Source: Sterolibacterium sp. (GTDB lineage: Bacteria; Pseudomonadota; Gammaproteobacteria; Burkholderiales; Rhodocyclaceae). Taken from it: a stretch of 56,785 bases of DNA. The DNA lies in NCBI GenBank assembly GCA_018061005.1, contig JAGOVA010000012.1, positions 1-56,785 on the forward strand. The letters are read 5' to 3'. Below the pieces are notes generated by a model. That model was not told where the DNA came from. It searched no databases and saw only the letters and a program-made list of their open reading frames with translations. This document shows, in pieces, positions 1 to 56,785 of this stretch (positions within the stretch are counted from its first letter, which is position 1; every line of letters starts with the position of its first letter). The position numbers and the translations under genes were made by a program.

Positions 1-342
1 GCGTCATGGCTTCCCTATTTGGCCTTGCCCCGGATGGGGTTTGCCGTGCCGTCCGCATTACTGCGTCCGCGGTGAGCTCTTACCTCGCCATTTCACCCTT
101 ACCTGGCCTCCCGGAAGAGCATCCCTCACGGGACTGCTCTTCTAAAGAGGACTTTGCCGCCTTGCGGCGGCGAAGTCCTCCGGGAGGCCATCGGCGGTAT
201 CTTTCTGTTGCACTTTCCGTCGCCTTGGGTCGCCGCTTGCGCGACGACTTATAGCGCCCGGCCGTTAGCCGGCATCCTGCTCTACGGGGCCCGGACTTTC
301 CTCCATGAGCAAATGCTCACAGCGACTGCCTAGCGAACTTCC
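1..342 (-). ncRNA. rnpB: RNase P RNA, 5' portion (cut by window edge)
   Basis: On the minus strand the sequence carries the hallmarks of the bacterial type A RNase P RNA: GGCAGTCGCTGTG near the 5' end, the conserved GAGGAAAGTCCGGGC block (about 289-303), the AAAGTGCAACAGAAAGATACC and CGCCGATGGCC blocks (about 185-215), GGTAAGGGTGAAA (about 92-104), and near the edge GGCAAACCCCATCCGGG and CAAGGCCAAATAGGG. This is the catalytic RNA that matures tRNA 5' ends. The 3' end, including the closing half of stem P1, lies outside the window. The 5' boundary is estimated from where the P1 strand should begin and may be off by about 10 bases. Confidence 0.95.
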
Positions 343-373
343 ACCCCGAAGTCTAGCAGGTTGCCGGAACTCC

Positions 374-2668
374 CTACCATTTATAACCCAGCGAAACTCC
401 CATCATGCGCGGCTCTGTCCAGCCCGCGACCCGATAAAAACCGGCCACATCGACATGCGTAGTTTCCTTGCGAAGATTGCCCAGGTTACGCACCCACAAC
501 GAAGCTTCGGCCTTACCCGGGCCACCGAGCGGAATACTGCTGAGCAACAAACGGGCATTGATCATCTGCAAGGCGGGCATGGTGGATTCTGCTGCCGAAT
601 TGCCCACGGCCACATTCGTTCCCACCGCCGCACGCTGACCGTGATAATTCAGGTAAGACGGCGTCATGCTGTAATCAACAATCCCGCGCAGCGTGCCCCA
701 GTCGGTGCGCGCCAGACGACCATCCAGGTTCAGGGTCAATTGATGCCGTGGCGCGTAAGAGGCCACGGTGTTTTCCGCCACATTCACCAGCGCACCATAC
801 TGGTTGAAGGTGTCGTATTCCTTGAACTTCATGTGCAGATAACCGTAACTGGCCTGCAGCCGCCAGCCATCCGCCAGCTGATAGAAGCCCTCCACCTCAA
901 GCCCTTCGCTTTTCAGCTTGCCCGCATTGACCGTCACCGGCGAAATCCCGCCCGGCGGCAACTGGTTGATGTGGTAATCATGCACATCGGTTGAAAACAA
1001 CGTGGCATTCAGCTGCGCCTTGCCATCGTTGAAAACCGATTTCACCCCCAGTTCAAAGGATGTCGAGTTTTCCTGATTGAACGGCCGCAGCGCTTGCGCT
1101 GCCGTTTCGGCCTCCAGCGGAAAACCGCCACTCTTGAAGCCCTTGGCATAACGACCAAAAACGGTCAGTTTTTCGTTCAGTTTGTATGAAAGCGCAGCCA
1201 CCGGGGTGGTGGCCGAAAAACTGGCCGTAGCCGCCTGCGGCGCAAACCGCTGCGTGGCCGCCGGATTGCCGAGCGGCCCCTCAGTACTCCACAGGGAACC
1301 CTGCCGCTCCTCCCAGCTACGGCGCACCCCCAGCGTCCCGGTCAGATCACGCATCAGTTTGTAATCCAGTTGGCCATACACCGCCTTGGCATAGGTCTGC
1401 GTGCGGTAATACAGCCAACGCTCCTTGGCCGGTGCAAAGCCAAAGGTGAAGTACCGCCCCATCTGATCGGTCAGCGTGGCTCCATCATCCTTGAACGAAT
1501 ACAGCCCCGCGACATAGTTCAGCCGATCGCTGCTGCCGATCCACTGCACTTCGTGCGAAGTCGTATCGTAATAGGTGTTTTTACCCGCGCTGAAGACATC
1601 GACCGGCGAGCCATCCAGGTCAAGCATCTCCTGATAATGCATCTTGCGCTTGGCGACGATGTATTTCACCGTGTTGCCCGGATTCAGGACATAACTGACG
1701 ATCAGCGACTGGCCATTCACATCCAGCTGGGTGTAATTTTCACGCCCAGGGGTGCTGGCAATCGACGACGGGTAACCACTATTGGCATACGGCGCGAGTG
1801 CCGGACGCAGCACATTGCCAAAAATCGGATTCAGCTTACCGGTGTAAGAAGCCGGATACAGGCTGGCATACCCGTTCTCACTAAGCAGGCTCAAGGCCGT
1901 CGGGGTCTCGTTGATGTGCGTGTGGTCGTAGGCATAATCCACCTTGAACGCCGGGCTGATATCCAGCCCCAGCGCGACACGTTGTGCCTGGCGGTTACGA
2001 TCATTCCACTGGCGGCCGTTGGTCGGATTATCCACCGTGCCATCGCGCTGTTCATCGCGCAGCGAGAACCCCATCCGCAGCATGCCCATTTTCGGCAAAT
2101 CGAGTGCAGCACGCACCACCTGATGACCGTACGTCCCCATCTCAACGCCGACATTGCCACCAAACTCACCCGATGGCTTGCGGGTAATGAAATTGATGGC
2201 GCCGCCCTCGGTGTTCTTGCCAAACAACGTGCCCTGCGGCCCACGCAGCAACTCGACCCGTTCGAGATCCAGCAAATCGAGCAACGCCCCCTGGGTCTTG
2301 CCGACATACACGCCATCCAGATACATGCCGATGGCGTTGTCTGACCAGATCCCAGGCTGCCCGCCACCGATACCCCGGATCGACAATGCCGCAATCAGCC
2401 CCGCCCCCGGCTGGGCGGCCTTGACGGTCACATTCGGTGCCAGCGCGTTGAGATTGCCCGCATTCTGGATCCCCCGGTTTTCGAGCTGACTGCCCGAAAT
2501 GGCGGTAATTGAAATCGGCACATCCTGCAGCCGCTCGGTGCGCTTCTGGGCGGTCACCACCACCTCTTCGAGCACTTCTTCCGCCAGTGCCTGACACGAA
2601 AATGCGGCACCCAGCAGCAAGGGCAGCACACGCAGGGAACTACGAGGGAAACGACGGGATGTTTGCAT
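374..2668 (-). CDS. TonB-dependent outer-membrane receptor (FecA/FyuA-like, paralogue 1)
   Basis: A 764-residue outer-membrane receptor taking up an unknown ligand with TonB energy. A signal peptide of about 28 residues ends near CQALA, followed by a TonB-box-like EEVVVTAQKR and a plug domain with GMYLDGVYVGK and VELLRGPQGTLFGKNTEGG. A long beta-barrel ends in aromatic Trp (LGYKW), as outer-membrane assembly requires. I place the start at 2668 because AGGAGG sits six bases upstream. An ATG seven codons earlier (2689) is possible but has no such site. It closely resembles the receptor at 47115-49337 in plug motifs and C-terminal pattern, so the two are paralogues. Receptors of this subclass are common in degraders of hydrophobic compounds as well as siderophore users, so the substrate cannot be assigned. 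It lies downstream of the HDOD gene on the same strand with a short gap. The stop is about 30 bases from rnpB. Confidence 0.9.
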   Translation of the reverse strand: MQTSRRFPRSSLRVLPLLLGAAFSCQALAEEVLEEVVVTAQKRTERLQDVPISITAISGSQLENRGIQNAGNLNALAPNVTVKAAQPGAGLIAALSIRGIGGGQPGIWSDNAIGMYLDGVYVGKTQGALLDLLDLERVELLRGPQGTLFGKNTEGGAINFITRKPSGEFGGNVGVEMGTYGHQVVRAALDLPKMGMLRMGFSLRDEQRDGTVDNPTNGRQWNDRNRQAQRVALGLDISPAFKVDYAYDHTHINETPTALSLLSENGYASLYPASYTGKLNPIFGNVLRPALAPYANSGYPSSIASTPGRENYTQLDVNGQSLIVSYVLNPGNTVKYIVAKRKMHYQEMLDLDGSPVDVFSAGKNTYYDTTSHEVQWIGSSDRLNYVAGLYSFKDDGATLTDQMGRYFTFGFAPAKERWLYYRTQTYAKAVYGQLDYKLMRDLTGTLGVRRSWEERQGSLWSTEGPLGNPAATQRFAPQAATASFSATTPVAALSYKLNEKLTVFGRYAKGFKSGGFPLEAETAAQALRPFNQENSTSFELGVKSVFNDGKAQLNATLFSTDVHDYHINQLPPGGISPVTVNAGKLKSEGLEVEGFYQLADGWRLQASYGYLHMKFKEYDTFNQYGALVNVAENTVASYAPRHQLTLNLDGRLARTDWGTLRGIVDYSMTPSYLNYHGQRAAVGTNVAVGNSAAESTMPALQMINARLLLSSIPLGGPGKAEASLWVRNLGNLRKETTHVDVAGFYRVAGWTEPRMMGVSLGYKW

Positions 2669-2790
2669 GAGCGTCCTCCTGAAATTCATTATGAAAACAA
2701 CACACGGCGATGAACTGCAGACCGACGCATACTACTGGCTACCGGCAATCTAGGCGACACGGCCACAGCCACCATCCACACAGGCTGGCA

Positions 2791-4245
2791 TCAGCCCTTC
2801 GCCCCATGCACGCGCAACACCTCCTGCAGCAGCTCACGCCATTCCCTGACCGCCGGGTCGCTGGCACCATCAAACGGTGCTTTAGGATGCGACTCGTCAA
2901 AATCCCCGTAAATCAAGCCCACCGGCTGGTCATCCACCACCAGCGTCAGCAACATCACTGAACGCGCACCCACCAGCGCAGCGTACCATTCCGGCATATA
3001 TTTCGCATAATTTTCTGCCTGGGTGTCAGCAATATAGTGATCCGCTTTCTTGTTGAAAATCAGTCTGAAAATATCCGCCTTCGCACCCTGGCAGCGAAAA
3101 CGCAAGGCAATCGGCCCAGCATTGCGCCCCACCCCCGCCACCGCCACCAAGCCCGACGAACCATCCGGCAGACACAACAGGCTGCGGCTGAAATCATATT
3201 TATCGTGTAATTGCCGCAACACCTGCTGAAACACCTCGATCGGCTTGCGCCCTTCCATGTGTTTACTTTCCTGCGCCAGACTATCCTGCGCCGACAGCAC
3301 ATCATGCACGCGCTCCGACGCCTTGCGCAGCAGGATGCGCGCATGCGCCACATCACAGGGCACGCCCAGCTCACCCAGTAACTGATCCGTCTTGAGCAAG
3401 GACTGCTCAATCCATTCACGCACCTCGACATCCTTCAGCCGCAAAACCAGCCGGAAATATTCGGTCTCCTTGACTATCTCGATTTTCTCGCGGCCTTCGG
3501 GCAGGCGAAACAGGATATCGGTGACAGCACGAGCATACAGCGCAGCATACTGATGCCACTCGAGTGGCGTATTGACACTACGCGGCGGTGCTTTTTCCTT
3601 GCGGATGCCGATACATTTCTGCAGCACATCCGGCAAGCTCCAGTGTGCCGCAATAGCCGCGCCGACCTCATCAAAACCAACCCCCAGCGTCTGGCGAATC
3701 GCCTCATCTTCGGTGATGTTCTTGTCCGCCTGCAAGGTATGGCTACGCTCAATCTCGGGATACAGATGATAAAGCGCCATCATCCGGCCGATGTTTTGCA
3801 TCAAACCACAGACCTGCGCCTCCTGCACACTGTAACGCGCGCCATTGACCCGGGTAATCTCCGCGCACAACAAACTGCAGAAATGCGCCGCCACAATTTC
3901 AGCATGCAGGTAACGCACCTGCGGGCTGCCCCCCAGCGCATCCAGCAAAGACAGGGATAGCGCCGTCGTCTTCACCGTATTCAGCCCCAGAATGACGATG
4001 GCCTGATCAATCGTAGACACGTTGCGCCCACCCCGCGCATGGTGGCTGGCATTCGACAGCCGCAACAGCCGCGCCGTCAACGCCGCATCGCGCAAAATAG
4101 CAGCAGCAATCTGCCGCGCATCGCCGTCACCCGAGTCCGTCAGACTGGAGATCAACTGCACCGCCGCGCCCAACCCCGCAAAGCCCGGGCAGCCATCAAT
4201 CGACCGCAACAACCGTGGCAGGGTCGCCTCTTCCTGAGTATTCAT
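2791..4245 (-). CDS. HDOD domain signalling protein with C-terminal GAF-like domain
   Basis: A 484-residue soluble protein. The N-terminal half (about residues 10-215) matches the HDOD domain, a non-catalytic relative of HD phosphohydrolases: helical blocks around ILRDAALTARLLRLSNA, a STIDQAIVILGLNTVK segment and CGLMQNIGRMMALYH, where the catalytic HD pair is not retained. The C-terminal part (about 320-480) has the pattern of a GAF-like sensor, with a QQVLRQLHDKYDFSRSLLC helix-strand start and a QPVGLIYGDFDES strand near the end. HDOD proteins are adaptors in signalling, motility and c-di-GMP networks. No enzymatic role is inferred. The ATG at 4245 is preferred over the in-frame TTG at 4251. 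Neither has a strong ribosome site. It is divergent from fbp. Confidence 0.85.
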   Translation of the reverse strand: MNTQEEATLPRLLRSIDGCPGFAGLGAAVQLISSLTDSGDGDARQIAAAILRDAALTARLLRLSNASHHARGGRNVSTIDQAIVILGLNTVKTTALSLSLLDALGGSPQVRYLHAEIVAAHFCSLLCAEITRVNGARYSVQEAQVCGLMQNIGRMMALYHLYPEIERSHTLQADKNITEDEAIRQTLGVGFDEVGAAIAAHWSLPDVLQKCIGIRKEKAPPRSVNTPLEWHQYAALYARAVTDILFRLPEGREKIEIVKETEYFRLVLRLKDVEVREWIEQSLLKTDQLLGELGVPCDVAHARILLRKASERVHDVLSAQDSLAQESKHMEGRKPIEVFQQVLRQLHDKYDFSRSLLCLPDGSSGLVAVAGVGRNAGPIALRFRCQGAKADIFRLIFNKKADHYIADTQAENYAKYMPEWYAALVGARSVMLLTLVVDDQPVGLIYGDFDESHPKAPFDGASDPAVREWRELLQEVLRVHGAKG

Positions 4246-4516
4246 ACGCAATCGTGTTCACTCAATCGTTCAATGACAGACCGGCGATTCTATACCTGCC
4301 GGATGCCGTCATCACTTTCATACATGCAAGTCACTCCCCCACAGATGATGAACCGAGCGCCCACCCCCCATTACACCCATCTCAAACATCCGTCACTCAA
4401 GTGGCAGCAACTGGTTTGTTCGCTACGCTCATCGCGTCCAACCGTCTCCGGTTGTTGTTATTTCACATTAAAATCACCCAATTGTTAGATTGTTAGATCG
4501 TTATCAAGGAACCGTC
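4246..4516. other. Intergenic region, HDOD gene / fbp divergent promoters
   Basis: This 271-bp spacer separates the divergent HDOD gene and fbp. It must hold both promoters. I see an AT-rich stretch (about 4458-4500) in front of fbp and a perfect 8-bp tandem duplication of ATTGTTAG at 4481-4496, just before the fbp ribosome site. Calvin-cycle genes are often controlled by the LysR-type CbbR, but its degenerate T-N11-A motif cannot be called reliably here. No RNA gene or further reading frame is convincing. Confidence 0.4.
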
Positions 4517-5614
4517 ATGCCCAACCGTCACAAGACACTGACCCGCTACATCATCGAACAGGATCACCTGCACCCGGGTGCGTCCGGCGACTTTTCCGGT
4601 TTGCTGAGTTCGCTGGCCACGGCCATCAAGATCATCTCCAACCAGGTACAACGTGGCGCGCTGATTGGGGTGCTGGGCAATGCGGCCGGTGGTGGTGAAA
4701 TCAACGTACAGGGTGAAGTCCAGAAGAAACTCGACGTACTCAGCAATGACGTGATGCTGCGCGAAAACGAGTGGTCGGGGCATATTGCCGGGATGGCTTC
4801 CGAAGAAATGGAAGACATCTACACCATCCCCCAACAATTCAAACGCGGCAAATATCTGCTGATTTTCGACCCGCTCGATGGCAGCTCCAACATCGACGTC
4901 AATGTCACGGTCGGCACCATCTTCTCGATTCTGCGCAGCCCGCACCCGGAAGAAGCGGTCACGCTGCAAGACTTTCTCCAGCCGGGCACCGAGCAGGTCT
5001 GCGCCGGCTTCGCGCTGTATGGCCCGGCGACCATGCTGGTGCTAACCACCGGCAACGGCGTCGACTGCTTCACACTCGACCGCGACGTAGGCGACTTCAT
5101 CCTCACGCATCCGCAGATGCGGATCCCTGAAGAAACCAAGGAGTTCTCGATCAACGCTTCCAACGAACGTTTCTGGGAGCCACCGGTCAAGCGTTTCATT
5201 GGTGAATGTCTGGCGGGTAAAACCGGGCCGCGTGGCAAGGATTACAACATGCGCTGGGTTGCCTCGCTGGTCGCCGAAGCCTTCCGCATCCTCACGCGGG
5301 GCGGCATCTTCCTCTACCCGCGTGATCACAAAGACCCGAACAAGCCCAGCCGTCTGCGCCTGATGTACGAAGCCAACCCGATCTCTTTCATCATTGAACA
5401 GGCGGGCGGATTGTCGATCACCGGCCGCGAGCGCGTCATGGAATTGCAGCCGGAATCGCTGCACCAGCGCGCACCGTTCATCTTCGGTTCCAGGAGCGAG
5501 GTCGAACGCATCCAGCGTTATCACGCAGACTTCGACACGCATGGCGACACGGGCAACTTCGATTCGCCGCTGTTTTCCTCGCGCTCGCTGTTCCGTGGCG
5601 AAACGGCACAATAA
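4517..5614 (+). CDS. fbp: Fructose-1,6-bisphosphatase class I
   Basis: This 365-residue cytosolic enzyme hydrolyses fructose-1,6-bisphosphate to fructose-6-phosphate, serving gluconeogenesis and, with the adjacent phosphoribulokinase, regeneration in the Calvin cycle. Visible class I features are the metal/substrate motif [17 protein letters not shown] (about residues 115-131), the [13 protein letters not shown] acidic region, [13 protein letters not shown], and [17 protein letters not shown] near the C terminus. Length fits the family. The start at 4517 has AAGGA six bases upstream. An in-frame ATG nine codons earlier (4490) lacks one. prk follows after 14 bp, so the two genes form an operon. 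Confidence 0.97.
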
Positions 5615-5628
5615 GCCCCGCCACCGCG

Positions 5629-6501
5629 ATGTCCCTCAAACATCCCATCATCGCCATCACCGGCTCCTCTGGTGCAGGAACCAGCTCGGTCACACGCACT
5701 TTCCAGACCATTTTCCGGCGTGAAAACATCACCGCCGCCTTTATCGAGGGCGACTCCTTCCATCGCTATGACCGCCTCACCATGCGGCAGACGATGGAAG
5801 CCGCCGCCCGTGCCGGGAATCTGCATTTCAGCCATTTTGGCCCGGAAGCCAATCTGCTGGCCGAGCTTGAACGCCTGTTCGAAGCCTATGGCAAAAACGG
5901 CACGGGGCGCATCCGCCAATACCTGCACGACGACAAGGAAGCCGCCGCCTGGCGACAGCCTGCGGGCACCTTCACGCCCTGGGCTGACCTGCCCCAGGGC
6001 AATGACCTGCTGTTTTATGAAGGGCTGCATGGCGCAGTGGTAACCGATACCATCGACGTTGCACGCCATGTCGATCTGCTGGTGGGTGTGGTGCCCATCA
6101 TCAATCTCGAGTGGATCCAGAAACTGCACCGTGACAAGGCCACCCGTGGCTATTCCACCGAGGCCGTGGTCGACACCATCCTGCGGCGCATGCCCGATTA
6201 CGTCAATTTCATCACACCGCAATTCGCCCGTACTCATGTGAACTTCCAGCGTGTGCCCACGGTAGACACTTCCAACCCCTTCGTCGCGCGCGACATTCCC
6301 ACGGCGGATGAAAGCTTCGTGGTGATCCGCTTCGCCGACCCCAAAGGCATCGATTTTCCTTACTTGCTGTCGATGATCGACAACGCTTTCATGTCACGCG
6401 CCAACAGCATCGTCGTCCCCGGCGGCAAGATGGAACTGGCCATGCAGCTGATCTTCACGCCACTGGTGCTGCGCCTCATGGAAAACCGCAAACGCGCATA
6501 A
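5629..6501 (+). CDS. prk: Phosphoribulokinase, class I (proteobacterial type)
   Basis: This 290-residue enzyme phosphorylates ribulose-5-phosphate with ATP to ribulose-1,5-bisphosphate, the committed substrate-forming step of the Calvin cycle. The P-loop is GSSGAGTS at residues 12-19, lacking the usual lysine as class I enzymes do. It is followed by the EGDSFHRYDR substrate loop (about 41-50) and the Walker B-like LLFYEGLHG (about 126-134). Length and sequence fit the octameric bacterial type and not the plant or cyanobacterial type. It lies 14 bp behind fbp in an apparent fbp-prk operon. No RuBisCO, cbbR or other cbb gene is present in the window, so autotrophy is likely but not shown here. 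Confidence 0.96.
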   Translation: MSLKHPIIAITGSSGAGTSSVTRTFQTIFRRENITAAFIEGDSFHRYDRLTMRQTMEAAARAGNLHFSHFGPEANLLAELERLFEAYGKNGTGRIRQYLHDDKEAAAWRQPAGTFTPWADLPQGNDLLFYEGLHGAVVTDTIDVARHVDLLVGVVPIINLEWIQKLHRDKATRGYSTEAVVDTILRRMPDYVNFITPQFARTHVNFQRVPTVDTSNPFVARDIPTADESFVVIRFADPKGIDFPYLLSMIDNAFMSRANSIVVPGGKMELAMQLIFTPLVLRLMENRKRA

Positions 6502-6516
6502 GCCACCCCACACGCA

Positions 6517-6540
6517 CAGGATCACCACAGGATCACCACA
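6517..6540 (+). repeat. 12-bp tandem duplication at the SDR ribosome site
   Basis: CAGGATCACCAC occurs twice in direct tandem immediately before the SDR start codon, duplicating the AGGA ribosome-binding element. Only the second copy (AGGA at 6529-6532) is correctly spaced from the ATG at 6540. Confidence 0.8.
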
Positions 6541-7400
6541 TGCTCATGCAAGGAAAAATCTGTCTCGTCACCGGTGCATCGCGTGGTGTCGGCAAGGGCA
6601 TCGCCCTGGCACTTGGCGCACAGGGAGCGACGGTCTACGTCAGCGGCCGCAGCCTGGACAGCGCCACTGAAAGCGCACTGGGCGGTACCCTGAATGAAAC
6701 CGCCGCCGAAATCACCGCACGCGGCGGCTGCGGTATCGCCGTGCCTTGCGACCACGGCGATGACGCATCGATCCAGCGGTTGTTCGAGCAGATCCAGCAC
6801 GAACAGGGGCGACTCGATCTTCTCGTCAATAACGCCATTGCCCTGCCCGCCAGCCTGACCGCAGTCGCACCGTTCTGGCAAAAACCGCTCGACGAACTGA
6901 GCCTGCTCGATGTCGGCCTGCGCTCCGGCTATGTGGCTGCCTGGCACGCCGCCCCTCTGCTGATCGCCAGTCGCGGCCTGATCGCCTTCACCGCTTCCTT
7001 CGGCGGCACCTGCTACATGCACGGCCCGGCTTACGGGGCAGGCAAGGCGGGGACCGACAAAATGGCACACGACATGGCGCATGACCTCAAACCCCATGAT
7101 GTCGCCGTGGTCTCGCTCTGGCTGGGCTTGGTCAAGACGGAACGCACCAACCAGGTCTGCGGTGCCAAACCGGAAAAATACGGCGCAGCCTACAAAGTGG
7201 CCGAATCCCCCGAGTTCCCGGGGCGCGTCATTGCCGCCCTCTACAACGACCCGGCGCGTCTATCGCACAGCGGCACCATCCAGGTCGTGGCTGAACTGGC
7301 CAAACACTACGGCGTGACCGATCTGAACGATCGCCAGCCGCCGTCTTATCGCAAGGCATTGGGCCCGCCCACCGTGTTTTCAACTGCGGTCGTGGAATAA
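6540..7400 (+). CDS. SDR family oxidoreductase (DHRS1-like)
   Basis: A 286-residue short-chain dehydrogenase/reductase. The Rossmann cofactor motif TGASRGVGKGIA lies near residues 11-22, with a following VYVSGR strand whose arginine suggests NADP preference. An NNAIALP motif is followed by the catalytic Tyr165-x3-Lys169 pair within AYGAGKAG. The overall pattern, including GLVKTERTNQ and a short C-terminal tail, resembles the DHRS1-like SDR subgroup, whose physiological substrates are poorly defined (ketones and steroids have been reported for relatives). It follows prk by 38 bp and may be cotranscribed, but nothing ties it to carbon fixation. It could also start at the ATG two codons in (6546). 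Confidence 0.85.
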   Translation: MLMQGKICLVTGASRGVGKGIALALGAQGATVYVSGRSLDSATESALGGTLNETAAEITARGGCGIAVPCDHGDDASIQRLFEQIQHEQGRLDLLVNNAIALPASLTAVAPFWQKPLDELSLLDVGLRSGYVAAWHAAPLLIASRGLIAFTASFGGTCYMHGPAYGAGKAGTDKMAHDMAHDLKPHDVAVVSLWLGLVKTERTNQVCGAKPEKYGAAYKVAESPEFPGRVIAALYNDPARLSHSGTIQVVAELAKHYGVTDLNDRQPPSYRKALGPPTVFSTAVVE

Positions 7401-7435
7401 AACCCTCCCACCCCCCGCCGCGCCCGCAGCATCCA

Positions 7436-7450
7436 GCACCATTCTGGTGC
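7436..7450 (+). promoter_or_regulatory. NtrC-type binding site
   Basis: GCACCA-TTC-TGGTGC is a perfect inverted repeat with a three-base spacer, matching the NtrC enhancer consensus (TGCACCA-N3-TGGTGCA) except for the outermost bases. It is centred about 116 bp upstream of the start predicted from the sigma-54 promoter at 7532-7548, a normal distance for an NtrC enhancer. A weaker, uncertain half-match (TGCACGC, about 7467) lies between them. Confidence 0.75.
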
Positions 7451-7531
7451 CAACGCCCGAAACTGATGCACGCGCGGGCAGACATCCCGCAACAACCTGC
7501 GTAAACCCTCGCCAATACACGGTGTAGCACG

Positions 7532-7548
7532 CTGGCACGGCGATTGCT
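7532..7548 (+). promoter_or_regulatory. Sigma-54 promoter of the nirBD-nasA operon
   Basis: CTGGCACG-GCGA-TTGCT matches the sigma-54 (RpoN) consensus YTGGCACG-N4-TTGCW at every informative position, with GG at 7534-7535 and GC at 7546-7547 exactly 12 bases apart. Transcription should start near 7559, giving a 5' leader of about 36 nt before nirB. Together with the NtrC-like site it predicts induction under nitrogen limitation. Confidence 0.85.
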
Positions 7549-7594
7549 TAGTAGCCTTCTGACCATCAGGCTCATACGCAATCGAGGTGCAGAA

Positions 7595-10057
7595 ATGAAA
7601 AAACTCAAACTGGTTCTCGTCGGTAACGGCATGGCAGGCTGCCGCACGCTGGAAGAACTGCTCAAGCTCGCGCCGGATCTTTACGACATCGTCGTATTTG
7701 GCGCAGAACCCCACCCGAACTACAACCGCATCCTGCTCTCGCCGGTGCTGGCCGGTGAAATGACGTTGCAGGACATCGTGCTCAACGATCTCGACTGGTA
7801 TCGGGATCATGGCATCCAGCTGCACCTGAACAAAAAAATCGTCAAGATCGACCGCCGCGCACGCAAGGTGGTGGCCGACGATGGCAGCGAGGAAGACTAC
7901 GATCGCCTGCTGCTCGCCACCGGCTCGAATCCCTTCATGCTGCCGGTGCCCGGTAAGGATCTGCCCGGTGTCATCGCCTACCGCGACATCAAGGATACCG
8001 ACGCCATGATCGCTGCAGCCGAACACGGTGGCCACGCGATCGTCATCGGCGGCGGCCTGCTCGGGCTGGAAGCCGCCAACGGCCTCAAGCTGCGCGGCAT
8101 GGATGTCAGCGTGGTGCATGTCTCCGACTGGATCATGGAACGCCAGCTCGACAAGACGGCGGCCAAGATGCTGCAACACTCGCTCGAGGTCAAGGGGCTC
8201 AAATTCCTGCTCGGCAAAAACACCAGCGAGCTCATCGCCGGTGCGGATGGCCGGGTGGCCGCCGTGCGCTTCAAGGATGGCGAAGAAGTGGCAACGCGTC
8301 TCGTGGTCATGGCCGTCGGCATCCGCCCGAACAGCGAACTCGCCGAATCCGCCGGGATCCACTGCAATCGTGGCATCGTCGTCAACGACACCATGCAGAC
8401 CTACGATCCGCGCATTTACGCCGTCGGCGAATGTGCCAACCATCGTGGCACGGCATATGGTCTGGTGGCACCGTTGTTCGAGCAGGCCAAGGTCTGCGCC
8501 AATCACCTCGCCCAGTTCGGTATTGGCCGCTATGGCGGATCGGTGACTTCGACCAAACTCAAGGTCACCGGCATCGACGTGTTTTCCGCTGGCGACTTTG
8601 GCGGCAGTGAAGGCAGCGAGGAGATCGTCCTCAGCGACCCCGGCGGCGGCATTTACAAAAAGCTGGTGGTGAAGGACAACAAGCTGGTTGGCGGTGTGCT
8701 CTACGGCGACACCAGCGACGGCGCATGGTATTTCCAGATGCTGCGGGATGGCCAGGATATCCATGAAATCCGCGATCACCTGATGTTTGGCGGCGCGGGC
8801 GGTAATCGCCACAGCGGCGACGCAGGCCACGCAGGGCAGAACAAGGCCGCCGCGATGCCCGATAGTGCCGAGGTCTGTGGCTGTAACGGGGTTTGCAAGG
8901 GCACCATCGTCAAGGCCATCAAGGAAGAAGGACTATTCACCCTCGACGAAGTTCGCAAGCACACCAAGGCATCCAGTTCGTGCGGTTCCTGTACTGGCCT
9001 TGTCGAACAGATACTCGCCTCGACCATCGGCGGCGCCTACACGCCGGCCGACACCAAGAGCAAACCGGTCTGCGCCTGCACCGAGCGCAGCCACAGTGAA
9101 GTACGTCAAGCAATCCGGCAGCACAAGCTGCTGTCGATTCCGCAAGTCATGCACTTCCTCGAATGGGGCACACCCGACGGCTGCGCCAGTTGCCGACCCG
9201 CACTCAACTATTACCTGATCTCGACCTGGCCGCATGCGGCTGAAGATGATCCGCAGTCGCGCTTCATCAACGAGCGTGGCCACGCCAACATCCAGAAGGA
9301 CGGTACCTATTCGGTCGTGCCGCGCATGCTCGGCGGCGTCACCACTCCCGCCGAACTGCGCCGCATCGCCGATGTTGCCGACAAATATGCCATCCCGATG
9401 GTCAAGGTCACCGGCGGCCAGCGCATCGATCTGCTCGGTGTCAAGAAAGAAGACCTGCCCAAGGTGTGGAAGGATCTCGACATGCCGAGCGGTCACGCCT
9501 ATGGCAAGAGCATCCGCACCGTGAAGACCTGTGTCGGTTCAGAATTCTGCCGCTTCGGCACGCAGAACTCGACGCAGATGGGCATCGACCTCGAAGAAAT
9601 GCTGTTCGGCATGTGGAGCCCGCACAAGGTCAAGCTCGCCGTCTCGGGTTGCCCGCGTAACTGTGCCGAAGCCGGCATCAAGGATATCGGCGTGATCGGT
9701 GTCGATTCAGGCTGGGAAATCTACATCGCCGGCAATGGTGGCATCAAGACCGAAGTGGCCGAGTTCCTCTGCAAGGTCAAGACGCGCGAGGAAGTGCTCG
9801 AATATTCCGCCGCCTTCCTGCAACTGTATCGCGAGGAAGCCTTCTATCTCGACCGCACGGTCCATTATGTGCAGCGCGTCGGCCTCGATCATGTGAAGAG
9901 GAACGTCGTCGACGATGCCGCGCAGCGCAAGGCACTCAACGACCGCCTGCTCGATGCGCTGAAGGACTACGAAGACCCATGGAAGAAAGCCGTCGAACAG
10001 ACCCCCGCGCAACCCTTGCGGCGTCAGTTTGAAATCATTGAAATTGCTCAAGCATAA
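7595..10057 (+). CDS. nirB: Assimilatory NAD(P)H-dependent nitrite reductase, large subunit
   Basis: An 820-residue cytoplasmic enzyme reducing nitrite to ammonium with siroheme. Order: FAD/NAD(P) pyridine nucleotide-disulfide oxidoreductase module (VLVGNGMAG at the start, second dinucleotide fold at AIVIGGGLLGLEAANGLKLR), then two BFD-like [2Fe-2S] segments (CGCNGVCKG with CGSCTG; CACTE with CASC), then the siroheme/4Fe-4S nitrite reductase domain with TCVGSEFCRFG and SGCPRNCAE, the four-cysteine motif C-x5-C ... C-x3-C. The ATG at 7595 has GAGGTG five bases upstream. Earlier in-frame codons would begin inside or right beside the sigma-54 promoter and are rejected. First gene of nirB-nirD-nasA-kinase/phosphatase. 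Confidence 0.97.
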   Translation: MKKLKLVLVGNGMAGCRTLEELLKLAPDLYDIVVFGAEPHPNYNRILLSPVLAGEMTLQDIVLNDLDWYRDHGIQLHLNKKIVKIDRRARKVVADDGSEEDYDRLLLATGSNPFMLPVPGKDLPGVIAYRDIKDTDAMIAAAEHGGHAIVIGGGLLGLEAANGLKLRGMDVSVVHVSDWIMERQLDKTAAKMLQHSLEVKGLKFLLGKNTSELIAGADGRVAAVRFKDGEEVATRLVVMAVGIRPNSELAESAGIHCNRGIVVNDTMQTYDPRIYAVGECANHRGTAYGLVAPLFEQAKVCANHLAQFGIGRYGGSVTSTKLKVTGIDVFSAGDFGGSEGSEEIVLSDPGGGIYKKLVVKDNKLVGGVLYGDTSDGAWYFQMLRDGQDIHEIRDHLMFGGAGGNRHSGDAGHAGQNKAAAMPDSAEVCGCNGVCKGTIVKAIKEEGLFTLDEVRKHTKASSSCGSCTGLVEQILASTIGGAYTPADTKSKPVCACTERSHSEVRQAIRQHKLLSIPQVMHFLEWGTPDGCASCRPALNYYLISTWPHAAEDDPQSRFINERGHANIQKDGTYSVVPRMLGGVTTPAELRRIADVADKYAIPMVKVTGGQRIDLLGVKKEDLPKVWKDLDMPSGHAYGKSIRTVKTCVGSEFCRFGTQNSTQMGIDLEEMLFGMWSPHKVKLAVSGCPRNCAEAGIKDIGVIGVDSGWEIYIAGNGGIKTEVAEFLCKVKTREEVLEYSAAFLQLYREEAFYLDRTVHYVQRVGLDHVKRNVVDDAAQRKALNDRLLDALKDYEDPWKKAVEQTPAQPLRRQFEIIEIAQA

Positions 10058-10068
10058 GGAACACTCTC

Positions 10069-10377
10069 ATGAAAGAATGGAAACTGATTTGCGCGGTCAA
10101 TGACATTCCGCGCCTGGGCAGCCGCGTCGTGAAAACAAACGGGCCGGATATCGCCGTGTTTCGCAACGCCGAAGACGATGTGTTCGCCATGCACGATCAA
10201 TGCCCGCACAAAGGCGGCCCGCTGTCGCAGGGCATCGTCCATGGACGGCGCGTCACCTGCCCGTTGCACGGCTGGAACATCGGCCTCGACGATGGTCAGG
10301 CGGTCGCGCCGGATGTCGGCCACACCCCCTGCATCGAGGTCAGAATCGACGAAGGCAAGGTGTATCTCAAGGCCTGA
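10069..10377 (+). CDS. nirD: Nitrite reductase small subunit, Rieske type
   Basis: This 102-residue partner of NirB consists of one Rieske [2Fe-2S] fold. The two cluster loops are complete: CPHKGGPLSQG (Cys and His ligands) and CPLHGWN (Cys and His ligands). Many enterobacterial NirD proteins have lost these ligands, so this is the cluster-bearing assimilatory form. AAGGAA lies upstream of the ATG, and only 11 bp separate it from nirB. Confidence 0.95.
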   Translation: MKEWKLICAVNDIPRLGSRVVKTNGPDIAVFRNAEDDVFAMHDQCPHKGGPLSQGIVHGRRVTCPLHGWNIGLDDGQAVAPDVGHTPCIEVRIDEGKVYLKA

Positions 10378-10445
10378 CACTGAAAAGCCGCCGCCCGCAC
10401 CCCACCACGCACCACCCCACCATACCCCACGCCCGGAGCGTCATC

Positions 10446-11657
10446 ATGGACAAATCATTCCTCAAGGCGGGACACCCTCCCACGCTGTTCATCGCCTTCC
10501 TCTACTTCGATCTGGCCTTCATGGTCTGGGTGCTGCTGGGTCCGCTGGCCGTGCAGATCGCCCAGGATCTCGGGCTGACATCGGCGCAGAAGGGGCTGAT
10601 GGTTGCTACGCCCGTGCTGGCCGGTGCGCTGTTGCGGATGGTGATGGGTGTGCTCGTCGATCATCTCAAACCAAAGAAGGCCGGTGCCATTGGCCAGCTC
10701 ATTGTCATTGCCGCACTGACCGCTGCCTGGCAGTTCGGCATACACAGCTACGTACAGGCGCTGTTGCTCGGTGTCTCCCTCGGGTTTGCCGGTGCAGCTT
10801 TCGCCGTTGCGCTACCGCTGGCCTCACGCTGGTATCCGCCCGAACATCAGGGCAAGGCACTGGGCATTGCCGGTGCGGGCAACTCCGGCACGGTGCTCGC
10901 CGCGCTGTTCGCGCCCACGCTGGCCAATGCTTACGGCTGGAGCAATGTCTTCGGCATCGCGCTGATCGCCCTCGTGCCGGTATTCCTGCTGTATCTGGCC
11001 ATGGCCAAAGACAGCCCTGAATGCCCGCCGCCCAAGCCCTTCTCTGACTACCTGAAAATCCTCCGCGACAAAGATGCCTGGTGGTTCATGTTTTTCTACA
11101 GCGTCACCTTCGGTGGCTTCGTCGGCCTGGCCTCCTCGCTGTCGATCTACTTCAACGACCAGTACGGCCTGGATCCGGTCAGAGCGGGATATTTTACGGC
11201 CGCCTGCGTCTTTGCCGGGTCGCTGGTACGGCCGCTGGGCGGTGCGCTGGCCGACCGCATGGGCGGCATCCGCACGCTGAGCATCATGTATGCGCTGGCC
11301 ATCATCTTTCTGGTCATCGTCAGCTTCGGCATGCCCACCAAGGAAGCCGCGCTGCTGCTCTTCATCCTCGCCATGCTGGCACTCGGCTTTGGCAACGGCG
11401 CGGTGTTCCAACTCGTGCCACAACGCTTCCGCAAGGAGATCGGCGTGATGACCGGCCTCGTCGGCATGGCCGGTGGCATCGGCGGCTTCTACCTCGCCTC
11501 GTCGCTCGGTTATGCCAGGCAAATGACCGGTAGCTACCAGATCGGCTTCCTGATTTTTGCCAGCCTCGCCCTGCTCGCGCTGAGTGGCCTGACCCGCATC
11601 AAAGCTCGCTGGCGCACCACCTGGGGCGCTTCGCACCTGACGATGGCAAAGATCTGA
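10446..11657 (+). CDS. nasA: Nitrate/nitrite MFS transporter, NasA type
   Basis: A 403-residue major facilitator with about 12 membrane segments. Both nitrate-signature regions of the NNP family are visible: GAAFAVALPLASRWYPPEHQ with the following GKALGIAGAGNSG, and FGNGAVFQLVPQRF near residue 320. It imports nitrate or nitrite for assimilation by NirBD. It differs from both NarK proteins at 28060-31036, in line with a separate assimilatory role. The ATG at 10446 begins the first hydrophobic region correctly. The open frame extends far upstream across nirD, but those codons are not used. Expected to be controlled by the sigma-54 promoter before nirB. Confidence 0.92.
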   Translation: MDKSFLKAGHPPTLFIAFLYFDLAFMVWVLLGPLAVQIAQDLGLTSAQKGLMVATPVLAGALLRMVMGVLVDHLKPKKAGAIGQLIVIAALTAAWQFGIHSYVQALLLGVSLGFAGAAFAVALPLASRWYPPEHQGKALGIAGAGNSGTVLAALFAPTLANAYGWSNVFGIALIALVPVFLLYLAMAKDSPECPPPKPFSDYLKILRDKDAWWFMFFYSVTFGGFVGLASSLSIYFNDQYGLDPVRAGYFTAACVFAGSLVRPLGGALADRMGGIRTLSIMYALAIIFLVIVSFGMPTKEAALLLFILAMLALGFGNGAVFQLVPQRFRKEIGVMTGLVGMAGGIGGFYLASSLGYARQMTGSYQIGFLIFASLALLALSGLTRIKARWRTTWGASHLTMAKI

Positions 11658-11744
11658 AGCGAGCGGAGAAGCCAGGGAGCAAGGAGTAAAGTGTGACTCA
11701 CCTCACCCCCACGCGCGCCCTGCTCAACGCCAACGCCAATCCAG

Positions 11745-13442
11745 ATGCCGCTTTCCGTCGCCCTCGGCTACGCCTCACTCATCGGCCCACGTCCGCACAA
11801 CGAGGACTTCTGCGGCGCGGTCACTCCCGAAACGGCTGAACTCGAAACCAAGGGCATCCTCGCAGCGGTTGCTGACGGTGTGGGCGGCCAGCAGGGCGGG
11901 CGCGAAGCCGCTGAATCCACGGTTCGCAACCTGCTCGCCGACTACTACGCAACACCCGACACCTGGGCGGTACCCCATGCACTCGACACAGTGCTCAAGG
12001 CACAAAACCGCTGGCTGATGGCACAAGGTGCGGTGCGTCGCGAACTGTCCGGCATGGCGACGACGCTTTCCGCCGTCATCCTGCGCGGCAGCCGCTATTA
12101 CACCGTGCATATCGGCGACAGCCGCATCTACCGGTTGCGTGAGGGCACGCTGACGCGACTGACCAGCGATCATGTCTGGGAACATCCCGAGATGCAGCAT
12201 GTTTTGAAGCGCGCCATCGGCCTCGATGCCCATCTGTTGCTTGATCACGGCGACGGCGAGCTGAATCGCGGTGATGTTTTTCTGCTCGTCAGCGACGGCG
12301 TGTGGAGCACGCTGGGCGACGCACGTATCGGCGAATTACTGCGCCAGCATAACGCCCCCCAGACAGCGGCCACGGCACTGGCCAGCCGCGCCAGCGACCG
12401 TGGCGCGCAAGATAACTGCACCGCCATGGTGTTGCGTATCGATGATCTGGCCCAGGCCAACCTGCGCGACCGGCTCTCCGCAGGGCGCACCCTGCCGCCA
12501 TTACCCCACCTCAAGCCGGGCGACGAAATCGATGGGTTGCGCGTCGAGGCTCTGTTGCACGCATCGCGGATCACCCTGCTGTATCGCGTCATCGACCGCC
12601 AGGACGGCCAGCAGCGGGTGCTGAAAACGCTGCGCCCGGAAGCCTGCGACCGCGAAGCACAGAACGCACTGATGTATGAGGAATGGCTGGCGCGACGCGT
12701 CACCTCGCATTACTTCCCGCAGGTTGTCCAGCGCGAACAGCGTGCTCATCTGTATTACCTGATGAGCTGGCACGAAGGGAACAGCCTTCAGCAACAGCTC
12801 GATCATGGCCATCACTATCCGCTGGGCGAGACCGTGCAGATCGCGCTGCATTTGCTCAAAGGGCTTGCTGCGCTGCACCGGCTCGGCATCGTCCATCGTG
12901 ACATCAAGCCCGACAACCTGCATACCGGCGCAGACGGGCGACTGCGGATCCTCGACCTGGGCGTCGCTGCCGCCGATGCCGAGGCCAGCGATGGCGAACG
13001 CTTCCGCGAAATCAATAACCCCGGCACGCCCAGCTATATGGCACCGGAATTGCTGCAGGGTGAAGCTGCCAGCGCCAGCAGTGATCTTTATGCCGTCGGC
13101 GTGACCTTGTATCAACTGCTGACGCGCAGGTATCCGTATGGCGAGATCGAGCCATTCCAGCAGCCGAAGTTCGGCGATCCGGTCACGCCACTCCGCTACC
13201 GTGCCGATATCCCCGAATGGCTTGAAGCCGTACTGCTGAAAGCCGTCGCGCGCGCGCCCCGGCAACGCTTCGAAACCGCCGAAGAATTCATCCTCGCCCT
13301 CGAACGCGGCGCACTCGCCCCGCTCCGCATGCCACGCCGCACGCCCTTGCTCACCCGTGACCCGCAAATGGCACTCAAGCTCCTCGCCATCACTTCGCTG
13401 GTGCTGAACCTGCTGCTGCTCTGGCTGCTCATCGCGCGCTAA
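11745..13442 (+). CDS. Bifunctional PP2C phosphatase / Ser-Thr protein kinase
   Basis: A 565-residue fusion. Residues about 1-240 are a PP2C-type metal phosphatase with RPHNEDF, AVADGVGG, GMATTLS, HIGDSRIY, LVSDGVW and DNCTAM motifs, all expected acidic metal ligands being present. Residues about 260-525 are a Hanks-type kinase with VLKTLRP (ATP lysine), HRDIKPDN catalytic loop, DLG in place of DFG, and GTPSYMAPE. A hydrophobic C-terminal helix (about 545-562) could anchor it in the membrane with the enzymatic part in the cytoplasm. The Gly-rich ATP loop is degenerate (ALLHASRITLLYRV). Genes of this architecture are known beside nasA-nirBD loci in pseudomonads and relatives, where the target is not established. 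The start has no clear ribosome site. Translation from 11745 is supported by the PP2C domain beginning at once. Confidence 0.9.
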   Translation: MPLSVALGYASLIGPRPHNEDFCGAVTPETAELETKGILAAVADGVGGQQGGREAAESTVRNLLADYYATPDTWAVPHALDTVLKAQNRWLMAQGAVRRELSGMATTLSAVILRGSRYYTVHIGDSRIYRLREGTLTRLTSDHVWEHPEMQHVLKRAIGLDAHLLLDHGDGELNRGDVFLLVSDGVWSTLGDARIGELLRQHNAPQTAATALASRASDRGAQDNCTAMVLRIDDLAQANLRDRLSAGRTLPPLPHLKPGDEIDGLRVEALLHASRITLLYRVIDRQDGQQRVLKTLRPEACDREAQNALMYEEWLARRVTSHYFPQVVQREQRAHLYYLMSWHEGNSLQQQLDHGHHYPLGETVQIALHLLKGLAALHRLGIVHRDIKPDNLHTGADGRLRILDLGVAAADAEASDGERFREINNPGTPSYMAPELLQGEAASASSDLYAVGVTLYQLLTRRYPYGEIEPFQQPKFGDPVTPLRYRADIPEWLEAVLLKAVARAPRQRFETAEEFILALERGALAPLRMPRRTPLLTRDPQMALKLLAITSLVLNLLLLWLLIAR

Positions 13443-13495
13443 CCCACCCCATCTCACCTTCTCGCAGCTTCTTCAATCATTCTTCTTGACGCGCT

Positions 13496-13523
13496 TTAGA
13501 CTGGACTGTACAGTCCAGTCTAA
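13496..13523. promoter_or_regulatory. Palindromic operator overlapping the tetR promoter
   Basis: A perfect 28-bp palindrome whose left half is TTAGACTGGACTGT, lying 28 bp before the tetR start codon. A sigma-70-like promoter can be read through it (TTGACG at 13486-13491, 17-bp spacer, TACAGT at 13509-13514), so bound repressor would block transcription. Palindromes with a central CTGTACAG are typical operators of TetR-family repressors of efflux pumps. It probably controls tetR and the pump genes downstream. Confidence 0.8.
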
Positions 13524-13551
13524 TCGTCAAATAGTCCCACTCGCCACGCCC

Positions 13552-14226
13552 ATGCCCCGATCTACGCACGAGACTGCGTCCAGCGACTCCCGAACACGCC
13601 TGATCGACGCAGCGGCAGCAGCTTTCTACGCACATGGCTACAACGTCAGCATGGACGCCATTGCGGCACAGGCCGGGGTGGCGCGGCAGACGCTTTACAA
13701 CAATTTTTCCGGCAAGGAAACGTTGTTTATCGAGGTCATCCGTCGCGACAGCGAGCGCATGATGATGGCATTGGAGGATGATGGCGGCGATCTGCGTTCG
13801 CGGCTGATCCGGTTTGCGCTGGCCTTTCGCGCACTGGTCTTCAGCAGCCGCTGCATTGCCCTGTATCGCACCCTGATTGCCGAAGCGGTGCGCTTTCCCG
13901 AGATGATCCAGGCATTTCACGATTCCGGGCCCAGGCGTACCCTCGATGAACTGTCGCAACTTTTCGACAATGAAATTCGCGCCGGTCGATTACAGGGCGA
14001 CACAGCGGATCGTGATAGTAGCAGTAGCAGTGACAGTGGCAGCGCGCACTTCGCCGCAGACATGTTGCTGAGCATGCTGACCGGCAATGAGCGGGCACGC
14101 CATCTACTGAGCCTGGAACACACACTGCCGGTCGATGAGCTGGCACGCGTCGAACGTATCGTCGATACGTTTTTACGCGCATTCCTGCCCACGGGCGGCG
14201 CACCTGCCCCCGGCCGGGAAAAGTGA
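13552..14226 (+). CDS. TetR-family transcriptional repressor of the RND operon
   Basis: A 224-residue regulator. The N-terminal helix-turn-helix (about residues 15-60) contains the TetR signature around MDAIAAQAGVARQTLYNNF. The ligand-binding C-terminal region resembles the AefR-type TetR C domain. A serine-rich stretch (DRDSSSSSDSGS, about 158-169) encoded by AGT/AGC repeats is a likely disordered insertion. An in-frame ATG 22 codons upstream (13486) would start inside the promoter/operator, so 13552 is chosen. Its own operator lies directly upstream and the pump genes follow about 97 bp downstream, so it is inferred to repress both. Confidence 0.9.
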   Translation: MPRSTHETASSDSRTRLIDAAAAAFYAHGYNVSMDAIAAQAGVARQTLYNNFSGKETLFIEVIRRDSERMMMALEDDGGDLRSRLIRFALAFRALVFSSRCIALYRTLIAEAVRFPEMIQAFHDSGPRRTLDELSQLFDNEIRAGRLQGDTADRDSSSSSDSGSAHFAADMLLSMLTGNERARHLLSLEHTLPVDELARVERIVDTFLRAFLPTGGAPAPGREK

Positions 14227-14322
14227 CACGACGCAACGACCGCACACTGCTTACATTGCACACCGCACACCCATCACATATTGCACACACCCCATCCTGC
14301 CGAGGATGTCCAAGGAGCTTCC

Positions 14323-15504
14323 ATGACGACGCGTTCCATTCTTCACACCCCCCTTCTGCTAGCCGCTTTGCTGGCCATGTCTCTTGCGGCCTGCAGCAGT
14401 GAAGGCCAACAAGGCAAAGGCCCCGGTGCTGCCGGTGCAGGAGGGCCACCCCCGGCTGAAGTGGATGTCATGACACCGGCCACCACGTCAACTGCCCTGA
14501 CCGCTGACCTGCCGGGGCGCGTACAGGCCTATCGCACCGCACAGATCCGTGCGCGTGTTGAGGGCATCCTCGAGAAACGGTTATTTACCGAGGGTAGCGA
14601 TGTGAAACAGGGCGCGACGCTGTTCCAGATCGACGAGCGGAATTACAAGGCGACAGCCGCTTCGGCGGTGGTGGATGTCGAGGTGATGAAGGCAGCGCTG
14701 AAGCGTTACGAACCGCTGCTGCCGAGCAAGGCGGTGAGCCAGCAGGAATACGATCAGGCGCAGGTCAAGCTGATGCAGACCGAAGCGGCACTGACCCGCG
14801 CCAGAATCGATCTGGAGAACACCCGCGTTCCAGCACCGATTGCCGGCCGCATCGGCCGCGCCCTGGTGACCGAAGGCGCGCTGGTGGGCAAGGGCGAGGC
14901 CACCCATCTGGCCACCGTCGAGCAAATCGATCCGATCTACGTTAACTTCACCCAGTCGAACAGCGAACTGCTGCGCCTGCGTCAGGCCATCAAGGCCGGC
15001 AAGCTGCAGCAGGCCGATCAGGCGCGGGTGGAGCTGGTGCAGGAAGATGGCAGTGTGTATGCGCTGCCGGGCAAGCTGTTGTTCAGCGATCTTTCCGTTG
15101 ATCCAGACACCGGCACGGTGGCACTGCGCGCCAGTTTTCCGAACCCGAAACATGAGCTGCTGCCCGGCCAGTTTGTTCACATCCGCGTCAATCAGGCGCA
15201 GATCGACAAAACCATCCGCGTGCCGCAACGCGCCGTGCAACGCAATGAAGGGGGTGCATTCGTGCTGGTGGTGAATGCCGAAAACAAGGTAGAACCCCGG
15301 CCAATCAAGACAAGCGGGATGAGTGGCCCGGACTGGCTGGTGAGCAACGGCCTCAAACCCGATGACAAGGTGATCGTAAACGGCGTGCAAAAAGCGCGCC
15401 CCGGCAGCACCGTCAAGCCGGTGGCCTGGCAGCCTGCGGCCGCAACTGCTGCAGCCAGCCCCGCCGCTGCGCCGGCAGCACACAAATCCGAAGCTCATCA
15501 GTAA
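14323..15504 (+). CDS. RND efflux periplasmic adaptor lipoprotein (AcrA/MexA-like)
   Basis: A 393-residue membrane fusion protein. The signal peptide ends in a lipobox (SLAAC, Cys about residue 24), so it is lipid-anchored to the inner membrane. The mature part shows the split lipoyl domain (DLPGRVQAYRTAQIRARVEG and TRVPAPIAGRIGRALV-type strands), a helical hairpin between, and a beta-barrel with SDLSVDPDTGTVALRASFPN and LLPGQFVHIRV. The C terminus is Ala-rich and low complexity. AAGGAG upstream fixes the ATG at 14323. It links the pump at 15514 to the outer-membrane channel at 18665. Confidence 0.94.
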   Translation: MTTRSILHTPLLLAALLAMSLAACSSEGQQGKGPGAAGAGGPPPAEVDVMTPATTSTALTADLPGRVQAYRTAQIRARVEGILEKRLFTEGSDVKQGATLFQIDERNYKATAASAVVDVEVMKAALKRYEPLLPSKAVSQQEYDQAQVKLMQTEAALTRARIDLENTRVPAPIAGRIGRALVTEGALVGKGEATHLATVEQIDPIYVNFTQSNSELLRLRQAIKAGKLQQADQARVELVQEDGSVYALPGKLLFSDLSVDPDTGTVALRASFPNPKHELLPGQFVHIRVNQAQIDKTIRVPQRAVQRNEGGAFVLVVNAENKVEPRPIKTSGMSGPDWLVSNGLKPDDKVIVNGVQKARPGSTVKPVAWQPAAATAAASPAAAPAAHKSEAHQ

Positions 15505-15513
15505 GGCGCTGCC

Positions 15514-18500
15514 ATGCTTGCCAAATTCTTTATCGACCGTCCCGTGTTTGCCTGGGTGATCGCGCTGATCATCCTGTTGAGCGGCGCGCTTTCCCTGAAA
15601 AATCTGCCGATTGCTTCCTATCCTTCGGTCGCGCCTCCTGCGCTGGCGATTTCCGTGAATTACCCGGGGGCTTCCGCCCAGGTCATGGAAGAAACTGCGA
15701 CGGCGCTGATTGAGCAGGAGATGAACGGCATCGAACACCTGCGCTACATGGATTCAACCAGCGAGCAGGGGACGGCGACCATCAATCTGGTGTTTGCCAG
15801 CGGTACGGATCTCGACATTGCCTCGGTGGAAGCCCAGAACCGCGTCAAGCGGGTGGAAGCCCGTCTGCCCGAGGAAGTGCGGCGCATGGGCGTTTCGGTG
15901 TACAAGTCGGCACGCAATTACCTGCTGATTTCCGTACTCTATTCGCCGGACAAGAGCCTCGACCATGTCGCCATCGGCAACTATGCCGCCACCCATGTAC
16001 TGGAAAACATCCGTCGCGTCCCCGGTGTGGGCGAGGCCATCCTGCTGGGTACGGAATATTCCATGCGGTTGTGGCTAAAGCCGGATCGTCTGCAGGCATA
16101 TCGCCTGACCCCGGGCGATATCATCCGCGCCGTGCGTGCGCAGAATGTGCAGATTGCCACGGGTGAAATCGGTCAGTCACCGATCACGGATGGCCAGCAG
16201 TTCAATGCCATCATCACCACCCACAGCCGCTTGTCGACCCCGGAAGAGTTTGGTGATGTGATCGTGCGCGCTACGCCCAACGGGGCGGCGGTTCGTCTCA
16301 AGGATGTCGCCCGCGTTGAACTGGGCGCGCAAGATTACTCGGTCAAGGCACGCTACGACGGCCAGCCCGCCGTGGGGATTGCGATCCGCACCACACCCGG
16401 TGCCAATGCGCTGGAAACGGCGCGGGCGGTGAAAGCCAAGTATGCCGAACTGGCGAAGAGCTTCCCCACGAATGCCATCGACTGGACAATTCCTTACGAC
16501 ACCTCGAAGTTCGTCGATGTGTCGATCAAGGAAGTCATGCATACCCTCATCATCGCCATGCTGCTGGTGTTTGGCGTAATGTATCTGTTCCTCGAAAACC
16601 TGCGCGCCACATTGATCCCGACCATCGTCATGCCCATTACGCTGGCCGGTGCGCTGACGGGACTGTATGTGCTGGGTTATTCGATCAACGTGCTGACCCT
16701 GTTTGCCATGGTGCTGGCGATCGGCATCGTGGTCGATGATGCCATTGTGGTGGTCGAGAACGTCGAACGCATCATGCGTGAAGAAAAGCTCGGCGCACGC
16801 GATGCCACGCGCAAGGCGATGGGGCAAATCATCGGTGCCATCGTCGCCATCACGCTGGTGCTCTCGGCGGTGTTTGTGCCGATGGCTTTCTTCAGCGGCT
16901 CGGTGGGTGCCATCTATCGCCAGTTTGCCGTAACCCTGGTGATCGCCATGGGCTTCTCGGCGCTGCTCGCACTCACCCTCACCCCGGCACTCTGCGCCAC
17001 GATGCTTAAGCCGCATGTCGATCATGCCGACGGCCATGAACGACGAGGCTTTTTTGGCTGGTTCAACCGGCTGTTCAACCGCACGACCCAGGGCTACAAA
17101 TCCGGGGTCACGCGCATCCTGCGGCGTTCGGGGATGTATCTGGTGCTGTATGCCGTCCTGATTGCCTGTGTAGCCGTAATGTTCGTGCGCCTGCCCAGCG
17201 GCTTTCTGCCGGATGAAGATCAGGGCTATTTCGTCGGCATTCTGCAACTGCCGCCGGGGGCCACCCAGGAACGTACCGTGGAAGTACTGTCGCGCGTCGA
17301 GCAGATGTATCTGCAGCAACCCGAAGTCAATCACGTCATCGGCGTGGCCGGTTTCTCTTTCGCCGGGCGCGGGCAGAACATGGCCACTAACTTCGTGAAT
17401 CTCAAGCCTTGGGATGAGCGTCCGGGCGAAGCGCATTCCGCCGCATCGATTGCCAAGCGCATGAACATGATGTTCTTCGGCATCAAGGAGGCGATGGTCT
17501 TTGCCGTCAGCGTGCCGCCGATTCCCGAACTAGCCGCACTGGGAGGCTTCGACTTCCGCCTGAAGGATCAGGGCGCGCAAGGCCGCGACAAACTACTGGA
17601 AGCGCGCAACATGATGCTGGGCATGGCCTCGCAGCACCCGGCACTGGCGGGCGTGCGGCCTGAAGGTCAGGAGCCTGCGCCGCAATTACGGCTCGACATC
17701 GACCGCCTCAAGGCACGCGCTTTGAGTGTCGACATCGCAGAAATCAACGAAACCCTGCAATCCACCCTGGGGATCGCCTACATCAACGACTTCGTCCATG
17801 AAGGCCGCGTCCAGCGTGTGCAGATGCAGCTCGATGCCCATGCCCGCAACAATGTCGATGCCATCATGCAGCTGACGGTTCGCAACACACGCGGCGAACT
17901 GGTGCGCCTGAACGACATTGCCACCCCGCAATGGATCGTCGGTCTGCCACGGCTCGATCGCTACAACGGACAACCCTCGATGAAACTGGCTGGCAGCCCC
18001 TCACCCGGCCACAGCACGGGTGAGGCACTCCAGGCCATGGAGGATATCGCCGCCAAACTGCCGCCCGGCTTTGGTTACGAGTGGTCGGGCACCTCGTTCG
18101 AGGAACGCGCATCCGGCACACAGGCTCCCTTCCTGTTTGCGGTTTCATTGATCGTCGTGTTCCTTTGCCTAGCGGCGCTGTATGAGAGCTGGTCGATTCC
18201 CTTTGCGGTGCTGCTGGTCGTGCCGCTGGGGCTGTTCGGTGCGCTGGCCGCCGTGTATCTGCGCGGCCTGCCCAACGACGTGTACTTTAAGGTCGGCCTG
18301 ATCGCCATCATCGGCCTGTCGTCGAAAAATGCCATTCTCATCATCGAGTTTGCCCGCGAACTACAGGAAAAAGGCATGTCGCTGGTGGATGCCACGCTGG
18401 AAGCCTGCCGCCTGCGCTTCCGGCCGATCCTGATGACCTCCATCGCCTTCATTTTTGGCGTGCTGCCACTGGCGATCAGCAGCGGCGCGGGCGCGCAAAG

Positions 18501-18672
18501 CCGTCATGCGCTGGGCACCGGCGTGATGGGCGGAATGATTGCGGCCACCGTGCTGGCCGTGCTGCTAGTGCCGGTGTTCTTTGTGGTCATCCGGCGAATC
18601 TTCCCGGGGCATGCCCGTCATCACCACACAAACCCGTCAGAGAACCTGTCGCAGGAGAACACGCATGAATAA
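15514..18672 (+). CDS. RND multidrug efflux transporter (AcrB/MexB-like, HAE1)
   Basis: A 1052-residue inner-membrane proton antiporter with 12 membrane helices and two large periplasmic loops. The N terminus (FFIDRPVFAWVIALIILLSG) is typical of HAE1 pumps. TM4 has the proton-relay pair in VVDDAIVVVENVERIM, and TM10 has the essential lysine in SSKNAILIIEFA, so the pump should be active. It exports hydrophobic or amphiphilic compounds from periplasm and membrane. It starts 9 bp after the adaptor stop and overlaps the channel gene by 8 bp, forming one operon. Confidence 0.96.
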   Translation: MLAKFFIDRPVFAWVIALIILLSGALSLKNLPIASYPSVAPPALAISVNYPGASAQVMEETATALIEQEMNGIEHLRYMDSTSEQGTATINLVFASGTDLDIASVEAQNRVKRVEARLPEEVRRMGVSVYKSARNYLLISVLYSPDKSLDHVAIGNYAATHVLENIRRVPGVGEAILLGTEYSMRLWLKPDRLQAYRLTPGDIIRAVRAQNVQIATGEIGQSPITDGQQFNAIITTHSRLSTPEEFGDVIVRATPNGAAVRLKDVARVELGAQDYSVKARYDGQPAVGIAIRTTPGANALETARAVKAKYAELAKSFPTNAIDWTIPYDTSKFVDVSIKEVMHTLIIAMLLVFGVMYLFLENLRATLIPTIVMPITLAGALTGLYVLGYSINVLTLFAMVLAIGIVVDDAIVVVENVERIMREEKLGARDATRKAMGQIIGAIVAITLVLSAVFVPMAFFSGSVGAIYRQFAVTLVIAMGFSALLALTLTPALCATMLKPHVDHADGHERRGFFGWFNRLFNRTTQGYKSGVTRILRRSGMYLVLYAVLIACVAVMFVRLPSGFLPDEDQGYFVGILQLPPGATQERTVEVLSRVEQMYLQQPEVNHVIGVAGFSFAGRGQNMATNFVNLKPWDERPGEAHSAASIAKRMNMMFFGIKEAMVFAVSVPPIPELAALGGFDFRLKDQGAQGRDKLLEARNMMLGMASQHPALAGVRPEGQEPAPQLRLDIDRLKARALSVDIAEINETLQSTLGIAYINDFVHEGRVQRVQMQLDAHARNNVDAIMQLTVRNTRGELVRLNDIATPQWIVGLPRLDRYNGQPSMKLAGSPSPGHSTGEALQAMEDIAAKLPPGFGYEWSGTSFEERASGTQAPFLFAVSLIVVFLCLAALYESWSIPFAVLLVVPLGLFGALAAVYLRGLPNDVYFKVGLIAIIGLSSKNAILIIEFARELQEKGMSLVDATLEACRLRFRPILMTSIAFIFGVLPLAISSGAGAQSRHALGTGVMGGMIAATVLAVLLVPVFFVVIRRIFPGHARHHHTNPSENLSQENTHE

Positions 18673-20152
18673 GCTCACTCAACACACCTGCGTGGCCTCC
18701 CTGCTGCTGGTGCTGGGCGGCTTGGGCGGCTGTGCCAGCGGCCCGGATTATCAGCGACCACAACTGGTGATTCCCTCATTCTGGTCATCTGCGGGCGAGC
18801 CAGCTCAATCAACGACTCAATCAGCGTCACAGACGCAAGCCCAAACACTGCCTGACTGGCATGCCTATTTCAGCGATCCGCGTCTGCAGGCCTTGATCGC
18901 CCAGTCGCTCGAATACAACCATGATTTGCGGATTGCCACGGAGCGCATCTTTGAAGCCCGCGCGCTGCATGGCATCACGAAATCCAGCAAATGGCCAGAG
19001 TTCGAACTGCTGGGCAAGCGCGAGGCCGCACTCACGCCGGGCGATCTGAACATGAGCGGGCGGCCGCTGTCTGCCCAACGTTATGACGTCGGCGTTGAGC
19101 TGCTCAATTACGAGGTCGATTTCTGGGGTCGGGTCAAACGGCTCGATGAAGCCGCACTGGCGACCTACCTGGCCACTGAAGAAGCCCAGCGTGCCTTTCG
19201 CCTGTCGCTGATTGCCGAAGTAGCCAACGCCTATTACAACCAGTGCGAATTGCATGAGCGCGTCACGCTGGCGCGCGCCGTCGCAGATAATCGCCGTGAA
19301 GTGGCGCAGCTTTCCGATCAACGCCGACAAGCGGGGCTGATGGGATCGATGGACTATCTGCGCGCGGCCGCCGCCGCCGAAACGGCACGCAACGATCTGG
19401 CGTTACTCGAACAGGCCGCCACCACCGCCAATCACGCACTGCTGTTGCTGACGGGGCAGATCACCGCCCAGGCCGCACCGTTGCCTGCCACACAACCCCT
19501 CGCAACCCAGAGCCTGGCTCCGCTGACACCCAATTTGCCTGCCGAGGTACTGCTGCGTCGCCCGGACGTGCTGGCAGCCGAACAACGTTTGATTGCAGCC
19601 AATGCCCACATCGGCGCGGCACGCGCGGCCTTTTTGCCACGTTTGACACTGACTGGCATGGTCAGCACCGCCAGTGCGGGGCTCTCCAACCTGTTCGATG
19701 CCGGCAGCCGTGCCTGGCTGTTCAAGCCGCAGTTACGCCTGCCTATTTTCAATGGCGGACGCAATGAAGCCAACACCGACCTGGCTGAAGCGCGCAAGAA
19801 TGTGGCGGTTGCCGAATATGAAAAAACCATCCAGCAGGCCTTCCGCGAAGTGGCAGATCTGCTGGCCGCCCGCGCACAACTGGCCGAACAACTGAACGCG
19901 CAGGAAGCCAGCCAGCGCATCCAAGCTGAGCGTTTGCAATTGTACGAAGCCCGTTACAAGGCGCAGATTTCGCACTATCTCGAAGTCCTCGACGCACGGC
20001 GTGACCTGCAGGCCGTTGAGCACGCCCTGCTGCAGACCCGCCATGCCACACTGGCCAACGCCGCCCAGCTCTACAAGGCCCTGGGTGGGGGCGCGGAAAG
20101 CCACAAACAACAAACCCAGGCTGCGGGTGCAACGCCGACCACAGTAGAATAG
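18665..20152 (+). CDS. Outer-membrane efflux channel lipoprotein (OprM/NodT family)
   Basis: A 495-residue TolC-like protein. The signal peptide ends in a lipobox (LGGCASGPDYQRP), after which the NodT/OprM pattern follows: FWSS, LPDWHAYFSDPRLQALI near residue 60, and two repeated outer-membrane efflux domains rich in long helices, the second starting at LLRRPDVLAAEQRLIAANA. It provides the exit duct for the RND pump. The start at 18665 overlaps the pump stop by 8 bp and has GGAG upstream; upstream in-frame codons lie inside the pump gene. Confidence 0.94.
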   Translation: MNKLTQHTCVASLLLVLGGLGGCASGPDYQRPQLVIPSFWSSAGEPAQSTTQSASQTQAQTLPDWHAYFSDPRLQALIAQSLEYNHDLRIATERIFEARALHGITKSSKWPEFELLGKREAALTPGDLNMSGRPLSAQRYDVGVELLNYEVDFWGRVKRLDEAALATYLATEEAQRAFRLSLIAEVANAYYNQCELHERVTLARAVADNRREVAQLSDQRRQAGLMGSMDYLRAAAAAETARNDLALLEQAATTANHALLLLTGQITAQAAPLPATQPLATQSLAPLTPNLPAEVLLRRPDVLAAEQRLIAANAHIGAARAAFLPRLTLTGMVSTASAGLSNLFDAGSRAWLFKPQLRLPIFNGGRNEANTDLAEARKNVAVAEYEKTIQQAFREVADLLAARAQLAEQLNAQEASQRIQAERLQLYEARYKAQISHYLEVLDARRDLQAVEHALLQTRHATLANAAQLYKALGGGAESHKQQTQAAGATPTTVE

Positions 20153-20179
20153 CGTTTTCCCCACGCTCGGAGCCGCTTC

Positions 20180-20986
20180 ATGTCGTCAGCCCCTGACCAT
20201 CTCGTCGAACTCAGCGGCGTGCATTTTGCCTATGGCGAACGACAGGTGCTCAGTGGCATCGACCTGAAGATCCATCGCGGCAAGGTGGTGGCCATCCTGG
20301 GTGTGAGCGGTAGCGGCAAGACCACCCTGCTGCGTTTGATGGGCGGGCAGTTGCGTCCCGATCGCGGTAGCGTCAAGGTGGCCGACAGCGAAGTGCCGCA
20401 ACTGGATCAAGCCGGGCTGTACGCCCTGCGCCGTCACATGGGCATGATGTTCCAGATGGGCGGTTTGTACAGCGACATGTCAGTGTTCGACAACGTGGCC
20501 TTTCCGATGCGCGAGCTGACCGATCTGCCCGAAACTCTCATTCATGATCTGGTGCTGATGAAGCTGCACGCCGTGGGTCTGCGCGGCACGGCCACCATGA
20601 TGACTGGGGAGCTTTCCGGCGGCATGGCGCGGCGTGTGGCACTGGCGCGGGCGATTGCGCTGGATCCGATGCTGATCATGTACGACGAGCCGTTTGCCGG
20701 GCTGGATCCGATTTCACTCAACGTGATTGCCAACCTCATCCGCACCCTCAACGATGCGCTGGGGGTGACTTCCATCGTCGTCACTTACGACATGTCGGAG
20801 TCATTGAAAGTCGTTGATTACGTCTATTTCGTGCACAACGGCGTGGTGGTGGCCGAAGGGATCGCCGCTGAAATGTTTGACTCCGACAACCCCTTCGTCC
20901 AGCAATTTGTACACGCCCGCGCCAACGGCCCGGTCGCCTTTCACACCCCCAGCCAGGCGTATTCACTCGATCTCAGCCTGGCTTGA
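20180..20986 (+). CDS. ABC transporter ATPase, MlaF type (H-loop Tyr)
   Basis: A 268-residue ATPase resembling MlaF of the Mla phospholipid-transport system at the inner membrane. Walker A is GVSGSGKT (about residues 40-47), the Q-loop is in MMFQMGGLYSDM, the signature is GELSGGMARR, and Walker B is LIMYDEPFAGLDP. The usual histidine of the H-loop is a tyrosine (VVTYDMSES), encoded by TAC. No mlaE permease, mlaD substrate-binding or mlaC/B gene follows: the gene stands alone after the RND operon, 27 bp behind the channel gene and before a terminator. It may pair with a permease elsewhere or serve the RND operon. The Mla assignment rests on sequence resemblance only. Confidence 0.85.
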   Translation: MSSAPDHLVELSGVHFAYGERQVLSGIDLKIHRGKVVAILGVSGSGKTTLLRLMGGQLRPDRGSVKVADSEVPQLDQAGLYALRRHMGMMFQMGGLYSDMSVFDNVAFPMRELTDLPETLIHDLVLMKLHAVGLRGTATMMTGELSGGMARRVALARAIALDPMLIMYDEPFAGLDPISLNVIANLIRTLNDALGVTSIVVTYDMSESLKVVDYVYFVHNGVVVAEGIAAEMFDSDNPFVQQFVHARANGPVAFHTPSQAYSLDLSLA

Positions 20987-21022
20987 ACTTGCTCACTAAG
21001 GAAGTTCTGATTTATTCGTAAC

Positions 21023-21091
21023 CGTTCGGGCTGAGCCTGTCGAAGCCCTTTTATTTCAAGAGCATGCCCTTCGACAAGCTCAGAGCGAACG
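21023..21091. repeat. Imperfect palindromic dispersed repeat (REP-like)
   Basis: The left arm (CGTTCGGGCTGAGCCTGTCG, from 21023) is matched in inverted orientation by CGACAAGCTCAGAGCGAACG (to 21091) with few mismatches and a central AT-rich loop. The same GTTCG...CTGAGC...GTCGAAG pattern is a known intergenic repeat in many proteobacteria. It sits between two convergent genes, the usual location. Confidence 0.7.
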
Positions 21092-21117
21092 AATTTGATC
21101 AGCATTTCCCTAAAACA

Positions 21118-21143
21118 AAACGGCAGACCGAGGTCTGCCGTTT
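21118..21143. terminator. Bidirectional intrinsic terminator (mlaF-like / narI)
   Basis: A 12-bp perfect stem AAACGGCAGACC / GGTCTGCCGTTT with a 2-base centre is flanked by an A-rich tract on the left and TTTCATTTT on the right, so it can stop transcription from both the ATPase gene and the nar operon. Confidence 0.88.
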
Positions 21144-21166
21144 CATTTTGTACTGCTGCAATACGA

Positions 21167-21871
21167 TTAACGCACCGCCGAACGACGCTTGGTGCGGACG
21201 ATCTGGTAGGCACGCCCCAGATAACCGATCGGCGCGCTCCAGATATGCACCAGACGGGTGAAGGGGAAGAACAGGAACACCGACATACCGAGGAACATAT
21301 GGAACTTGTAGACGCCGTCCACGTTCTTCACCAGGCTGGGATCCGGATGCAGGTAAAGAATGCTCTGTACCCACTCGGCCAGGCTGATCATCACGGCCGC
21401 ATCGCCGTGATTGGCATGACCGATCGAGGTCGGCAGGGTCGACAGACCAGCCGCCACGGTGAGCACCAGCCAGCCGAGGATGTTGATGTCAATCCAGCGC
21501 GAAGCGGCACGCACGCGCGGATTGGTCATGCGACGCATCCACAGCATCACGGCACCGATCAGGCAGGCCGAGCCGAACACCGTGCCCGCCGTAATGGCGA
21601 TCCACTGGTGCGCCAGATCTGACAGGCCGATCCCGGTAAACACGGCGTGCGGGGTCAGCAAACCGACGATGTGACCGCCAAACAGCCCAAGCACGCCATA
21701 GTGAAACAGGTTGCTGGCCGCACGCATGCCGCTCTTGGAAAGCAACTGGCTGGAATCACTCTTCCATGTGTATTGCTCATTGTCGAAACGGATCCAGCTG
21801 CCCAGCAGGAAGACCGTGGTGGCGATGTAGGGATACACGCCGAAGATGAAGTTGTGCAGGAAGTTATCCAT
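21167..21871 (-). CDS. narI: Respiratory nitrate reductase, gamma subunit (cytochrome b)
   Basis: A 234-residue integral membrane diheme cytochrome b that oxidises quinol on the periplasmic side and passes electrons to NarH. It shows about five hydrophobic helices, with heme-ligand histidines visible in the second helix (LFHYGVLGLFGGHIVGLL) and the last helix (KFHMFLGMSVFLFFPFTRLVH). Length matches the family. Last gene of the nar operon, followed by the bidirectional terminator at 21118-21143. Confidence 0.96.
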   Translation of the reverse strand: MDNFLHNFIFGVYPYIATTVFLLGSWIRFDNEQYTWKSDSSQLLSKSGMRAASNLFHYGVLGLFGGHIVGLLTPHAVFTGIGLSDLAHQWIAITAGTVFGSACLIGAVMLWMRRMTNPRVRAASRWIDINILGWLVLTVAAGLSTLPTSIGHANHGDAAVMISLAEWVQSILYLHPDPSLVKNVDGVYKFHMFLGMSVFLFFPFTRLVHIWSAPIGYLGRAYQIVRTKRRSAVR

Positions 21872-21907
21872 AGATTTCTCCGTATAGGGGTTTGATATAT
21901 CCAGGGC

Positions 21908-22555
21908 TCAGGTCGGGCGGGGACGATCGACCTTGGGTGGGCTGCTCCAGTCCACCGGCGGGTCGAAGTCACCATCATCGAGACAGGGGTCGGTCTTGAT
22001 GGCGGGCTTGGGCTCTTCCATGTCGTCCGGTGCGCTCACGAGCTGGCTGCGCTGCTCGACCAGCTGGATCAGGTCGGCGTAACTACTGCCGTCTTCTTCC
22101 AGATTGACGCGCAACTGACGCAGCACCTTGGTCCAGCGCGAAAGGAACAGCTTGGCTTCATCGGCTTCCAGCATGCTGATGAATTCGAGCATCAGCGGCA
22201 GGTAGTCGGGCAGCTCCTTGGCATCGGCATTCAGATCGAAACCGTAGCTCCTGTAGTACTCGCCCAGATCAATCAGCGCCGGACCACGATTCTTGTCCTC
22301 GCCGATCAGATGATGGGTCATGTGCATGCTGTGCTCGGGCACCATATCGAAGGTGCGCACATACTCTTCCTCAAGCACCAGCGGCTCACGCGTGACGCGA
22401 GCCTCCAGTTTGTCGAGGAAGGCCGCAAGCGCGCTGCGTTCGTCCGGCCCGATGTCGTCCGCGCTGGTCACCGCTGCCCGGATTTCGGGCAGGGCGGCGC
22501 GCAGATCGGCATCAGGATATTCGAGCAGCGATGAAACGATGCGATAGAACATCAT
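21908..22555 (-). CDS. narJ: Nitrate reductase molybdenum cofactor assembly chaperone
   Basis: A 215-residue TorD/NarJ-family chaperone that holds apo-NarG in the cytoplasm until molybdenum cofactor and FeS insertion. Family features are the N-terminal FYRIVSSLLEYPDADL, the central EEEYVRTFDMVPEHSMHMTHHL containing the YVxxFD-type motif, and a helical second half. The acidic C-terminal tail (DDGDFDPPVDWSSPPK) is common in proteobacterial NarJ. GGAGG upstream of the ATG overlaps the end of narH, indicating translational coupling. Confidence 0.95.
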   Translation of the reverse strand: MMFYRIVSSLLEYPDADLRAALPEIRAAVTSADDIGPDERSALAAFLDKLEARVTREPLVLEEEYVRTFDMVPEHSMHMTHHLIGEDKNRGPALIDLGEYYRSYGFDLNADAKELPDYLPLMLEFISMLEADEAKLFLSRWTKVLRQLRVNLEEDGSSYADLIQLVEQRSQLVSAPDDMEEPKPAIKTDPCLDDGDFDPPVDWSSPPKVDRPRPT

Positions 22556-22567
22556 GATGTCCTCCGA

Positions 22568-24115
22568 TTAACGTTCGTCAGCCATGGGGGGCTGTTCACG
22601 CGATTCGACCGTTTCCTTGCGACGGATCGGGAACAGCGTGCTGCCGCTGATCCCCGCCGAGGAATCGTTGCCGAAGGTGAAGCCATTCTGACCCTGGAAG
22701 CCGTAGAAATCTTCCTCGGTCAGTTCGGCGTGGCCGGTCGGGATGACGAAGCGGTCTTCGTAGTTGGCAATCGCCATCAGCTTGTACATGTCCTTCGCCT
22801 GCTGTTCGGTCAGGCCGACCTTCTGCAGGGCACGGGTATCCGGCTGACCATCGACGTGCACCGAACGCTGATAGGAACGCATCGCCATCATTTTGGCAAT
22901 GGCGTCGAACACCGGCTGTTCCTTGCCTGCGGTGAGCAGGTTGGCCAGATACTGCAGCGGGAAGCGCAGCGCATCGGCACGTGGAATCACGCCGTCCGGC
23001 TCGGTCGGCAGCTGACCCTGGTCGATGGCGGACTGCACCGGCGAGAGCGGCGGCACATACCAGACCATCGGCAGGGTGCGGAACTCGGGGTGCATCGGGA
23101 AGGCAATCTTCCATTCCATCGCCATTTTCCAGATCGGCGACTTGCGGGCAGCTTCGATCCAGTCTTCCGGCACGCCATCGCGACGTGCGGCCTTGATGAC
23201 CTGCGGGTCATTCGGGTCGAGGAAGATACTGCGGTGCGCTTCGTAAAGATCCTGCTCATTCGGCATCGAAGCGAGTTCCTCGATCCGGTCGGCGTCATAC
23301 AGCATGATGCCGTTGTAACGGATACGACCGACGCAGGACTCGGAGCAGACGGTGGGCATGCCGGATTCGACACGCGGGTAGCAGCCGATGCACTTTTCGG
23401 CCTTGCCAGATTCCCAGTTGTAATACACCTTCTTGTACGGGCAGGACGACACACACTGACGCCAGCCGCGGCACTTGTCCTGGTCGACCAGCACAATGCC
23501 GTCTTCTTCGCGCTTGTAGATCGAACCGGACGGACAGGCCGCCACACAGGCCGGGTTCAGACAATGGTTACACATGCGCGGCAGATACATGTGGAAGGTG
23601 TTCTCGAATTGCGAATAAATCTGCTTTTCGAGCGACTTCATGTTGACGTCTTTGGCGCGCTTGTCGTACTCGCCGGCCAGATCGTCTTCCCAGTTCGGAC
23701 CCCAGCGAACCTTGTCCATTTTTTCGCCGGTAATCTGCGAAACCGGACGTGCGGTCGGTGCAGCTTCGGAGAGCGGCGCGTTTTGCAGACGGGCGTAATC
23801 GAAGGTAAACGGCTCGTAGTAGTCGTCAATCTCCGGCATATCGGGGTTGGAAAAGATGTTGAGCAGGCGGGAAAGCTTGCTACCGGACTTCAGTTGCAGC
23901 TTGCCGTCGACCAGCTCCCAGCCGCCATTCCAGATATCCTGGTTTTCCCAGTTTTTCGGATAGCCAATGCCGGGCTTGGATTCGACGTTGTTGAACCAGG
24001 CGTATTCCACGCCCTTACGGTTGGTCCAGACGTTTTTGCACGTCACGGAACAGGTGTGGCAACCAATGCACTTGTCGAGGTTAAAGACAAGAGCGAATTG
24101 TGCGCGAACTTTCAT
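22568..24115 (-). CDS. narH: Respiratory nitrate reductase, beta subunit (FeS protein)
   Basis: A 515-residue cytoplasmic iron-sulfur subunit carrying three [4Fe-4S] and one [3Fe-4S] cluster between NarI and NarG. Cysteine motifs are complete: CIGCHTCSVTCKNVW at the N terminus, CNHCLNPACVAACPSG, CRGWRQCVSSCP (Trp in place of Cys, marking the [3Fe-4S] cluster), and EKCIGCYPR with PTVCSESCVGR. The frame is open 30 codons upstream, but the ATG at 24115 has AAGGAG upstream and begins at the conserved MKVRAQ. Ends 13 bp before narJ. Confidence 0.97.
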   Translation of the reverse strand: MKVRAQFALVFNLDKCIGCHTCSVTCKNVWTNRKGVEYAWFNNVESKPGIGYPKNWENQDIWNGGWELVDGKLQLKSGSKLSRLLNIFSNPDMPEIDDYYEPFTFDYARLQNAPLSEAAPTARPVSQITGEKMDKVRWGPNWEDDLAGEYDKRAKDVNMKSLEKQIYSQFENTFHMYLPRMCNHCLNPACVAACPSGSIYKREEDGIVLVDQDKCRGWRQCVSSCPYKKVYYNWESGKAEKCIGCYPRVESGMPTVCSESCVGRIRYNGIMLYDADRIEELASMPNEQDLYEAHRSIFLDPNDPQVIKAARRDGVPEDWIEAARKSPIWKMAMEWKIAFPMHPEFRTLPMVWYVPPLSPVQSAIDQGQLPTEPDGVIPRADALRFPLQYLANLLTAGKEQPVFDAIAKMMAMRSYQRSVHVDGQPDTRALQKVGLTEQQAKDMYKLMAIANYEDRFVIPTGHAELTEEDFYGFQGQNGFTFGNDSSAGISGSTLFPIRRKETVESREQPPMADER

Positions 24116-24207
24116 GCGATTCTCCTTACGGAATGTTCGGTGTTCGGTGTTCGTATTCGGTCGGGGAAGGCCGGCAGGCAGCCTGCCCTCCCCATGTCGT
24201 TTCAATA

Positions 24208-27200
24208 TCAGCGCGGACCGACGCCCGGCGGGTTCAGCTTGCCTTCGCGCTCGGGTGTCAGCGGACGCTCGAGCCAGTCGACATCCTTGTCTTCGATCTT
24301 GTGGACCACGACAAACTCGTCACGCTGCGTACCGACCGTTCCGTAATAGTTGAAACCGTACGAGAGCTGGGCATAGCCCCCCACCATGTTGGTCGGCTTC
24401 ACCACCACCCGCGTCACAGAGTTGAGAATCCCGCCGCGCTTGCCGGTGGTCGGCGAGCCGGGGACGTTCACGATCTTTTCCTGGGCGTGATACATCAGTG
24501 CCATGCCGCGCGGTACGCGCTGCGAGACGACGACACGCGCCACTGTGGCACCATTGCCGTTGACCGCTTCGACCCAGTCGTTGTCTTCCAGGCCGATACT
24601 CTTGGCATCATCCTCGGCGATCCAGAAGTACGGGCCGCCACGGAACAGGTTCAGCATGCGCAGGTTGTCCTGATAGCTGGAATGGATACCCCACTTCGAG
24701 TGCGGCGTGATCCAGTTGAGCACCAGGTGTGGCTTGGCCAGAACAGACTTCGGCGTGGCTTCGATGGCCTTCATGTCCAGCCCCGGACGGAAGGCGCAGA
24801 AGCCCTCGCCGAAGTCCAGCATCCACTCGTGATCCTGATAGAACTGGGCACGACCAGTCAGGGTGCGGAACGGAATGTGCTCATGGATGTTGGTGTAACC
24901 GGCGGTGTAGGAGACGGTTTCCGACTCGATCCCCGACCAGGTCGGCGCGGTGATGATCTTGCGCGGCTGAGCCTGAATGTCGCGGAAGGTGATCTTGTCT
25001 TCGTGACGCCCCGCATACAGATGGTGATGATCGATACCGGTCTTCTTCGACAGTGCCGACCACGATTTGTGCGCGACTTCGCCATTGGTTTCCGGTGCCA
25101 TCCGCAGCACGGCATCACACGCGGCGATGTCCGCAGCAATGCTCGGCATGCCCTTGGAGATACCGTCTTCGAGGATCTCGCCGTTGAGCGACTTGAGTTC
25201 GTTGAGCTCCTGGTCGGTGTTCCAGTCGATCCCCTTGACGTTGTTGCCCAGCTTATTCAACAGCGGACCGATGGCCTGGAACTTCTTCAGCGTATTCGGG
25301 TAATCGCGCGACACCACCTTCAAGAGCGGCAGGGTCTTGCCCGGAATCGGCTCGCACTCACCCTTCTTCCAGTCCTTCACGCCCATCGCCTGCGCCAGTT
25401 CAAACGGGGAGTCGTGCTGCATCGGCAGCGCAACCACATCCTTCTTCGTGCCCAGATGCTTTTCAGCCAGCTTGGAGAAGGCCTTGGCGATGTTCTGGAA
25501 AATCTGCCAGTCGGACTTCGATTCCCAACCGGGGCTGACCGCCTCGGACAGCGGATGCACGAAGGGGTGCATGTCGGTGGTGTTGAGGTCGTGCTTTTCG
25601 TACCAGGTCGCCGTCGGCAGAATGATGTCGGAATACGCGCCGGTGGAGTTGAGGCGGAAGTTGATGTCTACCATCAGGTCGAGCTTGGCGGTCGGGCCAT
25701 TCTCGTGCCACTTGATTTCCTTGCAGGCACGGCCTTCCACACCCTCTTGCAACACGCCGTTCTGCGCGCCGATCAGGTGCTTGAGGAAGTATTCGTGACC
25801 CTTGGCCGAACAACCCAGCAGATTGGAACGCCAGACGAACAGGTTGCGCACGAAGTTTTCCGGCGCATCGACGTCTTCAGAGGCGAAATACAGCTTGCCG
25901 GACTTCAACTGCTCGACCATGTGCTTGGCAATGCTGGCTTCATCCGTCGCCCCGGCCTTTTCGGCTTCGGTCACGATGTCGATCGGGTTCTTGTTGAAGT
26001 GCGGTGCCGAAGGCAACCAGCCCAGACGCTGCGACACAACGTTGTAGTCGGCCAGCTGATAGCCCTTGTACTTGCTCTTGGCGTTGTCGGCGAGCAGGCC
26101 GTCGGCCGACACTTTTTCGTAACGCCACTGGTCGGTCTGGAAGTACCAGAAGGTGGTCGAATTCATGTGGCGCGGCGGACGATGCCAGTCGGTGGCGAAG
26201 GCAATCGGTGCCCAGCCGGCCTGCGGACGCAGCTTTTCCTGCCCCACATAGTGCGCCCAGCCGCCGCCGGACTGACCGACGCAGCCACACATGTGCAGCA
26301 GGTTCATGATCGCGCGATACGACAGATCGTTGTGGTACCAGTGGTTGATCGCCGCACCCATGATGACCATGGACTTGCCCTTGGTCTTCGAGGCATTTTC
26401 GGCAAACTCGCGGCCGGTGCGGATCAGGTCGGCGCGCTTGACGCCGGTGACCTTCTCGGCCCAGGCCGGGGTGTAGGCCACCTTGTCGTCTTCATAGGAA
26501 TCCGTCACGTTGCCGCCACCCAGTCCACGGTCGATACCGTACTGCGCCACCTGCAGGTCATAGACCGAGGAAACCAGCACGTCTTCGCCGCTGGCCAGCT
26601 TGAGCTTGCGTACCGGCACATTGCGATACAGCAGCCCCGGCTCACCTGCGTTGAAGTGCGGGAAACCCACTGAAGCGACATCGTCGCGACTGTCGATGCA
26701 GGTCAGTTCAGCCAGGATTTCTTCCTGGTTGGCCGCATTCTTCGGCAGCAGATTCCACTTGCCCTCTTCACCCCAGCGGAAACCGACAGAGCCGTTCGGT
26801 GCGACGTAAGACTTGGTCTTCTCGTCATAAACGATGGTCTTCCACTCGGGGTTGTTGCTCTCGCCCAGGTTGCCGGTAAAGTCGGAAGCGCGCAGCGTGC
26901 GGTCGCTGGCATAGCCGTCATCCGTCTTACGCAGCATCACCAGCATCGGAAGATCGGTGTACTTGCGGATGTATTCCTGGAAATACGGATCCTGACGCTT
27001 GACGTGGAATTCCTTCAGTGCGACATGACCCATGGCCAGGAAGGCGGCCGAGTCGGTGCCCTGCTTGACCGGCATCCAGAGGTCAGCGAATTTCACGAAT
27101 TCGGCATAGTCCGGTGCCATCGAGACGACCTTCGCACCCTTGTAGCGCACTTCGGTGGCGAAGTGGGCATCCGGCGTGCGGGTCATCGGCAGGTTGGCAC

Positions 27201-27960
27201 CGCAGATGATCAGGTAGGTGGAGTTGTACCAGTCGGCCGCTTCCGGCACGTCGGTCTGCTCACCCCAGGTTTGCGGGCTGGCTGCGGGCAGATCGCAATA
27301 CCAGTCGTAGAAGGAGCCACAAGCCCCACCGATCAGCGACAGGTAACGCGAACCTGCGGCATAGGAGAGCATGGACATCGCGGGGATCGGCGAGAAACCG
27401 TAAATACGATCCGGACCCCACTTCTTGATGGTGTAGACGTTGGCCGCAGCGGCGATTTCCGTCACTTCATCCCAGTTTGTGCGAACGAAGCCACCCAGAC
27501 CGCGCACGGCGGTGTACTGGATGCGCTTGGCCGGGTCGGCCTGAATGGCTTCCCAGGCTTCGACCGGATCCTTGCCAGACTTGCGCTCGGCGCGATACAG
27601 GTCGAGCAGACGACCACGCACCAATGGGTGCTTGATGCGGTGCGGGCTGTAGAGATACCAGGAGAACGAGGCGCCGCGCTGGCAGCCACGCGGTTCGTGA
27701 TTCGGCAGATCGTCGCGCGTGCGCGGGTAGTCGGTCTGCTGCATTTCGAAAGCGACGAGGCCATTCTTGACGAAAATTTTCCACGAGCAGCCGCCCGTAC
27801 AGTTCACACCGTGCGTCGAACGCACGATCTTGTCATGACGCCAGCGGTTGCGGTACGCATCTTCCCACTTGCGGTCTTCGTTGGTCACGATGCCGTGGCC
27901 ACCGGAGAAGGTGCTCTGGACACGCTCGAAAAACTTCAGTCGGTCAAGAAAATGACTCAT
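24208..27960 (-). CDS. narG: Respiratory nitrate reductase, alpha subunit (Mo-bisMGD)
   Basis: A 1250-residue catalytic subunit reducing nitrate to nitrite in the cytoplasm, membrane-attached through NarI. Near the N terminus HGVNCTGGCSW supplies the His/Cys ligands of the FS0 cluster. The molybdenum-binding aspartate lies in CDLPAASPQTWGEQTD (near residue 224). The C-terminal molybdopterin dinucleotide-binding region ends at GVGPR. Length equals that of E. coli NarG. AGGAG lies upstream of the ATG. Long open frames on the opposite strand are shadows of its biased codon use. Confidence 0.98.
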   Translation of the reverse strand: MSHFLDRLKFFERVQSTFSGGHGIVTNEDRKWEDAYRNRWRHDKIVRSTHGVNCTGGCSWKIFVKNGLVAFEMQQTDYPRTRDDLPNHEPRGCQRGASFSWYLYSPHRIKHPLVRGRLLDLYRAERKSGKDPVEAWEAIQADPAKRIQYTAVRGLGGFVRTNWDEVTEIAAAANVYTIKKWGPDRIYGFSPIPAMSMLSYAAGSRYLSLIGGACGSFYDWYCDLPAASPQTWGEQTDVPEAADWYNSTYLIICGANLPMTRTPDAHFATEVRYKGAKVVSMAPDYAEFVKFADLWMPVKQGTDSAAFLAMGHVALKEFHVKRQDPYFQEYIRKYTDLPMLVMLRKTDDGYASDRTLRASDFTGNLGESNNPEWKTIVYDEKTKSYVAPNGSVGFRWGEEGKWNLLPKNAANQEEILAELTCIDSRDDVASVGFPHFNAGEPGLLYRNVPVRKLKLASGEDVLVSSVYDLQVAQYGIDRGLGGGNVTDSYEDDKVAYTPAWAEKVTGVKRADLIRTGREFAENASKTKGKSMVIMGAAINHWYHNDLSYRAIMNLLHMCGCVGQSGGGWAHYVGQEKLRPQAGWAPIAFATDWHRPPRHMNSTTFWYFQTDQWRYEKVSADGLLADNAKSKYKGYQLADYNVVSQRLGWLPSAPHFNKNPIDIVTEAEKAGATDEASIAKHMVEQLKSGKLYFASEDVDAPENFVRNLFVWRSNLLGCSAKGHEYFLKHLIGAQNGVLQEGVEGRACKEIKWHENGPTAKLDLMVDINFRLNSTGAYSDIILPTATWYEKHDLNTTDMHPFVHPLSEAVSPGWESKSDWQIFQNIAKAFSKLAEKHLGTKKDVVALPMQHDSPFELAQAMGVKDWKKGECEPIPGKTLPLLKVVSRDYPNTLKKFQAIGPLLNKLGNNVKGIDWNTDQELNELKSLNGEILEDGISKGMPSIAADIAACDAVLRMAPETNGEVAHKSWSALSKKTGIDHHHLYAGRHEDKITFRDIQAQPRKIITAPTWSGIESETVSYTAGYTNIHEHIPFRTLTGRAQFYQDHEWMLDFGEGFCAFRPGLDMKAIEATPKSVLAKPHLVLNWITPHSKWGIHSSYQDNLRMLNLFRGGPYFWIAEDDAKSIGLEDNDWVEAVNGNGATVARVVVSQRVPRGMALMYHAQEKIVNVPGSPTTGKRGGILNSVTRVVVKPTNMVGGYAQLSYGFNYYGTVGTQRDEFVVVHKIEDKDVDWLERPLTPEREGKLNPPGVGPR

Positions 27961-28059
27961 CTCTTGTTGCTCCTCTTGTGTAACGGAGCCCGCATGGTTG
28001 CGGGCCCCAGGGTAAAACAGTCAGCCAGTCACGGCCGGGGGAATGAAAATGAAACAGCC

Positions 28060-29742
28060 TCAGGGATTCTTGATGTAAGCACCCTTGCGCAGGTAGAACC
28101 ACCAATTGACTACCACACAAACGGCATAAAACACGGCAAAGCCATACATCGCATTTTCTGGCGTACCGGCCTTGATCTGGCCGCCGATGATCACCGGGGC
28201 GATAAAGGAGCCATAGGCCGCCACTGCGGAAGTCCAGCCCAGCACAGGGCCGCGCTGATCCTGGTCGAAGACAAAACCAACGGTGCGGAAGGTCGAACCA
28301 TTGCCGACACCGGAAGCGGCGAACAGTATCACGAACAAGGTCATGAACGTGAAGAAGTACTGTTCGGGCGTGGCTGAATGATAGGCTTCGAACATCACCT
28401 GCCCGGTCGCCACGGAAGCGACGACCAGCACCACAGAAATCACCTGGGTCACGATGGAGCCGCCGACCTTGTCGGAAATCCAGCCACCGACCGGCCGAAT
28501 CAGCGCGCCGACAAAGGGGCCGATCCAGGCAAACATCAGTGCCGAAGGCGCATTCGGGTTCTTCGCATGCACCCAGACGTTATTGGCATCGAGCACATGG
28601 GTGTTGCCGAAGATCACAGTGATCGACAGCGGCAGTGCCATCGAGAAGCCGATGAAGGAGCCGAAGGTGACGACATACAGCGCGGTCATCGACCAGGTGT
28701 GCTTATTCTTGAAAATGGCGAACTGCTTGGTCAGATTGACCTTCATCTCGCCAGTGGCGGTGAGCTTCATGGCAAACAGCGTGCCGAACATGACGCCGAT
28801 CAGCATGACCCACATGCCGCCGCCGGAAAGCACGCCGATACCGCTGGGCGCGGGCAGGTAGAGGTACAGCGCGATTGCGGAAATGACCAGTGCCAGCAGG
28901 TAGAAGAAGGCCACTTTGAACAGTGCTGCCGCTGTCGAGCCGATGCTGGGCGAAACGGTCAGCAAATTGTTCATGCCAAACCAGCCGAGCACCGCCAGCG
29001 GTACCAGCAGTAGCAACCAGACGAAACCGGCGTTCTGTACATAGGTGGGCGTACCCGCCGTGATTTTGCCGATCAGTGAAGCAGAATCCTTGACCAGCGG
29101 GATCGGATCGCCACCCAGCGCGCCGAACAGACCGATGGTCATCACCAGCGGGATCAGGAGCTGCATGGTGGTGACACCGAAATTGCCCAGACCGGCGTTC
29201 AGCCCCAGCGCGGTTCCCTGCTGACTCTTCGGGAAGAAAGTGCTGATGTTGGACATCGAACAGGCGAAGTTGCCACCGCCAATGCCGGAGAGCAGCGCGC
29301 AAAGCTGAAAGAACCACAACGGTGTGGTTTTGTCCTGCAGCGCAACGCCCGTCAGCACGGCCGGGATCATCAGCAGCGCAGTGGTCAACCAGACAGTGTT
29401 GCGGCCGCCGCAGATGCGGATAAAGAAGGAGGCAGGGATCCGCAACGTAGCACCTGAAAGGCCGGAAATCGCCGCGATGGTAAACAACTCATCCGGCTTG
29501 AACGGAAAGCCGGCATTCGCCATTTGCACGGTGATGATGCCCCACATCAGCCAGACGGCGAAGCCGCACAGCAGGCTGGGGATGGAAATCCACAAATTAC
29601 GGTTGGCCACACGACGACCGGTCGTTTCCCAGAAGGTTTTATCTTCGGGCCGCCAGTCGGCAATGTCGCAGCTTGACGTGACCTGCGGCGCAGATCCGGC
29701 AGGCACATCGCGACCCTGGGTCGCCTGAGGTGCATTGCTCAT
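28060..29742 (-). CDS. narK2: Nitrate/nitrite transporter NarK2 type (NarK/NarU-like)
   Basis: A 560-residue MFS protein of the NNP family. It keeps both nitrate-signature motifs (GIGGGNFACSMSNISTFFPK and ASGVGNGSTFRTVGF) and an arginine in helix 2 (LRIPASFFIRICGG) corresponding to the substrate arginine of E. coli NarK. It is about 100 residues longer than E. coli NarK because of an N-terminal hydrophilic extension and extra membrane material around residues 210-290. Members of this type exchange nitrate for nitrite during respiration. Second gene of the nar operon, 46 bp after narK1 and 99 bp before narG. Confidence 0.93.
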   Translation of the reverse strand: MSNAPQATQGRDVPAGSAPQVTSSCDIADWRPEDKTFWETTGRRVANRNLWISIPSLLCGFAVWLMWGIITVQMANAGFPFKPDELFTIAAISGLSGATLRIPASFFIRICGGRNTVWLTTALLMIPAVLTGVALQDKTTPLWFFQLCALLSGIGGGNFACSMSNISTFFPKSQQGTALGLNAGLGNFGVTTMQLLIPLVMTIGLFGALGGDPIPLVKDSASLIGKITAGTPTYVQNAGFVWLLLLVPLAVLGWFGMNNLLTVSPSIGSTAAALFKVAFFYLLALVISAIALYLYLPAPSGIGVLSGGGMWVMLIGVMFGTLFAMKLTATGEMKVNLTKQFAIFKNKHTWSMTALYVVTFGSFIGFSMALPLSITVIFGNTHVLDANNVWVHAKNPNAPSALMFAWIGPFVGALIRPVGGWISDKVGGSIVTQVISVVLVVASVATGQVMFEAYHSATPEQYFFTFMTLFVILFAASGVGNGSTFRTVGFVFDQDQRGPVLGWTSAVAAYGSFIAPVIIGGQIKAGTPENAMYGFAVFYAVCVVVNWWFYLRKGAYIKNP

Positions 29743-29788
29743 GGTTTTCTCCAGTTGATTGAATTCATTTCGGCTTGATGAAACAGGC

Positions 29789-31036
29789 TCAGGTTGTAAT
29801 GTGTTCGCCGGTAATACTGTCCATGCTGCGGACTTCGGTCCAGTACATCCAGATCAACGAAACCCAGACCACGCCATACATCAGCATGAAGCAGCTGGAA
29901 CGCACCCCCGTCAAATCGACCAGCGCACCGAACATGATCGGCAGCAAAAAGCCACCCATGCCGCCCGCCAGACCGACGATGCCGGAAATGACACCAATGT
30001 TTTTCGGATAGTCATCGGAGATGTACTTGAACACCGAGGCTTTGCCGATCGCCCAGGCAATCCCCATACCGAACATCAGGGCGGTAAATACCCAGACATT
30101 GAGGCCGAGGTGGAAGCTTTGCGGACCAGTCACGGTCTGGATGACCAGATCGGTTTGCGGATAGGAGAGAATGAACAGGCAGATCCACGAAAACCACAGC
30201 ACCCACCAGGTCACCTTGTGCGCGCCAAACTTGTCTGAGAAATAACCGCCCAATGCGCGCAGCACGCCGCCCGGCAGGGAGAAACAGGCGGCGAGGAAGG
30301 CGGCATCCTTGATGTCGAAACCGTATTCGGCAACGTAGTACTTGGTCATCCACAGCGACAGCGCGACATAGCCGCCGAACACGATGGAGTAGTACTGACA
30401 ATACTTCCAGACCTTCGGATCTTTCAAAGCGGCGAGCTGTTCCGCCACAGACACCTGAGCCCCCGCCTTGTGCGACGGATCGTCAAAAGTAAACAGCCAG
30501 AACAGGATCACCGTACCCAGCATCACCGCTGCATAAACCTGCGGCACATACTGCCAGCCGTAAGCCAGCACCAGCGAGGGCGCGACCAGCTTGGTCACCG
30601 CCGCACCCGAATTGCCCGCGCCAAAAATCCCCATCGCCAGCCCTTGCTGGTTCTTCGGGAACCAGCGCGCGCAGTAAGCAATACCCACGGTGAAGGAGCC
30701 ACCGGCCACGCCAACGAACAGACCGGTCACCAGGAAATGCCAGAACTCGGTGCCATATTGAATCATGTAGATCGGCACGATGGTCGAGGCCATCAGGATG
30801 GCAAAAATCATACGGCCGCCAAACCGGTCGGTCAGCATGCCCAGCGGCAGGCGGATCAGGGAGCCGGTCAGCACCGGCATGGCCACCAGCAGGCCAAACT
30901 GGGTTTCATTGAGACTCAAGGCCTTCTTGATCGGAATGCCGATGACGGCAAACATCATCCACACCATGAAGCACACCGTGAATGCGATGGTGCTCATAGC
31001 GACGACGGACCACTGCTTCGTCTTTTTCGATGCCAC
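29789..31036 (-). CDS. narK1: Nitrate transporter NarK1 type (proton symporter)
   Basis: A 415-residue MFS protein with 12 predicted helices, of the NarK1 branch that imports nitrate with protons to start respiration. Nitrate-signature regions are VGVAGGSFTVGIAYCARWFP with GIFGAGNSGAAV, and the second is modified (GMGIAWAIGKASVFKYI). The start codon is GTG at 31036, with AGGGGAG seven bases upstream. First gene of narK1-narK2-narGHJI. The divergent spacer to the fusion flavoprotein carries its promoter. Confidence 0.92.
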   Translation of the reverse strand: MASKKTKQWSVVAMSTIAFTVCFMVWMMFAVIGIPIKKALSLNETQFGLLVAMPVLTGSLIRLPLGMLTDRFGGRMIFAILMASTIVPIYMIQYGTEFWHFLVTGLFVGVAGGSFTVGIAYCARWFPKNQQGLAMGIFGAGNSGAAVTKLVAPSLVLAYGWQYVPQVYAAVMLGTVILFWLFTFDDPSHKAGAQVSVAEQLAALKDPKVWKYCQYYSIVFGGYVALSLWMTKYYVAEYGFDIKDAAFLAACFSLPGGVLRALGGYFSDKFGAHKVTWWVLWFSWICLFILSYPQTDLVIQTVTGPQSFHLGLNVWVFTALMFGMGIAWAIGKASVFKYISDDYPKNIGVISGIVGLAGGMGGFLLPIMFGALVDLTGVRSSCFMLMYGVVWVSLIWMYWTEVRSMDSITGEHITT

Positions 31037-31323
31037 GATGCTCCCCTTTACCCAAGTTAAAAACCGGTGGCGGTTTCAGGTTGCCCTGAACGTGCTGAAC
31101 GTAGTTTCCGCGATGTTCGAAGTCTAGGCAGAGACGGACAGGCTCACCATCCGTCTCTGGTCTGACCTAATGAAGTCATTCGGAGGGGTGATGACTCGAC
31201 ACAACGAACTAGGCCGACCATTTCATCTAGTACTTTCGAACTAGTCACATCCATGACATTGGTCACATGCAACGCAAACGGCTTACAATGTACGCCACCA
31301 TCTTATCCTTGATAAACAAGCCC
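31037..31323. promoter_or_regulatory. Divergent control region narK1 / fusion flavoprotein
   Basis: 287 bp. Visible structures: a perfect 10-bp inverted repeat CAGAGACGGA / TCCGTCTCTG with an 11-base loop (31129-31159); an 8-bp direct repeat CGAACTAG at 31205-31212 and 31237-31244; and the inverted pair CTAGT/ACTAG at 31227-31244. No convincing FNR box (TTGAT-N4-ATCAA) was found; only a half-site TTGATAAAC near 31313. NarL heptamers are too degenerate to call by eye. The repeats suggest regulator binding, but the regulator is unknown. Confidence 0.5.
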
Positions 31324-34300
31324 ATGAATCCAGCCGCTGCATCTCAACTGCATCAGGAATTCGACATTATCGTCGTTGGCGCCGGCCCGGCGGGCGCGAC
31401 GACCGCCTACTATCTGGCGCATGCGTCACGACAGCAGGGGCGACCGCTTTCGGTGGGTTTGCTCGACAAGGCACGCTTCCCACGCGACAAATATTGTGGC
31501 GATGCCTGGTGCGCGCCCGCGCTGGAAATCCTCGAAGACATGGGCGTGCTGCAGGAGATCATCGCCGAAGGTCTATTCATGGACACCACCTCGGGTGGCT
31601 TCGTTTCGCCCAGCGGCGAAAATTACATGACCCGCGAAGGCGGCGACGCGACGGTATCCAGGGAGAATCGCACCTTCGCCATCAAACGCATAATTTGCGA
31701 CGAACGCATCGCCCGGCGCGCCGTCGAAGTCGGTGCCACATTGATCGAGGATGCCAACGTCAGCAGTGCCCATCTTGATGCTGATGGCATCTGGCAGGTG
31801 CGCTGCGCCGACGAACGCGCGTTCTGCGGCAAGATGCTGATTGCCGCCGACGGAGCGACCAGCAAGCTGGCACGTATGCTGGGGGTGGTCAGCGATGCGC
31901 CCAGTGCGGCGGCCGCGCGCCAATACGTCAAGGGCGGCACGCACAACTTCAAGGCCGGCGGCGTGCTGCTGTTTCCGGAATATGTGTTGCCCGGTTACGT
32001 CGCGCTGTTCCGCCACTACAACGATGACATCGACCTGGGAGCCTACATCATCCCTGGCGGGGCGGCGCGCGTCGAAGATGCTGCGCGGATTTACGAAGAC
32101 CGGATTTACAACGACCCTTTCATCCAGCGCGTACTAGGGCCTAAGGTCGAGTTTCTCGAACCGGTGCGTACCGCTTCACTGCGGATGGGCGGTGTGGCGC
32201 GCAGCACCATGCGGCAGTTCATGGCCGTAGGTGATGCCGCCGGGCAAACCGATCCCCTCACCGGCGAAGGCATCCACACCGCCATGATGGGTGGTCGGCT
32301 GGCCGCCCATCGCGTACTCGAAATGTTTGCAGCCAATGCAGGCCCAGCCGCCTTTGACGAGGCCGCCACCGCCGTCTACCACCAACGCTGGATGGCCGCC
32401 TTTGGCAAGGATTTCGCCTCATCCGCCCTGTCGGCGCGGATGTCCTACCGCTTTCCTTTCTTTCTGGATGCGGCGGCCAGCCTGGCCGAACGTGTGGGTG
32501 ACCGCTTCATGAACGAATTTGGCGCGATCATGACCGGCGTCAAACCGAAATCGACCTATGCCCGCCCCGACATTGCCCTGCCCTTGAGCTGGGAAGTCGG
32601 CAAACAGTTCTTCCGGCAAAAGCTCTTGCGACAACCAGCGGGGGAAGCGGCTTACCGGCAGCGTGCCGAAGAAAATCCGACGCGCAGCAGTTCCTTCAGC
32701 GCTGTCTGCCTGCGTGACCCGCAAATTTCTGCACGATCTGTCGCGGCGGCTCTGGCACAAAAAACCCGCGTCAATCCAGCCGAGGAGCTATTCCAGTTTG
32801 CCAGCGACGCGCCCGCTGCGCGCCCGCTGTTGATCCTCTACGGTTCCGAATACGGCTACAGCAAGAGCACCGCGCTGCGTCTGGCGGAGGAACTTGCCGC
32901 CGTGACGGTGGACGATGCGCCCATCTCTCCACGCGTCCTCGATCTTGCCGCGCACGCCTTGATCGACTGGTCCCGCGAGCCACTGATTTTCATCATATGC
33001 GCGACGGCCGGGGATGGCGAATTCCCCGAGCATGCCCGGTCCTTCGTCGCCTGGCTCGAAGCGGGTGCGGCACTTGAGCAGACGGCCTACGCCTTGCTGG
33101 CCTGCGGCGACAGTAGTTATCCGAACTTCTGCCGTGCTGGTCATCAACTGCACGCCCTGCTGGCGCAGGCTGGAGCACGCGCCCTGCAGCCGGCCGCTGA
33201 AGTCGACCAGGAAGATGAAGATCAGCTCGCGAGCTGGTTCGATACTGTGCACACCCTGCTTGAGCACGCACCCACGCTCGCCACCCAGACGATGACGGGA
33301 GATTATCTGCCCGATGCGGCACGGTACTACTACGCAAGCCACGAGGAAAACAGCGGAATTTCACGCAAGCATCCCTGCCGCGCACGCATCGTCACGCGCA
33401 CCCTGCTCACCCAGAACAGTACAGACGAAGCGCAGGAAACCGTCTCGCTGGAACTCGATCTGCATCACTTTCCCGACCCGCGACGCATGGAATGGCAGCC
33501 GGGCGATGCCCTCGGTGTGCTGGCACACAACCCGCCCACGCAAGTTGCACAACTCCTCGAACGGATGAACCTGGCGGGTGACACCAGCATCACGATCGGT
33601 GAGGAGACGCTCCGTTTCGAAGATGCCCTGCGCTCACGCCTCGATCTCAAATCGCTCCATCGTGCACGCATTGAAAAATTCGTCACGCACATCAATGATG
33701 CGACAGAGTGTGCACACTGGGAAAAGATCGTTGCCGAACATGAAGATGCGGATGAGGCGGCACGCGCATACGCTCAGGGTCGGGAACTCATCGACCTGCT
33801 CGATGACTTTCCGCAGACGACCCGCCAGCTTGCGCTGGCCGACTGGCTCAAGCTGCTGCCGCCCATACAGCCCCGTTTCTATTCAATTGCCTCATCGCCG
33901 CTCATCCATGCCGGTCAGATCACGCTCTGCGTTTCACGCGTGCGTTACACCACCCACGGCAAGGCGCGCGAAGGGCTGGCCTCGAACTATCTCGCCGCGC
34001 ATCTCGACATCGGCAGCGAATGTGATGTCTTCCTCCAGCCCAACAAAACCTTCCGTCCCATCAGCCTGGATGCGCCGGTCGGTTGCGTCATGATCGGCCC
34101 AGGCACTGGGGTGGCACCCTTCCGGGGGTTCATTCAGCATATGACGCAACAAGCACGCGCCGCAAACAGCACGCTAGCCGAAATCTGGCCGCAAGGTGAC
34201 GTGCCCTTGCTGTTTTTCGGCTGCCGCCACCCCGATCAGGATTTTCTGTATCAAACGGAATGGCAGGCACTGGATACCAACGGTGAAATCCGCCTGATCA

Positions 34301-34557
34301 CCGCCTACTCACGCCATCAGGCCGAGAAGGTCTATGTTCAGCATCGCCTGCGCGACGAAGCCGCGCTGATCTGGCAGCGCCTCGAGCGCGGCGCAGCGTT
34401 CTTCATTTGCGGCGACGCCACCCACATGGCCGCTGATGTCGAACAAGCACTGCTCGAGATCATTGCCAGCCAGTGCCCATGCAGCCCCAGCGCAGCACGA
34501 ACCTACCTCGAGCAGGTGGCGCGTGCCGGACGCTATCACAAGGATGTATGGGCCTGA
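31324..34557 (+). CDS. Fusion: geranylgeranyl-reductase-like flavoprotein + CysJ/CPR-type diflavin reductase
   Basis: A 1077-residue cytoplasmic protein of two modules. Residues about 10-430 are a geranylgeranyl reductase family (PHBH-fold) flavoprotein: VVGAGPAGATTAYYLA, then ARFPRDKYCGDAW (the family PRxKxCG element), and MAVGDAAGQTDPLTGEGIHTA near residue 303. After a linker (about 430-495), a flavodoxin-like FMN domain follows (LYGSEYGYSKSTA, ATAGDGEFPEHA, CGDSSYPNFCRAG). Next is a CPR-type FAD domain (RFYSIASSP, GLASNYLA) and an NADPH domain (IGPGTGVAPFRGFIQ, EKVYVQHRLRDE, ICGDATHMAADVEQALLEI), ending RYHKDVWA as CysJ does. All flavin and NADPH motifs look intact, so electrons could flow NADPH-FAD-FMN to the N-terminal flavin. 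No CysI partner is adjacent. A double-bond reductase of isoprenoids (for example quinone tails) or a hydroxylase is possible; the substrate is unknown. In-frame starts at 31267 and 31288 are alternatives; none has a good ribosome site. Divergent from narK1. Confidence 0.88.
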   Translation: MNPAAASQLHQEFDIIVVGAGPAGATTAYYLAHASRQQGRPLSVGLLDKARFPRDKYCGDAWCAPALEILEDMGVLQEIIAEGLFMDTTSGGFVSPSGENYMTREGGDATVSRENRTFAIKRIICDERIARRAVEVGATLIEDANVSSAHLDADGIWQVRCADERAFCGKMLIAADGATSKLARMLGVVSDAPSAAAARQYVKGGTHNFKAGGVLLFPEYVLPGYVALFRHYNDDIDLGAYIIPGGAARVEDAARIYEDRIYNDPFIQRVLGPKVEFLEPVRTASLRMGGVARSTMRQFMAVGDAAGQTDPLTGEGIHTAMMGGRLAAHRVLEMFAANAGPAAFDEAATAVYHQRWMAAFGKDFASSALSARMSYRFPFFLDAAASLAERVGDRFMNEFGAIMTGVKPKSTYARPDIALPLSWEVGKQFFRQKLLRQPAGEAAYRQRAEENPTRSSSFSAVCLRDPQISARSVAAALAQKTRVNPAEELFQFASDAPAARPLLILYGSEYGYSKSTALRLAEELAAVTVDDAPISPRVLDLAAHALIDWSREPLIFIICATAGDGEFPEHARSFVAWLEAGAALEQTAYALLACGDSSYPNFCRAGHQLHALLAQAGARALQPAAEVDQEDEDQLASWFDTVHTLLEHAPTLATQTMTGDYLPDAARYYYASHEENSGISRKHPCRARIVTRTLLTQNSTDEAQETVSLELDLHHFPDPRRMEWQPGDALGVLAHNPPTQVAQLLERMNLAGDTSITIGEETLRFEDALRSRLDLKSLHRARIEKFVTHINDATECAHWEKIVAEHEDADEAARAYAQGRELIDLLDDFPQTTRQLALADWLKLLPPIQPRFYSIASSPLIHAGQITLCVSRVRYTTHGKAREGLASNYLAAHLDIGSECDVFLQPNKTFRPISLDAPVGCVMIGPGTGVAPFRGFIQHMTQQARAANSTLAEIWPQGDVPLLFFGCRHPDQDFLYQTEWQALDTNGEIRLITAYSRHQAEKVYVQHRLRDEAALIWQRLERGAAFFICGDATHMAADVEQALLEIIASQCPCSPSAARTYLEQVARAGRYHKDVWA

Positions 34558-34670
34558 CATGCAGGGTCGCCCTTGCTCGCCCTGCTCCTCAAGGGGGTAG
34601 GGCAATGATTTGCATGCTCGCCGCACCCAAGACTTCAACCGGTCTCCGGGTTTTGGCTGACCCGTTCAAC

Positions 34671-34706
34671 AAAAACGGCTTCCGGAGCGATCAACTCCGA
34701 AAGCCG
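34671..34706 (-). terminator. Intrinsic terminator of the porin/PstS-like operon
   Basis: On the minus strand a near-perfect 12-bp stem (plus-strand arms 34676-34687 and 34695-34706, one G-U pair in the transcript) is followed by TTTTTGTTG. It lies 21 bp beyond the stop of the PstS-like gene. Confidence 0.85.
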
Positions 34707-34727
34707 CTGGCATGATGAAGCGTCAGA

Positions 34728-35126
34728 TCAGGGTGTCAGTACGGCTTTCACCGAACCATCGACAGCCCCCTTATCAATGTAGCCGACCGCATTGGCATTG
34801 GCCGCCACAAACTTTTTCACTTCAGCATCCGATGCCATTTCCTTCAGCGCCTGCGCCTTGCCGGTAAACACCAGCTTGGCCCAGTAGGCTTTCACCTGTG
34901 CCGCATCCTTGCCCGTGACCTTCTGATAAAAAGCATCACGCGTCGCGTTACCGTCCGGCAGATCAACCGCCGTCAATTCTGACGACTTGCCCAGAAAAAT
35001 ATTGCTCACCTGCTCGGCGGACAAACCACCACCATGCTTGGGATTGACGATCACCACCTGAGCGAATGCGGGAACGGCAGCCGCCAGCAACAAGCCACCC
35101 ACGAGTATCTGTTTGAAATTTTTCAT
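34728..35126 (-). CDS. Small periplasmic PstS-like (PBP-like) protein
   Basis: A 132-residue secreted protein. The signal peptide (about 22 residues) ends at VPAFA. The mature part matches a shortened phosphate-binding-protein fold: strand VVIVNP, LSAEQVSNIFLGKSSEL, a TRDAFYQKVTGKD helix, YWAKLVFTG, and a terminal AVGYIDKGAVDGSVKAVL. Full PstS proteins are over twice as long, so this is a one-lobe form of the kind often annotated as phosphate ABC transporter substrate-binding protein. The ligand is unknown and there are no permease genes. The ATG at 35126 has GGAG nine bases upstream. It follows the porin gene by 19 bp. Confidence 0.8.
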   Translation of the reverse strand: MKNFKQILVGGLLLAAAVPAFAQVVIVNPKHGGGLSAEQVSNIFLGKSSELTAVDLPDGNATRDAFYQKVTGKDAAQVKAYWAKLVFTGKAQALKEMASDAEVKKFVAANANAVGYIDKGAVDGSVKAVLTP

Positions 35127-35145
35127 GTCAGGCATCTCCAGGCGG

Positions 35146-36351
35146 TCAGAACACGAAATCCAGCGCGACGGTGTACAGATTCACCGACGCAGACTCTTGC
35201 ATGAATGCCGTTGTCACGTTTGTAAACCCCCCACGATTCAAGCCCGATGCCAGGCTGGGCTTTTTGATATGATCCAATTGCGCCTTCAGTGCCACATTCT
35301 TGTAGACGTCATAACGTAGCCCCAGGGTTGTGGTGTTCTGCTGATAATGCGTATTGACCCGGTTGTAAATCATGGTTACCACCGGATGCAGACCGGCCGG
35401 GGTGGCCTCCTCTTTGGAGGTGATGCGCGCATGTCCCACATAAGGGGTGAATTTCCCCACACGATACCCCAGCAAGGCAGACCAGGCATTACCATCCTGA
35501 ACGCTCGGCCCCTGGCTGCGTGCCAGAATGTACTCAGCCTGCGCCACCCATTTACTATCGTCGTACAGATAACCGAAATCATAGAGATCGGTATTCATAT
35601 TTCTGAATGACAGATCCGACGATGTGTAGCCGAAGAGATTTAGCGCACTTCTCAGCGTCGCCAATGAACTCCCATCGGCATTCGATTTGGTGCGGGTATA
35701 ACCAAAGCGGAAGGTATTGCTGTCTTTCTCGTACGCCACATTGAAGATTTTGGCTGAGCCACGGACATCGATGATATCGCCATTGCTCTGGGTGAGCAGT
35801 TTGAAGCGGCCACCGGTCAGCTGGGTGCTCAAGATACCGCCCGCCACATTGAACCGCGCACCGACATCCACACCATCCAGATGGGTGATCGGGTTATTCA
35901 TGTAGATTTCGTAAGCCGGGCGCACGGTAATTTGCGTATAGCCCACGTTACGGAAATCAGATGTCATGAACACCGGTGCCACGACACGACCCGCCCGCAC
36001 ATAAACGGTATCGTTAATCTGATACTTGAGGTTGGCCCATTCAAACTGCGGCGCATAGGAATTGTCGGCGCGATGATCGGCAATCACCTGTGCCGTGGCT
36101 GAAAAACCGTTGCCCAGATTGGCGACCGCCTGCCCGCCCAGTTTGGTATCCACCCCAAACATGGTCGAACTGCTCGCACCCGGCCCATTCGGCTGCGTGA
36201 TCGAGCCACGGAAATCTGCTGCACGCGTATTGCTATGCACCGCGCTCAACGTACCAAAACCACTAAAGTCATAAGTCACCTCGGCCAGTGCCGACTGTGC
36301 GCCAAACAGCCCGGCCAAGCTCATGGCTGCTGCTATTGCCTTCATTTTCAT
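35146..36351 (-). CDS. Outer-membrane porin-like protein
   Basis: A 401-residue beta-barrel candidate. The signal peptide (about 23 residues) ends at SALA, then EVTYDFSGFGTLSAVHSN begins the barrel. The rest alternates short beta-strands and turns with aromatic girdles and ends in Phe (VALDFVF), the outer-membrane assembly signal. The pattern fits substrate-specific or general porins of betaproteobacteria that lack the classic gram-negative porin N terminus. It forms an operon with the PstS-like gene, which suggests uptake of a common, perhaps anionic, solute (inference). AAGGA lies five bases upstream of the ATG. Confidence 0.8.
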   Translation of the reverse strand: MKMKAIAAAMSLAGLFGAQSALAEVTYDFSGFGTLSAVHSNTRAADFRGSITQPNGPGASSSTMFGVDTKLGGQAVANLGNGFSATAQVIADHRADNSYAPQFEWANLKYQINDTVYVRAGRVVAPVFMTSDFRNVGYTQITVRPAYEIYMNNPITHLDGVDVGARFNVAGGILSTQLTGGRFKLLTQSNGDIIDVRGSAKIFNVAYEKDSNTFRFGYTRTKSNADGSSLATLRSALNLFGYTSSDLSFRNMNTDLYDFGYLYDDSKWVAQAEYILARSQGPSVQDGNAWSALLGYRVGKFTPYVGHARITSKEEATPAGLHPVVTMIYNRVNTHYQQNTTTLGLRYDVYKNVALKAQLDHIKKPSLASGLNRGGFTNVTTAFMQESASVNLYTVALDFVF

Positions 36352-36508
36352 ATGGATCCTTTTTTTGATTTATTTCGTTTGATACGCATCAGCAAGACCT
36401 ATTTCGCATAGCCCTTTTAATGCCTGCATCACGTTCGCCGCCTTGATGCGGAACAGGCGAAAGATAAAGAATTGAGCACGAACTGTCCACTCCCCAGCGT
36501 CATGAGTG

Positions 36509-37000
36509 TCATGGGGAAAGCCCCTGATTCACTGCCCAGCGTTGTAGCTGTCCCAAGGGTAGCAGACCGGAAACCCCCTCCATCCGGTGGCGGGCATCAA
36601 AAAAATAGGTGCGCGGCAACTCACCCCACCAGCGCCGGTCGATTTCATGGCGCAACTTCTCCTCCTGCGCTTCGGCAAACACCCATTGCTCGACACCGGC
36701 CAAGCCCTGTTGCGCGGCAAAATCGGCCAGCGGTGCTATCGGCGCTGCAAGATCCGTAGACACCAGAACGATGTCCACCTGCGGATGCTGCCGCTTTAAC
36801 TCAGCCAGGGTTTTAAGCTCTTTCGGGCAGTGCGTGCAATCGATGGACCAAAAGGTCAGAATGAACGGATGCCCCGCACGCGCAGCACTTAGCCTGGCCA
36901 GGCTGCCACTGACAAACGGCTGTACAGCGGCATCGGCATCGGCCTGTGCCAGCGAGCACACCAGCCACAATAACCCGCACAAGCAATGCAACCATCTCAT
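36509..37000 (-). CDS. TlpA/thioredoxin-like periplasmic protein
   Basis: A 163-residue protein beginning with a signal sequence (MRWLHCLCGLLWLVCSLAQA). The mature part has a thioredoxin fold: ILTFWSIDCTHCPKEL with active-site Cys-Thr-His-Cys, VDIVLVSTDL, and a cis-proline-like LPRTYFFD. The CTHC centre suggests a thiol reductant or metal-chaperone type oxidoreductase in the periplasm and not a sulfide oxidase. Its ATG overlaps the stop of the sialidase-like gene (ATGA), so the two are translationally coupled. Earlier in-frame codons lie inside that gene. Confidence 0.85.
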   Translation of the reverse strand: MRWLHCLCGLLWLVCSLAQADADAAVQPFVSGSLARLSAARAGHPFILTFWSIDCTHCPKELKTLAELKRQHPQVDIVLVSTDLAAPIAPLADFAAQQGLAGVEQWVFAEAQEEKLRHEIDRRWWGELPRTYFFDARHRMEGVSGLLPLGQLQRWAVNQGLSP

Positions 37001-38298
37001 GGCTGACCGGTTCCCGGCCCTGCAACTATTTCCAGCGGCCACAGGCGCAGCCCCTCATCCGCCGTGTTCCAGACCAGCCAGACCTTGCCGCGACCACGAA
37101 TCAGTTGCGCGTAATCCGCCGCATGAGCGGTCATCGCCTGCGTCACCGGCACCGACCAGTGCTCACCCCGATCGCGCGAGTGCATCACCTGGATGCGTAA
37201 CACCTGAGCGTCGCTGTCATATTCCTGCCAGGCAATGAACACCGCATCGCCCTGCACCTGCAGACTGGCATGCGCGGGCTGGCGTTCGCCATCCGCAAAG
37301 AGTTGCGCCGCGTGCGCCGTCTGGCCATCGATATGCCGATACCAAAGCCCCGCCTTGTCCTTCGCCCCGGTGAACCAGGACAGATGCCGGCGACCTTGCG
37401 TGTCGATGGCCAGTGCGCCACCATGATGTGGGCAACCATTGAGTTGCCAGCCATCCTCACTGGTGCGCTGTGCCGCCGCGTTGAAGCGCGCAATGGCGAA
37501 GTCGCGGATCTGACTGCCATCAGCGGCCGCATAGATATGCCGCCACAGCGCCACCGGCACGCCATCGGCATCCTGTGCCAGACCGATGCGACAGCACTCA
37601 CAGGAATGATCGGCAAGCTTGCGGTTCGCGGAAAAGCTTTTACCGCCGTCAAGCGACTCAGCAACATAAACTGCCGCACCGGAATAGGGCTGCCCAGCCT
37701 TTTGTGCTGCCTGCAGATCACGCTTGTCGAGCCAGGCCAAAGCGACATGGCCATGCCTATCTACCGTCAGCGCGTCGAACCGATGGCTGATGACCTCACG
37801 ATTGTCATTGACCGTCAGCGGTGTCGTGAAGCTCCGGCCACCATCGAGCGAGCGACTGAAACGGATATCACCGGTCATCGGCCCGGACAGCCCATGCGTC
37901 CAGGAAACATACAGAACACCCTTCTGCACGACCAGCTTGGGGCGATTTTCACCGTCTCCCAGGATCGACTCAGGCTCGGCGTTGACCCGCACCGGCGAGC
38001 TGAAACCACGACCAAGGTCGTCCGAATAACTGGCCAGCAGCAAGCCATCCCTGGCCACCACGCGCCACAGGCGAGCCGCTTCACTGCTTTCCGTGGCTTC
38101 ATCAAAGGCAAGCGCCACCGCGAGCGACGGCCGGGCAAGAATTGCCTGCCAAGTTCGGCTGCGCTCGTGCGCTGCGGCCTTGTGGGGTGCTGCCTCGACG
38201 ACCAACGCTGTGGGCGATTCAGCATGCGCCGTGCAGGTCTGCGTCAGTAGCAGGGCTGCGGCAGCCGATGCAGCAAGGATTTTTCGTTGAGAACTCAT
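36997..38298 (-). CDS. Secreted sialidase-fold (BNR repeat) protein with Cys/His motifs
   Basis: A 433-residue protein with a signal peptide ending at TAHA. It contains several Asp-box (BNR) repeats of the sialidase propeller: SDDLGRGFSSP, SLDGGRSFTTP, SLDGGKSFSAN and SRDRGEHWSVP. Between repeats it has HSCECCRIG (about residue 231) and GCPHHGGALA (about 288), cysteine/histidine clusters not expected in a glycosidase and suggestive of metal binding. The Arg triad and catalytic residues of true sialidases are not evident, so glycan cleavage is doubtful. It sits between a TonB receptor and a TlpA-like thioredoxin, which points to periplasmic handling of an imported metal or metal complex (inference). 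Confidence 0.78.
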   Translation of the reverse strand: MSSQRKILAASAAAALLLTQTCTAHAESPTALVVEAAPHKAAAHERSRTWQAILARPSLAVALAFDEATESSEAARLWRVVARDGLLLASYSDDLGRGFSSPVRVNAEPESILGDGENRPKLVVQKGVLYVSWTHGLSGPMTGDIRFSRSLDGGRSFTTPLTVNDNREVISHRFDALTVDRHGHVALAWLDKRDLQAAQKAGQPYSGAAVYVAESLDGGKSFSANRKLADHSCECCRIGLAQDADGVPVALWRHIYAAADGSQIRDFAIARFNAAAQRTSEDGWQLNGCPHHGGALAIDTQGRRHLSWFTGAKDKAGLWYRHIDGQTAHAAQLFADGERQPAHASLQVQGDAVFIAWQEYDSDAQVLRIQVMHSRDRGEHWSVPVTQAMTAHAADYAQLIRGRGKVWLVWNTADEGLRLWPLEIVAGPGTGQP

Positions 38299-38348
38299 CC
38301 CGTGATTTATTTAACCTGCTCTATTTCTTCAGCATCTTCAACAGGGGC

Positions 38349-40574
38349 TCAATACTTGAACACCACTTCAGCAAAAAAGGCTCGACCCTGCGCTCGCGAT
38401 GACTGATAGTACTTGCGGTCGCTGAGGTTGCTGCCAGACACAGAGACACTGGTGTGTTCGTCAAATTTGTAGGCTAGCTTGGCATCGACGAGGAAGAACG
38501 GATCATAAGCGCCATAAACTCCGTTAATGACATCCCGGTTCTCTTCGTTGTTGTACACCTTGCCCACATAATGACCACCCAGCGAACCACGCCAGGCACC
38601 GTAACTACCTTCGATACCGAGGTTGGCCATGCGGCGTGGCGTAGCAGTCATCACTTTGCCGACCGTCAGCGGCTTGGCGAAATTCTCGGTAATTTTCGGA
38701 TCGTTGAACGTGACATTTGCATAGGTCGTGAGGCCTGCCATGAGTGGCTGACGCACTTCCAGCTCAATCCCGCGCACGCGTGCCTTACCTGCATTCTCGA
38801 CCCCCTGCGCCATCAGCGAATCCGACTGGGTACGATAGATCAGATCCTTGAGCCGGTTCTCAAACACCGTCGCGCGCAGCAGCGTGCCCCCTTGCAGACG
38901 TTGCTCGCCGCCAAGTTCCCAGGAAGTCACGGTCTCGGGTTTGAGACCCGGGTTCGGCGTAAACGTGTAACCGGTAGTCGGTGTCCACCAGCCAAAAGTG
39001 TCACGCAAATTGGGCGTGTGAAACGAAGTACCGACCGAACCACGCACCGTGATGGCCTCCACCGGTCGCCAGACCAATGAAAGTTTTGGGCTGAAATGCG
39101 ATTGCTTACGTGCCTCGAATTCGTTGCGATAGGCACCGGGGGCTTCGACCTGCTCGATCTCACCCTGCGTCGACCATTTGTCGTAGCGGCCGCCCACATA
39201 GGCCGTCAGCCGCTCGGCCAGGGCGATTTCGTCCTGCGCGTAAAACGAATAAGTGGTGTCCTCACCCGCAGTGTGATTCTTGATCGGTCCCATCGCACCA
39301 GGATTGCGCCAGTCGCTAATGGCGTAGGTCACCGTGTCGATGCTGCGTTTGACTGCCGACAGTCCGAGAGCCAGCTTCTGGCTCGCTGAAAGCGGCAGGC
39401 TGCCCTGCAAACCAGCGGAAATCTCACTGCTGGGCCGCAACATGCGCGAAGCAGTTCCCCCGGCAGCCAGCGTCGCACCCGGGCTCAGGACGATGTAGTT
39501 GTTGTAAAGCGGCATGTCCGCAAAGCCCAGCGTAGCCTTGAGCGCAGCACCGTTATCGAAGGCCTTCTCGTAAGAAGCCGAATAGCGGCTGTACTCCTTG
39601 ATCTCGCTGTCAGGCCCGGTGAGGAACTGCGACTCCCGCACCGACAGACGCGCGCCGCCCGCCAGCACGACGTTGCCGCTACTGACCGGCGTGCCCGCGG
39701 CATTAGTCAGATCAGTGTGGTAATGGTTGCGACCGCTGCTGGTGTACAGGAATTGCGATGCCCCAAGGATGACGTGCGAGCTATGATCGATGTCCCAGTA
39801 CAGCTTGACACCGACATTTTCGGCCGTCCAGCCAGCCTTGCCTTTGTCGCCCACCCGATAGCGGACATTACCGCTGGCATCTGTCGTGCGCGTCGCGCCA
39901 CTGACCGACGTGGCACCACTGCCAACACTGCCGCTGATCACCGCACTGAGCAGCACATCGTCCTTGATGAAGCCATCGCTGCGCTTGTAACCGTAGTCGA
40001 AAACCACCGCCACGCTGGGGCCGAAACGATCCTGATACACCACGCTGCCCGCACGAAAATCGTCCGTACCCAAACCACCGCGCACGGTAACGGCACGCTT
40101 GGTCGGCGCTTTGGTGATGATATTGATGACACCGCCCATGGCACTACCGCCATACAGCGAGGAGAACGGGCCGGGCACGACTTCAATGCGCTCGATTGTT
40201 TCGGTCGGCACCGACTCCCAGGTGACCGTGCCAATATAAGGATCGTTGAGCGTCTGACCATCAACCAGCACCAGCGTGCGCGAAGCATCCGGAATACCGC
40301 GCAGCATGATGTGGGTACCCATCACGCTGGGTTCGTGGCCGCCCGGCCGTGACGCATAGGCGCCGGGTATGTGAGTCAACGCCTCGTCGGCCGACTGGAT
40401 GTTACGTGCCTCGATCTCGCGCGCACCCACCACACTGACGGTGGCCGGCGCATCGGCCGTGCTCTTGGCAGACCTGGTTGCAGTAATCACGACTTCCTGC
40501 ACTTGTTCTGCGTGCACATTCAGCGCACAAGCCAGCGTCATGGTCATGGCGGAGTAACGAAACATCGGGTTCAT
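38349..40574 (-). CDS. TonB-dependent outer-membrane receptor (BtuB/OprC-like)
   Basis: A 741-residue receptor with a signal peptide ending at NVHA, TonB box QEVVITATRS, and plug motifs VLVDGQTLNDPYIG, IERIEVVPGPFSSLYGGSAM and GGVINIITK. It has a long barrel and a terminal FFAEVVFKY. It belongs to a different subclass from the two GMYLDGVY-type receptors in this window: the plug resembles BtuB/CirA/OprC-like proteins. First gene of a three-gene minus-strand operon (receptor, sialidase-like, thioredoxin). An FNR/Anr-like box lies about 93 bp upstream. Ligand not assignable; copper or another metal complex is a hypothesis. Confidence 0.88.
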   Translation of the reverse strand: MNPMFRYSAMTMTLACALNVHAEQVQEVVITATRSAKSTADAPATVSVVGAREIEARNIQSADEALTHIPGAYASRPGGHEPSVMGTHIMLRGIPDASRTLVLVDGQTLNDPYIGTVTWESVPTETIERIEVVPGPFSSLYGGSAMGGVINIITKAPTKRAVTVRGGLGTDDFRAGSVVYQDRFGPSVAVVFDYGYKRSDGFIKDDVLLSAVISGSVGSGATSVSGATRTTDASGNVRYRVGDKGKAGWTAENVGVKLYWDIDHSSHVILGASQFLYTSSGRNHYHTDLTNAAGTPVSSGNVVLAGGARLSVRESQFLTGPDSEIKEYSRYSASYEKAFDNGAALKATLGFADMPLYNNYIVLSPGATLAAGGTASRMLRPSSEISAGLQGSLPLSASQKLALGLSAVKRSIDTVTYAISDWRNPGAMGPIKNHTAGEDTTYSFYAQDEIALAERLTAYVGGRYDKWSTQGEIEQVEAPGAYRNEFEARKQSHFSPKLSLVWRPVEAITVRGSVGTSFHTPNLRDTFGWWTPTTGYTFTPNPGLKPETVTSWELGGEQRLQGGTLLRATVFENRLKDLIYRTQSDSLMAQGVENAGKARVRGIELEVRQPLMAGLTTYANVTFNDPKITENFAKPLTVGKVMTATPRRMANLGIEGSYGAWRGSLGGHYVGKVYNNEENRDVINGVYGAYDPFFLVDAKLAYKFDEHTSVSVSGSNLSDRKYYQSSRAQGRAFFAEVVFKY

Positions 40575-40661
40575 TGCGAAATTATTCTTTACGGATCAAT
40601 GGCTGTCGTTAACGACGGCATACGCCTTTTAGATGGCAAGCACACCGCATCTGCGATTCTC

Positions 40662-40694
40662 ATTTATTGATTTTCGTCAAGAAAATCAATAAAT
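40662..40694. promoter_or_regulatory. 33-bp palindrome with FNR/Anr-like box
   Basis: A perfect inverted repeat with 14-bp arms (left ATTTATTGATTTTC) around a 5-base centre GTCAA. Within it TTGAT-TTTC-GTCAA (40667-40680) fits the FNR/Anr/Dnr consensus TTGAT-N4-ATCAA in nine of ten positions. It lies about 93 bp upstream of the TonB receptor start (minus strand). The full dyad could equally be an operator for a metalloregulator or an RNA hairpin. Confidence 0.6.
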
Positions 40695-40731
40695 TGGAAA
40701 CGCAAAATTATAGAACGACCATAAGATGCCA

Positions 40732-40754
40732 GCCTGCGGCATATTGTCGCAGGC
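40732..40754 (-). terminator. Possible terminator after narL
   Basis: A 7-bp perfect stem GCCTGCG/CGCAGGC with a 9-base loop lies about 20 bp beyond the narL stop. There is no strong U-run immediately after it on the minus strand, so termination would be weak or factor-assisted. Confidence 0.4.
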
Positions 40755-40771
40755 CGTCCGGGCAGGGAATT

Positions 40772-41446
40772 TCAGCCCTCGTCCTTGCTCGTCAATCCAT
40801 GCTCAACCGCATACACCGCCGCCTGCACACGCGACAGCAGATTGAGTTTCTTGAGAATATTCTGGACGTGAATTTTCACTGTGCTTTCGGCGAGCTCGAG
40901 ACTCCGCGCAATCTCCTTGTTGCTAGCACCGCGCGCCAAAAAGCCGAGAATTTCACGTTCACGCGGCGACAAACGATCTTTGTCCGCAGGCACTGCCGCA
41001 GGTGCTGTCTGCGGCGTGCTGACGCTTTTCATCAGCTTGCTGGTCATCTGCGGCGACATGACGGAATCACCATCGACCGCGCTCCGAATGGCATTCACCA
41101 GAAAATCGGTCTCGATATTCTTAAGCAGATAACCATGCGCCCCCGCACGCAAGGCCTGCAACAGGTCTTCAACGTCTTCAGACACCGTTAACATCAGGAT
41201 GCGCGCATCGGGTGCCTCATCAGCCACCAGGCTCACCGCCTCGCGACCGGTGATCCCCGGCATGTGGATATCCAGCAACACAACATCCGGCTGCAGCGTC
41301 TTGGCACGCTTGACCCCTTCGAGCGCATCGCCCGCCTCACCCACCACATCGAAGCCCGGCTGGCGTTGCAACAAGGCCTTGATGCCGCTACGAAACAGGG
41401 TGTGATCGTCAATCAGCAGGATACGAAGGCGTTTTTCTTCAGTCAT
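40772..41446 (-). CDS. narL: Nitrate/nitrite response regulator, NarL family
   Basis: A 224-residue regulator. The receiver domain (about 8-125) has acidic residues IDDHTLF, phospho-acceptor Asp in VVLLDIHMPG, and the switch Lys in GYLLKNIETD. The LuxR-type helix-turn-helix (about 155-215) has LSPREREILGFLARGASNKEIA and STVKIHVQNILKKL. NarL binds heptamers upstream of nar, nir and other anaerobic genes after phosphorylation by NarX. It starts 2 bp after narX ends. Confidence 0.94.
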   Translation of the reverse strand: MTEEKRLRILLIDDHTLFRSGIKALLQRQPGFDVVGEAGDALEGVKRAKTLQPDVVLLDIHMPGITGREAVSLVADEAPDARILMLTVSEDVEDLLQALRAGAHGYLLKNIETDFLVNAIRSAVDGDSVMSPQMTSKLMKSVSTPQTAPAAVPADKDRLSPREREILGFLARGASNKEIARSLELAESTVKIHVQNILKKLNLLSRVQAAVYAVEHGLTSKDEG

Positions 41447-41448
41447 GG

Positions 41449-43374
41449 TCAGCCTGTTTCACGGGGCAGGCGCAGTATCACTGTGGTACCTGCGTCCAGC
41501 GTAGATTGTATTTCGAACTGCCCACCGATGCGGTGTGCACGTTCACGCATGATCTTGATCCCGACATGCACATCGCCTTCATCGGTCGCTGACGCTATAT
41601 CAAAACCCCGGCCATTGTCCTGCACCGAAATCGCACACACCGCATTACGCTCGATGAGTACCCTCACCTGCGTCGCCCTGGCGTGCTTGCGGATGTTGGA
41701 CAAGGCTTCCTGAACGATGTGAAGTATTTGTATTGCATTTTGCGCCGACATCTCACGGTCGCCACCCTGGCGTTCCAGCAATGTAGCGATGCCGGTCTGG
41801 CCTTCAAATTTTTCCAGCGCACTGGCAATCGCCGTTTCGACATTCCCCGCAACCACCCGCGTGCGGAAATGCACCAGCAACTCCCGCACATCGTCGTAAC
41901 TTTCCTGGATCCCCTCACGAATCCTCGCCAGCTCGTCCTGCGCCTCCTGCATATCCTCGCGCCGCAGAGAATCCTGCAGCATCTGCGCCTGTATGTTAAG
42001 AAAGGCCAGCGACTGGGCAATGCTGTCATGCAATTCTTCAGCCAGCAGATTGCGCTCTTCAGAAACTGCCATTTCCTTCTCGCGTTCGACGAGACGCTGA
42101 TTTTCGATCGCCACGCCCAAATGCTGACCGACTGTTTCCAGCAGGCGCACCTCATTTTCGCGCAATGAGCGAGGGTTATAGAAAAACAGATTGAAGACAC
42201 CCAGAATCTGGTTTTTCGAAGAAATCGGTATGGCCACCATCGAAGCAAAGCCTTCGCGATCACGACAGGCCATCGCCTTACCGAGTGCCGGTTGTTGCAC
42301 CAGTAACGATGAAGCCGGCTGACCGCTGGCCGCAGCACCGCCGCAGAGACAGTCGCCCACAGGCAGGCAACCCTCGCAACGCAGGAATTCTTCCGACATA
42401 TTTCGATGCACACCGATCCGCATCTGTTTACCGCCTTCTTCGACAAACCGCACCAGTCCTGCCTGGGCATCCAGCAACTGCATGACCTTATCGAGTACTT
42501 CGTAGCAAGCCACATCGCGCGGCACCGGCACACTGAGGTAGGCAGCCACCTCGTAGAGCAAGGTCAGCTCACGGTGCTTGATTTCGATGTCCCGGGTTTT
42601 TTCCTCGACACGCTGCTCGAGCTTGTCATAAATATCTTCCAGTCGATCCGCCATGGCATTGAAACCGCGTCCGACTTCACCAAACTCATCATTGCGCCGC
42701 ACCGGCAGACGCACACGAAAATCGGCTTCCGACATCCGCCGGATGCCGTCCCGCATCTCCTCCAGCGGACGGATGACCATGACAAAAAAGAAACCGATCA
42801 GCAACGTGGTTCCAATCATCGCCAGCACAATCAAACCGATCTGGAGCAGACGCAGCCAGGTCGCACTGCGCGTGCCGCTATGCTCGACGGCAGCAACCAG
42901 CTGATTGACATGCGAAACGAACTGCTCGACAGACGCACGATACTGCAGCAAATGAACGGCTCGCTGCTCCTGCGGCATCTGCAGCATTTTCTCGATGCGC
43001 GGGCGCATCTCCTGATTCCATTCAAGACGCATCTGCCTTAACAGTCGCTCAATCTCCGGCTCATCCCTGGGCAGAAACAACGGCCGCTTCGGGTCGCCAA
43101 TTTCAAGATCGCGCATGATCCGCTCAAAGGTCGCAACCTCCTTGGTGATCGCCGCCTGCATGACGGACTCTTCCTCCGGCGTTTGCGTCGCCCGCGACAG
43201 CAGGAAAACAATCCGGTACGTCCGCATGCGCTGGCTGCCTGCATCATTGATCGCCGCCGCATTGCCCTCAAGCTGCCAGGACAGAAACAAGGTCAAACCA
43301 ATGGCAATCAGGGCAACCAGAAAAAAAGCCACCAGAATGCCGATGATCTTTGCGCTGAGTTTTTGAAAAAGCAT
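41449..43374 (-). CDS. narX: Nitrate/nitrite sensor histidine kinase, NarX family
   Basis: A 641-residue membrane kinase. Two helices (about 10-32 and 178-200) bracket a periplasmic four-helix sensor. Right after the first helix lies the P-box-like INDAGSQRMRTYRIVFL, which binds nitrate in NarX/NarQ. A HAMP domain (about 200-255) and signalling helix lead to a GAF-like domain (about 270-420) with a cysteine group (RCEGCLPVGDCLCGG and ACR). The HisKA_3 dimerisation region contains the phospho-acceptor in AEELHDSIAQSL, followed by the HATPase with QEALSNIRKHA and DNGRGFD. Narrow spacing to narL shows an operon. The start lies only about 42 bp beyond the rpsI terminator. Confidence 0.94.
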   Translation of the reverse strand: MLFQKLSAKIIGILVAFFLVALIAIGLTLFLSWQLEGNAAAINDAGSQRMRTYRIVFLLSRATQTPEEESVMQAAITKEVATFERIMRDLEIGDPKRPLFLPRDEPEIERLLRQMRLEWNQEMRPRIEKMLQMPQEQRAVHLLQYRASVEQFVSHVNQLVAAVEHSGTRSATWLRLLQIGLIVLAMIGTTLLIGFFFVMVIRPLEEMRDGIRRMSEADFRVRLPVRRNDEFGEVGRGFNAMADRLEDIYDKLEQRVEEKTRDIEIKHRELTLLYEVAAYLSVPVPRDVACYEVLDKVMQLLDAQAGLVRFVEEGGKQMRIGVHRNMSEEFLRCEGCLPVGDCLCGGAAASGQPASSLLVQQPALGKAMACRDREGFASMVAIPISSKNQILGVFNLFFYNPRSLRENEVRLLETVGQHLGVAIENQRLVEREKEMAVSEERNLLAEELHDSIAQSLAFLNIQAQMLQDSLRREDMQEAQDELARIREGIQESYDDVRELLVHFRTRVVAGNVETAIASALEKFEGQTGIATLLERQGGDREMSAQNAIQILHIVQEALSNIRKHARATQVRVLIERNAVCAISVQDNGRGFDIASATDEGDVHVGIKIMRERAHRIGGQFEIQSTLDAGTTVILRLPRETG

Positions 43375-43415
43375 TGAAACCCCAAAAACAAACCTGAAAC
43401 CTGATCAGAAAAACA

Positions 43416-43444
43416 AAAAGCCGCCAGAACCTCTGACGGCTTTT
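43416..43444 (-). terminator. Intrinsic terminator of rplM-rpsI
   Basis: On the minus strand a 13-bp stem (plus-strand arms 43416-43428 and 43432-43444, one G-U pair in the RNA) with a 3-base loop is followed by TTTTTGTTTTT. It ends the ribosomal operon just before narX. Confidence 0.92.
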
Positions 43445-43464
43445 GCTGAGCTTCCGAAGTGCGA

Positions 43465-43857
43465 TTAACGCTTCGAGAACTGCTTGCGACGACGCGCCTT
43501 GTGGAAACCAACCTTTTTACGTTCGACTTCACGGGAATCACGCGTCACGAAGCCAGCCTTGGAGAGTGCGGGCTTCAACGTTTCGTCATAATCGATCAGT
43601 GCGCGGGTAATGCCATGGCGCACCGCACCGGCTTGCCCGGATTCGCCGCCACCGATGACATTCACCATGATGTCGAATGTCTCGATGTGTTCGGTCAGTT
43701 CGAGCGGCTGACGCACGACCATACGACCGGTTTCACGCGAGAAAAACTCGTCAAGCGGCTTGTCGTTGACAACGATCTTGCCGCTGCCTTTTTTGATGAA
43801 CACACGCGCCACCGCAGTTTTGCGGCGGCCGGTTCCGTAGTTATAAGTAACGGCCAT
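43465..43857 (-). CDS. rpsI: 30S ribosomal protein S9
   Basis: A 130-residue small-subunit protein with the typical [21 protein letters not shown] start, [19 protein letters not shown] core and basic C-terminal tail ending [17 protein letters not shown], which reaches the P site. The ATG at 43857 has AGGAAAC upstream. The open frame runs further into rplM, but those codons are not used. It follows rplM by 14 bp. Confidence 0.98.
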
Positions 43858-43871
43858 GATGTTTCCTGATG

Positions 43872-44300
43872 TTAGACGACCAGCGTTTTCGGCTGCTGCG
43901 CGGTGTGCGGATGTTCGGCACCGGCGTAGCACTTCATTTTCTTGAGCATTGCGTAACCCAGCGGCCCCTTCGGCAACATGCCCTTGACGGCCTTCTCGAG
44001 CACACGACTCGGGAAGCGCTGTTGCAGCTTGGTGAAGTTGGTTTCGCGGATGCCACCCGGGTAACCGGTATGGCGATAATACATTTTGTCTTGCGACTTG
44101 TTGCCGGTTACGCGCAGCTTCTCGACGTTCACGACTACGATGTAATCGCCGGTATCTACGTGCGGCGTATATTCGGTCTTGTGCTTGCCACGCAGACGGC
44201 GGGCAATTTCGGTGGCCAGACGACCCAATACCAGGTCGGACGCATCGACGACATACCAGTCGCGCTTGACTTCATGCGGCTTGGCGGAAAAAGTTTTCAT
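43872..44300 (-). CDS. rplM: 50S ribosomal protein L13
   Basis: A 142-residue large-subunit protein, the same length as E. coli L13. Signatures are [52 protein letters not shown] and [23 protein letters not shown] precedes the ATG at 44300. First gene of rplM-rpsI, transcribed from a near-perfect sigma-70 promoter at 44364-44393. Confidence 0.98.
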
Positions 44301-44363
44301 AAATATCCTCGACATCCCTCGCACGGCACATGCGGGCGTGCAGACTCATTGCGGAAACCGCGC

Positions 44364-44393
44364 ATTATAGCCAGGCCATTTCGTCGCTGTCAA
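44364..44393 (-). promoter_or_regulatory. Sigma-70 promoter of rplM-rpsI
   Basis: On the minus strand TTGACA (44393-44388) and TATAAT (44369-44364), both exact consensus hexamers, are separated by 18 bp. Transcription should begin near 44357, about 57 nt before rplM. This strength fits a ribosomal protein operon. Confidence 0.92.
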
Positions 44394-44427
44394 ACAAAAT
44401 CCTGAGCATGATCCGGCAACGGCCTGT

Positions 44428-44458
44428 TTTACCCGCCGTGCCGGGTATGGCTTATAAT
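44428..44458 (+). promoter_or_regulatory. Sigma-70 promoter of ahcY
   Basis: An exact TATAAT at 44453-44458 preceded by a weak -35 (TTTACC/TTACCC at 44428-44434, spacing 18-19). The start near 44465 would place the riboswitch at the very 5' end of the transcript, as expected. Confidence 0.75.
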
Positions 44459-44467
44459 CCGCAGCCC

Positions 44468-44545
44468 TACCGAGGAGCGCTGCGAGGTGCGGCTCACTGC
44501 CGTCCCCAGGCTCGGTTCCAGTTCATTCAGAACGGCGCTCACCTG
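44468..44545 (+). promoter_or_regulatory. SAH (S-adenosylhomocysteine) riboswitch
   Basis: The sequence from CCGAGGAGCGCTGCGA at 44470 through CCAGGCTCGG (44506-44515) to AACGGCGCTCACC (44531-44543) matches the SAH riboswitch core. P1 is CCGAG/CTCGG (44470-44474 with 44511-44515), and the pseudoknot pairs GAGCGC (44475-44480) with GCGCTC (44535-44540). The element binds S-adenosylhomocysteine and in known cases raises expression of the downstream SAH hydrolase. It lies between the promoter and ahcY. Another hairpin (CCCGTG/CACGGG, about 44549-44565) follows and could form part of the expression platform. Confidence 0.92.
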
Positions 44546-44645
44546 AAACCCGTGCCGGTCACGGGGTGTGCAGGTGGGCATGGGGCTTCCTTACCCCGCC
44601 TTACTCCGCCTCACCCCGTTCCGGCCACAGACCAAGGAGATTGCT

Positions 44646-46067
<1,422 letters not shown>

Positions 46068-46102
46068 GCATGAGTGTGGCTGCACCGCCACACGCTCAAA
46101 AC

Positions 46103-46142
46103 CCGTTCGCGGCAAACCCTTCGCCAGGCTTACCGCGAACGG
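46103..46142. repeat. Perfect 10-bp inverted repeat between ahcY and metF
   Basis: CCGTTCGCGG and CCGCGAACGG enclose a 20-base loop. Read on the minus strand (CCGTTCGCGGTAAGCCTGGC followed by GAAGGG) it resembles the GTTCG-CTGAGC-GTCGAAG dispersed repeat at 21023-21091, suggesting a diverged copy. It could also act as an mRNA hairpin uncoupling ahcY and metF levels. Confidence 0.6.
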
Positions 46143-46184
46143 AACATGTTTCATGCCTCACTGGAAATTCACCTTATTCCCCTT

Positions 46185-47042
46185 ATGAGCCCTTCACCCC
46201 GCACTTCACCCCCCGCACTGCCTTTCAGCATGGAGTTCTTCCCGCCGCAAACGCCGGAAGGTGTCATCAAGCTGCGTGCCGTGCGCGCGCAACTGGCGGC
46301 ACTGAAACCCAGCTTTTTTTCCTGCACTTTCGGTGCAGGCGGCTCGACGCGTGACCACACGCTGGACACCGTGCTGGAAATGCAGGGCGAAGGCCATCAA
46401 GCCGCACCGCATCTATCCTGCATCGGCTCGACCCGCGACAACCTGAGCGTCATCCTCGCCCAGTACAAGAATGCGGGGATCCGCCGCATCGTCGCACTAC
46501 GCGGCGACCTGCCTTCAGGCATGGCGGTGGCGGGCGAATTCTCCTATGCCAACGAACTGGTCGAATTCATTCGCCAGGAAACCGGCGACTGGTTTCACAT
46601 CGAGGTTGCCGCCTACCCGGAAGTGCACCCCCAGGCACGTTCGGCAACGAGCGATCTGGAAAACTTCCGGCGCAAGGTCGAAGCCGGTGCGGATGCCGCT
46701 ATCACCCAGTTTTTCTATAACGCCGACGCCTACGATCATTTCGTCGAGGCAGCACAAAAGTCTGGCATCACGATTCCCATCGTGCCAGGCATCATGCCGA
46801 TTGCCAGCTACACCAATCTCGCCCGTTTTGCAGGCAACTGCGGGGCAGAAATACCGCGCTGGCTGGCCAAACAACTGGAGTCCTACGGTGATGACACAGA
46901 ATCCATCCGCGCCCTGGGGCTCGATGTGGTCACCGCCATGTGTGAACGTTTGCTAAAAAATGGCGCACCTGGTCTGCATTTTTACACCCTCAACCAGGCC
47001 GGGCTGACCACGGAAATCTGGCGACGATTGGGCTTGGGCTGA
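46185..47042 (+). CDS. metF: 5,10-methylenetetrahydrofolate reductase
   Basis: A 285-residue FAD enzyme reducing methylenetetrahydrofolate to methyltetrahydrofolate, the methyl donor for homocysteine remethylation. Signatures are FSMEFFPPQTPEG near the N terminus, FSCTFGAGGSTRDHT, RRIVALRGDLP, DAAITQFFYNADAY and PIVPGIMPI. Start assignment is open: the ATG at 46185 gives the usual distance to the EFFPP motif but lacks a strong ribosome site; the ATG at 46146 is in frame with GGAA upstream but falls by the hairpin. It follows ahcY, so homocysteine produced by AhcY can be remethylated with MetF product. Confidence 0.95.
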   Translation: MSPSPRTSPPALPFSMEFFPPQTPEGVIKLRAVRAQLAALKPSFFSCTFGAGGSTRDHTLDTVLEMQGEGHQAAPHLSCIGSTRDNLSVILAQYKNAGIRRIVALRGDLPSGMAVAGEFSYANELVEFIRQETGDWFHIEVAAYPEVHPQARSATSDLENFRRKVEAGADAAITQFFYNADAYDHFVEAAQKSGITIPIVPGIMPIASYTNLARFAGNCGAEIPRWLAKQLESYGDDTESIRALGLDVVTAMCERLLKNGAPGLHFYTLNQAGLTTEIWRRLGLG

Positions 47043-47060
47043 TCGATGCCTCACATAAAC

Positions 47061-47094
47061 AAAGACCCGGCCACCTTGCGGGAGCCGGGTCTTT
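47061..47094. terminator. Bidirectional terminator metF / TonB receptor
   Basis: An 11-bp perfect stem AAAGACCCGGC / GCCGGGTCTTT with a 12-base loop lies between convergent genes. It provides short T or A runs for both directions. Confidence 0.85.
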
Positions 47095-47114
47095 GTCCAT
47101 GAACTAAAAACGCG

Positions 47115-49337
47115 TTACCAGCGATAGTTCACCGAAACACCGTAAGTACGCGGCTGCAGATAATACGCCGTGGTCAGATTGGCAAAGCCCGGCCCGAAAT
47201 CGATGAAATTCACGGGCTGCTGCTTGTTCGTGACATTCCTCACCCACAACGCCATGTCTGCATTCCCCGGGCCACCGAGCGGAATTCTCGACAACGCCAG
47301 GCGCAGATTCAGCAGGCCATAACCATCCACTTTGGTACTCCCCGCCACGGCCTTGCTCGCATCGACCGGGGAAAGCTGGTACGGATAGCTGTATTGCGAC
47401 GAGGTATAGCTGTAATCCGCAATCGCACGCCACTGACCGACACTCGTCTGCCCCAACCGGGCATCTGCCGTGAACGTCAGCGTATGTTTGGGGGCATGCG
47501 GGAAGGCACGGTTACCCGCCACATTACTGATCGGCTGGCCAACGGCTGCGGCCTCCATGTACTCGCCATATTTGCCATTGAGATAACCGTACCCCAGTTG
47601 CAGACGCAAGGCATCGATCGGCCGGTAGCTGGCCTCCAGTTCTATCCCCTTAGTCTTGGCTTTGCCCGCATTGCGGATCACCGACAAACCCGGCGTCCCG
47701 GTAAACCGCGAAATCTGCATGTTCTGGATGTCGTTGTAGAACAACGCGGCATTCAGTTGCATGCGGCCATCCGCAGAGGTCATCTTGGCACCCACCTCAT
47801 AGGTCTTCTGCTTTTCCGGCTCAAACGGAATCCTGGCTTCGGCCTGTGTCGGTGCCTCGCCCTGGAAGCCGCCGCTCTTGAAGCCTTCAGCGTATTTGGC
47901 ATACACATTGGTACGCTCGTCGAGCTTATACGCCAGCGAAACCATGGGGGTCGTTGCCGAGAACGAAGCACTGGCGCTGGTGGGCGGAATTGCTGCCCCC
48001 ATCGCGGCGGCCGTCACCGTCTTGAAGCGCAAGCCCTGCTTGTCTTCCGTCGTGCGACGCAGGCCACCAGACAGCGTCCAGGCATCGGTCAACCGGTAAT
48101 CCAGCTGGCCATACAACGCCTTGGCCTTACTGGCATAACCATACTCCGAGCTATCGTTGCCAAACAACGCGATATGCGGATTGACGGTGTAACCATCATC
48201 CTTGTAATGATAAAAACCCAGCAGATACTTCATGCGATCAGTATGACCAATCCACTGCAGTTCCTGCGACTTTTGTGTGTAGTCGGCGATGCGCTGGCCG
48301 TTGTAAATTTTCACCGGCGTACCGTCCAGATCGAAGGAATCATTGTTCGTCAGGTTGCGATGAGAGGCGATCCATTTCAGGGTGTTCTGCCCATCGAGCT
48401 GCCATGAAACCGTCAGGCCATGCCCTTTCAGATTCAGCCGCTCATACGACGGATAGTCTATGCTCGCCATCTCCTGCCGGTCTTTCGCCACATACGGTGC
48501 CATGGCCGCGAGCGGTCCGGTGGTGGCCGTCATCCGGTAGAGTTGATTGTGCGGCAACGCCTGATCCACCTTGGTGTAATCGTATCGATAATCCGCCTGG
48601 ATATCCTTGGAAAAATCGAGCAACACCGCAAGACGAGCCCCCAGATTGTCGCGCGTATCCAGTTCGCTCACCGGGCTACCTGCCCGCGCCTTGACCAGAC
48701 CATCCCGCTTTTCTGTACGCATCCCAAGTGAAACACTGGCAATCCCAAAACGGGGCAGATCCAGCGAGAATTTTTCTGTGTGCATGCCGTAATTGCCGAT
48801 ATCGACACCAACCGAGCCACCGAATTCACCACTTGGTTTCTTGGTGACGATATTCACAGCACCGGCCATGGTGTTACGACCATACAGCGTACCCTGCGGG
48901 CCGCGCAGCACTTCGATGCGCTCGACATCCACCACATCGAACACCGAACCCACCGCCTTACCCAGATAGACCCCATCCAGATACATGCCCACACTGGGCT
49001 CCCAGTACATCGCCGCGTTGAACGTCACGCCACCACGAATGGCCACTTGAGAAGTGACATTACTGGTCGGATATTTACTAATCTGCAGATTGGGCGACAG
49101 CGCATTGAGATCAAGCACATTGTTGATCCCGCGCGCCTCAATCTGGCTACTGGTCAGCGCACTGATGGCAATCGGCACATCCTGCAAGCGTTCCACTCGC
49201 TTCTGGGCGGTTACGATAACCTCTTCGATCGGTGCCTCCGCCGCCATGCCCGCACCAGAAAAGACCGAAGCCACTGCCGTGGCCAGTGCCAGACGTCGTG
49301 CGTGCAGGTGACGCGAAAAATGTTGATGCTGAGCCAT
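47115..49337 (-). CDS. TonB-dependent outer-membrane receptor (paralogue 2)
   Basis: A 740-residue receptor with a signal peptide of about 32 residues (ending GAGMAA), TonB-box region EEVIVTAQKR, plug motifs GMYLDGVYLGKAVG, IEVLRGPQGTLYGRNTMAGA and VNIVTKKPSGEFGG, and a barrel ending in VSVNYRW. Plug motifs and tail match those of the receptor at 374-2668, so the two are paralogues that have diverged in the barrel and probably in ligand. AGGGAG lies upstream of the ATG. Its upstream spacer, shared with the metal efflux operon, contains short tandem repeats and palindromes. Confidence 0.9.
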   Translation of the reverse strand: MAQHQHFSRHLHARRLALATAVASVFSGAGMAAEAPIEEVIVTAQKRVERLQDVPIAISALTSSQIEARGINNVLDLNALSPNLQISKYPTSNVTSQVAIRGGVTFNAAMYWEPSVGMYLDGVYLGKAVGSVFDVVDVERIEVLRGPQGTLYGRNTMAGAVNIVTKKPSGEFGGSVGVDIGNYGMHTEKFSLDLPRFGIASVSLGMRTEKRDGLVKARAGSPVSELDTRDNLGARLAVLLDFSKDIQADYRYDYTKVDQALPHNQLYRMTATTGPLAAMAPYVAKDRQEMASIDYPSYERLNLKGHGLTVSWQLDGQNTLKWIASHRNLTNNDSFDLDGTPVKIYNGQRIADYTQKSQELQWIGHTDRMKYLLGFYHYKDDGYTVNPHIALFGNDSSEYGYASKAKALYGQLDYRLTDAWTLSGGLRRTTEDKQGLRFKTVTAAAMGAAIPPTSASASFSATTPMVSLAYKLDERTNVYAKYAEGFKSGGFQGEAPTQAEARIPFEPEKQKTYEVGAKMTSADGRMQLNAALFYNDIQNMQISRFTGTPGLSVIRNAGKAKTKGIELEASYRPIDALRLQLGYGYLNGKYGEYMEAAAVGQPISNVAGNRAFPHAPKHTLTFTADARLGQTSVGQWRAIADYSYTSSQYSYPYQLSPVDASKAVAGSTKVDGYGLLNLRLALSRIPLGGPGNADMALWVRNVTNKQQPVNFIDFGPGFANLTTAYYLQPRTYGVSVNYRW

Positions 49338-49445
49338 GTGGTTCTCCCTGTTGTGCTTGTTGTACTTGTTGTACTTGTCTCTTCAACAACCCATGCGACC
49401 CATGCGAGTCATTCGAGCCTGTGACGGAGTATAGCGAGCTGCATA

Positions 49446-49463
49446 AAGGGCACAAGTACCCTT
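49446..49463. promoter_or_regulatory. Imperfect palindrome upstream of efflux operon
   Basis: AAGGGCACAAGTACCCTT is an 18-bp near-palindrome (AAGGG/CCCTT arms with inner AC/GT). It lies between the divergent TonB receptor and heavy-metal efflux genes. A regulator binding site is plausible, but no known consensus matches. Confidence 0.4.
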
Positions 49464-49481
49464 ATGAACTGACCGCCTGTC

Positions 49482-49498
49482 ATTAAGCCAGCCTTAAT
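49482..49498. promoter_or_regulatory. 17-bp palindrome upstream of efflux operon
   Basis: ATTAAG-CCAGC-CTTAAT is a perfect inverted repeat with a 5-base spacer, 47 bp before the adaptor start codon, a position where a repressor could block a promoter. Regulator unknown. Confidence 0.45.
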
Positions 49499-49545
49499 CT
49501 GGCGTCACTAAAATCGCTTTTATTTCATCCCGGGGTACGACACCT

Positions 49546-50655
49546 ATGTTCCACCGACACGCTGCTTCATACTTGCTGCTGTTGATCCTGTCCGCCAGTA
49601 CAGTGCAGGCAGAAGGGCTTCCGTCGCCGGACGCGCTCTCCCTGAAACCCGCGCAAATGAGCACACTGGGCATCGAAACCATCACGCTCGGCACCGCCAC
49701 GGCAGCACACCACCCACGCCGGCCTGCCCGGGTGCTGATCCCCAACGACCAGATGCGGGTGATCAGTGCCCCTACGGGCGGGCTACTCACGCAACTGCGC
49801 GTCGCACCCGGCGACCCTGTGCGCCGCGGCCAGATCGTGGCACTGCTTTCCAGCGCGCAAGCCCTCGAACTGCAACGCGACGCACGCCAGTCAGCCAGCC
49901 AGTCTGGCTTGCTGGAGCAAAATCTGCGTCGCGACGAGCAGTTGTATGCCGAAGGACTGATCCCGGAATCCCGCTTACTGGCCACGCGCGCAGCCAGCAC
50001 GCAGGCACGCGCACAAGCGCAGGAGCGGCGCACAAGCCTCACACTTTCCGGCATGTCGTCAGAAGGCAACGAAGTGGCTCTACGCGCTCCCCTGGATGGG
50101 GTGGTTCTGGAACAGGGCGCGCAAACCGGCCAGCACGTCGAGGCCACCACGCCGATTTACAAAATTGCCCGCCTTTCACCGCTGTGGCTGGAAATTCAGG
50201 CGCCGGCGGATCTGGCCGCCGCCTTACTGCCGGGAGCCACCCTACAGATCGCCGGTATTCCTGATGACGTTTTGAAAGTCCGCCTCATGGCCACCGGGCG
50301 ACAGGTCGATGCAGCCAGCCAGAGCGTGCTGTTGCGTGCACTGGTCAGTCAGGGCGCGGAACGGCTGATGCCTGGCCAACTCGTCGAAGTCAACATCAAC
50401 ATCAGCCCCGACCCAGCCGCTTCCGCCGACAAAAGCGAACGCATGACCCTGCCCACACCGGCCTTGATCCGGCATGCAGGCAACACGTACGTTTTTGTGC
50501 AGACTTCCGCCACACAATTTGAAGCGCGCGCCGTCAAGCTGTGGCAGCAAGGACAGAACAGCATCCAGATCAGTGGCGTGCGTAGCGGTGAGCGCGTCGC
50601 CACCAAGGGCGTCTCCGCACTCAAGGCACTGCTGACCGGCGTGGCTAAGGAATAA
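49546..50655 (+). CDS. Heavy-metal RND efflux periplasmic adaptor (CzcB/CusB-like)
   Basis: A 369-residue membrane fusion protein with a signal peptide ending at VQA. It shows the short N-terminal strand region (KPAQMSTLGIETITLG) found in metal-efflux adaptors, split lipoyl halves (APTGGLLTQLRVAPGDPVRRG and LRAPLDGVVLEQGAQTGQHV), a helical hairpin between, and beta-barrel/membrane-proximal parts. No Met- or His-rich metal-binding stretch is present at the N terminus. First gene of a four-gene operon; the pump follows after 2 bp. Confidence 0.88.
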   Translation: MFHRHAASYLLLLILSASTVQAEGLPSPDALSLKPAQMSTLGIETITLGTATAAHHPRRPARVLIPNDQMRVISAPTGGLLTQLRVAPGDPVRRGQIVALLSSAQALELQRDARQSASQSGLLEQNLRRDEQLYAEGLIPESRLLATRAASTQARAQAQERRTSLTLSGMSSEGNEVALRAPLDGVVLEQGAQTGQHVEATTPIYKIARLSPLWLEIQAPADLAAALLPGATLQIAGIPDDVLKVRLMATGRQVDAASQSVLLRALVSQGAERLMPGQLVEVNINISPDPAASADKSERMTLPTPALIRHAGNTYVFVQTSATQFEARAVKLWQQGQNSIQISGVRSGERVATKGVSALKALLTGVAKE

Positions 50656-50657
50656 TC

Positions 50658-53600
50658 ATGCTTCATACCCTGATCCGCCTGGCCTTGAGCCAGCGCATAC
50701 TGGTACTGGTACTGACCGCGATCCTGATTGCAGCGGGAGTCCATGCCTTTTTCAATCTGCCGATCGACGCCTTTCCGGAGATTTCACCCACCCAGGTCAA
50801 GATCATCCTCAAGTCACCGGGCATGACCCCTGAAGAAGTCGAAACCCGGCTGGCCGTGCCGGTCGAACAAGAGCTGCTGGGGATACCCGGCCAGCGGCAA
50901 CTGCGCTCGATGTCGAAATACGGCCTGACCGACATCACGCTGGATTTCAACGAAGGCACAGACATCTACTGGGCGCGCCAGCAGGTGGGCGAGCGGCTGG
51001 CGGCGGCCATGGAAAAGCTGCCCCACGGTGTTTCGGGCGGGCTTGCCCCCATCACCACCCCTCTGAGCGAGATGTATATGTTCACGCTGGAGGGCGATCT
51101 GTCGCTTGCCGAACGCCGCGCCCTGCTCGACTGGACGATCCGCCCGCAACTGCGCACCGTGCCCGGCGTGGCCGACGTGAATAGTCTGGGCGGCGAAGTG
51201 CGTACATTTGAAATTTCACCCCGCCCGCAACTGCTGGCCACGCGGGGGATCACGCTGAAGGAAGTGCAGCAGGCACTGGAAGCCAACAACCGCAACGATG
51301 GCGCAGGCCGGCTCACTGAAGGCGAAGAATCCTTGCTGGTGCGTGCGGAAGGCGCAATCCGCACACTGACGGACGTGCGTGACATCGTCATCAAGCCTGG
51401 CGTGTCCGGTGTCGCAGGCATGGCGGCGATCCGCATCGGCGATGTAGCCGAAGTGCGTCATGGCGCGCTGACCCGTTACGGTGCGGTCACCCGCAGCCAT
51501 CGCAACGCACAAGGCCAGATCGAACAAGGAGAAACCGTCGAAGGACTGGTGCTGGGGCTGCGCGGCGCGAATGCACAGCAGGTGGTGACGGGGGTCAAGG
51601 CGCGGCTGGCGGCAATCGCACCGACCTTGCCGCCCGGCGTGCAGGTCGTGCCGTTGTACGACCGCAGCCAACTGGTCGATCGCGCCATCGGCGGCGTCAC
51701 CAAGGCGCTGCTGGAGGCCGGCGTACTGGTGGTCTTGCTGTTGCTGGCCTTCCTCGGCAATCTGCGCGCCGCGCTGGTGGTCACGCTGATGCTGCCGCTC
51801 TCCGCGCTGGCCACCTTTCTGCTCATGCGCCAGTTCGGTCTTTCCGCCAACCTGATGAGTCTGGGCGGGCTGGCCATTGCCATCGGCATGCTGGTCGACG
51901 CCGCCGTGGTGGTGATAGAAAACGTTGAAAGCCAGCTCGCCGAAGCACAGGAAAATCTGCCCACGTTGCATCTGGTATTCCGTGCCACGCGTGAAGTGGC
52001 GATGCCCGTGGTCTCCGGCATTGCCATCATCATCATCGTTTTTCTGCCGCTGCTCACCCTGCAGGGGCTGGAAGGCAAGATGTTTGGCCCGGTCGCGCTG
52101 ACCATCGTGTTCGCGCTCTCCGCCTCGTTGCTGCTCTCGCTCACCCTCGTCCCTGTGCTCGCTTCCTGGCTGATCCGGCGCGGCGTGCATCACGAGCCCT
52201 GGCTGGTTCGCAAACTCAATACAGCCTATGCAAAACTGCTGGATGCGGCACTGGCGCATGGCCGTATCGCAGTCATCGGCGCGCTGCTGAGCCTGGCCGC
52301 TGCCCTGCTGGCCTTTGGCTGGCTGGGCAAGAGTTTCATGCCGACCATGGATGAAGGCAACCGGGTGGTGCAATTGGAAAAACTCCCCTCCATCGATCTG
52401 GATCGCGCCGTGGTGATGGATCTGGCCGTGCAACGCGCGCTGCTCGAACGGGTGCCAGAAGTGGCAGCAATCGTCGCCCGCGCCGGTTCCGACGAACTGG
52501 GTCTCGACCCGATGGGCTTGAACCAGACCGACAGTTTTCTGGTACTCGCCCCGCATGAACGCTGGCGGCAGCCGGGTGCGGACGCCGACTGGCTGACCGA
52601 TCAGTTGCGTGCCGTGTTGGCCGATTTTCCCGGCATGGGTTATTCCTTCACCCAGCCGATCGACATGCGGGTGAATGAAATGATGACCGGGGTACGCGGC
52701 GATCTGGCGATCAAGATTTATGGTAGCGACCTGAATACACTGAACGCGCTCGCCGAAGGAATCACGGCGGTGGTCAAAACCATTCCCGGTGCGGAAGACA
52801 CGCTGACCGTTAAAAATGAAGGCGTGCAATATCTGCAGGTCAGCATAGACCGCCTGGCTGCCGGGCGGCTGGGTTTGAACATCGACGACATCCAGCGTTA
52901 TCTCAAAACGCTGCTCGAAGGGCAAACGTTCGGTGAAGTGATCGAGGGCAACCGGCGCACGCCGATCGTCCTGCGCGGCCCGGCACATCTCCAGGCCTCT
53001 CCCGCCGATTTCGCCGCCCTGAATCTGCCGCTGCCGAATGGCGGCAGCGTGCCGCTGGCCAGCGTCGCCCAACTGCTACGGCAGGATGGCCCAGTCAAAA
53101 TCGACCGCGAAAACGCCCAGCGTTACGTCGTTGTCCAGTCAAATGTGCGCGGTCGCGATCTGGTCGGCTTCGTTGAAGAAGCGCGTGCGGCGGTGGCGCA
53201 ACAGGTGAAACTCCCCGCAGGCACGCATCTGGCCTGGGGCGGGCAATTTGAAAATCAGCAGCGCGCCAGCGCGCGTCTGCAGGTGGTCATCCCGATCGCA
53301 CTGGCACTGATCTTTTTCCTGCTGTTCTCCACCTTTGGTTCGGTACGACAAGCACTGCTGGTACTGGCCAACATTCCGTTTGCATTGATCGGCGGTATCT
53401 TCGGCCTGCTGGTGAGCGGAGAATATCTGTCCGTCCCCGCTTCCATCGGTTTCATCGCGCTGCTGGGGATCGCCGTGCTCAATGGTGTGGTCATGGTGAC
53501 TTACTTCAACCAGCTGCTGGCACGCGGCCTGCCGGTAGCCGAGGTGGTCGTTGAAGGGGCGCGTCGCCGCCTGCGGCCGGTGCTGATGACAGCTGCCATC

Positions 53601-53792
53601 ACCGCCTTTGGCCTGCTGCCCATGCTGTTTGCCAGCGGCCCCGGCTCGGAAGTACAACGCCCGCTAGCCATCGTGGTCATCGGCGGCCTCATCACCTCCA
53701 CCGCGCTCACGCTGATCCTGCTGCCCATCCTGTTCCGCCGTTTCGGCGTCGAACAAGCCCTGCCCTTTCACCAGGAGACCTCCCATGACTGA
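50658..53792 (+). CDS. Heavy-metal RND efflux pump (CzcA/CusA family)
   Basis: A 1044-residue inner-membrane antiporter of the HME-RND type. The N terminus (LIRLALSQRILVLVLTAILI) and FFNLPIDAFPEISPTQVKII are typical. TM4 carries MLVDAAVVVIENVESQLAEA with the proton-relay Asp and Glu. The periplasmic part has MDEGNRVVQLEKLPS and GLDPMGLNQTDSFLVL. The methionine site reported for copper/silver CusA is not obvious at the expected place (NQTDS replaces a Met-containing segment), so divalent cations or another substrate are as likely as copper. It overlaps the DUF3240 gene by 8 bp. Confidence 0.93.
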   Translation: MLHTLIRLALSQRILVLVLTAILIAAGVHAFFNLPIDAFPEISPTQVKIILKSPGMTPEEVETRLAVPVEQELLGIPGQRQLRSMSKYGLTDITLDFNEGTDIYWARQQVGERLAAAMEKLPHGVSGGLAPITTPLSEMYMFTLEGDLSLAERRALLDWTIRPQLRTVPGVADVNSLGGEVRTFEISPRPQLLATRGITLKEVQQALEANNRNDGAGRLTEGEESLLVRAEGAIRTLTDVRDIVIKPGVSGVAGMAAIRIGDVAEVRHGALTRYGAVTRSHRNAQGQIEQGETVEGLVLGLRGANAQQVVTGVKARLAAIAPTLPPGVQVVPLYDRSQLVDRAIGGVTKALLEAGVLVVLLLLAFLGNLRAALVVTLMLPLSALATFLLMRQFGLSANLMSLGGLAIAIGMLVDAAVVVIENVESQLAEAQENLPTLHLVFRATREVAMPVVSGIAIIIIVFLPLLTLQGLEGKMFGPVALTIVFALSASLLLSLTLVPVLASWLIRRGVHHEPWLVRKLNTAYAKLLDAALAHGRIAVIGALLSLAAALLAFGWLGKSFMPTMDEGNRVVQLEKLPSIDLDRAVVMDLAVQRALLERVPEVAAIVARAGSDELGLDPMGLNQTDSFLVLAPHERWRQPGADADWLTDQLRAVLADFPGMGYSFTQPIDMRVNEMMTGVRGDLAIKIYGSDLNTLNALAEGITAVVKTIPGAEDTLTVKNEGVQYLQVSIDRLAAGRLGLNIDDIQRYLKTLLEGQTFGEVIEGNRRTPIVLRGPAHLQASPADFAALNLPLPNGGSVPLASVAQLLRQDGPVKIDRENAQRYVVVQSNVRGRDLVGFVEEARAAVAQQVKLPAGTHLAWGGQFENQQRASARLQVVIPIALALIFFLLFSTFGSVRQALLVLANIPFALIGGIFGLLVSGEYLSVPASIGFIALLGIAVLNGVVMVTYFNQLLARGLPVAEVVVEGARRRLRPVLMTAAITAFGLLPMLFASGPGSEVQRPLAIVVIGGLITSTALTLILLPILFRRFGVEQALPFHQETSHD

Positions 53793-54087
53793 TGCCTTGC
53801 TGACGCTCGTAGTGCCTACGCATCTCGCCGAAGCCGTCGAAGACCTTCTGCTGGCGCACCCCGAGCTCGTGGCCGGCTTTACCGCCAGCCATGCCGATGG
53901 ACACGGTAGCCAGGCACAACTGACCAGCACGGAAGAACGGGTAGCCGGCCATGCCCCGCGCATGGCGATCGCCACCGTCGGCCCGCTGAGCCAGCTGCAG
54001 GCTCTGCTGGCCTTGCTGAAAGCACAGTTACCACACGCCAATCTTTATTACTGGCTCACGCCTGTCATTGCCCGGGGAACACTATGA
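53785..54087 (+). CDS. DUF3240 family protein (PII-like fold)
   Basis: A 100-residue cytosolic protein without signal or membrane segment. It follows the DUF3240 pattern: LLTLVVPTHLAEAVEDLLL, a central GFTASHADGHG loop, AQLTSTEERVAGHAPR and a final LPHANLYYWLTPV. The family has a ferredoxin-like/PII-like fold and is often found with CzcA-type pumps; its job is unknown, possibly metal sensing or pump regulation. It overlaps both neighbours (8 bp upstream, 4 bp ATGA downstream), implying tight stoichiometric coupling. Confidence 0.85.
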   Translation: MTDALLTLVVPTHLAEAVEDLLLAHPELVAGFTASHADGHGSQAQLTSTEERVAGHAPRMAIATVGPLSQLQALLALLKAQLPHANLYYWLTPVIARGTL

Positions 54088-55367
54088 AACATGGAATATG
54101 GATCGGGATCGCCGCGCTGCCCTGGTCCGTGCTGGCGCAACCCATGGCAGAAGCCACGCCGGATCTGCCCGCCAACACACTCGTCCAGCGCGTGTTGAGC
54201 GAACTGCCGCAGGTGCAGGCCACACGCCGTCTGCAAAGCGCAGAAGAAGCCCGGCGTGACGGGCTGGTGGCCGGGCCTTATGAATGGAATCTGCGGGCGG
54301 GCATACAGAATCGTCGCAGCGCGCCTGTTGGCCTGCATGCCGAACGGTTTACCGAATGGAATGCAGGCATCGAGCGTACCCTGCGCCTGCCCGGCAAGGC
54401 GCGGGTCGATGCCGATCTGGGCGAAGCCGGGGTAGCACAGGCTCGCATCGCCTACGGCGACGCACTGCACGAAGCCGCACGGGCACTACTCAAGCACTGG
54501 TTTGACTGGCGGCGCGAAGAAGCGACGGCGGCGCAATGGGTGCAGCAAGTCGAACTGCTGCGCCTGCAAAGTGCCAGCGTTCAACGTCGCCTGACGCTGG
54601 GCGATGCCGCACGCATTGAAGCGACACAAGCCAGCGCCGCACAGGCGCAGGCCGAAGCCCAACTGATGCTGGCGCAGTTGCGCGCCCACAACAGCACCGT
54701 CACCCTGCGCCAGCTTTATCCCGGCCTGCCACTCGTCGTTCCCCCTGAAGCTGATACTGAATCCGAGCCCGTACCCATCACCGGCGAGCCCGCCGACTGG
54801 CTGGCCACCATGAGCGAACACAGCCATGAGCAGGCACTGGCGCGCGCCACCACCCGCCGCGCGCAATTACAGGCCGAACGTCAGCAGCAGGAACGCAGTG
54901 CTGACCCCACGCTGGGCGTGCAGATGTCACGCGAACGCGCAGGAGAAGAACAGATCATCGGGCTCACCCTGAGCATCCCGCTCGCAGGCGATGCCCGCCA
55001 CGCCACCCGCCATATCGCACAGGCCGAAGCCGAAGCCAGCGCGCAGCACGAAGCGGCCATCACCCGCAAGGTGGCCACCGAAGCCCGCCTGCAATATCAG
55101 GCCGCCCAGTCAGGCCATGCCACATGGCAGGCCACCCACGCCGCCGCCAGGCGGCTCGACGAAGCCGCCGCACTCATCGAGCGCGCCTACCGCCTGGGTG
55201 AAGGCAGCCTCAGCGATCTGCTGTATGCCCGCCGTCAGGCACACGAAGCCCGCCTCGCCGCGACAATCAGCCGCTTCGATGCCCGCGAGCAACGCTACCG
55301 TCTGCTGCTGGATGCCCACCAGTTGTGGGATTTCGAGGATGAACCCGTGCCTGCGCAAACGCCATGA
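54084..55367 (+). CDS. Outer-membrane efflux channel (CzcC/TolC family)
   Basis: A 427-residue TolC-family protein with a signal peptide ending near VLAQP. It shows two long helical repeats, as in RLQSAEEARRDGLVAGPYEW and VQRRLTLGDAARIEATQASA, then the second half with LTLSIPLAGDARHATRHIAQ and RAYRLGEGSLSDLLYARRQA. There is no lipobox cysteine. It completes the three-part efflux system and starts inside the DUF3240 stop. Confidence 0.9.
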   Translation: MKHGIWIGIAALPWSVLAQPMAEATPDLPANTLVQRVLSELPQVQATRRLQSAEEARRDGLVAGPYEWNLRAGIQNRRSAPVGLHAERFTEWNAGIERTLRLPGKARVDADLGEAGVAQARIAYGDALHEAARALLKHWFDWRREEATAAQWVQQVELLRLQSASVQRRLTLGDAARIEATQASAAQAQAEAQLMLAQLRAHNSTVTLRQLYPGLPLVVPPEADTESEPVPITGEPADWLATMSEHSHEQALARATTRRAQLQAERQQQERSADPTLGVQMSRERAGEEQIIGLTLSIPLAGDARHATRHIAQAEAEASAQHEAAITRKVATEARLQYQAAQSGHATWQATHAAARRLDEAAALIERAYRLGEGSLSDLLYARRQAHEARLAATISRFDAREQRYRLLLDAHQLWDFEDEPVPAQTP

Positions 55368-55435
55368 AACTTCCGGATTAGCAATAAACCTCAGCGGACT
55401 TCCCGCAGTCCACATCCTTCCACACCCTCTACTTC

Positions 55436-55517
55436 CGTCATTCCCGCGCAGGCGGGAATCCACGGATGGGTGATGTCTATCAGGTGAAACTGGATCCCCG
55501 CCTGCGCGGGGATGACG
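55436..55517. repeat. Long inverted repeat (REP/ERIC-like)
   Basis: The left arm (55436-55462, with CCCGCGCAGGCGGG) is complemented by the right arm (55491-55517, with CCCCGCCTGCGCGGGG), separated by 28 bases. Each arm is itself palindromic. The GTCATTCCCGCGCAGGCGGG element is a well-known dispersed intergenic repeat of proteobacteria. It lies between convergent genes and may aid termination. Confidence 0.85.
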
Positions 55518-55558
55518 AACCTTGGCATTGCTGCCCATTCGTTCCAATCAAATAAAAC

Positions 55559-56785
55559 TTAGCGTCGACCACCCAGTATCGAGCCAAGTACGCCGCGCAG
55601 GATCTGTTTGCCGATTTCACGGCCGATGGTGCCAGCCACGCCGCGTGCTGCGCTTTTGGTGGCGGCTTCGAATACGCCTTCGCGATGCCCGCCACGCGGG
55701 CCGGTGCTGCCGCCGAACAGATCACCCAGTGACGACAGGATGCCGCCAGAATCTGCGGGTGCGGGTGCGGGTGCGGGTGCGGGTGCGGGTGCGGGTGCGG
55801 GTGCGGGTGCGACTGGGCGAGACGCGGGAGTGAGTGTGGGCGCGGTGTTGCTGGCACTGGTCGCACTGGCCACGCGGGCGGGACGCGCTGGAGGCGGCAG
55901 CGCGCCTGGACGACCCGGCGCAGCGGTGGACGGGGCGGCCAGGGGGGACTGTGTGACGGGAGCCGCGCCTTCCTTGAGCACTTCATACGCCGAAAGGCGA
56001 TCGAGTGCTTCGAGATATTTCCCGAGCAAGGGTTGCGCGGTGATTTCAGCGCGGCGCTCTTCGGTGGTCAGCGGCCCGAGCCGCGAGGCAGGTGGGAATA
56101 TCATCGCCCGCTCCACGATCTGCGGGCGGCCTTTTTCATCGAGAAAAGACACTAGGGCCTCGCCCACGCCCAGATCGCCGATGACACTGGCCGCGTCGAA
56201 TTTCGGATTGGCGCGCAGGGTTTGCGCCGCCACCTGCACGGCTTTCTGGTCGCGCGGGGTGTAGGCGCGCAGGGCGTGCTGCACACGGTTGCCGAGTTGC
56301 CCGAGGATTTTGTCCGGCACATCAAGCGGATTCTGCGTGACGAAATACACGCCCACGCCCTTGGAGCGGATCAGGCGCACGACCTGCTCCACCTTGTCGG
56401 TGAGTGCTTGCGGAGCATCGGTAAACAGCAGGTGCGCTTCGTCGAAGAAGAACACCAGCCGTGGCTTGTCCAGATCGCCGGCTTCGGGCAACTGCTCGAA
56501 GAGCTCGGCCAGCAGCCAGAGCAGGAAGGTGGAATACAGCGTGGGGGCATTGATGAGTTTTTCCGCCGCCAGCACATTGATGAGGCCACGGCCGTTTTCA
56601 TCCACGCGCATCAGGTCGTGGATGTCGAGCATCGGTTCGCCAAAGAAAAGATCGCCGCCCTGGGTTTCCAGTGTGAGCAGACCACGCTGGATCGCGCCGA
56701 TCGAGGCGGCGGCGACATTGCCGTATTCCGTGGTGAATTCTTTGGCGTTGTCACCGACGTGCTGCACCATGGCGCGCAAATCCTT
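55559..56785 (-). CDS. HerA/YjgR-type ATPase (DUF853), N terminus outside the window
   Basis: The C-terminal 408 residues of a helicase-HerA-like NTPase of the YjgR/DUF853 family. The frame runs to the last base, so the start and the Walker A part are missing. Visible are [18 protein letters not shown], the Walker [34 protein letters not shown] (sensor), and [16 protein letters not shown]. After the ATPase core comes a low-complexity linker with an Ala-Pro repeat, then a glycine-rich C-terminal tail ([33 protein letters not shown]). The function of YjgR-type proteins is not established. Confidence 0.9.
55755..55810. repeat. Hexanucleotide microsatellite (GCGGGT)9
   Basis: Nine perfect tandem copies of GCGGGT plus two bases, within the ATPase gene. 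On the coding strand it reads ACCCGC and encodes an alternating Ala-Pro linker. Six-base units keep the frame, so copy-number changes would only alter linker length. Confidence 0.95.

Follow-up and report, generated by a model that had tools for sequence, protein, structure and literature searches.

The analysed stretch of DNA, 56,785 nucleotides from Sterolibacterium sp. to which we refer as the window, harbours on its forward strand a gene (31324..34557) that encodes a protein of 1077 residues in a single uninterrupted frame ending in a stop codon. An earlier in-frame ATG at 31267 would give rise to an alternative product of 1096 residues. The protein consists of an FAD protein of the geranylgeranyl reductase (GGR) superfamily (residues about 1–470), followed by a complete diflavin reductase of the CysJ/CPR type (about 499–1077). 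Its parts, all on the same strand, comprise the GGR-superfamily FAD module (31360..32742, residues about 13–473), a linker (32743..32817, about 474–498), the FMN-binding flavodoxin domain (32833..33222) and the CysJ/CPR-type FAD and NADPH domains (33361..34443, residues 680–1040). The underlying Pfam matches are all above cut-offs, with DAO/FAD_binding_3 located within residues 13–189, Flavodoxin_1 at 504–633, FAD_binding_1 at 680–889 and NAD_binding_1 at 923–1040, and the GGR half contains the GxGxxG, FPRDKYCGD and GDAAGQTDPLTGEG motifs. The domain organization thus confirms the fusion of both proteins that had been proposed in a previous sequence-only reading of the locus. A predicted model of the full-length protein is least confident at residues 482–486 of the linker and shows a pTM of 0.60, for which reason we draw no inference from the relative placement of its halves. 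The gene is located opposite to the divergent narK1 (29789..31036, reverse strand), which scores 217.8 bits with TIGR00886 and hence under its threshold of 311.7, and the region between both genes includes a palindromic element, CTAGTACTTTCGAACTAGTCA (31227..31247), with one match in each of four Sterolibacterium genomes.

The fusion is present in all four of these genomes in a total of five copies, two of them in G002, and the other four copies are 62–78% identical to the one in the window from end to end. It is also found in two MAGs of one Myxococcota class, with 49% (L048) and 45% (L049) identity to the window protein, and a Pfam scan of four copies detected all four domains in every one of them. 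The recurrence of seven full-length fusions in six genomes rules out an assembly artefact or a join of two contigs. In two comparisons, of the window copy with those of G001 and G002 (copy 1), dN/dS amounts to 0.04–0.19 over the GGR half, the linker region and the reductase half, with 0.04–0.06 for residues 421–498 around the linker, where dS is saturated, which indicates that the fusion is under purifying selection. Homologues of the GGR half also exist as stand-alone proteins without a diflavin part. In a tree whose outgroup has long branches, and of which only forks inside the family of 16 members (the window protein and its homologues, which also underlie all motif counts) were used, the fusion arose once, apparently from a stand-alone Myxococcota protein. 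Searches with the GGR half at E ≤ 1e-20 yielded two weak relatives (27–32%) in 369 genomes of the class and none besides the window in 398 genomes of the phylum. Among plasmids, 94 records matched the fusion (E ≤ 1e-20), with the best 20 of the 94 aligning to residues 459–1076 only, and 17 records matched the GGR half at 21–29% identity; none of either set covered 80% of the query. No match was obtained for the fusion in viral contigs or in a search of PHROGs. The best rows of a BFVD search with the full model were general matches to FAD proteins and flavodoxins, which have no bearing on function.

As described in the available text of PMC6309074, enzymes of the GGR type hydrogenate unactivated double bonds of isoprenoids and are defined by a redox-active cysteine behind the flavin, and the prenyl-binding motif YxWxFP is reported for every GGR with demonstrated activity; they were assayed with dithionite, and their reducing equivalents are thought to come from an NAD(P)H/ferredoxin reductase. 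The counterpart of the cysteine is part of C58-G59-D60 (31495..31503, forward strand), which is invariant in all 16 family members. The cysteine is absent from the compared FixC/ETF-quinone oxidoreductase (7koe_C), a protein that equally lacks the diflavin reductase, and four halogenases contain GES at the place of CGD. An FAD-binding segment, G303-D-A-A-G-Q-T-D-P-L-T-G-E-G-I-H318 (32230..32277, forward strand), displays with G314-E315-G316 the GEG variant of the GGG/GEG signature found in BchP/ChlP-type GGRs, the glutamate being conserved in 15 of 16 members and replaced in the GAG of G002 copy 2. In contrast to the GGR family (TIGR02032; the archaeal DGGGPL reductase 3oz2, the Sulfolobus GGR 3atq and BchP/ChlP), YxWxFP is replaced by P223-G224-Y225-x-A227-x-F229-R230 (31990..32013, forward strand), which reads Y225-V-A-L-F-R230 in the window protein and whose P, G, Y, A, F and R are each conserved in 16/16. 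MAFFT aligns the segment with YSWIFH of an archaeal DGGGPL reductase, and comparison by eye places it opposite YGWVFP of a BchP. The replacement of the prenyl-site motif makes ordinary prenyl compounds or quinone tails less plausible as substrates. The scores for TIGR02032 (GG-red-SF) scatter around the cut-off of 158.8, with 163.3 for L051, 162.0 and 153.5 for copies 1 and 2 of G002, 159.8 for L048 and 152.5–156.4 for the window protein, whose GGR half alone gives 155.1. The predicted fold is that of GGRs, with GGR/FixC folds ranking above halogenases and monooxygenases. By PDB sequence profile, halogenases score equal to or above GGRs, and the halogenase family PF04820 matches with 30.6 bits (cut-off 21), best at residues 280–352.

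In its C-terminal half, the protein combines Flavodoxin_1, FAD_binding_1 and NAD_binding_1 with intact cofactor motifs, as expected for the NADPH-diflavin reductase superfamily. These include TAGDG (561–565), RFYS (851–854), GPGTGVAPFR (925–934), SR...K.Y (996–1004), CGD (1029–1031) and the C-terminal DVW (1074–1076), which we take to be diflavin-reductase motifs and which are invariant across the five Sterolibacterium copies except for positions 852 (F/Y) and 931 (A/S). In phmmer searches of the PDB, the best match is CysJ (6efv, 1.4e-71), with P450 reductases as close relatives. The complete FMN-FAD-NADPH module is shared with CysJ and NADPH-cytochrome P450 reductase, including BM3-type reductases, whereas it is located here behind a flavoprotein instead of a haem protein, and its presence in the same chain distinguishes the protein from known GGRs. 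The self-sufficient design of a catalytic unit joined to a diflavin reductase is shared with nitrate reductase/CysJ-like and P450-CPR (BM3) fusions, from which the protein differs in its catalytic unit, a GGR-type FAD protein. Frames of 1386–1423 residues from the order match the diflavin half (compared over this half only), and a plasmid record is annotated as bifunctional nitrate reductase/sulfite reductase flavoprotein.

The recurring gene context of the family points rather to lipid or steroid catabolism. Copy 2 of G002 adjoins a pair of flavoproteins resembling limonene dehydrogenase and delta24-steroid desaturase, and so does a stand-alone homologue from a MAG of the Myxococcota. Both thus have neighbours of the type known from CtmAB-CtmEF of Castellaniella and from the delta24-steroid desaturase of Sterolibacterium; the available parts of the publications on these systems do not mention a GGR-like or diflavin component. 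The flavoproteins flanking copy 2 of G002 (64.6 and 61.4 kDa) were rejected as the published desaturase, for which the accessible portion of the literature gives 63 and 57 kDa; judged from mass and motif and not from an accession, another pair located beside groEL/groES-like genes (62.7 and 57.0 kDa, motifs GFLFNTHA and GFRFNLHA) probably fits better, and on the same grounds G002 may represent S. denitrificans. In G000 and G001, a pair of this kind resides on a different contig than the fusion, and none was matched in G003. The window copy itself lies outside any steroid gene cluster. Of the seven genomes reached through homologous loci, three contain a CtmAB-like match and two close orthologues of the G002 copy 2 pair, while no CtmAB-like match (E ≤ 1e-10) was found in the other four, including the fusion-bearing G1146 (a 2.0 Mb MAG).

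Based on its architecture and context, we tentatively propose, at somewhat less than an even chance, that the fusion would be a self-sufficient, NADPH-dependent enzyme that reduces a C=C bond of a bulky isoprenoid in lipid or steroid catabolism, with a sterol or a sterol-like intermediate as the most likely substrate. The proposal retains from the sequence-only reading the self-contained architecture and the idea of an NADPH-driven member of the GGR superfamily, and no longer favours the quinone tail as substrate or the role in nitrate growth. In the presumed mechanism, the CysJ-like part would accept electrons from NADPH at its FAD and hand them on to the flavodoxin FMN. The FMN domain would then swing on the linker and deliver the electrons singly, in two steps, to the FAD of the GGR part, and the reduced flavin, with Cys58 behind it, would hydrogenate a substrate bound in a pocket that may be widened by the change from tryptophan to alanine and lined by the conserved arginine. 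Several observations stand against a sterol reductase, namely the missing YxWxFP motif, the TIGR02032 score of the window protein just under the cut-off, the halogenases that match or exceed GGRs by sequence profile, the location of the window copy and the scarcity of CtmAB-like matches described above, and the respiratory oxidase genes near L050. The same applies to the published finding, contained in the accessible text, that extracts of stigmasterol-grown S. denitrificans did not reduce the delta22 bond of stigmast-1,4-diene-3-one with dithionite or Ti(III), which makes this compound an unlikely substrate. A candidate bond would be a non-activated one, such as the delta22 bond of ergosterol or brassicasterol. 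For these sterols, Jacoby et al. (2018; PMC6016249, available text) considered reduction or another conversion ahead of C25 hydroxylation the likelier route, while finding a reduction difficult to account for. That the fusion would be a missing O2-independent, NADPH-driven reductase of such non-activated sterol double bonds, which anaerobic sterol degraders acquired from Myxococcota, is a more specific proposition that we regard as rather unlikely.

Among the alternatives to a self-sufficient reductase, the fusion could serve as electron-transfer partner of the covalent-flavin enzymes related to CtmAB and the delta24-desaturase, with its GGR/FixC-like domain trading electrons with the desaturase or dehydrogenase pair and its diflavin part establishing the link to NADPH, in place of the ferredoxin CtmE and the reductase CtmF of Castellaniella. 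We consider this role improbable given the four genomes devoid of CtmAB-like matches, the desaturase-like pairs on other contigs (G000, G001) or not found (G003) and the stand-alone homologues without a diflavin part. The transfer of electrons from desaturation to NADP would also be uphill. Of the CtmEF-type chain, composed of a 2Fe-2S ferredoxin and an NADH:ferredoxin oxidoreductase, no ferredoxin domain was detected in the fusion by Pfam.

A monooxygenase, in which the first-domain FAD, reduced with NADPH electrons from the CPR-like part, would use O2 to hydroxylate or epoxidize a sterol or terpenoid, appears about as doubtful, if not slightly more so. The superfamily is rich in FAD monooxygenases and halogenases, and P450 reductases, to which the C-terminal half is closely related, supply electrons to oxygenases, as in case of squalene epoxidase, which works with P450 reductase. 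Conversely, the GGR-type cysteine is invariant, GGR/FixC folds outrank those of halogenases and monooxygenases, the genus Sterolibacterium carries narGHJI and its studied member, according to the available literature text, degrades sterols anaerobically.

In the direction of the sequence-only reading, the fusion might saturate the tails of quinones or other polyprenyl compounds in support of anaerobic nitrate respiration, a function which we find very unlikely. It would agree with the membership in the GGR superfamily, with the proximity to narK1 and nar genes in three of four Sterolibacterium genomes and with cytochrome oxidase and cytochrome b genes located 3–8 kb from the homologue L050. 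It is disfavoured by the replacement of YxWxFP and by a score of 92–95 bits (92.1 and 95.0) for the MenJ model NF045655, whose cut-off is 700. The link to nitrate is weak. No nar genes were seen by eye next to homologues outside the genus in the stretches inspected, and a BLAST comparison of L106 and L107 with the nar proteins of the window yielded a single match, a response-regulator-like protein of 502 residues with 32% identity to NarL. Within the genus, the arrangement is broken in G002, where about 8 kb including ABC/HlyD transport genes separate the fusion from narK1 and its upstream palindrome. Since the palindrome stays with narK1 in this genome, we assign it to narK1 and dropped it as a shared operator. 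No FNR-like box with up to two mismatches was found between both genes, and a scan of the window gave 30 matches compared to 16.5 expected.

A maturase resembling LodB, GoxB or QhpG, which might prime stable flavin semiquinones of CtmAB-like enzymes, is highly improbable: one-electron chemistry is typical of diflavin reductases and the three models match 15/16, 15/16 and 16/16 family members (E ≤ 1e-10), but the window half reaches only 62, 51 and 49 bits at cut-offs of 400, 400 and 240, and the CtmAB-like partner was not found in four of seven genomes. Finally, the CysJ-like part can hardly provide the flavoprotein subunit for assimilatory sulfite reduction, although cysJ (TIGR01931) is its top NCBIfam match, neither G000 nor G002 contains a match to a separate CysJ-length protein and G1146 encodes a CysI-like protein (337.7 bits), as the cysJ score of 393 bits is below the cut-off of 668, the best CysI-model matches in the four Sterolibacterium genomes (45.7–53.6 bits) and in the fusion-bearing MAG G1145 (55.5 bits) are far below the cut-off of 756.55, and no match over the whole diflavin stretch was obtained in the family's 33 other genomes, with frames of 476–492 residues in G014 and G023 matching its flavodoxin and FNR parts. 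In line with the earlier claim that no sulfite reductase hemoprotein is nearby, a NirB about 21 kb from the fusion is the closest protein of the sirohaem type that we noticed in the window.

In the open-access literature searched, we found no description of such a GGR-diflavin fusion and no work pairing geranylgeranyl reductase with diflavin reductase, Sterolibacterium or a P450-reductase fusion protein, and the available portions of PMC7411048 and PMC8449060 do not name such a gene. If the proposed function is correct, a natural single-chain, NADPH-dependent enzyme of the GGR type would be usable as biocatalyst and would reveal how electrons reach the GGR flavin. For the organism, the fusion offers a testable gene for a stated gap, the handling of delta22 sterols other than stigmasterol without oxygen, and it may be among the missing enzymes of sterol breakdown under such conditions.

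The gene at 31324-34557 on the forward strand constitutes an open frame of 1077 codons. In its product, Pfam detects a FAD_binding_3/DAO-type FAD-binding domain within residues 13-189, followed in order by Flavodoxin_1, FAD_binding_1 and NAD_binding_1, which are the domains anticipated in the sequence-only reading. Among NCBIfam models, the N-terminal half is best named by the geranylgeranyl reductase (GGR) family (TIGR02032, 152.5 bits vs. a cut-off of 158.8) and the C-terminal half by CysJ (TIGR01931, 393 bits vs. 668). The frame and these matches bear out its description as a single 1077-residue fusion of a GGR-type FAD protein with a CysJ-type reductase. In light of this domain set, we propose that electrons would pass from NADPH via FAD and FMN to the FAD of the GGR half and finally to the substrate.

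Although some match to the fusion at E ≤ 0.001 is found in 47 of 61 genomes near the window, its full version is present in only four, all of them Sterolibacterium, with two copies in G002. In the order, 30 of 399 genomes match at E ≤ 1e-60, 29 of them from residue 449 on only, in frames of 584-1862 residues; the listed matches do not include the other three Sterolibacterium genomes. Screening a collection of 84,980 species genomes for the GGR half with two peptide patterns identified 10 loci. Beyond the genus, these include the full fusion at L048 (49% identity, residues 13-1076) and L049 (45%), so that the surveyed fusion recurs in four Sterolibacterium genomes and at these two loci, as well as the GGR half alone at five loci (L050-L054, 41-59%) and a weak match at L056 (30%). 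This screen is not exhaustive, since searching the L051 phylum with a profile recovered family members from 6 of 235 genomes, including three new ones (G1284, G1227 and G1322, the last with two copies). The class of L050 contains the family in 4 of 90 genomes, two fused and two stand-alone. The genome index assigns the MAG harboring L049, titled Geobacter sp. QR_Bin.25, to this same class together with MAGs titled Deltaproteobacteria or Myxococcales, and its title is thus probably wrong.

The seven fused copies group in a single clade (support 100/99) in a tree of 16 family members and 12 outgroup rows. This clade is adjoined by the stand-alone L050 and L051 (100/98), all nested in stand-alone Myxococcota proteins, and the fewest-changes count for the fused state is one. 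This topology indicates a single origin of the fusion, probably in a Myxococcota lineage, from which Sterolibacterium would most simply have obtained it by transfer. Within the genus, the GGR half shows higher conservation (70-86% identity to the window copy) than the FMN part (54-78%) and the FAD/NADPH parts (56-74%). In two comparisons, dN/dS amounts to 0.09 and 0.12 in the GGR half, 0.18 and 0.19 in the reductase half and about 0.05, with saturated dS, in the linker region.

The fusion is divergent from narK1-narK2-narGHJI; genes of the NarL and NarX/NarQ types follow further downstream. Its position opposite narK1 had suggested a role in anaerobic nitrate growth. This neighborhood is found in the window, G001 and G003. 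In G002, narK1 is located about 8 kb from the fusion, with ABC/HlyD transport genes in between, which makes the link to nitrate weak. A palindrome of the GACTAGTTC-4-GAACTAGTC type precedes narK1 once per genome in all four Sterolibacterium genomes (window 31227-31247; G002:C1:239583-239603, around 3584 of the stretch L105) and forms in G002 the core of a perfect inverted repeat with 19-bp arms. Because it occurs once in each genome and remains beside narK1 away from the fusion in G002, it belongs with narK1 and may act in the nar operon as an operator or an RNA element. We regard the adjacency as inherited gene order.

The second copy in G002 (L028) shares one direction with the genes on both sides. 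Upstream are, in order, genes for a DUF2325 protein, an SDR, an amidohydrolase, a SnoaL-like protein and an 82-residue protein without Pfam match; downstream are three phytoene-desaturase/CrtO-like flavoproteins, two of which were scanned for families. The two checked for this motif carry the covalent-flavin consensus (GFRGNTHA) or its variant EYYHNTHA, a feature described for delta24-steroid desaturase and limonene dehydrogenase in the accessible text of PMC11061730. Their orthologues (53.4 and 56.5%) follow the stand-alone homologue at L051/L107, on a contig also encoding SnoaL, enoyl-CoA hydratase-family, acyl-CoA ligase-like and 3-ketosteroid-delta1-dehydrogenase-like proteins, the latter two scoring under their NCBIfam cut-offs. 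In the genome of L048, the same pair (53.4 and 56.8%) resides on a different contig from the fusion. L050 has an acyl-CoA dehydrogenase gene on either side and a KstD-like gene at a distance of about 9 kb; in the direction opposite to the latter, at 3-8 kb (148-5662), are genes for a COX1-type cytochrome oxidase and a cytochrome b/4Fe-4S/FlpD-domain protein. An acyl-CoA ligase gene adjoins the family member at L087 and is separated from it by three genes at L086, where an RPE65-type carotenoid oxygenase (424-1896, 363.7 bits) is found about 6.5 kb from this stand-alone member. Closely similar 82-residue proteins (L028 6887-7135, L067 9927-10175) precede two different loci in G002 resembling the limonene dehydrogenase CtmAB, and are possibly small partners of these flavoenzymes. 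A further flavoprotein pair of about 560 and 575 residues with very similar N-termini is encoded in G002 (L067 6345-9779) and the Myxococcota MAG G1145 (L090 4246-7701), adjoining in the latter relatives of the copy 2 pair. The window also contains three large TonB-dependent receptor genes (374-2689, 38349-40574, 47115-49337), which fit the uptake of poorly soluble substrates. A GGR-family gene of the Rhodococcus oxybenzonivorans plasmid pRB98 (L116, from 811; 2139 nt, about 712 residues) adjoins a polyprenyl synthetase gene; its product is another GGR with a long C-terminal extension and shares only 27-28% identity with the GGR half of the fusion in the window.

As reaction of the fusion we tentatively favor the reduction of C=C bonds, in light of the GGR class and its cysteine as well as the anaerobic genus. 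Electron transfer from the fusion to CtmAB-like enzymes, whose Castellaniella representatives depend on the ferredoxin CtmE according to the available part of PMC4109377, appears less likely. No CtmAB-like match was found in four of the seven genomes reached via homologous loci. This absence, and the lack of close relatives of the pair at copy 2 in G000, G001 and G003, counts against a strict partnership. The action of the fusion as a monooxygenase is likewise a less likely rival. For C=C reduction, non-activated sterol double bonds provide a concrete candidate substrate class. As described in the accessible sections of PMC6016249, both ergosterol and stigmasterol are degraded by S. denitrificans, four C25 hydroxylases all lacked significant activity with delta22 sterols, and reduction or other conversion of the delta22 bond was considered likely, although reduction would be difficult with physiological donors. 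For stigmasterol, the problem is solved by a desaturase, which in the accessible text of PMC11061730 converts neither ergosterol nor brassicast-1,4-diene-3-one. The same text reports no delta22 reduction of stigmast-1,4-diene-3-one in extracts given dithionite or Ti(III), which weakens the assignment to non-activated sterol bonds.

Self-sufficient diflavin-reductase fusions are an already known design, and our search of the open-access literature found no description of one with a GGR-type flavoprotein as catalytic unit. In our view, the novelty lies in this fusion architecture and in a GGR-like subfamily with an altered substrate motif.
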